Program-made: the position numbers and the translations under genes
Notes under the pieces: model-generated
What the model was told of the DNA's origin: nothing
The model's input: only the letters and a program-made list of their open reading frames with translations
Database searches by the model: none
Part shown: positions 1-49,351 of the stretch, one piece after another
How positions within the stretch are numbered: the stretch's first letter is position 1
Layout of the letters: each line of letters begins with the position of its first letter
Assembly: GCA_021772565.1 (NCBI GenBank)
Contig: JAJFLR010000060.1
Span: 1-49,351, forward strand
From: Opitutales bacterium
Lineage (GTDB): Bacteria > Verrucomicrobiota > Verrucomicrobiia > Opitutales > JAJFLR01
Reading direction: 5' to 3'
DNA: 49,351 nucleotides

Positions 1-129
1 CTTCCTTCCCACGACTCCTCACAAAATCGCAGTTGCCATAATCTAGTATTTTATTATTACCATTATTCATGATTTTAATTAGTTCATATACAGAGGACTT
101 GAACCTCATTAACTCATACACATGCCAGG

Positions 130-211
130 CGCACACAAGGCAAATGCACTCGGACTACAAAAAGCGCCGCTGCGCTCTGCTTTTTGTCGCCGGTGATTTG
201 CAGCGTTAGCT
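130..211 (+). other. integron attC recombination site (first)
   Basis: Folded imperfect palindrome of about 82 bases. The right end is a core-like GTTAGCT at 205-211 (consensus GTTRRRY, one mismatch). The left end reads CGCACAC followed by AAGGC, as in many attC R'' boxes. The inner stem ACAAAAAGC (157-165) pairs perfectly with GCTTTTTGT (179-187) around a GC-rich terminal loop. Outer bases 140-156 pair with 188-200 with the extrahelical bases typical of attC. It would be the attC of a cassette whose gene lies left of the window. In the first 129 bases I see only frames that stop quickly. Confidence 0.72.
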
Positions 212-236
212 ATGGCATAAAGGAAATAATGAACGT

Positions 237-614
237 ATGAGCAAAGATATCATTTTTTCAAAACAAGAAGACTATTTGCTTGCGAGTATCTCTGATGTCC
301 TCATTACGCCTGATCGGGCTCAAGAAATATTAACTCTAATTGGTAAAGAGTGCTCTAATAATAATTTTAATAAAGTTATTTTGGATGAGCGAACTGTTGA
401 GAAGCGAGAGGTTCCACCACACGAAATTATGAATTTAAAGGATTTAATAAAAAAAGAAGGCCTTGAAACAATTCATATGGCGTTTTGGTGTCAACCACAT
501 CTAATTAATGATGATTCAAAAAAACTAAGTATTTACACGTTTTTAAAAGAACACATCATTAAACATTTTGCCGAAAGGGATAAGGCCGTAGCATGGCTAA
601 AAACAAAACAATAG
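237..614 (+). CDS. STAS/SpoIIAA-like small protein in an integron cassette
   Basis: A 125-residue soluble protein. The N-terminal strand, the ILDERTVEKREVPP segment and the amphipathic C-terminal helix ending DKAVAWLKTKQ match the layout of STAS/SpoIIAA-like single-domain proteins. These are usually protein-interaction or anti-anti-sigma-like modules. The assignment rests on fold-level pattern only. The gene begins 25 bases after the first attC, and its TAG stop overlaps the left end of the second attC, the classical arrangement of an integron gene cassette. A Shine-Dalgarno-like AAGGAA lies upstream, unlike the core genes of this window, which suggests a foreign origin. No partner kinase or sigma factor is nearby, so its cellular role cannot be stated. 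Confidence 0.75.
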   Translation: MSKDIIFSKQEDYLLASISDVLITPDRAQEILTLIGKECSNNNFNKVILDERTVEKREVPPHEIMNLKDLIKKEGLETIHMAFWCQPHLINDDSKKLSIYTFLKEHIIKHFAERDKAVAWLKTKQ

Positions 615-672
615 CGAACGCTTCAATCAAACCGACGCCTAAAAGCGGCGCGGTTTAATTGAAGCGTTAGGT
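613..672 (+). other. integron attC recombination site (second, 60 bp)
   Basis: A 60-base attC of the short class. The right core is GTTAGGT (666-672), a perfect GTTRRRY. The right arm reads GGTTTAATTGAAGCGTTAGG. The left arm, AGCGAACGCTTCAATCAAACC with mismatches, is its near-complement. The centre is a CGACGCC / GGCGCG hairpin. Length, core boxes and stem layout resemble the aadA-type attC sites of mobile integrons. The stop codon of the preceding gene overlaps the left core. This is the strongest evidence that the left end of the window is a cassette array. Confidence 0.9.
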
Positions 673-693
673 TAATAAATAAAAGAGGGTTAT

Positions 694-1929
694 ATGAAAA
701 CAATTGTATTCGCAGTAGCTGGGTATAATCTTGCTGAAACAGGTAGACATATTGAAATTGCAAGAATATGTAAGGAGCATTTTAATGTCATTTTCATTAG
801 CTATGGTGGAAAATTTGAAAGATTAATTGAAGAGGAAGGCTTCACACTAAAAAAGATGGAGCCACGGTTGACTGAAAAGCAACTGCATCATGTGAGAAAA
901 GCGCTCAGCGGAGAAACATTAAATACAGTAGGCTATTTTACAGCCGAAGAAATGCAGCCCAAGATTGAAAATGAAATAAATTATTTTAAGGAGATAAAAC
1001 CTGCCTGTGTCCTTACCGGATGGTGTCAGAGCGTTATGATTTCAACAAGAGCTGCAGGGATACCTTTCGTTAATGTTCTTCACTCCACAAGTATAACGGA
1101 ATACTACAAAGCAGGGCTTCAAACCTAGCCAGACCGGTCTAATTTCTTCTTTCTTAGATTGCTTTTTTCAGAAGAAAAACTCAATAAAAAGGTGAGTAAT
1201 CTTGTCCTTAAACTGAAATTGCCTGCAAAACCATTCAATATATTAGCCAAAAAATACGGTTTAAAAGAATTTAGTAATTTCATAGAAGTCTTAGAGGGAG
1301 ATTATACGCTTTTAGCAGACATTCCTGAATGGGTAGGATTTCCTGAGATTCGCCCGAATCTTCATTATATTGGACCTTTACCTTTCAGGTTAAATGCGAA
1401 GATTCCCAGAAAAATAACTGAAATACCAAAAGACAAGCCTATTGTTTATTTTGCCATGGGAAGTTCCGGTAAACCAAGACTTATTGCTGATATCATAGAA
1501 GGATTTCGAGGAAAATCCTACCATGTTATTGCTCCAGTTGAATCTCATATAAAAGATATGAACTTAGAAATACCTTCTAATGTAATAGTTACAGGCTTTT
1601 TGCCTGCACATAAGGTTAATCCCATGGCAGACATATCTGTCATTCACGGAGGCCAAAATACTGTCATGAATGCCTGTCTATCGGGGACACCCATCGTTGG
1701 GATCGGAATGCACCCGGAACAGCAAGCGAATCTTGACGCCTGCGTTCGGAAAGGGTTCGCTATTCGTCTGAACAAGAAACGGGCAACGGCATCTGATGTG
1801 CTGGCCGCTATCGACAGATTACTCCATGACGAAACGGCAAAGACAGCAGTGAAAGAATTTCAGAAACAACTCGAAGAATGGGATGGTCCAAAGAATGCCT
1901 CCCGATTCCTGAAGGAGCATTACGGATAG
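694..1929 (+). pseudogene. UGT/MGT-type glycosyltransferase (GT1 family) interrupted by an in-frame TAG
   Basis: Two open segments in the same frame (694-1128 and 1159-1929) read as one 412-codon glycosyltransferase with a single TAG at 1126-1128. The N-terminal half has the acceptor-domain start (KTIVFAVAGYNLAETGRHIE). The C-terminal half has a nucleotide-sugar binding signature IHGGQNTVMNACLSGTPIVG followed by HPEQQANLD, as in UDP-glycosyltransferases and macrolide glycosyltransferases. Codons after the TAG (PDRSNFFFLRLLFSEEK) continue naturally, so a TGG or CAG to TAG change is the simplest explanation. A clear Shine-Dalgarno (AGAGGG) precedes the ATG. The gene follows directly after an attC but has no recognisable attC downstream. 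GC rises sharply in the last 250 bases (20/60 at 1201-1260, 36/60 at 1681-1740), hinting at a mosaic origin. A sequencing error at the TAG is possible. Confidence 0.8.
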
Positions 1930-1957
1930 GTCTACACAACCATAATACCTATATAAA

Positions 1958-2536
1958 ATGAGGACGATAATTATCCTGTTAAGTTTATTGTGTTTCGCAA
2001 TTATGGGATGTGAGTCATTGCCACTAGCTCATACAAAAGTCTATCAGCCAAGTTCGAATTGGGAAGAAGCAGAATTGAAGTCATCCGATTTCAATATATT
2101 TCCCGATGATATTAGGGGCAATATTGAAGGTTATAAGAACGCTAAGGTCGCATGGGCAGGAATAATTAAGGATACTCAATATCACGAAACCGCTAGTAAT
2201 ATACAGCTAGGTTTTATTGTGGAACATCATTATTTTGATTGGGTACAGGATCAGAGTGTTCAGAGAGCAAAATTTTTTTTATCGCCTAATGGAGAAGGGA
2301 AGATTTCTGCAGTATGGAGTATCAAGAAGAATGCGTTAAGTGCTGAGATTCAGGAAGCATCAAAGGCAGGTAATATGATAGTGATGTATGGTACACCACA
2401 CCATGTTGAGAATGGAATAGTTTATCTATCTATTTCATATGTAAGAACATTTCCGAGTTATTTATTTAGAACTGACGTTATGGATTATGGAAGACCAGGC
2501 GAGCCAGTTGAACTAATTAATGTACCTTTGAAGTGA
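1958..2536 (+). CDS. predicted lipoprotein of unknown function
   Basis: A 192-residue protein with a short hydrophobic signal (IIILLSLLCFAIMGC) ending in a lipobox-like IMGC, so Cys18 is the probable lipidated residue. The mature part is mixed alpha/beta with no transmembrane segment. Strands such as GNMIVMYGTPHHVENGIVYL and the YRTFPSYLF-like aromatic C-terminus vaguely recall Slp-type outer-membrane lipoproteins, but the resemblance is too weak for a name. The gene lies 28 bases after the broken glycosyltransferase with no attC or Shine-Dalgarno between them. It is in the accessory left end of the window, with base composition close to the core genes. Confidence 0.65.
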   Translation: MRTIIILLSLLCFAIMGCESLPLAHTKVYQPSSNWEEAELKSSDFNIFPDDIRGNIEGYKNAKVAWAGIIKDTQYHETASNIQLGFIVEHHYFDWVQDQSVQRAKFFLSPNGEGKISAVWSIKKNALSAEIQEASKAGNMIVMYGTPHHVENGIVYLSISYVRTFPSYLFRTDVMDYGRPGEPVELINVPLK

Positions 2537-2564
2537 TCGATGGCATTGGAGGATATAATAAGTC

Positions 2565-2642
2565 GATTGAGGAAACCGATACAACTCGTAGTTAATAGGG
2601 AAAAGCAACAGGTGTTTGACAGTCGAGGATCGGTTCCTCATC
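2565..2642. repeat. imperfect inverted repeat between lipoprotein and methyltransferase pseudogene
   Basis: The left arm GATTGAGGAAACCGAT (2565-2580) is nearly complementary to the right arm ATCGGTTCCTCATC (2629-2642), with about 48 bases between. A further partial pairing (ACTCG with CGAGG) extends inward. It could be the scar or end of a small mobile element, or a decayed attC. No GTTRRRY core box is visible, so it is not called attC. Confidence 0.45.
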
Positions 2643-2665
2643 TTTAGCCGTTTACTGAAGAAAAA

Positions 2666-3012
2666 ATGTCCGCAGGAACCGGCAAGTACGAAGCTCTCTA
2701 TTTGAGCGATCCCAACGTTTGTGGCGCTCCGTTCCCCGAATTCGTGGCCTTCGCAGAAAGATGCGATGGTGGGGGGCGTTCGGTTCTCGACCTTGGTTGC
2801 GGTCAGGGGCGCGATGCCTTCATCTTCGCGCGAAGGGGTTTCGGTGTCGTGGGTGTTGATATATCTCCGACGGGTGTCACCCAGATAACCCAGCACGCAT
2901 GCCAGGGATTGTCGTATTCTTCGAGCGAGGGGATCGCAGTTGGAGGTTTCTGAAAGGACTGAAGCCATCTTTCCTGTTTGCGACACTAACAAATGCAAAC
3001 AGCGAACAATAA
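2666..3012 (+). pseudogene. class I SAM-dependent methyltransferase remnant with internal deletion
   Basis: The first 95 codons carry the methyltransferase motif I (SVLDLGCGQGRDAFIFARRG) and motif II (VVGVDIS), then run into a frame that stops at 2951-2953. In another frame, 2900-3012 reads as a plausible C-terminus of the same family (IVVFFERGDRSWRFLKGLKP to FLFATLT). The middle of a normal 190-220 residue enzyme is missing. I infer an internal deletion that also shifted the frame near 2890-2905. The remnant is strikingly GC-rich (39 of 60 at 2761-2820) beside AT-rich neighbours, a sign of transfer. An antisense open frame over it is only a by-product of this composition. Confidence 0.7.
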
Positions 3013-3118
3013 AAGGTGTAATTGAGTGAGCTCAAGTTGCACCTGTGGTTGAACAAGGCGCTATAAGCATAAATTTAACCTGTACTAAAAAACAGCATAT
3101 CTTGAGCGCGAAACTATT

Positions 3119-3532
3119 TTAAATATAATACATATCATTTGAATCGCTTAATAAAAATGTATCTAGCGAATAATTTTTGGTTTTTTCTTCCAGGGTTGTG
3201 ACGATATCTTGCCAAATTTCGGAAACTCTTGGACCCGACTTGCCTTTTTGCGGATTATTAATCTCGAGTAATTCGCCTTCGATTACTTTAGCTATTTCAA
3301 GAAGCGTTATGTCTTGAGGTGGTTTAGCAAGGGCATACCCACCCATTTTGCCTCTACGACTGGTAACCAACCCGCTGTTACGCAAATCATTTAGAATTTG
3401 CACCAGATAATTGGAGGGAATTTCTTCAATTTTTGCGAGATCATCAATGCGTGCCCATTCAGAACTGCCATAAGATCGGGCTAGTTGTGTCATCACTCGA
3501 CAGGCGTATTCAAGTTTTAGTGGTAGTTTCAA
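3119..3532 (-). CDS. Rrf2-family transcriptional regulator (no Fe-S cysteines)
   Basis: A 137-residue Rrf2 protein with a winged helix-turn-helix: KLEYACRVMTQLA helix, recognition region IPSNYLVQILNDLRNSGLVTSRRGKMGGYALAKPP, then ITLLEIAKVIEG. IscR and NsrR bind a cluster through three cysteines after the wing. Here that region has none, so it resembles CymR-like members that work without a cluster. The start is a TTG at 3530-3532, chosen because the family normally begins at the MKL segment. Its target is not shown. Fe-S genes (erpA, sufU) lie elsewhere in the window, and a palindrome upstream of erpA is one possible operator. It is transcribed away from gyrB. Confidence 0.9.
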   Translation of the reverse strand: MKLPLKLEYACRVMTQLARSYGSSEWARIDDLAKIEEIPSNYLVQILNDLRNSGLVTSRRGKMGGYALAKPPQDITLLEIAKVIEGELLEINNPQKGKSGPRVSEIWQDIVTTLEEKTKNYSLDTFLLSDSNDMYYI

Positions 3533-3645
3533 ATTTATAAAAATAACATTTTATCTCATGTAATTGATGTCTTTCTTATTTATACTAAAAATAATTCAAT
3601 ATCATCAATAAATTTTATTGGCTTTTTCTCAAATATTTTTAATAA

Positions 3646-6180
<2,535 letters not shown>

Positions 6181-6196
6181 TACAGATAGCTTTAAC

Positions 6197-7060
6197 TCAT
6201 TGATAAGTTGTCGCTGCGGCAATTGCAAATACTGTTAACAACCATAAAAGTATTGTTATAATCATGCCTTTATCTTTTATCAAGGTGAGTTCAGGTGTTT
6301 CGCCTTTACCTTGATCGGAAAGGTACTGGTAGCGAAATATTGCATAAATAACAAATGGCAGTGATACGAGCATCCATTTAGAATCTGAGCCTTCCAATGC
6401 CCATATTGCATATGACATAAATGCACTGGAAGTAACGACACTCTCCATTCTCAATAACCAGGGTAAAGAATAAACTTCTAAAACATCTCGGGTATTTTGA
6501 TTTGGCCCTAAAATTTTAATTTCTGCTTTTCGTTTTTCTATTCCTAAAAATAGTGCCAGCATACCGACACATAACATAAACCAACCGGATACACTGACAT
6601 CAGCAATTAATGCTCCGCCCAAAGCTCTTAAAACGAATCCGGAAGCGACGATCATAATGTCGAGTATAGGTAGTTTTTTTAATCCAATATTATAGCCAAT
6701 TTGAGTCAGAATATAAGCAAATATTGTCACACCAAATAAAGGTGCGATCAAGAAACTCAAAATAATGCTAACTCCAATGAGAATAGCAGCAGTTGTTAAT
6801 GCAAGTTTTCGAGATATTTTTCCTGCCGCAACAGGTCGTTTGCATTTTGTAGGATGATTGCAATCAGCGATAATATCTTTAACATCATTAATTAAATAAA
6901 ATCCACTGGCAGTAAGTGAAAATAGAATAAAAGCGGCAAATCCCAAAAAAACCATTTGCACGCTATAAGATTCATCAAAAATTGGGGCAGAAAAAACTAT
7001 AACGTTTTTGACCCAATGATGAGGCCGCATTGCAATCCATAGATAATGAAACTTCTGCAA
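6197..7060 (-). CDS. UbiA-family prenyltransferase, decaprenyl-phosphate phosphoribosyltransferase-like
   Basis: A 287-residue polytopic membrane protein with about eight or nine transmembrane segments. The first Asp-rich motif is NDVKDIIADCNHPTKCKRP (residues 58-75) followed by VAAGKIS. This HP.K..RP version is characteristic of DPPR-synthase-type UbiA proteins, which transfer phosphoribose from PRPP to polyprenyl phosphate. The second motif is KLPILDIMIVASGFVLRALGG. Such proteins make polyprenyl-phosphoribose, an arabinose or ribose donor precursor. The usual partner oxidoreductases are not in the window, so the final product is unknown. It is downstream of ilvC on the same strand with a 61-base gap. 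Confidence 0.83.
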   Translation of the reverse strand: MQKFHYLWIAMRPHHWVKNVIVFSAPIFDESYSVQMVFLGFAAFILFSLTASGFYLINDVKDIIADCNHPTKCKRPVAAGKISRKLALTTAAILIGVSIILSFLIAPLFGVTIFAYILTQIGYNIGLKKLPILDIMIVASGFVLRALGGALIADVSVSGWFMLCVGMLALFLGIEKRKAEIKILGPNQNTRDVLEVYSLPWLLRMESVVTSSAFMSYAIWALEGSDSKWMLVSLPFVIYAIFRYQYLSDQGKGETPELTLIKDKGMIITILLWLLTVFAIAAATTYQ

Positions 7061-7121
7061 GGAATATTTAGGGGTTAGCCCGTGTTGTCATTTTTGAATT
7101 TTTAAAATAATTGAACTAAAT

Positions 7122-8147
7122 TTAATAAGCTGCCTGGGCGCCTTTTATATTTTTCTTTTTTATCCAGGGCATTAAACTGCGCAATTCCTCACCGGTTTTT
7201 TCAATTGGATGTTCTGTGCCTTTTTGGAGTAGGGCATCATAATTTTTTAAACCGCTTTTGTATTCATTTACCCATTCATCGGTGAATTTTCCTGATTGAA
7301 TTTCGCTTAAAATTTCTTTCATAGCTTTCTTTGTATCATCGGTTATGACACGCGGGCCTCTTGTGATATCCCCATATTTAGCTGTTTCGGAAATAGAAAA
7401 ACGCATTCCTGCAATTCCCGATTCGACCATCAGATCGACGATTAGTTTTAATTCATGCAAGCATTCAAAATACGCCATTTCCGGTTGATAACCAGCTTCA
7501 ACCAATGTTTCAAATCCGGCTTGAACAAGCGCTGATGCACCACCACATAAAACAGCCTGTTCGCCGAATAAATCTGTTTCGGTTTCTTCTTTGAATGTAG
7601 TTTTCAAAACACCTGCTCGAGTTCCTCCGATTCCTTTTGCCCATGCTAGAGCAATTTCTAGAGCATCTTCCGAAGATTCATCAGTTTTTGCAACTAATGA
7701 TGGAACTCCTTTACCTTCTAAATATTGAGTTCTAACTATATGTCCGGGGCCTTTAGGTGCAACCATTATGACGTTAGTTCCAGCTGCCGGTTTTATCAGA
7801 CCATAATGGATACTAAGACCATGACTAAAAATTAATGTTTTTCCATTTCCTAGATTAGGTTCAATTTCATCTTTATAAAGATCTGCCTGTTTCATATCCG
7901 GAACAGCAATCATTATAACATCAGCTTTTTGGACAGTAGTCGGTACGTCGAAAACTTCGAACCCCTTACCTTCTGCAATTTCAATTGACTTACTTCCTTT
8001 GTATAATCCTATTATAACATTAAGGCCACTTTCTTTTAAATTTAAAGCATGGGCATGCCCTTGTGATCCAAAACCAATAACGGCTAGAGTTTTATCTTTT
8101 AAGATGTCCAGATTGGCATCATCATCTGTATATACTTTTGCTGACAT
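7122..8147 (-). CDS. ilvC: ketol-acid reductoisomerase
   Basis: A 341-residue class I (short) KARI, the NADPH- and Mg-dependent second step of valine and isoleucine synthesis. The Rossmann motif GFGSQGHAHALNL sits near residues 26-38. Next come VAPKGPGHIVR, the acidic metal-binding segment ETDLFGEQAVLCGG and the C-terminal knotted helices with YFECLHELKLIVDLM. The cofactor loop reads LYKGSKS, with Tyr where Arg is usual, so nucleotide preference may differ. It lies 54 bases after ilvN on the same strand, almost certainly one operon. ilvB, the catalytic subunit gene, is not in the window. Confidence 0.97.
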   Translation of the reverse strand: MSAKVYTDDDANLDILKDKTLAVIGFGSQGHAHALNLKESGLNVIIGLYKGSKSIEIAEGKGFEVFDVPTTVQKADVIMIAVPDMKQADLYKDEIEPNLGNGKTLIFSHGLSIHYGLIKPAAGTNVIMVAPKGPGHIVRTQYLEGKGVPSLVAKTDESSEDALEIALAWAKGIGGTRAGVLKTTFKEETETDLFGEQAVLCGGASALVQAGFETLVEAGYQPEMAYFECLHELKLIVDLMVESGIAGMRFSISETAKYGDITRGPRVITDDTKKAMKEILSEIQSGKFTDEWVNEYKSGLKNYDALLQKGTEHPIEKTGEELRSLMPWIKKKNIKGAQAAY

Positions 8148-8201
8148 ATTTAATATTATTTTTTGTTAATCGCTTTATTTTAGTTATATTTATTTAAATT
8201 A

Positions 8202-8696
8202 TTATTTGCTAATTACACTTTCATTATTTCTGCGAAGTGCTACGTTACCAGTTCTCGCTATTTCGACAATTCCAAATGGATTTATCAAGTCGAGAAATGC
8301 CTTAATTTTATTTTCGTCACCAGTAATTTCAACGATGACACCTGTATGAGAAATATGAATAACTTTAGCTCTGAAAATGTCACAAATTTGAACTACTTCA
8401 GTTCTTGTTTTTGAGTCGGCTGAAATTTTTACCATCAATAATTCACGGGCAACAAATTGTCCACGGCGTAGATCTTCAATTTCAATTACATTAATCAGTT
8501 TATTGAGTTGTTTAATACATTGATCAAGTTGTTGATCATTGCCTCTCACTGTTGCAGTAATTCTGGATAAACTAGGATCGTGTGTTGGGCCGACGTTGAG
8601 AGTATCAATATTAAATCCTCGACCACTAAACATACCGGCTACTCTGGCCAAGACTCCGAATTTATTTTCTACTAGTACTGAAATTGTATGTCGCAT
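8202..8696 (-). CDS. ilvN: acetolactate synthase small (regulatory) subunit
   Basis: A 164-residue regulatory subunit of acetohydroxyacid synthase. The N-terminal ACT domain (RHTISVLVENKFGVLARVAGMFSGRGFNIDTL) binds the end-product valine. The C-terminal domain contains VAREL.MVKI and the closing GIVEIARTGNVALRR. The frame stays open upstream through the adjacent tRNA, but that is read-through of RNA sequence. The ATG at 8694-8696 aligns with the normal family start and gives the normal length. A tRNA-Val gene lies 19 bases upstream and ilvC follows. Symbol ilvH would be equally acceptable. Confidence 0.96.
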   Translation of the reverse strand: MRHTISVLVENKFGVLARVAGMFSGRGFNIDTLNVGPTHDPSLSRITATVRGNDQQLDQCIKQLNKLINVIEIEDLRRGQFVARELLMVKISADSKTRTEVVQICDIFRAKVIHISHTGVIVEITGDENKIKAFLDLINPFGIVEIARTGNVALRRNNESVISK

Positions 8697-8715
8697 TGAT
8701 TTTGATATGTTTAGA

Positions 8716-8792
8716 TGGTAGACGGCGACGGACTCGAACCGCCGACATCCTGGGTGTAAACCAGGCGCTCTAACCAACTGAGCTAGCCGTCC
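8716..8792 (-). tRNA. tRNA-Val (anticodon UAC)
   Basis: A complete 77-base cloverleaf on the minus strand. The acceptor stem GGACGGC pairs with GCCGTCT (one G-U). The D-arm is GCTCAGTTGGTTAGAGC. The anticodon stem CCTGG/CCAGG encloses TTTACAC, giving anticodon TAC. The T-arm has GGCGG TTCGAGT CCGTC, the last pair being G-C with one wobble-free stem. The 3' CCA is encoded. It sits just upstream of ilvN-ilvC and in the same direction. Confidence 0.97.
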
Positions 8793-8872
8793 ACAATTAA
8801 TTTGAACAAATATGAATCATTTATAATATGTCTGCACAAGTTAAAAGTGATTCAATTTATGTATGCAATATT

Positions 8873-11710
8873 CTAAATTAGGTTTAATTCTTCAAATTCC
8901 ACATCATCAGAAACGATATCATTCAGCTTTTCTCTTAGTGTTAATAAAGTTTCAGTCACTTCAAATTCCTCCTGTAAATTGTTATTAACGTGAAATGTAT
9001 CAATAGCAATTCCCTGTTCGGTTGAAATTCGAGCGAATGTAATATCAAAACCTTGATCGAAGATCGTTTTAGTCAAACGGTAGAGCAGGCCAATTTTATC
9101 GTGAGCTTTTACTGTAATAATTATTTTATTCAGAACTTTATCATAAATAAGATCAACGCTTGATCTTATTGCGTTACTAATTGTTGAAGTTTGTTCTAAT
9201 ATGCTAGGTCGTTTTTGTAATTTTTTTGCAAACGAAATAATATCGGGTAGTAAATCGGTGTCGTCAACGAAAGTCTTTACAAGATTTTTTTCAAATATAC
9301 TTTTTGCTGAATTCTCATCAGCTTTTTCACCGCTGGTATCACTCACGTAAAAGGTATCGATAATTATCTGATCATTTCTTGATATAGCCTTGCTACTCAT
9401 AATACTCAACCCGGCTAAGCTGAATGCACCACAAATTTTATAGAACATTCCCGCTCTGTTCCAGGTAACCAAATTTACAATAGTCAAACTTCGATCCAAA
9501 TCATTTTTCCAGTCAAAAATAGGAATAAGAGCTTTTGTCGAACTATTATTACTAAAATGAGTTAACAGTTTATGAATCAATTTGAGATGGAGTGCAATTT
9601 GGTTTGTTCTATTATATTCGAAATATTGTTCAGGTAATAAATCATAATGAGCCTCAATTTCTTCCGATGTAATTTCGGGAACCAGGCTGGCAATGTTATC
9701 AAGAGATGTTTTTGCTTTTCGTTTGCGTCGATGTTTTTCCACCGTTTCTTTATCTCCTAAATATTCCAAAGTGTTTTTGAATAATTGGGTGTGAAGTATA
9801 TCTTTATAACTGTTCCACAAACTACTCGATGTACCTCTTGCATCACAAAATGTATGAATATAAAGGTATCTCAGCTGCCTTTCGTTTTGAACTAAAGCAG
9901 CAAATTTTTTTAATGTTTTTGGATCCTCTACATCATAGTGTTGCCAAATATTCATCATACTTAAGTGATGTTCAATTACAAACAGAATAGTGTTTTTCAA
10001 TTTAGGCTCCACTCCCAAACGATCAAGAATGGGTGATGCAATTTCGACACCTCTTTCACTATGTCCCTTAATTCCGGATCCTTTACCAATATCGTGAAAC
10101 AAAAGAATTAAATAGAGTAATCCTGTTGGTTCAGTATTATGAATTTCGGAATTATATTTGGTTAAAATATCTTCTTTGGTTGTGAATAATTTATCAAGTT
10201 CTTTAATGGTATTGAGTGTATGAATATCAGCTGTATAACGGTGAAAATATTCATGTTGGACTAGACAATATAACTCATTCCACTCTGGAATGAATCGCCC
10301 CAGAACACCAAAATCATGCATTAAGTAAAGTGTTGGATAAACGTCCCCAACGGTTTGAAGTATTGAGCGAAAGCTACGATTGGCACTCGCGGAATTTATA
10401 ACATCAGTAGTTATTAGAGTTAATGAATCTCTAATTAAGCATTTGAGATCGAAATCCATATTAGCGTGTGATTGCTGACTGTGTCTAAATACTCTAATTA
10501 ACCTGCCAGGATCTTCTTTGAATATCTGAGGTGAATTTGCAGATAACGTTCGACCGGATATTATAAAACCGTCGATATTTTTTTTAGGTGGTTTATATCT
10601 GGACTTTAAAAGTGATTTAAGAGAAATTTTTGAATCATTTTGAATGGCTAATCGTTGCTCTAAAATTTGGCTCGTATGATAAATTTGACTAGCGTGCCTA
10701 TAATAGTCTTTCATAAAAACTTCTACTCGTACAAAGCTATCTTCTTGATTGTATCCAATCGCTAATGCAACCTTCGGTTGTTTCTCTAAATCCAAAAGGT
10801 CGATTAATCGAGGGCTTTGATAGTGAAGTTCATTACGTACTCTCAGTAAATAATCATAAGCAAAAATAAAATCTCGATACTCAGCTTGTTGTAAATAGTT
10901 GTTTTTTACCAAATCATCAATTGTTGCAATATCCAGTTTAATTTTAGCCATCCAATTTATCAGCTGAAAATCTCTGAGACCACCCACGCCATTTTTAATA
11001 TCCGGCTCTTGTATAAAAACAGTATTTCCGTAACGTTCACGTCGTATCTTTAGATCCCGCATGCATATTTTTATGTACTCTTGAGGGGAATCCTTTCTGT
11101 AATAATTTTTATATGCTTGTGAAAATCTTTCGTAAAGTTGGTTTGATCCTGAAAGATAACGCGCCTCTAACAGAGAGTTTTTTGTTTTAATATCACTTTT
11201 TGCCTGGTCAACGACTTCATTTAATGTGCGTGAGGATTGGCCGAGTTTTAGTCCAACATCCCAAAGCATTACTAATATATTCTCGTGTAGATGTTTTTGA
11301 AATGGCTCTAATTTACTCTGTCTAATTCGGGACGGATACAACAACATAATGTCGATGTCACTATGTGGACTCAACTCAGATCGACCGTAACCGCCCAACG
11401 CAACAACGCAAACTTCGCAGGGTAATTTCCCTTCTATTTTATTATAAAGATATATCGCGCGTTTAAAAAGATCTTCAATTACTATATCAATAATAACAGA
11501 ATTTGCATGAGTAACTTTTAGCCCACAATTTATTGAACTTCGATGAAACTGCATCACTAATTCTTTTCCCGAGGATATAAATCGCTTGTAGATGCTAATA
11601 AGACTTTCCTGATTTGAGTCAGATAAATCTGAAAACTGCTCTACGGCAAGTTTCCTGATTTGATTTGATATAGACTCGTCTCTTAAAATTGTTAAATCAG
11701 ACGTACTCAT
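8873..11710 (-). CDS. glnD: bifunctional uridylyltransferase/uridylyl-removing enzyme (PII regulator)
   Basis: A 945-residue GlnD, the glutamine sensor that adds UMP to PII proteins under nitrogen limitation and removes it when glutamine is plentiful. Domains in order: a nucleotidyltransferase with LGGYGRSELSPHSDIDIMLLY (residues 105-125, catalytic Asp118 and Asp120), a linker, an HD phosphohydrolase with LFHDIGKG..KGHSERGVEIA near 540, and two C-terminal ACT domains beginning TIVNLVTWNRAGMFYKICGA and IIITVKAHDKIGLLYRLT. All key motifs are intact and the length is normal. It lies upstream of tRNA-Val and ilvNC on the same strand with an 80-base gap. No PII or glutamine synthetase gene is in the window. 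Confidence 0.97.
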   Translation of the reverse strand: MSTSDLTILRDESISNQIRKLAVEQFSDLSDSNQESLISIYKRFISSGKELVMQFHRSSINCGLKVTHANSVIIDIVIEDLFKRAIYLYNKIEGKLPCEVCVVALGGYGRSELSPHSDIDIMLLYPSRIRQSKLEPFQKHLHENILVMLWDVGLKLGQSSRTLNEVVDQAKSDIKTKNSLLEARYLSGSNQLYERFSQAYKNYYRKDSPQEYIKICMRDLKIRRERYGNTVFIQEPDIKNGVGGLRDFQLINWMAKIKLDIATIDDLVKNNYLQQAEYRDFIFAYDYLLRVRNELHYQSPRLIDLLDLEKQPKVALAIGYNQEDSFVRVEVFMKDYYRHASQIYHTSQILEQRLAIQNDSKISLKSLLKSRYKPPKKNIDGFIISGRTLSANSPQIFKEDPGRLIRVFRHSQQSHANMDFDLKCLIRDSLTLITTDVINSASANRSFRSILQTVGDVYPTLYLMHDFGVLGRFIPEWNELYCLVQHEYFHRYTADIHTLNTIKELDKLFTTKEDILTKYNSEIHNTEPTGLLYLILLFHDIGKGSGIKGHSERGVEIASPILDRLGVEPKLKNTILFVIEHHLSMMNIWQHYDVEDPKTLKKFAALVQNERQLRYLYIHTFCDARGTSSSLWNSYKDILHTQLFKNTLEYLGDKETVEKHRRKRKAKTSLDNIASLVPEITSEEIEAHYDLLPEQYFEYNRTNQIALHLKLIHKLLTHFSNNSSTKALIPIFDWKNDLDRSLTIVNLVTWNRAGMFYKICGAFSLAGLSIMSSKAISRNDQIIIDTFYVSDTSGEKADENSAKSIFEKNLVKTFVDDTDLLPDIISFAKKLQKRPSILEQTSTISNAIRSSVDLIYDKVLNKIIITVKAHDKIGLLYRLTKTIFDQGFDITFARISTEQGIAIDTFHVNNNLQEEFEVTETLLTLREKLNDIVSDDVEFEELNLI

Positions 11711-11934
11711 ATATAATGATGTTTTAGATCATCTAGCCAGATAATAGCTTAAATAATAAAATTGTTGGTTTTAGCTTATAATAATTCAGGAAGACTATTG
11801 GATTATTAATATAGCATCAATTATATATTTTTTTTATGAACTCAGGTTGTTTTTTTCAAAATTATATTAAATATTATTAAAGTCTAAATATTTATGACTT
11901 GAAAGATTTCTAAATCTACTACTTAAACTAGATT

Positions 11935-12480
11935 ATGACAATAGAAGATCGTTTGGAGAAATATCTGGGGCAGAAGCCTAAAATAGATTCAACATCATAT
12001 ATAGCAGATTCAGCGAAAATTATGGGAGATGTTCAAATAGGCGCATATTCGTCGATTTGGCATAATTGCGTCCTTAGGGCAGATATAAATTCTATAGTAA
12101 TTGGTGAAGCAACGAATATTCAGGATGGTGCTATAATTCATGTAGCAGACGAATTCCCCACCTTAATTGGTGATTACAATACAATTGGTCATGGAGCAGT
12201 AATTCATGCATGCAAAATTGAGGATGAATGCTTGATCGGAATAAATGCTATTATACTCGATGGTGTACATGTTGGAAGCCAGTCGATTATCGGAGCCAGT
12301 GCACTTGTTACCAGAGGAATGAATATTCCCCCAGGGTCAGTGGTTATGGGTAAACCGGGCAGAGTTGTGAGAATGTTATCACCTGAAGAGCAAAGCGAAT
12401 TACGGTTTAGAGCAGAGAAATATATTAAAGTCTCCAAGGCACATAAACAACTAGACAGTGCAAATATTTACAGTGCGTAA
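11935..12480 (+). CDS. gamma-class carbonic anhydrase-like hexapeptide-repeat protein
   Basis: A 181-residue left-handed beta-helix trimer protein of the YrdA/PaaY/gamma-CA group. Three zinc-ligand histidines are at the family positions: H69 (GAIIHV), H86 (IGHG) and H91 (VIHAC). The structural R48, D50 and Q63 (VLRADI and NIQDG) are also present, so the metal site looks complete. Whether it hydrates CO2 or acts on another substrate cannot be told from sequence. A 224-base AT-rich intergenic region separates it from the divergent glnD, and clpP follows after 48 bases on the same strand. Confidence 0.9.
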   Translation: MTIEDRLEKYLGQKPKIDSTSYIADSAKIMGDVQIGAYSSIWHNCVLRADINSIVIGEATNIQDGAIIHVADEFPTLIGDYNTIGHGAVIHACKIEDECLIGINAIILDGVHVGSQSIIGASALVTRGMNIPPGSVVMGKPGRVVRMLSPEEQSELRFRAEKYIKVSKAHKQLDSANIYSA

Positions 12481-12528
12481 TATATCTTAAAACTATACTT
12501 AACCTTTGAACTGGAAAAAATAAATTTT

Positions 12529-13107
12529 ATGAGCGAATCTGAAGATAAAAAAACTAAAGAGAATGTAGGAAATTTAATGCAATTAAGGTTTCTTGATGAA
12601 AGGAAATTATTTCTGTGGGGCGAGGTAAATGATAAGTCTGCTAGAGATGTAACTGAAAAACTCCTTTATTTTGAATCTATGGATTCCGGGAAAGAGATCA
12701 TATTCTACATAAACACTCCGGGTGGTTCTATTACTGCAGGTATAGCTGTTTATGATACAATGAAATTAATTAAATCTCCAATAACGATTGTAGTGACCGG
12801 TATGGCCGCGAGTATGGGTTCAATATTATTATGTGCGGGTAGTAAGGGAAATCGTTTGCTGTATCCACATGCCAGAGTCTTAATTCATCAGCCACTAGTT
12901 ACTGGTCGTATGATGGGAGCGGCTGTTGATATCAACATTCAAGCTCTCGAAATGGAGCGTTTGCGTGAAGAACTAAATCAAATTTTAGCTGATGCATCAG
13001 GGCAGTCTTTAGAAAAAATTATTAAGGATACGGATCGTGATTTTTATTTGAATGCGACTGAAGCCTTAGAGTATGGTTTGGCGGATCGCATTGTGGAAAA
13101 AATCTGA
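12529..13107 (+). CDS. clpP: ATP-dependent Clp protease proteolytic subunit
   Basis: A 192-residue serine peptidase forming the Clp proteolytic chamber with an AAA+ partner. The catalytic triad is visible: Ser95 in GMAASMGSILLCAG, His120 in ARVLIHQPL and Asp171 in TDRDFYLNATEALEYGLAD. The N-terminal part (RFLDERKLFLWGEVNDKSA) differs from the usual R.IFL.G.V pattern, suggesting the second ClpP paralogue seen in some Verrucomicrobiota and Chlamydiae. No clpX or tig gene is adjacent, so the chaperone partner is encoded elsewhere. Confidence 0.95.
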   Translation: MSESEDKKTKENVGNLMQLRFLDERKLFLWGEVNDKSARDVTEKLLYFESMDSGKEIIFYINTPGGSITAGIAVYDTMKLIKSPITIVVTGMAASMGSILLCAGSKGNRLLYPHARVLIHQPLVTGRMMGAAVDINIQALEMERLREELNQILADASGQSLEKIIKDTDRDFYLNATEALEYGLADRIVEKI

Positions 13108-13161
13108 TCTCGTGTGAACAGATAATTCCATCTAAGTAAATGAACTTGGTAATTTAGGAGA

Positions 13162-14826
13162 CTATTTTTTTATTAAATTTATTTTTTGCGCCATCATTGA
13201 CCAATCTCTAGCAAGCTCAAAATTATTCGCAGAAAGGGCAATTTTAGATCCATTGTTAAGTAGTTTTTTCCTTAACACATCTGGTAGATTTTCATCAGTT
13301 AATAAATTTTTATAAATCTCAATTGCTGAATTTAATTTGCCTATATTTTTTAATAAATCAGCGCATTTTTTTACCAGACCCCAATCCTCACTATTAAAAA
13401 ATGTTACATGGGTTAAAAACTGTAACTTTTTGGAAGCCTTTGCAGGTTTTTTTTGTTCAATAAATAACTCAGCCAGTCTAAGTCCCAACGCAATGCCGGG
13501 ACTTTTTCGAAAACCAGATTCACCGACTTTTATTGCTTCCTTTATATCACCACTCGCCTTTATTTGATTCATCTTTCTGATATATATATACTGAGCAATA
13601 TCTGTAGCATAATCATAATTATTTAATAAATTTTTATATTGTTGGTCTAAACTAACTTTAAAAGGGCGATATAATGGATCTCCAATTACTACACCTTGCC
13701 AGCTTAGAAATGGTATTGAGGAAGCAGCAGCATCACCCACATTATTACCTTCTTTTAATGATTTAAAAAATTGGCCTAAGTGATGAGTATAATTGAGAAA
13801 TGGTTCATAAACATTTCCAAGAGTAACTGTTGCACCTCGATGGACTAATGGGCCACACCAAGATTTCTCAGGAAATTTCATTGATGTGGCTGAAAAACTA
13901 TGGATGTGAACAGCTATTGCACCAGGTGGAAATCTAAAACCAGGATTTCGAAAAGGGCCATCCAGATGTAATAAATACCATCCAAAATAAATTGCAGGTT
14001 TATCAAATCGACTGGTTTTATCAAATGTAGCACGAGTCTTTTCCTCGGATATATCATAGTTAATTGATTTAACGTCTTCAGAAATAGATTTCATCCAATC
14101 ATCACCAATTTTATAATTCCCACCCTTTAATGCATGATCGATATAAGCTCTACCAATCAGGCCATTTTCCTCAGCGACTAATGCATTATCAATCATTAAT
14201 TTTACATCAGATGTGGTTGGGCCATCAAGTCTTGCTACTTTGATAAATGATTGTGAGACATTATCCGGTATCGGATTTCTCTTGAATAATTGATTATAAA
14301 CATAACCATTTATTTGATGGTTAGTATTCTTTTTCTGATTATAATAAGCGAGTAGTGCAAGTTCAGAATCTACTGCTGCTTTGTTTATTTTAAATGGGCC
14401 GGGAAGAGTTTCCACTTCATTTTGAAAAATTCTGTGCTTATCGTTACTAATCTTTAGTGGTATACCTTTGCAAGTTACCAGATAACTTATATTGTGACCA
14501 AGAAAGCTATACCTTTGCCGACCTTGTTCATCTTTAAGTTCTGATACTATAGCATTGATCCATTTATCTTTAACAAGTTGAGCACGCAATGGATCAAATA
14601 CTTCTGAAATGAAATATTTCCAGTCGACAGTTTCCTGGTTTGAAAGCTTAAGTAATATTAAATTGTTTTCGGGAATACTGCGTTTTTCCATATAATACCG
14701 GGCAATTTCCACAGACTCGGGATTGTTTAAATTTGCTACAACAACAACAGATTCAGCTAAAGGGTCTTTAGCATAGACTACTTGAATAAAAATGAATAAT
14801 AATACGGTTATTATTTTATAATTCAT
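13162..14826 (-). CDS. TIGR03790-family secreted protein with TPR-like C-terminus
   Basis: A 554-residue protein with a signal peptide (MNYKIITVLLFIFIQVVYA). The first 400 residues match the TIGR03790 family, which has no assigned function. Features include VVVVANLNNPESVEIARYYMEKRSIPE-type start motifs, YLVTCKGIPLKI, the VHIHSFSATS segment and the LSWQGVVIGDPLYRPF block. Residues from about 410 are helical repeats resembling TPRs. The family is common in Verrucomicrobiota, Planctomycetes and Acidobacteria. Its start overlaps the end of fluC by 11 bases, so it is the last member of an overlapping infC-amidase-fluC chain. Confidence 0.85.
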   Translation of the reverse strand: MNYKIITVLLFIFIQVVYAKDPLAESVVVVANLNNPESVEIARYYMEKRSIPENNLILLKLSNQETVDWKYFISEVFDPLRAQLVKDKWINAIVSELKDEQGRQRYSFLGHNISYLVTCKGIPLKISNDKHRIFQNEVETLPGPFKINKAAVDSELALLAYYNQKKNTNHQINGYVYNQLFKRNPIPDNVSQSFIKVARLDGPTTSDVKLMIDNALVAEENGLIGRAYIDHALKGGNYKIGDDWMKSISEDVKSINYDISEEKTRATFDKTSRFDKPAIYFGWYLLHLDGPFRNPGFRFPPGAIAVHIHSFSATSMKFPEKSWCGPLVHRGATVTLGNVYEPFLNYTHHLGQFFKSLKEGNNVGDAAASSIPFLSWQGVVIGDPLYRPFKVSLDQQYKNLLNNYDYATDIAQYIYIRKMNQIKASGDIKEAIKVGESGFRKSPGIALGLRLAELFIEQKKPAKASKKLQFLTHVTFFNSEDWGLVKKCADLLKNIGKLNSAIEIYKNLLTDENLPDVLRKKLLNNGSKIALSANNFELARDWSMMAQKINLIKK

Positions 14827-15193
14827 ACAAAGATTTACCTAGTTTAATTCCGATCCAAACAGCAAGTATTGTCCCAACTACTGTTGTGATGATTGAGAAC
14901 GCGGCCTCGTGAAAAAGTTTCTTTTCTAATTGTTGAAGTGCTTGAAAACTGAATGTTGAAAAAGTAGTAAATCCACCACAAAACCCAATCACTAAAAACC
15001 CTTTTACAGTGGATTGCAAACGATCGTTGTTCATATCGTAGCCAACTATTGCTCCTAATATTAAAGAGCCAACAATATTTACAATTAAAGTAGACCAAGG
15101 AAATATACTGGGGATTAGATGGTTAACATATGCACGTCCAATTGATCCAAGAGCACCACCAAAACCAATCCAGACTAAAGTTATTAATTTCAT
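14816..15193 (-). CDS. crcB: fluoride ion exporter FluC/CrcB
   Basis: A 125-residue protein with four transmembrane helices that dimerises as a dual-topology fluoride channel. Family motifs are GGALGSIGRAYV near residues 12-23, the pore Asn39 in LIVNIVGSL, and GFCGGFTTFSTFS at about 70-82, which supplies the phenylalanine box and the sodium-site backbone. Only this one copy is seen, so it would form the homodimeric type. It overlaps the amidase gene by 4 bases and the TIGR03790 gene by 11, indicating translational coupling. No fluoride riboswitch is present, as expected inside an operon. Confidence 0.95.
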   Translation of the reverse strand: MKLITLVWIGFGGALGSIGRAYVNHLIPSIFPWSTLIVNIVGSLILGAIVGYDMNNDRLQSTVKGFLVIGFCGGFTTFSTFSFQALQQLEKKLFHEAAFSIITTVVGTILAVWIGIKLGKSLYEL

Positions 15194-16266
15194 GATTTTA
15201 ATCGCACTAATGTTTTTTTATAAATGAGAATTCCGTCAACTAACGATTTTAAATATTGTCTTTGGTATTGAGATGATTTTATTTTATTTGCTTCATTTAT
15301 ATTTGTGATAAATCCACCTTCGACTAGCACTCCCGGGCAATCCAATGCTTGTAACACAGTAAAGCGAGCTCTTTTTAAGCCGCGATCCTTAGCTCTTAAT
15401 TTTGTAATTAATTCTCTATGAAGATAAAATCCAACGAGGCTATTCCAGGCATCATTTTTATTGGCGGGATAAAACTTTTTATCTGATGGTAATAAATTTG
15501 TTCTTGAGGAAGAGGGTTGGTGTTGCGGTGTATAAATATATGTTTCAATTCCACTCACCGCATTGTTTTCTGATGCATTAAAATGAAGACTGATAAAGAG
15601 ATCAGCTTTTATTTTGTTGGACATTATAGCTCTTGCACTTAAATCAATAAATTCATCTTTTTTTCTAGTAATATATACCTTAAATCCTTTTTCTGATAAT
15701 ATTCTTTGTAATCTAATAGCCATATTTAATGTTAATTTTTTTTCAGTCAGGCCATTTTTTTTATTTAAGGCACCCGGGTCTTTTCCCCCATGCCCAGGGT
15801 CAATAACAATTGTTTTTAAGCGAGGAATTTTTTTACTCAGTTGCGGAGTCAATATCGGTGCAATGAGTTTATCGTAATCAAATTTGCTGATGCATAAATA
15901 TTTTTTTGAATAAACAATAGCATTGCCGAGATTAGTTTTTACACCATTTATTTTAATATCTCGCTTATTGTTAATGAAATCGATTCTTGTCCATTTACTC
16001 CTAAGTTGGGCACTTTTTTTATTTATAATCCATTTATGTTGCATGCCTAATTTTGAAGAGACATGTTTCAATGTATAATACTCTATACTATTGAATCTAA
16101 ATGTATTTTGCGCTTTTGATTCCTGAGATACAAAAAGCGTAATTAATAAAAATAAATAATATGCTAAATGTTGACGGTACAATTTATTTTTGCCGTACTT
16201 AAGAAATTTAAATAAATAGTAGATTGAACCAATATTAAGATTCCGAAGATTCAGACTCTTCTTCAT
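15190..16266 (-). CDS. N-acetylmuramoyl-L-alanine amidase (Amidase_3)
   Basis: A 358-residue zinc amidase that cleaves the peptide from muramic acid in peptidoglycan. The catalytic domain starts at about 151 (LKTIVIDPGHGGKDPGA). Zinc ligands and the acid are at H159, E175 (GLTEKKL), H228 (SLHFNAS) and E316 (VLVEGGFITN). Residues 33-52 form a hydrophobic signal or anchor, and 55-140 resemble a copper-amine-oxidase-N-like stalk domain. The ATG used overlaps infC by 32 bases, and no better internal start precedes the signal segment. The 3' end overlaps fluC by 4 bases. It probably acts in cell separation. Confidence 0.93.
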   Translation of the reverse strand: MKKSLNLRNLNIGSIYYLFKFLKYGKNKLYRQHLAYYLFLLITLFVSQESKAQNTFRFNSIEYYTLKHVSSKLGMQHKWIINKKSAQLRSKWTRIDFINNKRDIKINGVKTNLGNAIVYSKKYLCISKFDYDKLIAPILTPQLSKKIPRLKTIVIDPGHGGKDPGALNKKNGLTEKKLTLNMAIRLQRILSEKGFKVYITRKKDEFIDLSARAIMSNKIKADLFISLHFNASENNAVSGIETYIYTPQHQPSSSRTNLLPSDKKFYPANKNDAWNSLVGFYLHRELITKLRAKDRGLKRARFTVLQALDCPGVLVEGGFITNINEANKIKSSQYQRQYLKSLVDGILIYKKTLVRLKS

Positions 16267-16855
16267 CCGTTTTTACGTTATAAATTAGCTTTCGTTTTGC
16301 TGCAGGTAGGGGAGTCATAGTAACAATAATGTTTCTTCCAACTTTTCTTGGTTCAATATCTTTTGTTGCAATGTGTGATAATCCTTCAATGGCTCTATTT
16401 ATTACGTCAAATCCTAATTCAATGTGCTCATTTTCACGACCTCTGAACATTAAACTTAGTTTCACTTTATTGCCTTTATCTAGAAATTCTTCGGCATGTT
16501 TTAATTTAAACATATAATCGTGCTGCTCAATACGAACTCGAAATTTTACTTCTTTAAGCTTAGAGGTAGGTGCCGGTTTATCTTTACCCTTTTTCGATTG
16601 TTCATACATATACTTTCCGAAATCTAAAATTCGGCAGACTGGTGGTCGTGCTGATGGGGAAATTTCTACGAGATCCATCTGGTGTGATTTTGCCAGTTGT
16701 ATGGCTTCATTTTTAGACATGACACCAATTTGCTTAGCATCAGGACCAATGACTCTGACTTCATATGCCCGAATTTGGGCATTTTTTCTAACAAACTTGG
16801 CGCTATTATTATATCGACCTTTATATCGATTTCCTGGAGTAAATCTTTTAGTCAT
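16235..16855 (-). CDS. infC: translation initiation factor IF-3
   Basis: A 206-residue IF-3, which binds the 30S subunit and monitors initiator tRNA and start codon. The N-domain starts FVRKNAQIRAYEVRVIGPDAKQIG, and the linker is FGKYMYEQSKKGKDK. The C-domain reads KEVKFRVRIEQHDYMFKLKHAEEFLDKGNKVKLSLMFRGRE through RNIIVTMTPLP. A charged 30-residue tail follows. The start is an ordinary ATG, not the AUU used for autocontrol in enterobacteria. It overlaps the stop of an upstream 18-codon frame as TAATG. rpmI and rplT, the usual followers of infC, are absent, and a cell-wall amidase overlaps its end instead. Confidence 0.96.
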   Translation of the reverse strand: MTKRFTPGNRYKGRYNNSAKFVRKNAQIRAYEVRVIGPDAKQIGVMSKNEAIQLAKSHQMDLVEISPSARPPVCRILDFGKYMYEQSKKGKDKPAPTSKLKEVKFRVRIEQHDYMFKLKHAEEFLDKGNKVKLSLMFRGRENEHIELGFDVINRAIEGLSHIATKDIEPRKVGRNIIVTMTPLPAAKRKLIYNVKTDEEESESSES

Positions 16856-16911
16856 TAAGGCTTTACTTCAGGTTTTACTTCAGGTTTTTCAACAGATGCA
16901 ACTTTTTGCAT
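16855..16911 (-). CDS. candidate leader peptide (18 aa) coupled to infC
   Basis: A short frame, ATG to TAA, encoding MQKVASVEKPEVKPEVKP. Its stop overlaps the infC start as TAATG, the geometry of termination-reinitiation. It contains a tandem 12-base duplication giving EVKP twice. No Shine-Dalgarno precedes it, but the same is true of most genes here. Whether it is translated is unproven. It could be a regulatory leader or a remnant of an extended infC 5' end. Confidence 0.4.
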   Translation of the reverse strand: MQKVASVEKPEVKPEVKP

Positions 16912-17053
16912 TATGTGGCTTTTGAAATTGAAATTTGTTACAATGTAATTCAACTGTTTTAAATTTTTTTTATATTAATTGATTGGTGCAGTTTGATAAT
17001 TATAAAATCTGTTTCAATCTTTTTTCTTCAATTTAATAAAATAAAATTACTGC

Positions 17054-18517
17054 TTATTTGGCTCCATCACCTGAAATTACTGCAGGAATAGTTCTGACAA
17101 GGATACTTATGTCTAACCACAAACTCCATTTGTCAATATATTCCAAGTCAAGACGCACCCATTCTGAAAAATCTTTTATTCTATTTCTCCCGGATACTTG
17201 CCAAAGTCCTGTTAATCCCGGAAGCACGCTATAGCGTCGATGGTCTTTAAATGCTTCGAATCTTTTTGTTTCATAAATCGGTAACGGACGCGGTCCGACC
17301 AGACTCATTTCTCCCTTTAAAATATTTAGCAGTTGAGGTAATTCATCTAAACTTGTTCTTCGCAGGAATTTTCCAATTGTGGTCATTCGCGGATCATTTT
17401 CAAATTTAAATACCGGACCCTGCATTTCGTTGTGAATATCTACTTCCTCTTTTCTTCTGTGAGCATCAAATGCCATTGTTCGAAATTTTATTAAATTAAA
17501 AGTACGCCCACGCCAACCGGTTCTTTCCTGATAGAAGAAGACACTGCCTTTTGATGATATTTTAATTAGCAGTGAAATTAATATGAACAGCGGGCTCAAT
17601 ACTATGAATAATAATACTGTGATAATTACATCAAAAATACGTTTCACTATTAATCGTCCTTCATAGTGTGATGTTGTATTAAAAATTATTACTGGTTTAC
17701 CGCCATACTCATCTAAATTAGGTTTTGATAGACTAGGGGTAAAAAAGTCGGCCAAATACCAGACTTCGATACCTTGTTCTTCAGCAGTATTTAAAACTTT
17801 TTGAGCAACTTCGGGATCATTTCTGGCATCACCTAAAAAAACCAGATCGTATCTTCCGTAGCAAAGATTTTTACCCAACTCATTAAAATTTCCAACTATA
17901 GAACTCTTAATTTTTTCAGGAAGATCTTTTTGATTATCATCAGATAAAATTATTCCTTTAATAATCACAGTTGATAGATGCCTAAGATTAAAATCTTTTA
18001 ATCGTTTTTCGATATCAGATGATGAGCATACTAGTAGCGCTTCTAACGGGCTATGGTTACAATATTTATTTATTAAATACTTCCTGAATATTATTTCCTT
18101 AAATATCAGATAAAATAAAAAAATACTTGAAAATCCAAAAATTAATGACCGATTGACCATTCCTACGGACAATATATTAAAAAACAATGCGGTCATTCCC
18201 ATGCCAATGAGAACACTTTTCGATGATTCAAACACAATACGGACGTTGCTCGCAAATAAATCAAGTTGGTAAAAATTTGTGAGCTTCAAAGTGAGTAAAA
18301 TGTTACTCATAATTACAAGAATCCACCACCATTCATCCTCTAGGTGAGTAACACTTTGAATACGGAATGGAAATCCTGTCACATAAACTAAAAATTGCTC
18401 CCACTCATTTTCAAAATGCTCCAAAAATACGTATATACCAAACAACAGAATTACCCCCCAAACAATATCGAGAATAAAACTAATTTGCTCAATAAACTTC
18501 TTTTTACGACCCAGCAT
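17054..18517 (-). CDS. polyprenyl glycosylphosphotransferase (WbaP/PssY-type initiating sugar-phosphate transferase)
   Basis: A 487-residue membrane enzyme that places the first sugar-1-phosphate on undecaprenyl phosphate for O-antigen or exopolysaccharide. The N-terminal region has four or five transmembrane segments, then a CoA-binding-3-type Rossmann-like domain. The conserved C-terminal third begins KRIFDVIITVLLFIVLSPLF. It contains VFFYQERTGWRGRTFNLIKFRTM, DPRMTTIGKFLRRTSLDELPQLLNILKGEMSLVGPRP, and PGLTGLWQVSGR, the full bacterial-sugar-transferase signature. The sugar cannot be predicted. An O-antigen-ligase-like gene lies 24 kb away in the window. It is a single gene here, and no other glycosyltransferases adjoin it. 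Confidence 0.93.
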   Translation of the reverse strand: MLGRKKKFIEQISFILDIVWGVILLFGIYVFLEHFENEWEQFLVYVTGFPFRIQSVTHLEDEWWWILVIMSNILLTLKLTNFYQLDLFASNVRIVFESSKSVLIGMGMTALFFNILSVGMVNRSLIFGFSSIFLFYLIFKEIIFRKYLINKYCNHSPLEALLVCSSSDIEKRLKDFNLRHLSTVIIKGIILSDDNQKDLPEKIKSSIVGNFNELGKNLCYGRYDLVFLGDARNDPEVAQKVLNTAEEQGIEVWYLADFFTPSLSKPNLDEYGGKPVIIFNTTSHYEGRLIVKRIFDVIITVLLFIVLSPLFILISLLIKISSKGSVFFYQERTGWRGRTFNLIKFRTMAFDAHRRKEEVDIHNEMQGPVFKFENDPRMTTIGKFLRRTSLDELPQLLNILKGEMSLVGPRPLPIYETKRFEAFKDHRRYSVLPGLTGLWQVSGRNRIKDFSEWVRLDLEYIDKWSLWLDISILVRTIPAVISGDGAK

Positions 18518-18577
18518 ATAGTTTTAACTAGCCTACCATTGAATTAAAAATGCACAAATTTGCAAGATTGAACAATT

Positions 18578-18955
18578 TTACAAATTGAAACTTTCACCAC
18601 ATGAACAACTTCCTTTAGCATTGGGGTTTTCATATTTAAACCCACCAGCAACTAGATTTTTCGAATAATCCAATGTTGTTCCCTTTAGGTACAATGCACT
18701 TTTACTGTCTACAATTACAATTGCTCCATTCGATTCTACTAATATATCTCCTTTTTTTGGTTCACGGTTAAACCTCATTTTATAAGAGAGCCCATTGCAT
18801 CCGCCACCAGTGATTGCCACTCTCAAAAATTCTCCTTTATCCTCACGAACTATCAATTCATTTATTTTAGCAGAAGCATCACTACTCAGCTTTATTAAAT
18901 TTTCGTTACCGACTCTGACACCTTCTTTGAGGTTATTTGTGATTGAATCTGCCAT
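18578..18955 (-). CDS. erpA: A-type iron-sulfur carrier/insertion protein (HesB/IscA/ErpA family)
   Basis: A 125-residue A-type Fe-S carrier that receives clusters from the scaffold and delivers them to target proteins. The three invariant cysteines are at C53 (GGGCNGLSY), C117 and C119 (GSCSCGESF), all intact. The N-terminal 20 residues are a variable extension. The ErpA versus IscA label is uncertain. The gene is divergent from the oxaloacetate decarboxylase gamma gene, and a 25-base palindrome sits 42 bases upstream of its start. SufU, the matching scaffold, is 4 kb away. Confidence 0.92.
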   Translation of the reverse strand: MADSITNNLKEGVRVGNENLIKLSSDASAKINELIVREDKGEFLRVAITGGGCNGLSYKMRFNREPKKGDILVESNGAIVIVDSKSALYLKGTTLDYSKNLVAGGFKYENPNAKGSCSCGESFNL

Positions 18956-18997
18956 AATTGTTAACTTTAACGCTATAATTTCGATTATTTATATTCA

Positions 18998-19022
18998 AGA
19001 TAGAATATTTAATATTCTATCT
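18998..19022. promoter_or_regulatory. perfect 12+1+12 palindrome in the erpA/oadG divergent region
   Basis: The arm AGATAGAATATT is followed by one T and then its exact complement AATATTCTATCT. At 25 bases with 12-base arms it is the longest near-perfect palindrome noticed in the intergenic DNA. Its position, 42 bases upstream of erpA and 126 bases upstream of oadG, fits an operator. It is AT-rich with no T-tract, so it is not a standard terminator. The regulator is unknown. Confidence 0.6.
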
Positions 19023-19148
19023 GTGTTTACCCAATATCAAATAAAGGTCATCATTTGAACTTGCTGTTTACATTACAATTTATTTTCTTAACGCTAAATT
19101 TTTTAGAACGGATGAAAATAATCTATTTTATATTTAATATATAGCACG

Positions 19149-19439
19149 ATGATCTCTGAATATCCGACAATAAGTCAAAATATACAATTTATTATAAATG
19201 GTTTTATAATAGTGATGCTTGTGTTGGGACTGTTGACAGTTTTGTGCACTATAATTGGGCATTTTTTTGTTCGATTTGAAAATCAAAAACCACAGACTAC
19301 TAAACCACAGTTGCCGAATCAACCCATTGATCTATCCCCTGAAATTGTTGCAGTCGTTGCCGCCGCTGTAAATGTTATCATCAAACAACCTTGTCGCGTT
19401 CTTGAAATTAAGCCGACAGATCAACCAGGCAATAAATAG
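19149..19439 (+). CDS. oadG: oxaloacetate decarboxylase gamma-like subunit
   Basis: A 96-residue protein with one transmembrane helix (residues 12-40, FIINGFIIVMLVLGLLTVLC plus following) and a soluble tail holding DLSPEIVAVVAAAVNVII, then PCRVLEIKP. This is the layout of the gamma subunit of sodium-pumping decarboxylases, which anchors the alpha subunit and biotin carrier to the membrane beta subunit. The E. coli-type histidine-rich zinc tail is not seen. It starts the oadG-biotin carrier-oadB operon, with 30 bases to the next gene. Confidence 0.85.
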   Translation: MISEYPTISQNIQFIINGFIIVMLVLGLLTVLCTIIGHFFVRFENQKPQTTKPQLPNQPIDLSPEIVAVVAAAVNVIIKQPCRVLEIKPTDQPGNK

Positions 19440-19469
19440 TTTCAATTGAGAAATAATATATAAAAAATC

Positions 19470-19829
19470 ATGATTAAAAAGTTACGCATTACTGTTGCAG
19501 AAAAAAAATATGATGTAACTGTTGAAATTTTAGATGATTCCATTTCAACACCACAGAGCCCACCTCCTCAAGCTCCCCCCCCACAAGTTTTATCTAAGCC
19601 TCCGCCAACGTCCGGAGGTAATCAAGTTCCCAGTCCCCTGGCCGGCAAAGTCGTTTCAGTAGAAGTTTCTATTGGACAGTCTGTTAATAGCGGTGATACT
19701 TTAATCACACTCGAAGCGATGAAAATGAACACTTATGTTACAGCTAACAGTCCCGGAACAGTTCAAGCCATACATGCTAAACCGGGCGATGAAGTTGAAG
19801 AAGGAAAAGCTCTGATAACATTGTCATAA
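19470..19829 (+). CDS. biotin carrier protein of the oxaloacetate decarboxylase
   Basis: A 119-residue biotinyl-domain protein. Residues 1-22 (KLRITVAEKKYDVTVEILDD) form the strand that precedes biotin domains. Residues 27-50 are a Pro/Gln-rich flexible linker. Residues 52-119 are a complete biotinyl domain with EAMKMNTYV, placing biotin on Lys85. It would shuttle CO2 from the OadA carboxyltransferase to OadB. In many bacteria this domain is fused to the end of OadA; here it is a separate gene, like GcdC or MmdC. It lies between oadG (30 bases) and oadB (8 bases). Confidence 0.94.
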   Translation: MIKKLRITVAEKKYDVTVEILDDSISTPQSPPPQAPPPQVLSKPPPTSGGNQVPSPLAGKVVSVEVSIGQSVNSGDTLITLEAMKMNTYVTANSPGTVQAIHAKPGDEVEEGKALITLS

Positions 19830-19837
19830 AATTTATA

Positions 19838-21247
19838 ATGATCTCCGAACTATCTCATTTCCTTCAAAATACTGGATTATTTCATTTCGATTGGCGCATG
19901 TGCGTGATGATATTCGTTGTATTTATTTTACTTTATTTAGCAGTTTACAAAAATTTTGAACCCTTATTGCTCGTGCCGATAGCTTTTGGTGCACTACTTG
20001 CAAATTTACCGACGGAAGGAATTATTAATAAACCGGCAGGTTCCGTCTACAGTCCTGTCAATGGAAGAATAGTTGAAGTAGAATACGAACTTAATCAATG
20101 GGTTAGTTTACCCAAAGTTTATAGAAAAGAACAGATGCCGGTGTTATTTCAGATTCAGGAAATCGATAATGATGGAAATCCAATACTGGATAAAAATGGA
20201 AAAATAGTAATTCATAAAGTCAAAGCTGAAGCCGCAGGTCGAGTGACGCAAATTTATAGAAAAGTAGGGGATAAAGTATTGGCAGGGGAACTGGTTTTAG
20301 ATTTGTATAATGATCATCCCGGTGGACTCTTTCATTATATTTCTAAAGGTATATATCTGGAAATTTTTCCTCCGCTTATATTTCTTGGTGTTGGAGCTTT
20401 GACAGATTTTGGACCCCTAATTGCCAGACCAAGTACTCTCTTACTTGGGGCAGCGGCACAATTTGGCGTTTTCGCTACATTTTTAGGTGCTGCATTCATT
20501 GGGTTTAATGCATTTGAATCTGCAGCAATTGGAATAATCGGAGGGGCCGATGGTCCCACATCAATTTTTTTGGCCAATAAATTAGCTCCCCACTTACTTG
20601 CTCCAATCGCGGTATCCGCTTACAGCTATATGTCGTTGGTTCCTATAATCCAGCCGCCGATAATGCGTCTGTTAACCACAGAAGCAGAGCGAAAAATCAG
20701 GATGAAATCTTTGCGTAAGGTATCCAAAACCGAGAAGCTTGTTTTTGCTTTAGTTGTGACAATTGCGTGTGTTTTGCTTGTTCCCGCAGCATCAGCTCTT
20801 ATAGCGATGTTGATGCTTGGAAATTTCATACGTGAGTGTGGAGTAACAGAACGTTTATCTAAAGCTGCTCAAAATGAGATTATAAATATTGTTACTATTT
20901 TTTTAGGAACAAGCGTTGGCATTACCATGACAGGTGATCGATTTTTACGTTTTGAAACTTTAAAAATTTTAGGTCTCGGTATTGTAGCTTTTGGATTTGC
21001 CACAGCCTCAGGGCTAATAATGGCAAAACTTATGAACCTGGTTTTCCGAAAAAATCCGATAAATCCGCTGATTGGATCCGCCGGAGTTTCTGCTGTTCCG
21101 ATGGCAGCACGGGTCTCTCAAGTTGAAGGGCAAAAAGCAGATCCTAATAATTTTCTGCTGATGCATGCTATGGGGCCGAACGTTGCCGGTGTGATTGGAA
21201 CTGCACTCGTTGCAGGATATTTTATTTCTGCTCTAGGCAGCCATTAA
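19838..21247 (+). CDS. oadB: oxaloacetate decarboxylase beta subunit (sodium pump) with inserted lipoyl-like domain
   Basis: A 469-residue polytopic membrane protein that decarboxylates carboxybiotin and exports Na+. Conserved features include LEIFPPLIFLGVGALTDFGPL with the key Asp190, GIIGGADGPTSIFL, AAYSYM-like SAYSYMSLVPIIQPPIM, and the C-terminal NPLIGSAGVSAVPMAARVSQ and LLMHAMGPNVAGVIG. Between the first membrane hairpin and this core, residues about 65-162 form a soluble insert with two half-barrel motifs (GSVYSPVNGRIVEVE and AEAAGRVTQIYRKVGDKVLAG) like a biotinyl/lipoyl barrel but without the modified lysine motif. The family has variable sequence at this point, but the barrel-like character is notable. 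Confidence 0.94.
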   Translation: MISELSHFLQNTGLFHFDWRMCVMIFVVFILLYLAVYKNFEPLLLVPIAFGALLANLPTEGIINKPAGSVYSPVNGRIVEVEYELNQWVSLPKVYRKEQMPVLFQIQEIDNDGNPILDKNGKIVIHKVKAEAAGRVTQIYRKVGDKVLAGELVLDLYNDHPGGLFHYISKGIYLEIFPPLIFLGVGALTDFGPLIARPSTLLLGAAAQFGVFATFLGAAFIGFNAFESAAIGIIGGADGPTSIFLANKLAPHLLAPIAVSAYSYMSLVPIIQPPIMRLLTTEAERKIRMKSLRKVSKTEKLVFALVVTIACVLLVPAASALIAMLMLGNFIRECGVTERLSKAAQNEIINIVTIFLGTSVGITMTGDRFLRFETLKILGLGIVAFGFATASGLIMAKLMNLVFRKNPINPLIGSAGVSAVPMAARVSQVEGQKADPNNFLLMHAMGPNVAGVIGTALVAGYFISALGSH

Positions 21248-21317
21248 ATATATGTCAGAAGAGATTTATTCTCTCATTAAGGCAATGTGAGCACTCCAAA
21301 ATAAATTACTGCATATT

Positions 21318-22340
21318 ATGAATATTGAAGAATTTCGAGGGAGATATCCAGATGTCGTATTACTAGATAGTAAAAACATCGAACAACTAACGGATTATCT
21401 CAGTAAGAGAAATTTTTTGGATATTAATGAAAGTATTATTAATGCAAAAAAAATTGGTGATGGGAATATGAATTACACCTGTCGAGTGACTACTAACCAG
21501 CGATCTTTTATCCTAAAGCAATCGCGTCCATGGGTAGAAAAATATCCAACTATTGAAGCACCCTGGGATAGAGTTATCCGAGAATATCGATTTTATGACT
21601 GCGTCCGTAATTCTGAAGAGGTATCCAATTTAATGCCTGTAGCATTTAATATTGATCCAATATCTCGAATTTTTATTAGTGAAGATTTGGGGGAGACCGG
21701 AGATTTTACTGATCTTTACAAAGGTAAAGGAATATCAAATGATGAAGTTGCGGTTCTTGCTAAATGGTTAAGTTCACTCCATCAAATAAAATTCAGTGAT
21801 GAAATTAAATCTTCATTGCGAAATCGTGATATGCGTGAGTTGAACCACGAACATATTTTTAATTTTCCTCTGAATAAATTAAATGGTCTTGATCTGGATC
21901 AAATTACACCGGGATTAAGGGATATAGCCGATCAATATTGCCAAGATGAAAAGTATGTTAATTCTATCAAAGAGTTGGGCAAAAATTATTTATCTGATGG
22001 TGATATTTTATTGCATGGTGATTATTTCCCGGGTAGTTGGCTGAGAACCCAAAATGGAATTAAAATTATTGACCCGGAATTTTGTTTTTTCGGAAGTGCA
22101 GAATTTGATGTAGGGGTGGTCATAGCCCATCTCAATCTGGCGAGTCAAAAAAATGAACAAATTGAATATTTTCAAAATGAATATATAGCTAATAAAAGTT
22201 TTAATATAAGTTTAGCTAGACAATTTACCGGTGTCGAAATCATGAGACGGCTCATCGGAGTTGCACAGTTGCCACTTTCGCTAAATATAGAGAATAAAAT
22301 TGAATTGTTAAATCTATCTCGCAATCTGCTTGTAGAATAG
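21318..22340 (+). CDS. APH-fold small-molecule kinase, methylthioribose kinase-like
   Basis: A 340-residue aminoglycoside-phosphotransferase-fold kinase. The N-lobe has GDGNMNYTCRV and the ATP-binding lysine in SFILKQSRPWVEKYP. The catalytic loop is LLHGDYFPGSWL (H232-G-D234) and the metal-binding Asp is in IIDPEFCFFGSAEFDVG (about 251). These match methylthioribose kinase more closely than antibiotic kinases. MtnK phosphorylates methylthioribose in methionine salvage, but no mtnA or other salvage gene is nearby, so the substrate is inferred. It follows oadB after 70 bases on the same strand. Confidence 0.75.
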   Translation: MNIEEFRGRYPDVVLLDSKNIEQLTDYLSKRNFLDINESIINAKKIGDGNMNYTCRVTTNQRSFILKQSRPWVEKYPTIEAPWDRVIREYRFYDCVRNSEEVSNLMPVAFNIDPISRIFISEDLGETGDFTDLYKGKGISNDEVAVLAKWLSSLHQIKFSDEIKSSLRNRDMRELNHEHIFNFPLNKLNGLDLDQITPGLRDIADQYCQDEKYVNSIKELGKNYLSDGDILLHGDYFPGSWLRTQNGIKIIDPEFCFFGSAEFDVGVVIAHLNLASQKNEQIEYFQNEYIANKSFNISLARQFTGVEIMRRLIGVAQLPLSLNIENKIELLNLSRNLLVE

Positions 22341-22516
22341 TACAATTAAATTTCAGATCTAAATTTGACAAATTGCCACATCTTTTCTATTTTTTAGTTT
22401 GATATAATACTATAGTTTAGAAAGTCATACCCTGAAATTATAAATTTAAAAATATTGTAAACTGGCTGCTATCTGTTTACTCATTATTTGCCTTAAACAA
22501 TTATAATTAAAAATTA

Positions 22517-22951
22517 ATGCGCTTACCGCTAGCAGAAGAAATCCAAATTACCAGTGTCTTGGAAATATTTTTAGATGCCTATGGCAATAAAGATATTAAT
22601 ACAATGATGCGGTGTTTTTCAGATGATCCTGACACAGTTGTTATCGGTCCTGGTGAGCAGGAGAAAATTATGGGTACGTCAAATATCCACAATTCTTTTG
22701 CCAGAGATATGCAAGGGGCGGATGATTTAAAATTTAAACTCACCTGGCAAGTCGTTGCCGGCTCCGGTCCTGTTTCTTGGGTTGCATCAGAATGTTTTGT
22801 TGATATCACTGTTCAGGGTATCACAACATCCGTAAAAGCAAGATGGACAGTTGTCCTTGAAAACCGCGGTGGGTATTGGCTCATCAGACATTCTCACTTT
22901 TCTCTACCTGCTGGAGAAGGGGAAGAAGAGGAGCAGCAGCAACAATATTAA
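22517..22951 (+). CDS. SnoaL-like (NTF2-fold) protein
   Basis: A 144-residue single-domain protein of the SnoaL/NTF2-like superfamily. The helix-strand pattern ITSVLEIFLDAYGNKDINTMMRCFSDDPDTVVIGPG, the WVASECFVDITV strand and the end RWTVVLENRGGYWLIRHSHFSLP are typical. The family includes enzymes and ligand-binding proteins, and no catalytic residues point to one reaction. The last 13 residues are a low-complexity acidic and Gln run coded by repeated GAA/GAG/CAG triplets. It sits alone, 176 bases after the kinase and convergent with sufU. Confidence 0.83.
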   Translation: MRLPLAEEIQITSVLEIFLDAYGNKDINTMMRCFSDDPDTVVIGPGEQEKIMGTSNIHNSFARDMQGADDLKFKLTWQVVAGSGPVSWVASECFVDITVQGITTSVKARWTVVLENRGGYWLIRHSHFSLPAGEGEEEEQQQQY

Positions 22952-23021
22952 CATAATATAAATTTACCTAAACCTGAGTCACTAGTTAATAGACTATTAT
23001 AATTATTGATTTGTGATCAAT

Positions 23022-23477
23022 CTATTCCGTCGATATGACTGTATTTCCATCAAGTGCAGCATCCAATGTGTGCCATGCCAGCGTTGCACATTTAATTCTT
23101 GCCGGAAATTTTCTAACACCGGCCAAGGCTGCTAAATCTCCACTCTCATCTAAATCAATTTCTTGATCGTTATTTCCAGTTAATATTTTATTGACATCTA
23201 AAATTATTTTGCGTGCTTCATTGACAGTTTTTCCCATCACTTTTTTTGTCATTAATGACGATGATGCTTTTGATATTGCGCACCCTTCCCCTTGAAAGCT
23301 AACGTCTTTAACGATGTTGTCTTTGACTATCAAAAAAATAGTTACTTCGTCACCACAAACTGGATTATTTCCATCGGCTTTATGGGTACATGCCTCGATA
23401 GCACGATAATTTCTGGGCCGACTATTGTGATCTAAAATTATTTCCTGATAGAGTTCCTGTAAGTTTTCATCAATCAT
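23022..23477 (-). CDS. sufU: Fe-S cluster assembly scaffold/sulfur-transfer protein SufU
   Basis: A 151-residue IscU/SufU-fold protein. Conserved C41 and D43 (NPVCGDEV), C66 (GEGCAIS) and C130 (RIKCATLAW) are present. The GEGCAISKASSSLM motif and the extra segment between C66 and C130 mark the SufU branch, which passes sulfur from SufS to SufBCD. Neither sufS nor sufBCD is within the window. It is divergent from oadA across a 177-base region containing one perfect DnaA box. Confidence 0.93.
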   Translation of the reverse strand: MIDENLQELYQEIILDHNSRPRNYRAIEACTHKADGNNPVCGDEVTIFLIVKDNIVKDVSFQGEGCAISKASSSLMTKKVMGKTVNEARKIILDVNKILTGNNDQEIDLDESGDLAALAGVRKFPARIKCATLAWHTLDAALDGNTVISTE

Positions 23478-23507
23478 TGATCAAATTTAAAATTTTGTTC
23501 ATACTTT

Positions 23508-23516
23508 TTATCCACA
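23508..23516 (+). promoter_or_regulatory. single perfect DnaA box (TTATCCACA)
   Basis: An exact match to the 9-base DnaA-box consensus in the sufU/oadA divergent region. Only one copy is seen and no AT-rich unwinding element with clustered boxes surrounds it. It is not evidence of an origin, and may be a DnaA titration or regulatory site or a chance match. Confidence 0.3.
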
Positions 23517-23654
23517 CCTTATGTAAATAACAAATGATTAAGCTTATAAATACATAGTTTAATTCTAGGATTGAATATCTGAGTAGATTAAGATTTTTTA
23601 TCACCTATAATTTACAGGTTGCAAATGATTCATTAAAAATAAAATTTATTAATT

Positions 23655-25103
23655 ATGAGTAATGTAATTTTTAATAACATGGTTTTAAGGGATGGGCATC
23701 AATCTCTAACTGCCACCCGTATGCGAACTGAACAAATGATTCCGGCACTTGATGATCTTGATAGTTTGGGATTCGGTGCACTTGAAACTTGGGGTGGCGC
23801 GACTATCGACTCTGGATTGCGATTTCTCGGAGAATTTCCATTCGATCGGCTTGATGCTTTAAAAAAAGGGGCTCCGAAAACTGATCATATGATGCTGCTT
23901 CGAGGGCAGAATATTGTGCAGTATTCAAATTTCCCTGATGATGTTGTTGAAGCATTTGTAAAATGTTCTGTCAAACATGGAATGGATATATTTCGAATTT
24001 TTGATGCCTTAAATGATATGCGGAATATAGAGACTGCTGTCAAAGCCGTTAAAGCATCCGGCAAACATGCTCAAGGTACAATTTGTTACACTTCTAGTCC
24101 TGTTCACACGATTGAAAAATTTATTCAAACAGGTGTTGAAATCGAAGAATTAGGCTGTGATTCAATTTGTATAAAAGATATGGCGGGGTTGATCCCTCCG
24201 TATATTGCCTATGAGATTATTAAGGGCCTGAAGGCAAAAGTTAAAATACCAATCAATATTCATACGCACGAAACTGCTGGCCTGGGCGCACCCACTTATT
24301 ATGCCAGTATTGAAGCTGGAGTTGATATGATCGATACATCAATTGTGCCTTTTGCTAACGGAACCGGTCAGCCGGATACCGTTCGAATGCTATCTCTTTT
24401 GGAAAATCATCCACGCAAACCTGATTATGATTTAGAGAAATTAAAAAATTTACGCACCCATTTTGAAAAAGTTTACAAAGAGCTTGCTGATTTTACAAAT
24501 TTCTCAAACGAACGTGTCGACACTGATGCTCTGACTTATCAAGTTCCAGGTGGAATGTTGAGCAATTTCCGTAATCAGCTTAAAGAACAAAAAATGGAGG
24601 ATCGTTTCGATGAAGTGTTTAGAGAAATCCCTCACGTGAGAAAATGTCTTGGCTGGATACCACTAGTTACGCCGACATCTCAAATCGTCGGAGTACAAGC
24701 GATGCTTAACGTGAAATTTGGTCGCTGGAAAAACTTTTCCCCGCAGGCTACTGATATTGCTCTCGGCTATTATGGAACTACACCGGCACCAGTTGATGCT
24801 GAAGTTCGTAAAATTGCTGCAGAAAAAAGTGGAAAGGAGCCGATAGATTGTCGACCTGCAGATCTACAAGAATCGCGCATGGATAAACTTAGATCTGAGC
24901 TAAAGGAAAAGGGATTTCCGGATGATGATGAAAATTGCGTCATTCATGCTATGTTCCCTCAAGAACTGGAAAAATATTATAAGAAAAAGAAAGAAGCTGA
25001 AGAAGCTCCAAAAAATATTTCTGAAAGTGATGGTGAGCCTAAACGATTTGCGCTGACGATCGATGGACAACGTCACGATGTTTTAGTTGAGGAACTGAAT
25101 TGA
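23655..25103 (+). CDS. oadA: oxaloacetate decarboxylase alpha subunit (carboxyltransferase, no biotin domain)
   Basis: A 482-residue carboxyltransferase that moves CO2 from oxaloacetate to biotin. The TIM-barrel motifs are VLRDGHQSLTATRM (R12-D13), the carboxylated lysine K174 in ICIKDMAGLIPP, and metal ligands H203/H205 in INIHTHETAG. The conserved C-terminal domain (YQVPGGMLSNFRNQLKEQ to NCVIHAMFPQE) is complete. The protein ends shortly after FALTIDGQRHDVLVEELN, a strand like that preceding biotin domains, with no biotinyl domain. The separate biotin carrier 4 kb upstream supplies it. The gene is detached from the oadG-carrier-oadB operon. Pyruvate or methylmalonyl-CoA specificity is less likely given its length and motifs. 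Confidence 0.94.
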   Translation: MSNVIFNNMVLRDGHQSLTATRMRTEQMIPALDDLDSLGFGALETWGGATIDSGLRFLGEFPFDRLDALKKGAPKTDHMMLLRGQNIVQYSNFPDDVVEAFVKCSVKHGMDIFRIFDALNDMRNIETAVKAVKASGKHAQGTICYTSSPVHTIEKFIQTGVEIEELGCDSICIKDMAGLIPPYIAYEIIKGLKAKVKIPINIHTHETAGLGAPTYYASIEAGVDMIDTSIVPFANGTGQPDTVRMLSLLENHPRKPDYDLEKLKNLRTHFEKVYKELADFTNFSNERVDTDALTYQVPGGMLSNFRNQLKEQKMEDRFDEVFREIPHVRKCLGWIPLVTPTSQIVGVQAMLNVKFGRWKNFSPQATDIALGYYGTTPAPVDAEVRKIAAEKSGKEPIDCRPADLQESRMDKLRSELKEKGFPDDDENCVIHAMFPQELEKYYKKKKEAEEAPKNISESDGEPKRFALTIDGQRHDVLVEELN

Positions 25104-25175
25104 GAATTAATAAAGTAAGTCTTTTTTCTAATAATATTTGCATTACTCAATAAGGTCTTCAATATTCTGTAATTT

Positions 25176-25934
25176 ATGAGTAACAATGATGACCATCCCA
25201 TACTTCAACATGCACCAATCATTGAGGCAGTATTCGACATACAATGTCGATCAGATTCGCATCTCAATTCTGATGACATAAAACAAAAAGCAATTAACCT
25301 ATTAAACCAGTCGTATCCACATGTTAGAAATGAATATATTCTAGAACAACAAATACAATCAAGTGATCAAAAGTCTTATGAGTTAACTGTTAATGAAGAA
25401 TTAAAAGGATTTCGTTTTATTTCTGATGATAAACTTCAATTAATTCAATTTCGTAGGGACGGGATTTCCTTTAATCGTCTAGCACCATATTCTGCATTTG
25501 AAGATTATCTTCCAATAGTTAAAAGTAATTGGAAAATATATTATGACATTACTTCCCCAGTCGAAATTACACGGATTGCCCAACGTTTTATTAATAAAAT
25601 AAATATACCATTAAATGATGGAAGTGTTGATCTCGAACGTTATTTAAAAGTCGTGCCTAAATTAGTTAACGAAAAAAAATTCATTTTAACAGGGTTTCTA
25701 AACCAAGTACAGATAACAGATAATGATAAACTTTATTCTGCAAATGTTACAATAACAAATCATAAAACTATAAAAGGGTTACTACCAATTATCTTAGATA
25801 TTGACGTTTACTACAAACATCGATTTGATTCTAGTTCAATAGACTTTTGGCAACATTTTGAAAATCTTAGGGTCTTTAAAAACAAAATTTTTTATGATAG
25901 CTTAACTGAAGAGTGTTTAGAACTTTTTAAATGA
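25176..25934 (+). CDS. TIGR04255-family protein (first gene of an unknown module)
   Basis: A 252-residue protein matching the sporadically distributed TIGR04255 family. Hallmarks are LQHAPIIEAVFDIQ at the start, IQFRRDGISFNRLAPYSAFEDYLPIV, ITRIAQRFINKINIPL, and FENLRVFKNKIFYDSLTEECLELF at the end. No catalytic motif, membrane segment or signal is visible, so it is probably cytosolic. Its biochemical role is not known to me. It overlaps the next gene by 4 bases (ATGA), starting a tight four-gene transcription unit inserted between oadA and pyrE. Confidence 0.85.
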   Translation: MSNNDDHPILQHAPIIEAVFDIQCRSDSHLNSDDIKQKAINLLNQSYPHVRNEYILEQQIQSSDQKSYELTVNEELKGFRFISDDKLQLIQFRRDGISFNRLAPYSAFEDYLPIVKSNWKIYYDITSPVEITRIAQRFINKINIPLNDGSVDLERYLKVVPKLVNEKKFILTGFLNQVQITDNDKLYSANVTITNHKTIKGLLPIILDIDVYYKHRFDSSSIDFWQHFENLRVFKNKIFYDSLTEECLELFK

Positions 25935-26425
25935 ATTTAGTAGCAGCAAATAATTTCACATCGTTTACATCTTTGCCAAGTTCGGGTGCTAAAAGTAGCG
26001 AAGGAAACATAGTTTATGAACGTATAATGGATTATGTTGAGAAATATAATCAATCAATTGCAATTTCAGGAAATAAAAGAGTGACCAATGATGAGTTATG
26101 CGATGTTTATTTAGAATGTAAAAACCCTAATTGGGATGGATATAATGCAATTCCCGTATCAATAGAAATTTGTAAAGCTGCATTGAAATTTACTCAAGCA
26201 TTGCCAATAGATATACCGGCTCCAGAGGTTTCTGCTGAGGCTGATGGAGAAATTTCATTTGAATGGTATCAAGGAACAAAAAAAATATTTTCTGTAAGTA
26301 TTGGAGCTAACAACCGTTTGTCATTTGCAGGTATAGACGGCGATGAGGAATGGTATGGTGTGAGTACATTTATTGATCAGATATCACCAAAAGTTATTTC
26401 TGGCATTTTTAGCATAATTATATAA
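25931..26425 (+). CDS. conserved unknown protein with NWDGYNA motif (second gene of module)
   Basis: A 164-residue protein of no recognised function. Visible hallmarks are the central NPNWDGYNAIPVS, a helix (CKAALKFTQALP), then DIPAPEVSAEADGEISFEWYQGTKKIFSVSIGANNRLSFAGIDG, a pattern recurring in sporadic bacterial proteins encoded beside TIGR04255-type genes. The C-terminus is a short hydrophobic strand (VISGIFSIII), too short to call a membrane anchor. It overlaps the genes on both sides (4 bases and 1 base), so all three are likely made in fixed ratio and may form a complex. Confidence 0.75.
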   Translation: MNLVAANNFTSFTSLPSSGAKSSEGNIVYERIMDYVEKYNQSIAISGNKRVTNDELCDVYLECKNPNWDGYNAIPVSIEICKAALKFTQALPIDIPAPEVSAEADGEISFEWYQGTKKIFSVSIGANNRLSFAGIDGDEEWYGVSTFIDQISPKVISGIFSIII

Positions 26426-26847
26426 TGAAAAAATTGCCTTCTAGCTTACTTGAAAAAGTTGATGATAGTGAAAAAATAACACGTTTCATCATATATTCAA
26501 GGTTTATTAACAAGGATAGAAATCGAGTTAAATCTTCAGCATTTATCCCTAACCCATCGAATTTACAACTATCTGTATCTCGAATATGTGATTTATCAGA
26601 TGAAAACATTTGGGCATTGTCTAAACCGGTTTATGAAATTCGCAAAAAACTATATGGTAGGGCTGATATTGAAGCTCATTTAATCCGGAATGAAAAATTA
26701 AATGTCGTTTCAAGCGAACCACCAGAAAGACACGCTAATGTTGTAGGATGGCACAATAATGACGGTAAAATCCAAAAAGCTAGACACAAAAAAATTGCAC
26801 TAAAATTAGCAGATGATGCTAAATTGGTACTTTGTTCGTCAAAATAG
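26425..26847 (+). CDS. conserved unknown protein with LSVSRICDLS motif (third gene of module)
   Basis: A 140-residue basic protein of no recognised function. The layout KITRFIIYSRFINKDRNRVK, AFIPNPSNLQLSVSRICDLSDENIWAL, a YGRADIEA segment and PPERHANVVGWHN with a closing helix looks like a conserved family that often accompanies the NWDGYNA type. The conserved H and W in RHANVVGW could be functional, but no known active site is implied. Its ATG overlaps the previous stop by one base (TAATG). The membrane protein gene follows 26 bases later. Confidence 0.72.
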   Translation: MKKLPSSLLEKVDDSEKITRFIIYSRFINKDRNRVKSSAFIPNPSNLQLSVSRICDLSDENIWALSKPVYEIRKKLYGRADIEAHLIRNEKLNVVSSEPPERHANVVGWHNNDGKIQKARHKKIALKLADDAKLVLCSSK

Positions 26848-26873
26848 GGTCTGGATAAAATTGATTATAGCTC

Positions 26874-27275
26874 ATGGATGCTGATCAAAAAAAAATTGAA
26901 GAATATAGAGAAGCAGGATCATCTTACCGTTATCAGAATAGCATTTTTATTGCTGAACTTTTTGTTTTTATTTTTTCAAATTTAATTTTGTTAAACATTT
27001 ATTTGTCCCATGCTAATGGGAGTAGTTCGAAAATTTTTATATCTACAGTTGGTGTAGTCTTATCGGTGGTATTTTATATAATCGCAGATCGAGCTGGGGA
27101 CTACATGCATGCATCCAGAAATAGGGCGAAAGAAATTGAGAAAGAGTTGGGATTAAATCTTTATACTTCAAATCCTAAAGGACGACAATTTTTTACCGCT
27201 ATAAATTTGATCAGATTTACTTATCTATTTGGATTAACGAGTTGGGCGATAAACGCGATGTTAACTTTGCTTTAA
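26874..27275 (+). CDS. small three-helix membrane protein (fourth gene of module)
   Basis: A 133-residue protein with transmembrane helices near residues 25-46, 53-73 and 107-131. A charged cytosolic loop (ADRAGDYMHASRNRAKEIEKELGLNLY) lies between the second and third helices. The layout, short N-terminal charged helix, membrane pair and an R.KEIEKELG loop, resembles small SLATT-like or RipA-like membrane proteins that sit beside accessory and defence genes, but the match is only architectural. A run of nine A bases lies at codons 5-7. Its stop shares the bases TTAA with the convergent stop of pyrE. Confidence 0.68.
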   Translation: MDADQKKIEEYREAGSSYRYQNSIFIAELFVFIFSNLILLNIYLSHANGSSSKIFISTVGVVLSVVFYIIADRAGDYMHASRNRAKEIEKELGLNLYTSNPKGRQFFTAINLIRFTYLFGLTSWAINAMLTLL

Positions 27276-27838
27276 GCAATATTAAAATCATCTAAACTAA
27301 AAACAGCTCGTACGGGTACATTAAATTCTTTTTCTAAACTTTCTTTGCCACCGGCTTTACGATCGACTAACGCAATCATGCCAACGAGTTCGTACTTACC
27401 ATTTATCAATTCAACACAGGCTTCCCTGATCGATTTCCCACTTGTGATAACGTCGTCAACTGCGACAACTTTTGTGCCTTCTGGCAATTGGTTTTCTATT
27501 TTATTTTTTGAGCCATGTTTTTTGGGTTCTTTCCGAATTATTGAACCGTTCACTGTTAAATGACCATTTTCAAATGCTTTCATTGCAACAGCTGCAGTAA
27601 TAAAATCCGCCCCCAATGTAAGTCCGCCTATTGCAACCGGCTTTTCATTAAGTTGATCAATTTCATCTAAAAAAGCTTCAGCGATTAAATTGAGGCACTC
27701 GCCATCCAATGTCGCTTTTTTGCAATCAAAATAAAATGAAGATTCAGCTCCAGCGGTAAGATTGAAAGAACTGTCTCTTATCAAGCATCGACTCTGAACA
27801 AGTTGACGTAATTTTTCTTTGTTTTCCGGTGATATCAT
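27272..27838 (-). CDS. pyrE: orotate phosphoribosyltransferase
   Basis: A 188-residue OPRTase that joins orotate and PRPP to make OMP in pyrimidine synthesis. The PRPP-binding motif VVAVDDVITSGKSIREA is intact. The flexible-loop lysines are in IIRKEPKKHGSKNKIEN, and the N-terminus has the LTAGAESSFYFDCKKATLDGE segment typical of the family. It is the first core gene after the unknown four-gene module and overlaps it tail to tail by 4 bases. The next genes are also minus strand but spaced. Confidence 0.96.
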   Translation of the reverse strand: MISPENKEKLRQLVQSRCLIRDSSFNLTAGAESSFYFDCKKATLDGECLNLIAEAFLDEIDQLNEKPVAIGGLTLGADFITAAVAMKAFENGHLTVNGSIIRKEPKKHGSKNKIENQLPEGTKVVAVDDVITSGKSIREACVELINGKYELVGMIALVDRKAGGKESLEKEFNVPVRAVFSLDDFNIA

Positions 27839-27917
27839 AGATTTTAATTATTAAGATTTAGTTCGTTACTAATTGCTTGGATTAATGAAATTAGTTCTTC
27901 AAGAATGTAATTTAGTT

Positions 27918-28463
27918 CTATATCACTAACAAACCTTTTGGTAAATCAAGCCCAAAAACTTTGTCGGAAAAATCATTTAAAATACCTAAAGTTTTACTAG
28001 ATAGCAGATTGGTAATATCGTCTGCGACAGCTCCACATAATGCATATGGGAATCCATTTAAAATCATGTCATTATCAATGAAATAGCCATAGATTTGATA
28101 TTCCTCTGATTTATTTATTCGATCACCCTTAATAATACAATTAGACATCCATTTTTCATAATCTAAATTTACATCGTTAAGTAGTTCACTTTGTCTCTTA
28201 TTTAAATCAACATGTTCATCAAAGTAATGACTGATTAGCTTTTTACTGGTATCAGATAATTCATTATAAAGTTTTTTTTGACAGTCCAGGCACATGGCAT
28301 ATTCAAAAATTACTTCACCCTTATTGAATGCCTTTTCGATTACATAGTTTGTCTCGTTTTCTAAAATATTGCAGTCGCAAATTGAACACTTTTCAAAAGC
28401 TTTGTCTGTTTCAACTGACCAGAAAATTTTCGGGATAGGTATGTATTCATTAAAGTAATCCAT
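27918..28463 (-). CDS. unknown protein with paired CxxC motifs
   Basis: A 181-residue soluble protein with two cysteine pairs, CSICDC (from C26) and MCLDC (near 58-61), about 30 residues apart. This is a likely zinc ribbon or zinc knuckle that also includes NETNYVIEKAFNKGEVIFEYA between the pairs. The rest is acidic and helical, ending FGLDLPKGLLVI. No enzymatic motif is recognised and I cannot name a family. It stands alone between pyrE (79 bases) and tadA (123 bases) on the same strand, with composition like the core genes. Confidence 0.65.
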   Translation of the reverse strand: MDYFNEYIPIPKIFWSVETDKAFEKCSICDCNILENETNYVIEKAFNKGEVIFEYAMCLDCQKKLYNELSDTSKKLISHYFDEHVDLNKRQSELLNDVNLDYEKWMSNCIIKGDRINKSEEYQIYGYFIDNDMILNGFPYALCGAVADDITNLLSSKTLGILNDFSDKVFGLDLPKGLLVI

Positions 28464-28586
28464 TGCTATCTGTTATAATTCGTTAATATATAATGACTGG
28501 TACATGATAGATTTGATTCTTAATATACTTTTAAGACCATTTAGCTTCATATCAATGTCAATAAAGTTAAATATTGCTAATCTATA

Positions 28587-29090
28587 TCAATTATTCCTTT
28601 TACCTTTAAAAAATTTTTGAATCAGTAATTTGCATTCTTCCTCTAATATTCCAGATGTAATTTCGCAATGATGGTTGAACTGTTTTATATCATTTAAATT
28701 TGTTGCACCTCCTAAACACCCCATTTTATTGTCAGATACTGCATAGTAAACTCTTGATATTCTCGACATTAATATTGCTCCACTACACATAGGACACGGC
28801 TCTTTAGTCACATATAATGTGGCATCATTTAAACGCCAGTCGCCAATGAATCTGCTGGCTTGAGTTATCGCTAAAATTTCAGCATGTGCAGTAGGATCTT
28901 TTGTCGACTCAACCATATTATGTGACGATGCAATTAATTGACCTTGATAAAGAATAACTGCACCGATCGGTGTCTCATCCTCACTCCATGCATCAATAGC
29001 TTTGTTATAAGCTTGCTTCATATAATATAGATCGTCTCTTTGGAGCTCAGATGGATAAAGTTTTTCGAAAGGACAATTGATTTTATCCAT
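28587..29090 (-). CDS. tadA: tRNA adenosine(34) deaminase TadA
   Basis: A 167-residue zinc deaminase that converts A34 to inosine in tRNA-Arg(ACG). The active site H69-A-E71 in PTAHAEILAI, and PCPMCSGAI with C99 and C102, supply the zinc ligands and catalytic Glu. RVYYAVSDNKMGCLG is the usual downstream segment. The N-terminal 20 residues before YYMKQAYNKA are an extension and a downstream Met (residue 24) is a possible start. It is divergent from dnaX across 101 bases. A tadA-dnaX neighbourhood also occurs in Firmicutes, but no SRP RNA gene was found between them here. Confidence 0.95.
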   Translation of the reverse strand: MDKINCPFEKLYPSELQRDDLYYMKQAYNKAIDAWSEDETPIGAVILYQGQLIASSHNMVESTKDPTAHAEILAITQASRFIGDWRLNDATLYVTKEPCPMCSGAILMSRISRVYYAVSDNKMGCLGGATNLNDIKQFNHHCEITSGILEEECKLLIQKFFKGKRNN

Positions 29091-29191
29091 ATTATTATTT
29101 TTTATAATTTAATTTTAAATATCTAACTAAGTGGATTTATTAAATTTAGACTTAAATATCGCAGAAAGCAAAAAAATTGAATTAATTTAGT

Positions 29192-30598
29192 ATGCAAACG
29201 AGTTATCAAGTAATTGCACGTAGATGGAGACCGAAACAGTTTGAAGAACTGGTTGGGCAGGAGCATATTGTTAGAACACTCAAAAATGCTATTGATCAAA
29301 ATCGTATCGCGCATGCATATTTATTGGTCGGTCCAAGAGGTACTGGAAAAACCAGCACTGCTCGATTGTTTGCTCAGGCATTAAATTGTGAAAACGGGCC
29401 GTCGGTTGATATTCCTAAAGATTCAGAAATTTGTCAGGCTATACTAACCGGAAGTTGTATGGATGTGATTGAAATCGATGGAGCGTCAAATAATTCTGTC
29501 GATCAGGTCCGACAGTTAAGAGATGATTGTCAATACTCTCCCACGCAATGTCGTTTTAAAATATATATTATCGATGAAGTTCATATGCTCTCAAATCAAG
29601 CTTTTAATGCACTGTTGAAGACATTGGAGGAGCCACCTGCACATGTGAAATTTATCTTTGCGACAACAGAAGCACATAAAGTAATTCCGACAATAGTTTC
29701 ACGCTGTCAACGTTTTGAATTCAGACCAATATCAAATGATGTCATTGTGGACAAACTTCGACTGATTGCCGATTCAGAAAAAGTAACTATTTCAGACGAA
29801 GCTTTATTCTCAATTGCCAGATTAGCAAATGGCGGTATGCGTGATGCACAATCAACATTTGATCAGATGATTTCCTTTTGTGGTGAAACAATAACACAAG
29901 AAGATATTCTCAATGTTTACGGTTTAGCCGGTCCTGAACAAATTCGTGAGATTGCTCAATCAATTACAGAAGCAAATTACAAAAATTTACTCAGTTATGT
30001 TAATAATTTAGCTGATGAAGGTCGTGATCTTTACCGTATACTTGTTGATTTACAGTCCTTTTTCAGACAAGTTTTAATCGATCAAATTCAAGACAAAAAA
30101 TCTAAATTACTCGATTATCACATGAGTTCAGAGTCATTAATGAGAGTTTTGGATGTGCTGCACTCGGGTGAAACATCTGTTCAAAGAGGACTTTCCGGGA
30201 AAGTAAATTTTGAGATAACGCTTTTAAAAGCAGTTGAGCAAAGTCGATCGCGAGCGATAGATACTCTAATAAAAGAAATAACAGGGATAACCTCTAAGCT
30301 TCCGGCTAGTGGAGATAAAAAAAAAATAACTGAATCTCATCAAAAAGTAAGTAATCAATCTAGAGATGAGGAATCTGTTAAACTTGGTGAGGAAAAATCA
30401 GATCTACAAAATGATAGCAATAGTGCTTTGACTGAAAACAATAATTCAGCTGATAAAAATTCTATTTCAACTAACAAAAATTTGGAGCTTAATAATTTAG
30501 TCGCAAAAATTCCTGAATCTACAAAAAATGTGTTGACCGAACTAATGCATGGAAAATTTTGTGAAGTAAAAGTATTCGATAAGAATAGCTTAGTTTAA
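29192..30598 (+). CDS. dnaX: DNA polymerase III subunit gamma/tau
   Basis: A 468-residue clamp-loader ATPase. Walker A is [14 protein letters not shown] near 46-59, Walker B is [25 protein letters not shown], and the SRC motif is [11 protein letters not shown], with TTEAHKVIP sensor 1. AAA+ domains I-II end near 240 and the collar domain III runs to about 365. The tail after 375 is low-complexity and short compared with tau of E. coli (643). The usual four-cysteine zinc module is degenerate: NCENGP then C and GSC only. A run of ten A bases at codons 376-379 could yield a gamma form of about 378-380 residues. lhgO starts one base after its stop. Confidence 0.96.
30317..30326 (+). promoter_or_regulatory. 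ten-A slippery run in dnaX (candidate gamma/tau switch)
   Basis: Codons D375-AAA-AAA-AAA-ATA sit on ten consecutive A bases. Losing one A in the transcript gives AAA AAA AAA TAA, an immediate stop. Gaining one A, or a -1 ribosomal slip, gives AAT AAC TGA, a stop two codons later. The run lies exactly at the end of domain III, where the gamma product ends in other bacteria. No downstream stem-loop is evident, so transcriptional slippage as in Thermus dnaX is favoured. Confidence 0.6.
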
Positions 30599-30599
30599 T

Positions 30600-31799
30600 A
30601 TGAAAAAAGCAGATGTAATAATAGTTGGAGCTGGTATTGTGGGGTTGGCCACTGCTTATAGCTTGGTTAAAAAAAATCCCGGTCTTAAAGTTATCATCCT
30701 TGAAAAAGAAAATTCGTTAGCTAAACATCAAACGGGTCATAATTCCGGAGTGCTTCATTCTGGCATTTATTACAAACCAGGATCCTTAAAAGCCAAAAAT
30801 TGCCGTGAAGGTAAATTAGCGATGGAACAGTTTTGTTGTGAAAATGAAATTGATTACGATATTTGTGGGAAAGTTATCGTAGCTGTAGAAAAAAAGGAAT
30901 TACCTGCTATGGAAAATATTTACAAACGGGGACGAGATAATGGAATCAGCTGTGAACTAATTGATCAAAAAAGATTGAATGAATTAGAGCCCCATGCAAG
31001 TGGAGTAGGTGCTATCCATGTTCCTGAAGCAGGAATTGTTAACTACAGACAAGTTTGCGAAAAGTTGGCTAAAATTATTGTAGAAAAAGAAAGTGAAATT
31101 TTCACAGGCTCCAAAGTAACATCAATTAAATCTCAATCAAATTCGGTTATTGTCGAGGCGACACAGATTAATCAACCTATTGAAGGCAAATGGTTGATCA
31201 ATTGTGCCGGATTGTATTCCGATAAAGTAACGTCTTTAACTCAAAACCCAGATGTGAAAATTATTCCATTTCGCGGTGAATATTTTGAACTCAAAACTGA
31301 GGCTCATCATCTCTGTAAAAATTTAATATATCCTGTTCCAGATCCAAACTTCCCATTTCTAGGTGTTCATTTTACCCATATGATTGATGGGACCGTCGAA
31401 TGTGGCCCTAACGCAGTTTTGGCCGGCGCACGTGAGGGATACAAAAAGACCGATATTAATTTTGGCGAACTTATGGAGACAATTACCTATCCTGCATTTT
31501 GGAAAATTGCACTCAAATATTGGCAAACAGGTCTTGGCGAAATGCATCGATCAATAAGTAAATCTGCATTTGTCAAAGCCCTTCAGCGTTTGGTACCGGA
31601 TATCAGGGCAGAACATCTGGAGGAGGCCCCTGCCGGAATTCGAGCTCAAGCATTATCGCCTGATGGCAAGTTAGTAGATGATTTTTTGATACAACAAAAC
31701 GGCAGAGTTGTAAATGTTTGTAATGCACCTTCACCGGCTGCAACTGCGTCATTAAATATCGGGCGTCTTATAGTTGAGCAGTATATTTCATTGGAATAA
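30600..31799 (+). CDS. lhgO: L-2-hydroxyglutarate oxidase/dehydrogenase
   Basis: A 399-residue FAD enzyme that oxidises L-2-hydroxyglutarate to 2-oxoglutarate. The dinucleotide motif GAGIVGLATAYSL is at residues 10-22. KHQTGHNSGVLHSGIYYKPGSLKA is the characteristic LhgO block binding FAD near the active site. Later features are FRGEYFEL, YPVPDPNFPFLGVHFTHMIDG, and the C-terminal VCNAPSPAATASLNIG. The order and length match the family. The gene starts one base after the dnaX stop, so the two are probably cotranscribed and translationally coupled, with no obvious functional link. Confidence 0.94.
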   Translation: MKKADVIIVGAGIVGLATAYSLVKKNPGLKVIILEKENSLAKHQTGHNSGVLHSGIYYKPGSLKAKNCREGKLAMEQFCCENEIDYDICGKVIVAVEKKELPAMENIYKRGRDNGISCELIDQKRLNELEPHASGVGAIHVPEAGIVNYRQVCEKLAKIIVEKESEIFTGSKVTSIKSQSNSVIVEATQINQPIEGKWLINCAGLYSDKVTSLTQNPDVKIIPFRGEYFELKTEAHHLCKNLIYPVPDPNFPFLGVHFTHMIDGTVECGPNAVLAGAREGYKKTDINFGELMETITYPAFWKIALKYWQTGLGEMHRSISKSAFVKALQRLVPDIRAEHLEEAPAGIRAQALSPDGKLVDDFLIQQNGRVVNVCNAPSPAATASLNIGRLIVEQYISLE

Positions 31800-31804
31800 A
31801 ACTT

Positions 31805-32458
31805 TTATTTTATTTTTGCTACTAGTCGATACGATCCTAAAATTGTAGAGGCACTTTGATTTTCCCATTTACTGTCATCTAACCCCAAAAATTCTGATAA
31901 CTCTTTTCCGGCAAAACCAGCTTCCACACTGACAGCACCATCATGAAGTGTGACGTAATTGATACCAAGCAAACGAGTCAGGTAAAGTTGGTAGATATGA
32001 ATTTTTTTGCGTACTAGTTCATTTGTAATGATTAGTCGGGTATTTTTATTAATAACATTTCCAATCTGCAAAAGTTCTTTATCTTTAAATTGATGAAAAA
32101 TCAGGTTGGCTAAAATAACGCTATATTGATTATACCCCGTGAATGTTTTTAAATCGGTTTGATGCCAACCCCAATTTCCCGGCCAATCTTTTGGTCTTGA
32201 GCAAATATCTAAGCCATCGATTTTTAAATGTTTATGCGCTTTGAGACTTTTTAACAGGTAGCGGCCGAGATCACCATTGCCAGCACCAATTTCTAATATT
32301 TTATCATTCTCGCGAAAATATTTATTACCCTGATTGGCGATCCATCGATGAGAACCCATTAAAAAATTTAATAACCGAAGGTCTTTTCGATTCTTAATAG
32401 CATCAGGATGATCTTCAGCAAGTTCATCCAGAATTTCAGGTTTAACAATTCGTTGCAA
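31805..32458 (-). CDS. class I SAM-dependent methyltransferase
   Basis: A 217-residue methyltransferase. Motif I is KILEIGAGNGDLGRYLL at about residues 53-69. The N-terminal PEILDELAEDHPDAIKNRKDLRLLNFLMGSHRWI resembles a family found beside lipid, polyketide and pigment genes, but that context is absent here. The Asp after motif I (IDGLDICSRP) and ILANLIFHQFKDKELL fit the normal fold, with no missing segments. The substrate is unknown. It lies 19 bases downstream of the histidine kinase gene on the same strand and converges on lhgO with only 5 bases between the stop codons. Confidence 0.85.
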   Translation of the reverse strand: MQRIVKPEILDELAEDHPDAIKNRKDLRLLNFLMGSHRWIANQGNKYFRENDKILEIGAGNGDLGRYLLKSLKAHKHLKIDGLDICSRPKDWPGNWGWHQTDLKTFTGYNQYSVILANLIFHQFKDKELLQIGNVINKNTRLIITNELVRKKIHIYQLYLTRLLGINYVTLHDGAVSVEAGFAGKELSEFLGLDDSKWENQSASTILGSYRLVAKIK

Positions 32459-32477
32459 ACTAATGTTGGATTTAAGA

Positions 32478-33173
32478 TTAATTTATAGGGAGAGAAATTA
32501 TTATTTTTGTGCCCTCTTTGACTTTTGAACTCACATCAATAGTACCATTGTGCAAATCTATTATTTTTTTAACAATAGTGAATCCAAGACCACTACTTTT
32601 TTTTGTGGAATACCCCTGTTGGAAAATTTTTGATAAATTTGATTTTTCAATTCCGTCACCGTTATCAATAATTTTTATATTACAGACTTTATTTTTTTTT
32701 GTAAAAATTATCTCTGAGCAGATTATTATTTCTGTAGCGTTACTTTCAATGCAATTTTTCAATACATTTGTTAGGAGTCTTTGGATAAGAATAAAATTAA
32801 CTAATAAAGTGATCTCGGAATCGACTTCCATTTTAAACTTTATTTTTCTTTTAGTTGTTAGACTAGCTAACGATCTAATGGCATAGTCTGCAATATCTTT
32901 TAAGTGACTCGGTGATTTTATTAGCTTGTTGCTAATCGTAAATATTCGTGCGTCAGAAATTATTTGGCTGAGAAGTTTAATATTGTTAGCTGAAATTTCT
33001 TCGAGTTCCTTCGCTTTATCTGGATAATTTTTTATATAACTAAAGTAAGTATCAATTGGTGTAATGAGAGATAAAACATCGTGAGATAAACCTCTTGAGA
33101 TACCCTCCAGAAATTCATAGTCACTGTGTAGTTTTTTTTTGATCCGACTATTATTCATAGGATCTTTTTTCAT
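32478..33173 (-). CDS. soluble histidine kinase without sensor domain
   Basis: A 231-residue HisKA/HATPase kinase. The phospho-acceptor is His31 in EGISRGLSHDVLSLITPI. The N box is LLTNVLKNCIESNATEI, and the G boxes are IIDNGDGIEKSNLSKIF and GYSTKKSSGLGFTIVKKI. There is no transmembrane helix, PAS, GAF or receiver domain, so its stimulus must come through a partner or be cytosolic. No response regulator is adjacent. The NtrC-type regulator at 44486-45895 is a possible but unproven partner. It is divergent from the DAHP synthase gene by 94 bases. Confidence 0.85.
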   Translation of the reverse strand: MKKDPMNNSRIKKKLHSDYEFLEGISRGLSHDVLSLITPIDTYFSYIKNYPDKAKELEEISANNIKLLSQIISDARIFTISNKLIKSPSHLKDIADYAIRSLASLTTKRKIKFKMEVDSEITLLVNFILIQRLLTNVLKNCIESNATEIIICSEIIFTKKNKVCNIKIIDNGDGIEKSNLSKIFQQGYSTKKSSGLGFTIVKKIIDLHNGTIDVSSKVKEGTKIIISLPIN

Positions 33174-33267
33174 CCTAAAAATTTCTTCTTATGATAAATT
33201 ATCTGTTGTTGTTATTTATTGTTTATTAATAGTATATTTAGTTATAAATGAAAGACTTATTTTTAAA

Positions 33268-34311
33268 ATGATTATTCCTAAACTAAACAAATTAACTGAT
33301 GAACAATACACTGAAGTTCTAAATATTGTTGCTGAATTCAATTGTGAGATAAAAACAATACACGGTGCGCATCGAAATATTTATGCTATCATAGGAGATG
33401 AGCGTAGTGAGACTTTGATTAATCGAATTGTTGGGCTTAATTATATAGATCGGGTTGACCGCATGGAATCGCTTTTCAAAGCGATGGATATTAATTCTGA
33501 TTTAGCAAAACATGTAATTAATATTGGGAATAAAGTTGTTAAAGAAAAACCTGTTTTTATGGCAGGGCATTGTACTATTGATCCAAAAAATCCCAATTAT
33601 TTTTTTGAGACAGCGCATGCTGTGAAAGAATCAGGAGCCGATGTGTTGCGTGGTGGAGTTTGGAAACCACGTACAGTACCGTATTCTTATCAAGGAAATA
33701 TTAAAGCGTTAGAAATATTATTGGAAGCCAAAGAAAAAATCAGATTGCCCGTTATTACCGAAGTAATGGATGTAGAGCAATTGAATATCGTTATCGAAAA
33801 TAAAATTGATATGATTCAAGTTGGAACTCGCAATGCATTAAACTATTCTCTCTTAAAAAAAATTGGCGAAAAGACAGCTGACTCCAATACGATTATCCTT
33901 TTAAAAAGAGGTCGCCATATGGCACCTGTTAATGAATTTCTCTGTTCAGCCGAGTACATCGTATCTAACGGGAATCCTAATATTTTATTATGCCCACGAG
34001 GAACTATGCCAAATCTTGATAGTTACAGAAATCATCCGGATGAATCCATAGTCCCACTGATTAAACAAAAAACATGGGCTCCGGTAATTGTTGATCCATC
34101 TCATTCTGTGGGTAAAGCCCAGTACGTTTCAGCGTGTGCGTTAGCAGCAATGTCGTACGGAGCTGATGGTTTGGTTGTTGAGACTCATTTTAATCCAACG
34201 GCTGGAATCGGCGATGATCCTGTCCAGAGTATTAAGCCATCAGTGCTTCAACAGTTGATTACAGATTCGGAAATAGTTTGGAATTTAAAATCAAGGTTTA
34301 CCTTGAGTTAA
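33268..34311 (+). CDS. DAHP synthase family protein (type I beta, divergent)
   Basis: A 347-residue enzyme of the 3-deoxy-7-phosphoheptulonate synthase family, first step of the shikimate pathway. A short N-terminal ferredoxin-like domain precedes the barrel. Metal ligands are preserved: Cys in AGHCTID, His in VDPSHSVG, Glu in VVETHFNP and Asp in GIGDDPVQS. WKPRTVPYSYQG and LLKRGRH supply PEP-binding residues. The usual GPCS becomes GHCT, and a loop (PNLDSYRNHPDESIV) is longer than normal. It may therefore be a paralogue with a different acceptor sugar. The ATG at 33268 is chosen; the frame is open further upstream but that sequence is unlike the family. The downstream gene is convergent. Confidence 0.82.
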   Translation: MIIPKLNKLTDEQYTEVLNIVAEFNCEIKTIHGAHRNIYAIIGDERSETLINRIVGLNYIDRVDRMESLFKAMDINSDLAKHVINIGNKVVKEKPVFMAGHCTIDPKNPNYFFETAHAVKESGADVLRGGVWKPRTVPYSYQGNIKALEILLEAKEKIRLPVITEVMDVEQLNIVIENKIDMIQVGTRNALNYSLLKKIGEKTADSNTIILLKRGRHMAPVNEFLCSAEYIVSNGNPNILLCPRGTMPNLDSYRNHPDESIVPLIKQKTWAPVIVDPSHSVGKAQYVSACALAAMSYGADGLVVETHFNPTAGIGDDPVQSIKPSVLQQLITDSEIVWNLKSRFTLS

Positions 34312-34352
34312 TTTTCCAATTGTTTGATTTTGTATTTTATACTCGGGCAAAA

Positions 34353-36479
34353 TTAATTCTCTAAAAGACCTTCTCTTTTTAACAGAGAATTGATATCCGG
34401 ATTCCGCTGCATGAAATCGCGAAATAATTTTTCAGGATCTTCCGAATTACCTTTACTCAATATCTTTTCACGAAATTCTTTACCGACATAACCGTTGAGT
34501 ACGCCTTCATTTCTAAAACGTGTAAACACGTCAGCGTCCAAAACTTCTGCCCATTTGTATGAATAGTAGCCTGCTGCATAACCAGTGCTATCAGCAAAAA
34601 GGTGACTGAATTGAAATAAATTTAACGGCTGTTTTGTCTTTGTGGGGTAATAGTAATCAGACAAAAGTTCTTCTAATTTTTCTTCAAAGTTTTCACTGCT
34701 AAAATTTTCAAAATTACAGTGTAATTCTAAATCCATTTTAGCAAATGAAAGTTGGCGCATAGTATTTCTTGCCGAATGAAAATTTCGAGATCGAAGCATT
34801 TTTTCAAAAAGATTGTCTGATATGCGTTCCCCTGATTCAAAGTGTTTTGCAATGAGATCAAGTCCCTCTTTTTCCCAGCACCAGTTTTCCATAATTTGTG
34901 AGGGAAGTTCGACAAAGTCCCATGCGACATTTGTGCCATTGAGTGATTTAATTTCAATCTCACCAAAAATATGGTGGATCAAATGACCAAACTCGTGGAA
35001 AATAGTTAAAACTTCATCATGCGTTAACAAAGAAGGGTTATTATTAATAGCTGGAGATAAGTTTCCACAAATTACCCCGAGGTGAGGATTACGTTTTTTA
35101 CCATCGGGTCCGCCGGTGATTAATGCTTCCATCCAGGCCCCGTTGCGTTTTGATTCGCGTGGATACCAGTCTGCATAAAAACTACCAAGGTGAGTCTTGT
35201 CATAATCTCTAATTTCGTAGTATTTTATATTTTTATGCCAACCCTCGACCGGTCTGGCCCATGGTGGTAATGTGCCGGGAAAACTGGGCGGTCCTCCTTC
35301 ACGATTAGCTTTTAAAAATATTGATGGCCGTTCCTTCACTCTAATGTCATAAATAAGTTCTGTGATTTCAACCAATCCATCGATTACATTTTTAATAGGA
35401 AAATAGGGACGCAGCTCTTCTGTATCAAAATCGTATTTTTCCTTACGAAGTTTTTCTGCCCAGTAAGCAGTTTCCCATGGTTCGAGTGCTTCTTTAGGTT
35501 GATTCGATTTTTCAGCTTTAAAATTTTCTAGCTCATCACATTCCCTATCGTAAGCAGCTTTTATTTTTTGATGAAATTCTTCAATAAATTTTTTTGCAGT
35601 GTCACCATTTTTTGCCATTCTACGACCTAGGATCAAGTCAGCAAAATTATTTTTTTGCAGTAATTTTGCCTTTTCATTTCTGAGTGATAAAATTTTCCAG
35701 ACAAGTTCCTTGTTATTATAGGGCTCATTTCTGCCGACTAAATTGTAAGCTTCCCATAGCCGTTTTCTCAAATCTGCGTCATCAAGATATTTGATGGCTG
35801 GAACATATGAAGGAGCTTGTAGTGAGAATCTCCACTGTGGTGAATCTTCACTGCCAAAACCCTTGTTCAATGCATCTTGTTGTGCGGCATCGACCGCCGA
35901 TTGTGGGAGGCCGCTTAATTTTTCTTTATCAGTTACTATAATTTCAAACTCATTGGATGCATCCAAAACATTTTCAGAAAATGTCTGTGTTATCTGGGTG
36001 AGTTCTTTTTCAATTTCACTGAACCTCTTTTTATCATCTTCAGACAAGTCAGCACCGTGTAATGTAAAATAGTTAATAGTTTCATCGATAAATCTCTTTT
36101 GAACTGGGCCTAATCTTGAAACTTCATCTGATTGCGAACTATGTTTAATGATTTTCCAAAGTTTTTCATTTAATGGAATGCTGGAAAAAAATACCGAGAT
36201 TTTTGGCAGCATGTTATTAAACGCTTTTCGTAGCTCAGGTGTATTGCACAATGAGTCAAGATGGGTTGCTTTTTTCCACGCATTTTCTACTATTTCTGTC
36301 GCATTTTCTAATGCATTAAAAGTGCTTTCAAATGATGCACTACTGAGGTCTTGATTTGCTATGTCGTCAATTCTTGCCTGTGCAATATCAACTGCTGAAA
36401 CTATACCATCCTCTAAAATATCAGGTCTGAGCTGCGACCATTGAATTTCAAAATTGTTATCAAGAAATGGATTTGTCAT
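34353..36479 (-). CDS. prlC: oligopeptidase A (M3 metallopeptidase)
   Basis: A 708-residue cytosolic zinc peptidase that degrades short peptides, including cleaved signal peptides. The zinc-binding HEFGH is at about 494-498 in LTIFHEFGHLIHHIFG, followed by a conserved ENWCWEKEGLDL with the third ligand Glu. The substrate-loop GYAAGYYSYKWAEVLDADVF near the C-terminus is intact. The length is normal for PrlC (about 680-710). It is monocistronic on the minus strand, with a 306-base intergenic region behind its start. The closely related Dcp is less likely given its N-terminal LRPDILEDGI and overall length. Confidence 0.95.
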   Translation of the reverse strand: MTNPFLDNNFEIQWSQLRPDILEDGIVSAVDIAQARIDDIANQDLSSASFESTFNALENATEIVENAWKKATHLDSLCNTPELRKAFNNMLPKISVFFSSIPLNEKLWKIIKHSSQSDEVSRLGPVQKRFIDETINYFTLHGADLSEDDKKRFSEIEKELTQITQTFSENVLDASNEFEIIVTDKEKLSGLPQSAVDAAQQDALNKGFGSEDSPQWRFSLQAPSYVPAIKYLDDADLRKRLWEAYNLVGRNEPYNNKELVWKILSLRNEKAKLLQKNNFADLILGRRMAKNGDTAKKFIEEFHQKIKAAYDRECDELENFKAEKSNQPKEALEPWETAYWAEKLRKEKYDFDTEELRPYFPIKNVIDGLVEITELIYDIRVKERPSIFLKANREGGPPSFPGTLPPWARPVEGWHKNIKYYEIRDYDKTHLGSFYADWYPRESKRNGAWMEALITGGPDGKKRNPHLGVICGNLSPAINNNPSLLTHDEVLTIFHEFGHLIHHIFGEIEIKSLNGTNVAWDFVELPSQIMENWCWEKEGLDLIAKHFESGERISDNLFEKMLRSRNFHSARNTMRQLSFAKMDLELHCNFENFSSENFEEKLEELLSDYYYPTKTKQPLNLFQFSHLFADSTGYAAGYYSYKWAEVLDADVFTRFRNEGVLNGYVGKEFREKILSKGNSEDPEKLFRDFMQRNPDINSLLKREGLLEN

Positions 36480-36730
36480 TACAAACTTAGTTTGTTAAAT
36501 ATTGAGTCAATATGAGTGATTTTATCTGAATTGTTTCGAAATCAGTAAATGCTTCAATACTAAAATACCAATTATATAGCATAAATATTAACGCATTTAT
36601 AACTTCACTTAGTCTATATGAAAATAGATACTTAATGTGATTTAAAAAAGTTTCTTTTTAATCGATAGTGGTAAGCATATTAAAACTATCAATATTCATA
36701 TAGTCAAAATACCAATCGTTACACTCAAGT

Positions 36731-36768
36731 AGTCTATTGCAATTCGCTTACGAATTTGGCGTTAGACT
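36731..36768. repeat. 38-base attC-like imperfect hairpin ahead of the DUF2721 gene
   Basis: Outer arms AGTCTA (36731-36736) and TAGACT (36763-36768) are exact complements. The inner arms AATTCG/CGAATT enclose CTTA, with mismatched TTGC versus TGGCGT between. The right half reads GCGTTAGAC, an exact attC R' box, but the left box (GTCTATT) is poor and the whole is shorter than typical attC sites. The hairpin overlaps the region before the ATG at 36786. The rest of the 306-base gap (36480-36785) shows only AT-rich sequence and a weak GATAGT/ACTATC stem. Confidence 0.35.
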
Positions 36769-36785
36769 TCATTAAATTAAACAGT

Positions 36786-37244
36786 ATGCAAATTACAACC
36801 TTATCACAACTCATTCCAATTCTCCAGACGGCGATCAGCCCTGTTATATTAATTTCAGGCATCGGTTTACTCCTTTTGACAATGACAAATCGTCTTGGGC
36901 GTGCTGTTGACCGTGCAAGAAGTTTACATGCCGACATTATTAGTGCTGAAGGTAGTAGTAGAGAGAAGATTGCGGAACAGATACAAATCCTTTGGAAACG
37001 TACTCATTCTATTCGATTAGCGATTACTCTGGCATCACTGAGTGCATTGCTTTCATCGACACTGATAGTAGCGATATTTGTCTCGACCTTGTGGCAAGTT
37101 GAAATAGCAGGGTTTATCACATTATTATTCATGGTCTCTATTGGGTGCCTGATGGGATCACTTGTTATGTTTATCTATGACATAAACAACTCGTTGACCG
37201 CACTTAAAATTGAGTTGGGAGACAGTGGAATTAACAAGACGTAA
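36786..37244 (+). CDS. DUF2721 family membrane protein
   Basis: A 152-residue membrane protein of the DUF2721 family. Three hydrophobic segments are visible: ISPVILISGIGLLLLTM near residues 17-33, LAITLASLSALLSSTLIVAIFVSTL near 75-99, and IAGFITLLFMVSIGCLMGSLVMFIYDIN after that. A charged loop (NRLGRAVDRARSLHADI) follows the first. Function is unknown. A TTG ten codons upstream keeps the frame open, but ATG at 36786 gives the normal family start. A single hairpin precedes it. It is not part of the rpmH operon, which begins 330 bases later with its own promoter. Confidence 0.85.
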   Translation: MQITTLSQLIPILQTAISPVILISGIGLLLLTMTNRLGRAVDRARSLHADIISAEGSSREKIAEQIQILWKRTHSIRLAITLASLSALLSSTLIVAIFVSTLWQVEIAGFITLLFMVSIGCLMGSLVMFIYDINNSLTALKIELGDSGINKT

Positions 37245-37360
37245 ACTATTGATTTAAGATGGCTAAAGTATTCAATTAAACATAAACAATAACTGCAAAC
37301 TAGCTGGATCAGCTGGCAGAAATGAAATTGGATTAAATTATAACGCGTTGATGGCAGTGT

Positions 37361-37381
37361 GTTTGAGTGTCCTTCTCAAAC
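37361..37381. terminator. possible hairpin terminator or unpaired stem-loop after DUF2721
   Basis: The stem GTTTGAG (37361-37367) pairs with CTCAAAC (37375-37381) around a 7-base loop. No T-tract follows, so an intrinsic terminator is only possible. It lies within the 330-base gap between DUF2721 and rpmH (37245-37574). Otherwise that gap contains AT-rich leader DNA and the rpmH promoter. Confidence 0.3.
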
Positions 37382-37523
37382 TTGCAATTGTGAATATGAA
37401 ATAACGCTTAAAATACTGAATTCATATCCTGCTATAAGATATTTGTTAATAAAAACAAACTGTCGAATATAAGAATCAGTTTTGATCCTAATACTAATCG
37501 ATTTATTATTTGTTTATCAATCC

Positions 37524-37551
37524 TTGACATAATTGGATTAAAAAATATTTA
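37524..37551 (+). promoter_or_regulatory. sigma-70-type promoter for the rpmH operon
   Basis: The -35 is a perfect TTGACA at 37524-37529 and the -10 is TATTTA at 37546-37551, with a 16-base spacer. Transcription would begin near 37558, about 17 bases before the rpmH ATG. No strong Shine-Dalgarno lies between, in keeping with the other core genes. Confidence 0.6.
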
Positions 37552-37574
37552 AGTGAGACTTAATTTTTAAATAA

Positions 37575-37709
37575 ATGAAACCAACCTATAATCCATCAAA
37601 GATAAGAAGAGCACGAAAATTTGGGTTTCGAGCTAGATTAAGTACCCGTAGTGGACGGGCAATATTGGCTGCACGTCGGCGCAAAGGACGTAAACGCCTT
37701 GCGGCCTGA
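37575..37709 (+). CDS. rpmH: 50S ribosomal protein L34
   Basis: A 44-residue, strongly basic ribosomal protein. The reading [20 protein letters not shown], then a run of Arg/Lys ending GRKRLAA and TGA, is a clear L34. The usual MKRTYQPS start becomes MKPTYNPS. It is followed 12 bases later by rnpA, in the conserved order rpmH-rnpA-yidD-yidC. A good promoter lies just upstream. dnaA, often the divergent neighbour of rpmH, is not present. Confidence 0.96.
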
Positions 37710-37721
37710 TTAGGCTTTGTT

Positions 37722-38075
37722 ATGCGATTTATCGCTGGGCAAAGATTGCGGTGCGACCTGGATTATAACACCGTCCGTAGCGAAGGGAAACGTATTGATT
37801 GTGGGGTTTTTGTCATACAACTTAGGCAGAACACGAATATTTCAAATAATAACCTAAAAATCAGGCGTATGGGAGTCATTGCCTCCAGGGCAGTTGGAAA
37901 TGCAGTTAAGAGAAATCGTGGTAAAAGGTTATTGAGGGAAATTTTTCGCCTAAACCAGAATATTCTTCCAACAGGCTGTGACATAGTGTTAGTTGCTCGA
38001 AAAAAAATTGATGAATATTCATTTCAGGAGCTGCAAAAGAGATATTTAGCGGGATTAAAGAAATTAGGGATTTAA
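37722..38075 (+). CDS. rnpA: ribonuclease P protein component
   Basis: A 117-residue basic protein that assists the RNase P RNA in 5' maturation of tRNAs. The RNR motif is preserved in VIASRAVGNAVKRNRGKRLLREIFR, and the closing DIVLVARKKIDEYSFQELQ is typical. It is between rpmH and yidD as in most bacteria. The start GTTATGCG has no Shine-Dalgarno, so translation may depend on coupling to rpmH. A 106-base AT-rich gap follows. Confidence 0.95.
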   Translation: MRFIAGQRLRCDLDYNTVRSEGKRIDCGVFVIQLRQNTNISNNNLKIRRMGVIASRAVGNAVKRNRGKRLLREIFRLNQNILPTGCDIVLVARKKIDEYSFQELQKRYLAGLKKLGI

Positions 38076-38181
38076 AAATAGAAATTGGATTCAAACGGTC
38101 ATGAAGCTTTATACAATTTAAAAATAGTGGAGCGAATATAATTTATAGCACTGATACGAAATTAAATCAAAAATACTTAAT

Positions 38182-38469
38182 ATGAAACTAAATTTCAAAT
38201 TACCATTTTCGAATTTTAAACCTATTTACCTATTTATCTTATTAATTAAAATCTATCAGCTTTGTCTTTCGCCTATGAAAAAAGTAATATTTGGAGCACA
38301 TGCCGAATGTCGTTATTATCCAACTTGTTCGGAATATGCGTGTCAGTGTTTAACAAAGCATGGAATTTTTATGGGTATAATATTATCGATAAAGAGAATA
38401 ATACGGTGCCATCCATTTCACGAAGGTGGTTTTGATCCTGTTCCGGAAATTCCGGATAGCAATCATTAG
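38182..38469 (+). CDS. yidD: membrane protein insertion efficiency factor YidD
   Basis: A 95-residue protein of the YidD family, an amphipathic inner-membrane-associated helper of YidC. The core KIYQLCLSPMKKVIFGAHAECRYYPTCSEYACQCLTKHG through RCHPFHEGGFDPVP is diagnostic. The N-terminal 20 residues (MKLNFKLPFSNFKPIYLFIL) are slightly longer than usual. It stands 24 bases before yidC. There is no additional gene between rnpA and it. Confidence 0.95.
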   Translation: MKLNFKLPFSNFKPIYLFILLIKIYQLCLSPMKKVIFGAHAECRYYPTCSEYACQCLTKHGIFMGIILSIKRIIRCHPFHEGGFDPVPEIPDSNH

Positions 38470-38493
38470 TTAATATTTGAAGTACGCGCAATA

Positions 38494-40368
38494 ATGGATA
38501 GACATTACACAGTTATCGGTATATTTTTTGTCACAGCCGCATTGGGATTAATGGTCTGGCAGGGTATGGAGTCTAAAAAAAGGGCTGAAGAGTATCGTCA
38601 GCAAAATCCACCACAAATTGTTGATGCGACATCTGATAGTAGTGATTCAGACTCTTCACAATCGACTACACCGGCTGATGATAGTAATGCAATTCCTGCA
38701 TTACTTCAGAACTCTGACCCAATTTCTAAACAACAATATTCTGATGAGGGTGGGAGTCTTATCACAAAAGTTGAGGATAAAGAAATAAAGCCGGTAGTGA
38801 GCGATATTGAAATTATCCATTCTATGGAAAATGAGTTTTTTAAAGTCGATTTTACTAGTTTTGGTGGTGCTATTAAAAGAGTGGCATTAAAAAAGTATGC
38901 TGCTGAAATTGGATCTGACACCCCATATATTTTTAATGAATATTCTGATGTTCCTGCATTAAGTATCAGTCTTAAAGATAGTTCGGGTAGTGTTCATGAA
39001 TATGCTCCAAATTATCAACTGTTGGAAAAAAGTGACAAAGGCATTAAATTTGGCTTAACCCTGTCAACCGGTGTGGAGGTGGTTCGTGAATATTCATTTT
39101 CTATCTCTGATAATGAAGCGACTCCATATATTATTTCTCATACAACTCGGTTTTTAAATCGAACAGAGTCACATTTTAAAATTGATAAACTTTATGTAAA
39201 TGTTGGAACTGCTGCCCCTACGGATTCGGATCCGACTGGATATCTACTCAACTTTGGCTACTACGATGGAGAAAAGGCGCACTTTATTAATGCAAGTAAA
39301 TTTAAAGCTGGAGGATTTCTCGGAATGTTTAAACGTCAACCTATGGACTCATTGCAGGAATCGAGTAAATCTTCCTGGGTCTGTGTGAAAAATCAATTCT
39401 TCACTGCTATTGTCACGCCAAAAATTTTGGGGAACGGGATTTATGTTAAACCTGTAGAATTCCCCTCTGTTGAAGATGACAAATCTATAGTTACCGGAAT
39501 TACGGGTAGTATTGAATTTAATTTGGATACAATAAATCCAGGAACGCAAAGAGTTTTGGAACTCGATTACTATGTCGGGCCAAAAGAACATAAGAGATTA
39601 TCAAAATTACCCGAAAATCAAGAATTGGTCATGCAATTTGGGTTTTTTAAAGTTATCTGTGTGTTATTGCTTAAACTTCTTATCAATTTGGAAGGGTTGG
39701 TAAAAAATTATGGAATCGCTATTATTTTAATGACTCTGATCATTCGTCTCTGCTTGTGGCCGTTGACTGCTAAGGCTGCTCGATCTGCTAAGGAGATGTC
39801 TAAAATTCAAGAACCGCTACAACAGTTAAAAGAAAAATATAAAGGTAGTCCGGAGAAGCTCAACAAAGCGACCTTGAAATTATTTAAAGAACACAGAATA
39901 AACCCAGCAGCAGGGTGCTTTCCAATCTTAATACAGATCCCGATATTTTTTGCCCTTTTCAGTATGTTGCGCAGTGCCTCAGAATTGCGATTTGCTTCAT
40001 TTATGTGGATTGATGATCTATCACTTCCCGATCAATTTGCAATTATTGGTGGTATTCCAATAAACATTCTGCCTCTATTAATGGGAGTAACTATGTTTTA
40101 TCAAATGAAAATGACACCGACTACAGCTGACAAAACTCAGCAAAAAATTATGCAGATGATGCCGGTGATATTTTTAGTCATTTGCTACAATTTTTCATCC
40201 GGGCTTGTGTTGTACTGGACAGTTTCAAATTTATTCTCCATTTTTCAACAAGTCATAACTAATAAAAGTAAAGATAAGGAAATTATTCCGGTGATAGAAC
40301 CTGAAACGAAAGAAAAGAGTCAAACACCTCTTATTAAGAAAAAACGAAATAAACCCAAAAAAAATTAG
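38494..40368 (+). CDS. yidC: membrane protein insertase YidC
   Basis: A 624-residue insertase of the Gram-negative type. A transmembrane segment at residues 5-21 is followed by a linker rich in Ser/Asp and a large periplasmic beta-supersandwich domain (about 95-370). The core helices then begin FGFFKVICVLLLKLLINLEGLVKN. YGIAIILMTLIIRLCLWPLT contains the hydrophilic-groove Arg. The cytoplasmic hairpin PLQQLKEKYKGSPEKLNKATLKLFKEHRINPAAGCFPILIQIPIFFALFSML is complete. The basic C-terminus (LIKKKRNKPKKN) could contact the ribosome. Periplasmic domain and helical hairpin show the envelope is diderm. Confidence 0.96.
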   Translation: MDRHYTVIGIFFVTAALGLMVWQGMESKKRAEEYRQQNPPQIVDATSDSSDSDSSQSTTPADDSNAIPALLQNSDPISKQQYSDEGGSLITKVEDKEIKPVVSDIEIIHSMENEFFKVDFTSFGGAIKRVALKKYAAEIGSDTPYIFNEYSDVPALSISLKDSSGSVHEYAPNYQLLEKSDKGIKFGLTLSTGVEVVREYSFSISDNEATPYIISHTTRFLNRTESHFKIDKLYVNVGTAAPTDSDPTGYLLNFGYYDGEKAHFINASKFKAGGFLGMFKRQPMDSLQESSKSSWVCVKNQFFTAIVTPKILGNGIYVKPVEFPSVEDDKSIVTGITGSIEFNLDTINPGTQRVLELDYYVGPKEHKRLSKLPENQELVMQFGFFKVICVLLLKLLINLEGLVKNYGIAIILMTLIIRLCLWPLTAKAARSAKEMSKIQEPLQQLKEKYKGSPEKLNKATLKLFKEHRINPAAGCFPILIQIPIFFALFSMLRSASELRFASFMWIDDLSLPDQFAIIGGIPINILPLLMGVTMFYQMKMTPTTADKTQQKIMQMMPVIFLVICYNFSSGLVLYWTVSNLFSIFQQVITNKSKDKEIIPVIEPETKEKSQTPLIKKKRNKPKKN

Positions 40369-40377
40369 AAGTTAGAT

Positions 40378-41118
40378 ATGTCCGGGCATAGTAAATGGGC
40401 GACAATTAAAAGGCACAAGGCTGCGGTTGATGCTAAACGCGGAAAAAAGTTTAGTGTCATTGCAAAAGAGATTTCAATGGCTGCACGTGATGGAGGAAGC
40501 AATCCGGAATTCAATATGCGATTGCGAACATTGTTATCAAAAGCAAAAGCTGCTAACATGCCTTCGGATAACATCGAGCGCGCTATTAAAAAAGGCACAG
40601 GGGAACTTCCTGGACAATCATACGAGCAACTGACTTATGAAGGTTATGGGCCGGGTGGTGTAGGAATTATTGTCGAAGTAACAACTGATAATAAAAATCG
40701 AAGTGCTGCAGATGTGCGTAGTGCTTTTACTAAATATGGCGGTAAATTAGCAGTTTCAGGTGCTTTATCGTTTAACTTTCACAGGTTAGGGCAATTTTTA
40801 ATTTCCGCTGAAAAAACTAATGAAGAAAAACTGATGGATATTGTTATTGATGCCGGGGCTGAAGATATAAAAAATATGGATGATCATTTTGAAGTTATCT
40901 GTCCAATGGCCTCCTATGATGAAGTTTCATCAGCACTTGAAAAAGCAGGTATTGAATCAGATGAATCAGAAATTGCTTACATCCCTAGTAATTTAATCAA
41001 CGTTAGTGAATCTGATATTGCTAAAAGAGTAATGAAACTGGTAGATATACTCGATGAACTTGAAGATGTGCAGCATGTTTACTCTAATTATGACATTGAC
41101 GAAAAATTGTTGAGTTAA
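40378..41118 (+). CDS. yebC: YebC/PmpR-family protein
   Basis: A 246-residue member of the YebC family. The start SGHSKWATIKRHKAAVDAKRGK and MPSDNIERAIKKGTG are diagnostic. The acidic middle YEGYGPGGVGIIVEVTTDNKNRS and the C-terminal domain ending LVDILDELEDVQHVYSNYDI are normal. Members are described as transcription regulators, and recent work links some to rescue of ribosomes stalled at polyproline; which applies here is unknown. It follows yidC after 9 bases, and the usual neighbour ruvC is absent. Confidence 0.95.
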   Translation: MSGHSKWATIKRHKAAVDAKRGKKFSVIAKEISMAARDGGSNPEFNMRLRTLLSKAKAANMPSDNIERAIKKGTGELPGQSYEQLTYEGYGPGGVGIIVEVTTDNKNRSAADVRSAFTKYGGKLAVSGALSFNFHRLGQFLISAEKTNEEKLMDIVIDAGAEDIKNMDDHFEVICPMASYDEVSSALEKAGIESDESEIAYIPSNLINVSESDIAKRVMKLVDILDELEDVQHVYSNYDIDEKLLS

Positions 41119-41187
41119 GGCGGTTATAAATTTTTTTGACGTTATTTTTTTAATAATTAATACTGGTTTCCTCAGATAATATAGTTA

Positions 41188-42921
41188 ATGGATAAAAACG
41201 ATATCATCGATATTCTTGAAGAAATTGCAGTATTACTAGAACTGAAAGGCGAAGGTGTCTTTAAAGTTAGAGCTTATCAGTCAGGAGCTCGTGTACTTGA
41301 GACATTGGAAGAAGATTTTAAATCATTAGTCGATAACAACGGACTTATAAATATTTCTGGAATAGGGAAAGCACTCGTTGAAAAAATTACCACTTTATAC
41401 AATACTGGAAAATTAGATTATTATGATCAATTAAAAGCTTCTGTCCCTAATGGATTAATAGAAATGCTTGATATTCCGGGATTGGGTGCAAAAAAAATTA
41501 AAGCAATTCATGAAAAATTAGGTGTTGATTCTATTGATAAACTAACGGAAGTTTGTCAAAAAAAATTAGTGGCTGATCTACCGGGGTTTGGTGTTAAGTC
41601 ACAAAATAAAATATTAACCGGCATAAAAAACAGAGAAGCATATGGTAAACGACATCTCTGGTGGCGTGCCAATAAAGTTGCCGAAATAATATTAAACGAA
41701 TTGAATCAACTACCGGAAGTTGAACTCATAGAAAATGCAGGTAGTCTTCGTCGATGTTTAGAAACGGTTGGAGATCTCGATTTTATAGTAGCATCTTCTA
41801 AGCCTGAGCCGGTTATGAAAAAATTTACATCGTTAGATAATGTTGTTGAAATTACCGCAAAAGGTGAAACGAAATCCAGTGTTAGATTTGATGGGGGAAT
41901 GCAGGCTGATTTAAGGGTTGTTCCGAAAGAGCAATTTTATTTTGCACTACATCATTTTACAGGATCAAAGGATCACAATATTTTGATGCGTCAGCGTGCA
42001 TTAAGTAAAGGTTATAGTTTAAGTGAATGGGGGATTACGGCAAAAGGAGCGGATAGTAAACTACCGATGGATAAACAGTTTAATTCTGAAAAGGAAATTT
42101 TTGAATTTTTAGATCTAAACTATATTCCCCCGGAACTGCGCGAGGGTATTGATGAGTTGGACGCATCAGAAAAAAACGTTATTCCTGTGTTGATTAATCA
42201 AAAAGAAATAAGAGGATCATTTCATAATCATACAAATGTCTCCGATGGAAAAAATACTTTAGATGAAATGGCAGAAGCTGCACAAAGTTTAAGGTGGGAC
42301 TTTCTTGGAATTGCCGATCATTCTAAATCAAGTTTTCAAGCTAACGGATTAAGTGAAGAGAGACTTTTTCAGCAAATCGAAAAAATTAGAAAAATAAATC
42401 AGTCCGGGAAATACAAGACACATCTGTTTTCCGGTGTTGAGTGTGATATTTTACCCAACGGTGAGTTAGATTTTGCTGATGATATATTAAAAGAACTTGA
42501 TTATGTCGTTGTATCTGTGCATTCGGCTTTTAGCCAGAGTGAAGATGAAATGACCTCCAGAGTAATTAGAGCATTGGAAAATCCATATGCAACGATGTTA
42601 GGTCATCCGACAGGTCGTTTGCTTCTGCGCAGAGAGGCCTATGCTATTAATTTGGAAAAAATTATCGATACTGCTATTTCCAACAATAAAATAATAGAGT
42701 TAAATGCAAATCCACTTCGACTCGATTTAGATTGGCGGCTTTGGAAAAAGGCTGCAGAAAAGGGGTTGCTCTGTGCGATTAATCCAGATGCACACAACAC
42801 GAAAGATCTAAATTATGTAATTGCAGGTGTAAATGTTGCAAGAAAAGGATGGTTGGAAAGTTCTCAAATAATTAATACATTCAGTCTCGATAATATAAAA
42901 CGTCTCTTTTTGAAAAATTAA
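41188..42921 (+). CDS. polX: DNA polymerase/3'-5' exonuclease PolX
   Basis: A 577-residue bacterial family X polymerase with a C-terminal PHP exonuclease, active in base excision and gap repair. The 8-kDa lyase domain (about 1-80) and HhH segments ([24 protein letters not shown]) precede the polymerase palm. There the metal-binding aspartates lie in [18 protein letters not shown] near 192-206, and the third in QADLRVVP. The PHP domain starts near 342 with [17 protein letters not shown] and [10 protein letters not shown], and ends with [10 protein letters not shown]. All metal-binding motifs are present. It is downstream of yebC by 69 bases. Confidence 0.95.
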
Positions 42922-42955
42922 TAATTAATTAATTCAGACTTATATCCAAGAATTT

Positions 42956-44446
42956 ATGAGTAAATCATCTGCAGTAGATATGTTGGAAGCATATCGTAAA
43001 CAGACAGGAAATAAAGATACGCATAAGGTTACAGTCACTTGGAGAGAACGTATAATTGTATTCTTAATTGTTACTCAACTGATATTTACTGTTTGGGTTT
43101 TCGGTGGCGTCAAACTTTGGACTAACTATGTTAATATCATATTTAGTGGCGTTACGTTTCTTTTTTTATTTGTTCCGTTTTTTTACAAGGCCAGACACTT
43201 TGGCATTAGAAGTTCAACACCCGGAGAGAATTTTAAGCTATTATTTAAATTTCCTGTTTTTTGGTTTGGGCTTTTGTTAATGATATATATTTCGATACAA
43301 GGATTTAATGTGTCTGATGTGTTTGGTACTGACGGAATTTTGTGGTGGCTTATTCCTGTTAGCTACATTGAATGGCTGCCCTCAGGTTTTGATACTCCAA
43401 TAGGTGGCATGAGTCCATGGCGAACAATTATTATGCTCGGTGCCCCCTGGTTAATGATATGTACGATTTGGGTGGGTATCCGTCATAGGCGGTCAATTCG
43501 CATATTATTTGTTTTAATGTGCGTCAATAATACCATTTTAGCGATTGTAGCAGTAGCTCAAAAAATGACAGGAGCAAAGCTAATTTTATGGAGATATGGA
43601 AGTGAAGCTCAAACGTTTTGGGGCACATTTATAAATGGAAATCATGGTGCAGTATTTCTCTATCTAGGCATTACAGTGTCACTCAGTCTGTACTTTTATT
43701 ATTTTGAAAAATCTAAGCGCAAGATGTCTAAGAATTCATTTTATATTATATTTCTTGGGTTTGGAATAATTATGTCAACATCTTCTATGTATGCTTTAAG
43801 TAGAGGCAGTATATTGGCAGTATTTATTTTATTCTCTATGATACTACCAATATACTGTATCTTTTTATACCGATTAAGAGAATTTGGAGTGAAATTATTG
43901 CCTAACTACATTGTTGTTGTCTTAATAATTATTTTTAGTGTAAAAATATTTAATTTTTTTGATAGTAAATTAAAAGAAGAAAAAATTACTCATTCATTTA
44001 GTAATTCTATTAATTTTGAAAATTCATTACGTTATCATTTGTATCAGGCAACTTGGAAAATGATAAAGGACAACTGGATTTTTGGTTATGGTGCTGGATC
44101 TTATCGTTATCAATTTCCGTATTATCAAAGAAAATATTTTAGAGAAAACAATTTAAAATTTAAGTATAATGTGTTCGTCAGATTTGCTCATAATGACTAT
44201 TTACATTACTTAAGTGAACTTGGCATTGTAGGTTGTAGCTTTATTTTTTTATCATTCCTTTATTTTTCTATTAAATATTTTAATAAAATTAAATCTATTA
44301 GGTTTCATCATACTATTATACTCGTTGGTTGTAGCATATCACTATTACACGCATTAATTGAATTTCATTTTTTTAATCCGGCGGTTCTATTCTTTTTCTC
44401 GTTATTGTTAGTTGGAAACTTAAAATTACTTGAACTGAGAGTGTAA
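42956..44446 (+). CDS. O-antigen ligase/polymerase-like (Wzy_C) membrane protein
   Basis: A 496-residue protein with about ten to twelve transmembrane helices. The region GNHGAVFLYLGITVSLSLYF to STSSMYALSRGSILAVFILF is the Wzy_C/WaaL core. The large periplasmic loop holds WIFGYGAGSYRYQFPYYQRK and FAHNDYLHYLSELGIVGC, with the conserved H-N-D-Y-L-H (FAHNDYLHYL) typical of O-antigen ligases and polymerases. It could ligate O-antigen to lipid A-core, polymerise a glycan, or glycosylate protein. No glycosyltransferase cluster adjoins it. It is probably the last gene of the polX segment, 34 bases after it. Confidence 0.85.
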   Translation: MSKSSAVDMLEAYRKQTGNKDTHKVTVTWRERIIVFLIVTQLIFTVWVFGGVKLWTNYVNIIFSGVTFLFLFVPFFYKARHFGIRSSTPGENFKLLFKFPVFWFGLLLMIYISIQGFNVSDVFGTDGILWWLIPVSYIEWLPSGFDTPIGGMSPWRTIIMLGAPWLMICTIWVGIRHRRSIRILFVLMCVNNTILAIVAVAQKMTGAKLILWRYGSEAQTFWGTFINGNHGAVFLYLGITVSLSLYFYYFEKSKRKMSKNSFYIIFLGFGIIMSTSSMYALSRGSILAVFILFSMILPIYCIFLYRLREFGVKLLPNYIVVVLIIIFSVKIFNFFDSKLKEEKITHSFSNSINFENSLRYHLYQATWKMIKDNWIFGYGAGSYRYQFPYYQRKYFRENNLKFKYNVFVRFAHNDYLHYLSELGIVGCSFIFLSFLYFSIKYFNKIKSIRFHHTIILVGCSISLLHALIEFHFFNPAVLFFFSLLLVGNLKLLELRV

Positions 44447-44485
44447 ATAAAATCGATCTAATAATATTCAGTTATAATCTCAGGA

Positions 44486-45895
44486 TTAATCTGATCCTTT
44501 TTGTGATATTCTGTAACGTAAATAATCTCTTTTAACTCCCAAAATTCTCGCAGCTGCTGACACGTTATTTTTTTCTTGTTCCAATGCTCTTTCAATAATC
44601 TTGTCGATTGCTTCTTCCAACTTAAATCCTTCAGCAGGAATTGACCAATCGGGATTCAGCCAATCAGTTCTATTTAAATTCAGTTTAATGGATTCTGAAT
44701 TTTTATTATCGTAAGTTAAGTGGCTAAAATTTATATTCTGTCCATCACCCATGATTATTGCTCGTTCTATTTCATGCGATAATTCTCTAACATTTCCTGG
44801 CCACGAGTAGTTTAATATACTTTCTTTATTTGCATCACTCAATTTGAATTTATTGTTTCCATAACGATTAGAAAAATCTATGAGAATGTGTTCTGCCAGT
44901 ATTATAATATCTTCATTTCGCTCTCGTAACGGGGGTAATGTTATGCTGATCAAATTGAGTCGATGGTACAAATCTTCTCTAAAATTCTTTTCTGAAGATA
45001 ATAACTTTAGATCTTTATTTGTCGCTGTTATCAATCGAACATTAACGGATATTTCTTTGTTTCCACCTACTCTTCTGATTTTTCCTTCTTCAATAGCCGT
45101 TAATATTTTTGCTTGAATTGGTAATGATAAGCTGGGAATTTCATCTAAAAATAAAGTTCCATTATCCGCCGCTTCAAATAAACCAATTCGAGCTTGTTTC
45201 GCATCTGTGAAGGCACCCCGTTCGTGACCAAATAATTCTGACTCCGCTAATGTTTCCGGTAGAGCTGAACAATTAATATGGACGAGTTGTTTGTCTGACC
45301 GAGAGCCATTATTGTGCAGCCATTTTGCAATTGCGGTTTTACCGGTTCCGGTTTCACCTTCAATTAGTATTGGGGGTAGCCGATCTTTCAAACGTTTATC
45401 TGCCTGTATTGTTTTTTCTAATTGTTGTTTAATTATTTCTAATTTTGACCCAAAATAGAATGCATCTGATTTTGAATTTTCTATACTTTTTTCAAATTCT
45501 CGAATTCGATCATTTTTTACTTCTCTGCTACATCTCTTAATTACAATTTGCAGTTCATCCAATTCAAACGGTTTTGTTAGGTAGTTTCTAGCTCCAAGTC
45601 TCATCGCTTCAACAGCACTTTTAATTCCACCTTCTGCAGTCATGATTATGACATTGGTATTATCAGAGAATTTATTTTCTTTGAGTAAATCCATTCCATG
45701 TCCGTCAGGTAGATTGAGATCAACAAGTGCGAAATCAAAGATCATGCCAGCCAGGTAATTTTTAGCCTCTTCAATATTTTTTGCTGCAGTGACAATTAAC
45801 CCTTGCTTTCCCAAATGAGCGCATATTCGTTTTCTAAGAATTATCTCATCCTCAACGACTAGAATTTCTAAACCCGCTATTCCAAAATCATTCAT
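44486..45895 (-). CDS. NtrC-type sigma-54-dependent response regulator
   Basis: A 469-residue response regulator with all three domains. The receiver (residues 1-120) has DE at 15-16, the phospho-acceptor Asp59 in FALVDLNLPDG, and MTAEGG with LTKPF. The AAA+ domain holds Walker A EGETGTGKTAIAKWLH, the sigma-54 loop GHERGAFTDA and Walker B NGTLFLDEIPSL. The C-terminal Fis-type helix-turn-helix is EKNNVSAAARILGVKRDYLRYRIS. The regulon is unknown. The sensor may be the soluble kinase at 32478-33173. It is divergent from lptF/G across 187 bases. Confidence 0.93.
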   Translation of the reverse strand: MNDFGIAGLEILVVEDEIILRKRICAHLGKQGLIVTAAKNIEEAKNYLAGMIFDFALVDLNLPDGHGMDLLKENKFSDNTNVIIMTAEGGIKSAVEAMRLGARNYLTKPFELDELQIVIKRCSREVKNDRIREFEKSIENSKSDAFYFGSKLEIIKQQLEKTIQADKRLKDRLPPILIEGETGTGKTAIAKWLHNNGSRSDKQLVHINCSALPETLAESELFGHERGAFTDAKQARIGLFEAADNGTLFLDEIPSLSLPIQAKILTAIEEGKIRRVGGNKEISVNVRLITATNKDLKLLSSEKNFREDLYHRLNLISITLPPLRERNEDIIILAEHILIDFSNRYGNNKFKLSDANKESILNYSWPGNVRELSHEIERAIIMGDGQNINFSHLTYDNKNSESIKLNLNRTDWLNPDWSIPAEGFKLEEAIDKIIERALEQEKNNVSAAARILGVKRDYLRYRISQKGSD

Positions 45896-46082
45896 CGATG
45901 CAGATAATTCATAGAATTGCTATATGGAGTCGAGAGATTATTTTAATAAAAATTTCAGCAACACAATATAATTTATCATTAAGCGAATAAGCGTTGATAA
46001 ATAGTCGGATCGATATAACAATTCCTTACTTAATATTTGAGCAATTATGGATAGTTATCTCGTCAATTTATTATTATAATTA

Positions 46083-47243
46083 GTGAAAATCCTGCAGCGA
46101 TACGTATTTTTTTCTGTTCTGTTTACCAGTATTGCTACAGTTGCGACATTTGTATTCGTCCTCATGGCCGGAAAAATTTTAAAAGAAATTTTAAGTATTT
46201 GGGCATCAGGTCAACTTCCTGGTTCATTAGTGATAGAATTGATTTATTTGCTGGTTCCCTATCTCATATCTTATGCACTACCTTTTGGAATACTCTCAGG
46301 AATTTTAATAGTTCTTGGTAGATTATCCTCACAACACGAAATTGTCGCAATAAAATCTATAGGATTATCAATTTGGTATGTAGCATTTCCCATTCTTGTA
46401 CTATCAATATTAGCTGTAATCTTTTCTATTTTTATAAATTGTTTTTATGCTCCAATTGCTAAAACAAGTTACAAGAATATGCTTGTTGATGTGGTGAGGC
46501 AAAATCCACTGAATTTTATAACATCTAAAGTTTTTATAAATGAATTTCCAGGATATGTTTTATATGTCGGGGAAAAAGAAGGCGAAAATATGGAAGATTT
46601 TTGGGTGTGGGAATTAGATGAAAGTCACCGGGCTGTTAGACTATTGAGAGCTCAAAGCGGTAGTTTTAAATATCATGGCGAAAGTGATTCTCTTTTATTA
46701 AAATTAAATCATGGATATGCTGAGTTACGTGACAAAAATAATCCTGAAAATCTGCAGGAGATTAGACCTTCAGTATCATTTTCTGAAACAACAATTCGAC
46801 TTCCACTTGAACAAATTTTAGGCAAACGTAGTAAATATAGCAGCATATCCGGTCTCAGTTTGCCGCAACTTTTGGAGAGAATTGAAATTTTAAAACGTAA
46901 TATTGAGGAGTTAAACAATAATAATAAAACTTCAGATTTATCAGTATTAATGAAGGATAAAATGCAGCTGCAATTTGAAGTTCAAAAAAATATTGCTATG
47001 GCGGTATCAATATTATCTCTCGCAATTATTGGTATCCCATTAGGCATTAAAGTAGGAAGAAAAGAGACTTATGCTAATTTTGCATTAGCGCTTTCATTAG
47101 CTCTGACATATTATTTTTTAATAATTATAGTTGGATGGTTTGTCGATAAACCGGAGCTGAGAGCAGATTTATTAGTTTGGTTACCCAATCTTGTTTTTCT
47201 ATCTGTTGGCTGTTGGTTTTTGAGAAAAGCCAATAAAAATTAA
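46083..47243 (+). CDS. LPS export ABC permease LptF/LptG family protein
   Basis: A 386-residue YjgP/YjgQ-type permease. Three transmembrane helices at the N-terminus (QRYVFFSVLFTSIATVATFVFVL, then PYLISYALPFGILSGILIVLGRLSSQHEI), a periplasmic beta-jellyroll domain (about 140-270), and three more helices at the C-terminus fit the family. In Gram-negative cells it works with LptB and a second permease to pull LPS from the inner membrane. Only one permease gene is here, so LptF versus LptG is not assigned. The start is GTG at 46083, fixed by the family's R-Y-V-F segment. Confidence 0.9.
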   Translation: MKILQRYVFFSVLFTSIATVATFVFVLMAGKILKEILSIWASGQLPGSLVIELIYLLVPYLISYALPFGILSGILIVLGRLSSQHEIVAIKSIGLSIWYVAFPILVLSILAVIFSIFINCFYAPIAKTSYKNMLVDVVRQNPLNFITSKVFINEFPGYVLYVGEKEGENMEDFWVWELDESHRAVRLLRAQSGSFKYHGESDSLLLKLNHGYAELRDKNNPENLQEIRPSVSFSETTIRLPLEQILGKRSKYSSISGLSLPQLLERIEILKRNIEELNNNNKTSDLSVLMKDKMQLQFEVQKNIAMAVSILSLAIIGIPLGIKVGRKETYANFALALSLALTYYFLIIIVGWFVDKPELRADLLVWLPNLVFLSVGCWFLRKANKN

Positions 47244-47380
47244 TATAGGATTGGCTTTTATAATGATATAAGGATAAAAATAAAAATTTAAAAACTACAA
47301 ACGCTTTAAACTAAGCTATTGACCCAATGACTAACAGCACTTATCGATCCAAGATGTTACAATTGCCGAATTAAATTTAA

Positions 47381-48160
47381 ATGTCTGCGAAAGTTTTTAC
47401 CATTGCAAATCAAAAGGGCGGTGTGGGAAAGACCACGACTGCCATAAACCTTGCTGCCGTTTTAGCTGGCAAAAAAATCCCAACTTTAATTATAGATATG
47501 GATCCGCAAGCTAATGCAACCAGCGGGCTTGGATTAGAAAAATTACCCGGACAGAGTATTTACGGCCCCATTCACGGAGAGGGTAAAATCTCTGACAAAG
47601 TTGTTAAAACAGGAATTAAAAATCTCTATATAGTCCCATCTGAAGTTGATTTGGCAGCCATCGAAATTGAGCTTAGCCAGCAGGAAGATTATTTAATTCA
47701 ATTGAAGAATTGTATTAATTCTTTACGTGAATCTAAAAAATATAAAGTAATTATAATTGATTGCCCACCAGCGTTAGGATTGATATCAATGAACTCACTT
47801 GCTGCTTCAAATTATTTATTGATCGCCCTGCAATGTGAATATTTAGCGATGGAGGGATTGGGACAAATTTTAAAGGTTGTCGATCAGCTTAAAGAAGCCG
47901 GTGTAAATTCAGAACTGGAAATAGGAGGTATCATTATGACTATGTTTGATCGGCGTACTAAGCTTAGCAGACAGGTAGTGGACGAGGTGAAATCTCACTT
48001 TGGTGATAAAGTTTTTGACTCAATTATTCCCAGATCTGTGCGACTGGGTGAAGCTCCAAGTTTTGGTCAGACAATTTTGCAGTACGCCCCTTTAAATTCC
48101 GGAGCCTTTGCCTACAGGGCTCTCGGTAAGGAGATGGTCAATCGGTTTGAATTGAAATAA
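47381..48160 (+). CDS. parA: ParA/Soj-family chromosome-partition ATPase
   Basis: A 259-residue deviant-Walker ATPase. The motif [16 protein letters not shown] has the signature Lys12 and Lys17. Later motifs are [36 protein letters not shown] and the C-terminal [18 protein letters not shown] with [18 protein letters not shown], the pattern of chromosomal Soj rather than plasmid ParA, which often has an N-terminal helix-turn-helix. ParA moves origin regions with ParB. No parB follows within the window; the next gene is a membrane protease. Whether it stands alone or parB is elsewhere cannot be seen. Confidence 0.93.
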
Positions 48161-48182
48161 TAACTGTAACCCTATTTGTTAA

Positions 48183-49142
48183 TTGAGAGATAAATTTTAC
48201 TTGCTCTATAATTTAGGGCCTTCTCAAAAATCTTTTAACGGACTCAAGTTATTATTAATATTATATTTTGGGACATTGATATTGTCAGCAATAATAAGCC
48301 CATTGTTTTACTGGAGTATTCAATCTCTAGCCGGGTTATGGCCGATAAAAATATTTACTTATTTGGCTGAAAAAGATTTTCCACGTTATTTTGATCGGTT
48401 GCGTATGATTCCAATTATTATTACGTTACCTTTTTTATTTAAATCATGCGGTTTGTTTTCATTGAACAAGTTAGGGCTCGGGTTTCAGGAAAGTTGGCTA
48501 CAAAAATCGATGCTATACTTTCTCATCGGTGTAATTATGATGGCTGTAATTGCAATAACCCAATTCCAATTTTCGAATGTTGAAATTAGAGTGGGTACTA
48601 CTTTTAGTTTTATACTGACAAGTTTACTTAGTGCCTTAATTTCTGGCTTACTTCTAGGGCTTATCGAAGAAATTGTTTTTCGTGGATTAGTTTTTAGAAT
48701 GTTTTACTCAGCTTTTAATTCATCACTAGCGGTTATTTTAAGTGCGCTTTTTTTTGCCAGTCTCCATTTTAAAAAAATTCCAGATACTCTTTGGCCTGAA
48801 AATACTACCGTAACTTTTATCAGTGGATTCTATATTGCATTTTATACAGTGACTAGTTTTTTGGTTACATTTTCCTGGATAAAATTTTTAAATTTGTTTC
48901 TGGTTGGAGTTCTGCTTAATCTACTTTTTCTCAGAAAAAAATCACTCTGGCCTTGTATTGGGTTACACGCTGGTTGGGTTTGGTTTCGAGCCCTATATAA
49001 AAAAGTATTTGAGTCACAATATCCAGCCATAGACTGGTTTTTTGGCACCCATCTTCTTACTGATGGTATTATTACCAGCGTGATGTTATTAGCAATAATT
49101 GTGTGGGTATTTTCTAAAAAAAATACAATGTCATCGCCATAA
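48183..49142 (+). CDS. CPBP-family intramembrane metalloprotease
   Basis: A 319-residue membrane protein with about eight transmembrane helices of the CPBP (Abi) superfamily related to eukaryotic Rce1. The catalytic EExxxR is E162-E163-IVF-R167. The second motif F..SLHF with H195 and the third GLHAGWVWF follow. Natural substrates are unknown, and some members are linked to bacteriocin immunity. The start is TTG at 48183, because no ATG precedes the first helix and the next Met lies well inside. It follows parA after 22 bases, so it may be cotranscribed. Confidence 0.88.
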   Translation: MRDKFYLLYNLGPSQKSFNGLKLLLILYFGTLILSAIISPLFYWSIQSLAGLWPIKIFTYLAEKDFPRYFDRLRMIPIIITLPFLFKSCGLFSLNKLGLGFQESWLQKSMLYFLIGVIMMAVIAITQFQFSNVEIRVGTTFSFILTSLLSALISGLLLGLIEEIVFRGLVFRMFYSAFNSSLAVILSALFFASLHFKKIPDTLWPENTTVTFISGFYIAFYTVTSFLVTFSWIKFLNLFLVGVLLNLLFLRKKSLWPCIGLHAGWVWFRALYKKVFESQYPAIDWFFGTHLLTDGIITSVMLLAIIVWVFSKKNTMSSP

Positions 49143-49222
49143 TGACTTCACGGTTAACGTTCCAACATATAGCAATTGCCATAAATCTTTTCATTTATAA
49201 AAAAATAATCATGGATCACCGC

Positions 49223-49293
49223 GTCATTTCATTCCTCGTGATGACAAAATGGTTGTCATTGCGAGCCCTGTGAATACAGGGCGCGGCAATCTA
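49223..49293. repeat. dispersed palindromic repeat (GTCATTGCGAG-type)
   Basis: A double hairpin. GTCAT (49223-49227) pairs with ATGAC (49241-49245). Then ATTGC (49258-49262) and GCCCTGT (49265-49271) pair with ACAGGGC (49276-49282) and GCAAT (49286-49290) around GAAT. GTCATTGCGAGCCC...GGGCGCGGCAATCT is a common form of dispersed bacterial palindromic repeats. It is the only copy in the window. The rest of the 209-base tail after the CPBP gene shows nothing else. Confidence 0.65.
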
Positions 49294-49351
49294 TCTGAAT
49301 TAAATTGCTTAATTACTTCATACAACTTTTAGACATTATATTTTCATTAGT

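Follow-up and report, generated by a model that had tools for sequence, protein, structure and literature searches.

An integron cassette array at a contig edge of an Opitutales draft genome, with one attC site very probably invaded by a group IIC-attC intron

Group IIC-attC introns insert at TTGT/T in the R'' box of the attC bottom strand, in the orientation opposite to that of the cassettes, and have also been described from clusters of attC sites without a linked integrase (CALINs) (PMC7923331). Insertion at TTGT/T in the bottom-strand R'' is likewise documented in PMC4424553 and PMC9229058. Integrons are known from Verrucomicrobiota (PMC8618304). Here, we analyzed a stretch of 49,351 nucleotides (hereafter the window) that constitutes an entire contig (C80) of an Opitutales draft genome (124 contigs, 3.57 Mb). 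Base 1 is the contig end and falls within a multi-copy group II intron, and the feature under study spans bases 130–672. The left end of C80 is very probably an integron cassette array, one attC site of which has been invaded by a group IIC-attC intron. This reading draws on attC hairpins, an intron 5′ end with an exact junction, related introns at attC-type hairpins in other genomes and an intact IntI gene in the same genome, with the intron itself identified by homology.

The intron-invaded array is a new case of a known kind, namely, an integron array invaded by IIC-attC introns. Like the introns of the S.ma.I2 type, including those in the aadA1 and fosE attC sites of NZ_MF564291, the intron is inserted at TTGT on the R'' side of the attC bottom strand, runs opposite to the cassettes, and carries the conserved 5′ end (..GCATG..ATGAGGTnnAAGTCCTCTGTA). 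Unlike the introns of NZ_MF564291, it starts with GTGCGCC instead of GTACGCC, and only its first 134 bases were assembled. The intron-encoded reverse transcriptase (IEP) of its relatives (locus L056) is only ~46% identical to those of resistance-plasmid IIC-attC introns, and, unlike in known IIC-attC cases, the closest relatives found for the host IntI were Pontiella sulfatireligans (67%) and Kiritimatiellales genomes. The locus resembles chromosomal integrons in its intact IntI above the family cut-off, in its attC sites of the 60-base and a longer class, and in a toxin-antitoxin cassette beside a second site on contig C51; it differs from them in that the array is split over contigs, several truncated intI starts exist, and no complete attI-array is found in one piece. 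Taken alone, C80 has attC sites without intI, as a CALIN does; unlike a CALIN, it ends within the array, so that the absence of intI may be only apparent. The coordinates of the features are listed in Table 1, where the cassette is delimited by the attC crossover point in R' (G|TT).

Table 1. Features at the left end of the window
Feature	Position	Strand	Basis or remark
Group IIC-attC intron 5′ end, cut by the contig end; starts with GTGCGCCTGGCATG at 134 and runs leftwards	1–134	−	Identity to C51; homologous introns
attC site 1, lacking the outer portion of its R'' box (intron split at 134/135)	135–211	+	R' = GTTAGCT at 205–211
One complete gene cassette	206–666	+	From the R' crossover (G|TT) of site 1 to that of site 2
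Cassette gene, 125 aa, no recognised family	237–614	+	Stop codon (612–614) overlaps site 2 by two bases
attC site 2, intact, 60-base class	613–672	+	R' = GTTAGGT at 666–672
Glycosyltransferase gene (UDPGT/MGT-like), one in-frame TAG at 1126–1128	694–1929	+	Begins 22 bases past site 2

Candidate attC sites were scored with a covariance model of eight short attC-type sites, all from outside the host genome and drawn from loci encoding IntI relatives and from a class 1 integron. A first alignment (A1), which had misaligned arms and a variable loop length, was dropped, and the short set (A3) was used instead. The base pairs of the model showed covariation above that of shuffled or slid versions, with eight sequences only. 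Among the positive controls, two aadA1/fosE sites, both in the training set, scored 51.0 and 42.8 bits, and a class 1 integron site outside the training set (L106:6632–6703), located directly upstream of blaVIM-2 on the cassette strand, scored 23.6 bits. In the window, the model matched exactly the span of site 2 (40.8 bits, E = 1.2e-7), with the next best match at E = 0.93, and in the whole 3.57 Mb genome this was the sole match at E ≤ 10.

Other properties of site 2 agreed with this result. It comprises an 18-nt inverted repeat (complementarity, 94%) in the short-attC layout, with AAC opposite the R' box and a near-complete stem, and its bottom strand folds as DNA at −23.3 kcal/mol (z = −7.9). 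Among all GTTRRNY positions in the window, 193 over both strands, its stem energy ranked second, and its local alignment with the aadA1 attC scored 54, where the best of 2000 shuffles reached 33. An earlier note, made from the sequence, had taken this stretch for a true attC from its 60-base length, GTTAGGT core and complementary arms, and this is borne out. The same note had held that hairpins recurring widely beside unrelated genes would speak against an attC; the hairpin of site 2 occurs once in the genome.

Both attC sites are confirmed as real, with R'' and R' boxes and a folded bottom strand, site 2 by the model and site 1 by homology and its top-ranked hairpin, not by the model. The inner stem of site 1 is a perfect 9 bp (ACAAAAAGC/GCTTTTTGT), and its stem energy was the best of the 193 GTTRRNY positions (−20.0 vs a mean of −7.6, sd 2.1). 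A strict GTTRRRY stem scan missed the site because GTTAGCT does not fit that pattern; the repeat with GTTRRNY found it. The short-attC model did not accept it (9.1 bits, E = 8) because it is longer, its R'' is broken, and its R' is one base off GTTRRRY; thus, the covariance-model check proposed earlier, run here with our own model, came out in favor of site 2 and not of site 1. It is homology that points to site 1 as an attC. The site is 81% identical to an intergenic site on a Desulfosarcina plasmid and 72% identical to the site that follows the ere cassette and precedes the DinB cassette in a Providencia mobile integron, in which an integrase is present, and its alignment with a site from a Desulfuromonadales contig that also carries an intI-like gene reached a local score of 71 (shuffle maximum, 31). 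In the uninterrupted homologues on the Desulfosarcina and Providencia plasmids, the stem is preceded on its 5′ side by ATAACAA; the window has GGCGCAC|ACAA at this place. Of the site proposed earlier at 130–211, the hairpin, the GTTAGCT core and the 9-bp stem therefore stand, but the attC part now begins at 135, because bases 130–134 belong to the inserted intron. Separately, a pattern scan of viral contigs for sites like site 1 gave three matches, which resemble coding sequence and were discarded.

The array has one gene per site, in the same orientation and with its stop close to the attC, and the position given for it earlier, between the two sites with its stop overlapping the second, is correct. 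The earlier label of STAS-like protein found no support: the 125-aa protein had no Pfam or NCBIfam match, and its single-sequence structure model was of low confidence (pLDDT, 54.7) and gave no fold match at E ≤ 0.001. No relatives were found in 272 other genomes of the order, plasmids or viral contigs, as expected for a captured gene. Homologues of the glycosyltransferase that follows were only 28% identical within the order and occurred in 2 of 176 other genomes; its gene may close the array as a final cassette with no recognisable attC, or mark the chromosomal edge. Farther to the right, a short and apparently truncated piece of a SAM-dependent methyltransferase gene lies at 2666–2953.

On the other side of site 1, the intron splits the R'' box at 134/135 (bottom strand, TTGT|GTGCG), and the bottom-strand junction continues as TTGT|GTGCGCCTGGCATGTGTATGAG..., a group II intron start. 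The insertion at TTGT|T in the bottom-strand R'' is where an intron of this type would be expected, and uninterrupted homologues of the site show the empty target. Bases 1–134 of the window are 100% identical to C51:4–137 in the same genome; both sequences continue with ACAA and then diverge completely into different hairpins. The earlier note had read this end as a piece of an integron and had missed the intron that interrupts site 1.

The identity of the intron follows from its relatives. An intron in a genome of the same order (G010) is 81% identical over 138 nt and has an RF02001 match (117 bits) and an IEP downstream. Homologous stretches in the order (L053–L056) are followed by RF02001 domains at 82–125 bits, and, on contigs that extend far enough, also by a reverse transcriptase (IEP) with RVT_1 and GIIM domains. 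In L053, L056 and L057, the intron likewise stands after a hairpin at TTGT, and in the latter two the junction is the same as in the window (TTGT|GTGYGCC). The class 1 integron of NZ_MF564291 carries two introns, in its aadA1 and fosE attC sites, with the junction TTGT|GTACGCC. Their 5′ ends, as well as those of the relatives, align with the 5′ end and domain I sequence of the window intron (alignment A2). The RF02001 match in the window itself was weak and below threshold (16 bits, E = 0.86), as expected because it covers only 28 positions at the contig edge. Domain V and a class C IEP are present in the relatives L056 and L054; for the window intron, these parts would lie beyond the end of C80.

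One intact IntI gene was found in the host genome (C86:46–1044, 332 aa), scoring 418 bits against a cut-off of 265 for TIGR02249, the integron integrase family with the IntI-specific insert. It lies on a different contig from the array, and the window holds no intI, as had been stated earlier. The attI side of this gene is missing because the gene starts 45 bases from the contig end, and C86 and C80 both stop short of the attI-array junction. Truncated copies of the initial 200 bases of C86, covering the start of intI and its upstream region, were found on C24, C94 and C50, and C106 has the upstream 53 bases only (C24:1–182, C94:20564–20717, C50:1883–2035 and C106:48864–48916; L108–L111). Since truncated intI starts occur on several contigs, the genome had several integron heads. 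After the upstream motif AAGTAGCG, C94 has TTAGAGT where ATGGCAT stands in C50 and C106. The boundary on C94, AAGTAGCG|TTAGAGT, is probably an attI-cassette junction. A link between the intI of C86 and the array of C80 is plausible.

These observations are consistent with the following course of events. A preceding cassette would have ended in site 1, and a group IIC-attC intron would have entered its bottom strand by retrotransposition, in the R'' box at TTGT|T. Its RNA–protein particle presumably recognised TTGT along with the folded attC bottom strand and inserted the intron there by reverse splicing. The split in R'' would weaken or block IntI recombination at site 1, and site 2 would stay usable. 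The presence of the intron in several copies is the probable reason why C80 ends where it does, and the integrase of C86, or another integron head, may serve the array across the gap. The lack of an integrase is plausibly an assembly effect, because the window, a whole contig, starts inside this multi-copy intron. Counting against this explanation are the missing contig between the array and any integrase, the sub-threshold Rfam match in the window, the rejection of site 1 by the attC model, and the fact that no complete intron copy or matching IEP was found in the host assembly.

That the sites form a true CALIN, an attC cluster without a linked integrase and with the integrase elsewhere in the genome, is possible though doubtful. 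The window without intI and the IntI gene on another contig fit such a cluster, as do the several broken intI starts, which suggest scattered integron pieces, and IIC-attC introns are known in CALINs too (PMC7923331). However, with C80 breaking off within a multi-copy intron and the IntI contig cut on its attI side, the assembly cannot show a separation, and the orientations of cassette and integrase fit one integron. The earlier proposal of an orphan attC cluster is unsupported for the same reason: the end of C80 within the intron suffices for the apparent absence of intI, 'nothing to the left' being a limit of the assembly, and no such claim can be drawn from the window. A related reading is unlikely, namely, that introns of the same lineage in separate attC-like hairpins (C80, C51 and perhaps C113), together with the truncated attI-intI starts, scatter integron pieces via repeat recombination and yield new cassettes and satellite attC sites. 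If true, it would illustrate in nature the part that IIC-attC introns have been proposed to play in forming cassettes.

It is very improbable that the hairpins represent palindromic repeats or terminators of transcription instead of attC sites, with an intron inserted after a terminator as in other class C introns. Class C introns do often insert after terminators (PMC4424553), and site 1 alone fails the short-attC model; however, site 2 alone in the genome gave a model match, site 1 has homologues lying between the cassettes of the Providencia mobile integron with its integrase, and both sites have an R' box and the gene-between-sites layout. We give almost no credence to the left 134 bases being the end of an attC-targeting insertion sequence, e.g., of the IS1111 family. 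Invasion of attC sites by IS1111 elements has been reported (PMC9229058), and a multi-copy sequence at a contig end would suit one, but bases 134–1 align with group II intron 5′ ends located beside IEPs and RF02001, including those of class 1 integron introns.

With the array read as invaded by an intron, what looked like an orphan attC cluster is probably an effect of assembly. Where IIC-attC introns occur in multiple copies, contigs break exactly at attC sites, and the automatic annotation of draft genomes will therefore be prone to false CALINs and missed introns. The locus is also a further case of IIC-attC introns and of a multi-headed integron, from a lineage that does not belong to the well-studied Proteobacteria, with empty and filled target sites both visible.

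Several further sequences related to introns were noted. An exact-pattern search for the intron start in the genome contigs (genome_contigs) gave no match. The second intron copy, on C51, precedes a region (C51:138–795, L035) with an attC-like hairpin (R' GTTCGAT) that the attC model did not accept, followed by a RelB/DinJ-YafQ toxin-antitoxin pair and then by an ORF resembling elongation factor P. A stretch of 35 bases on C113 (140–174, L022) is 97% identical to the intron start and continues into unrelated sequence; it is probably either a remnant or another intron that shares this 5′ end. Group II intron domains of other lineages were detected by Rfam on C86 (11607–11946), C107 (22909–22997) and C119 (2037–2111) without an adjoining complete reverse transcriptase; the domain V matches on C107 and C119 were not linked to the window intron, and neither was the group II intron with which C86 ends on the right. 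Group II reverse transcriptase genes at C96:7528–8550 and C98:41208–41858 are 96% alike and have the same end sequence at the contig end, which makes another multi-copy intron likely; as the IEP of the window intron they were rejected (~36% identity to the IEP of its relatives). In the same-order genome G350, a whole contig (C67, L056) has its first base within an IIC-attC-type intron that includes the IEP; a second copy, preceded by a hairpin, is cut by the other contig end, and two cassette-like genes lie on the opposite strand between both intron copies.
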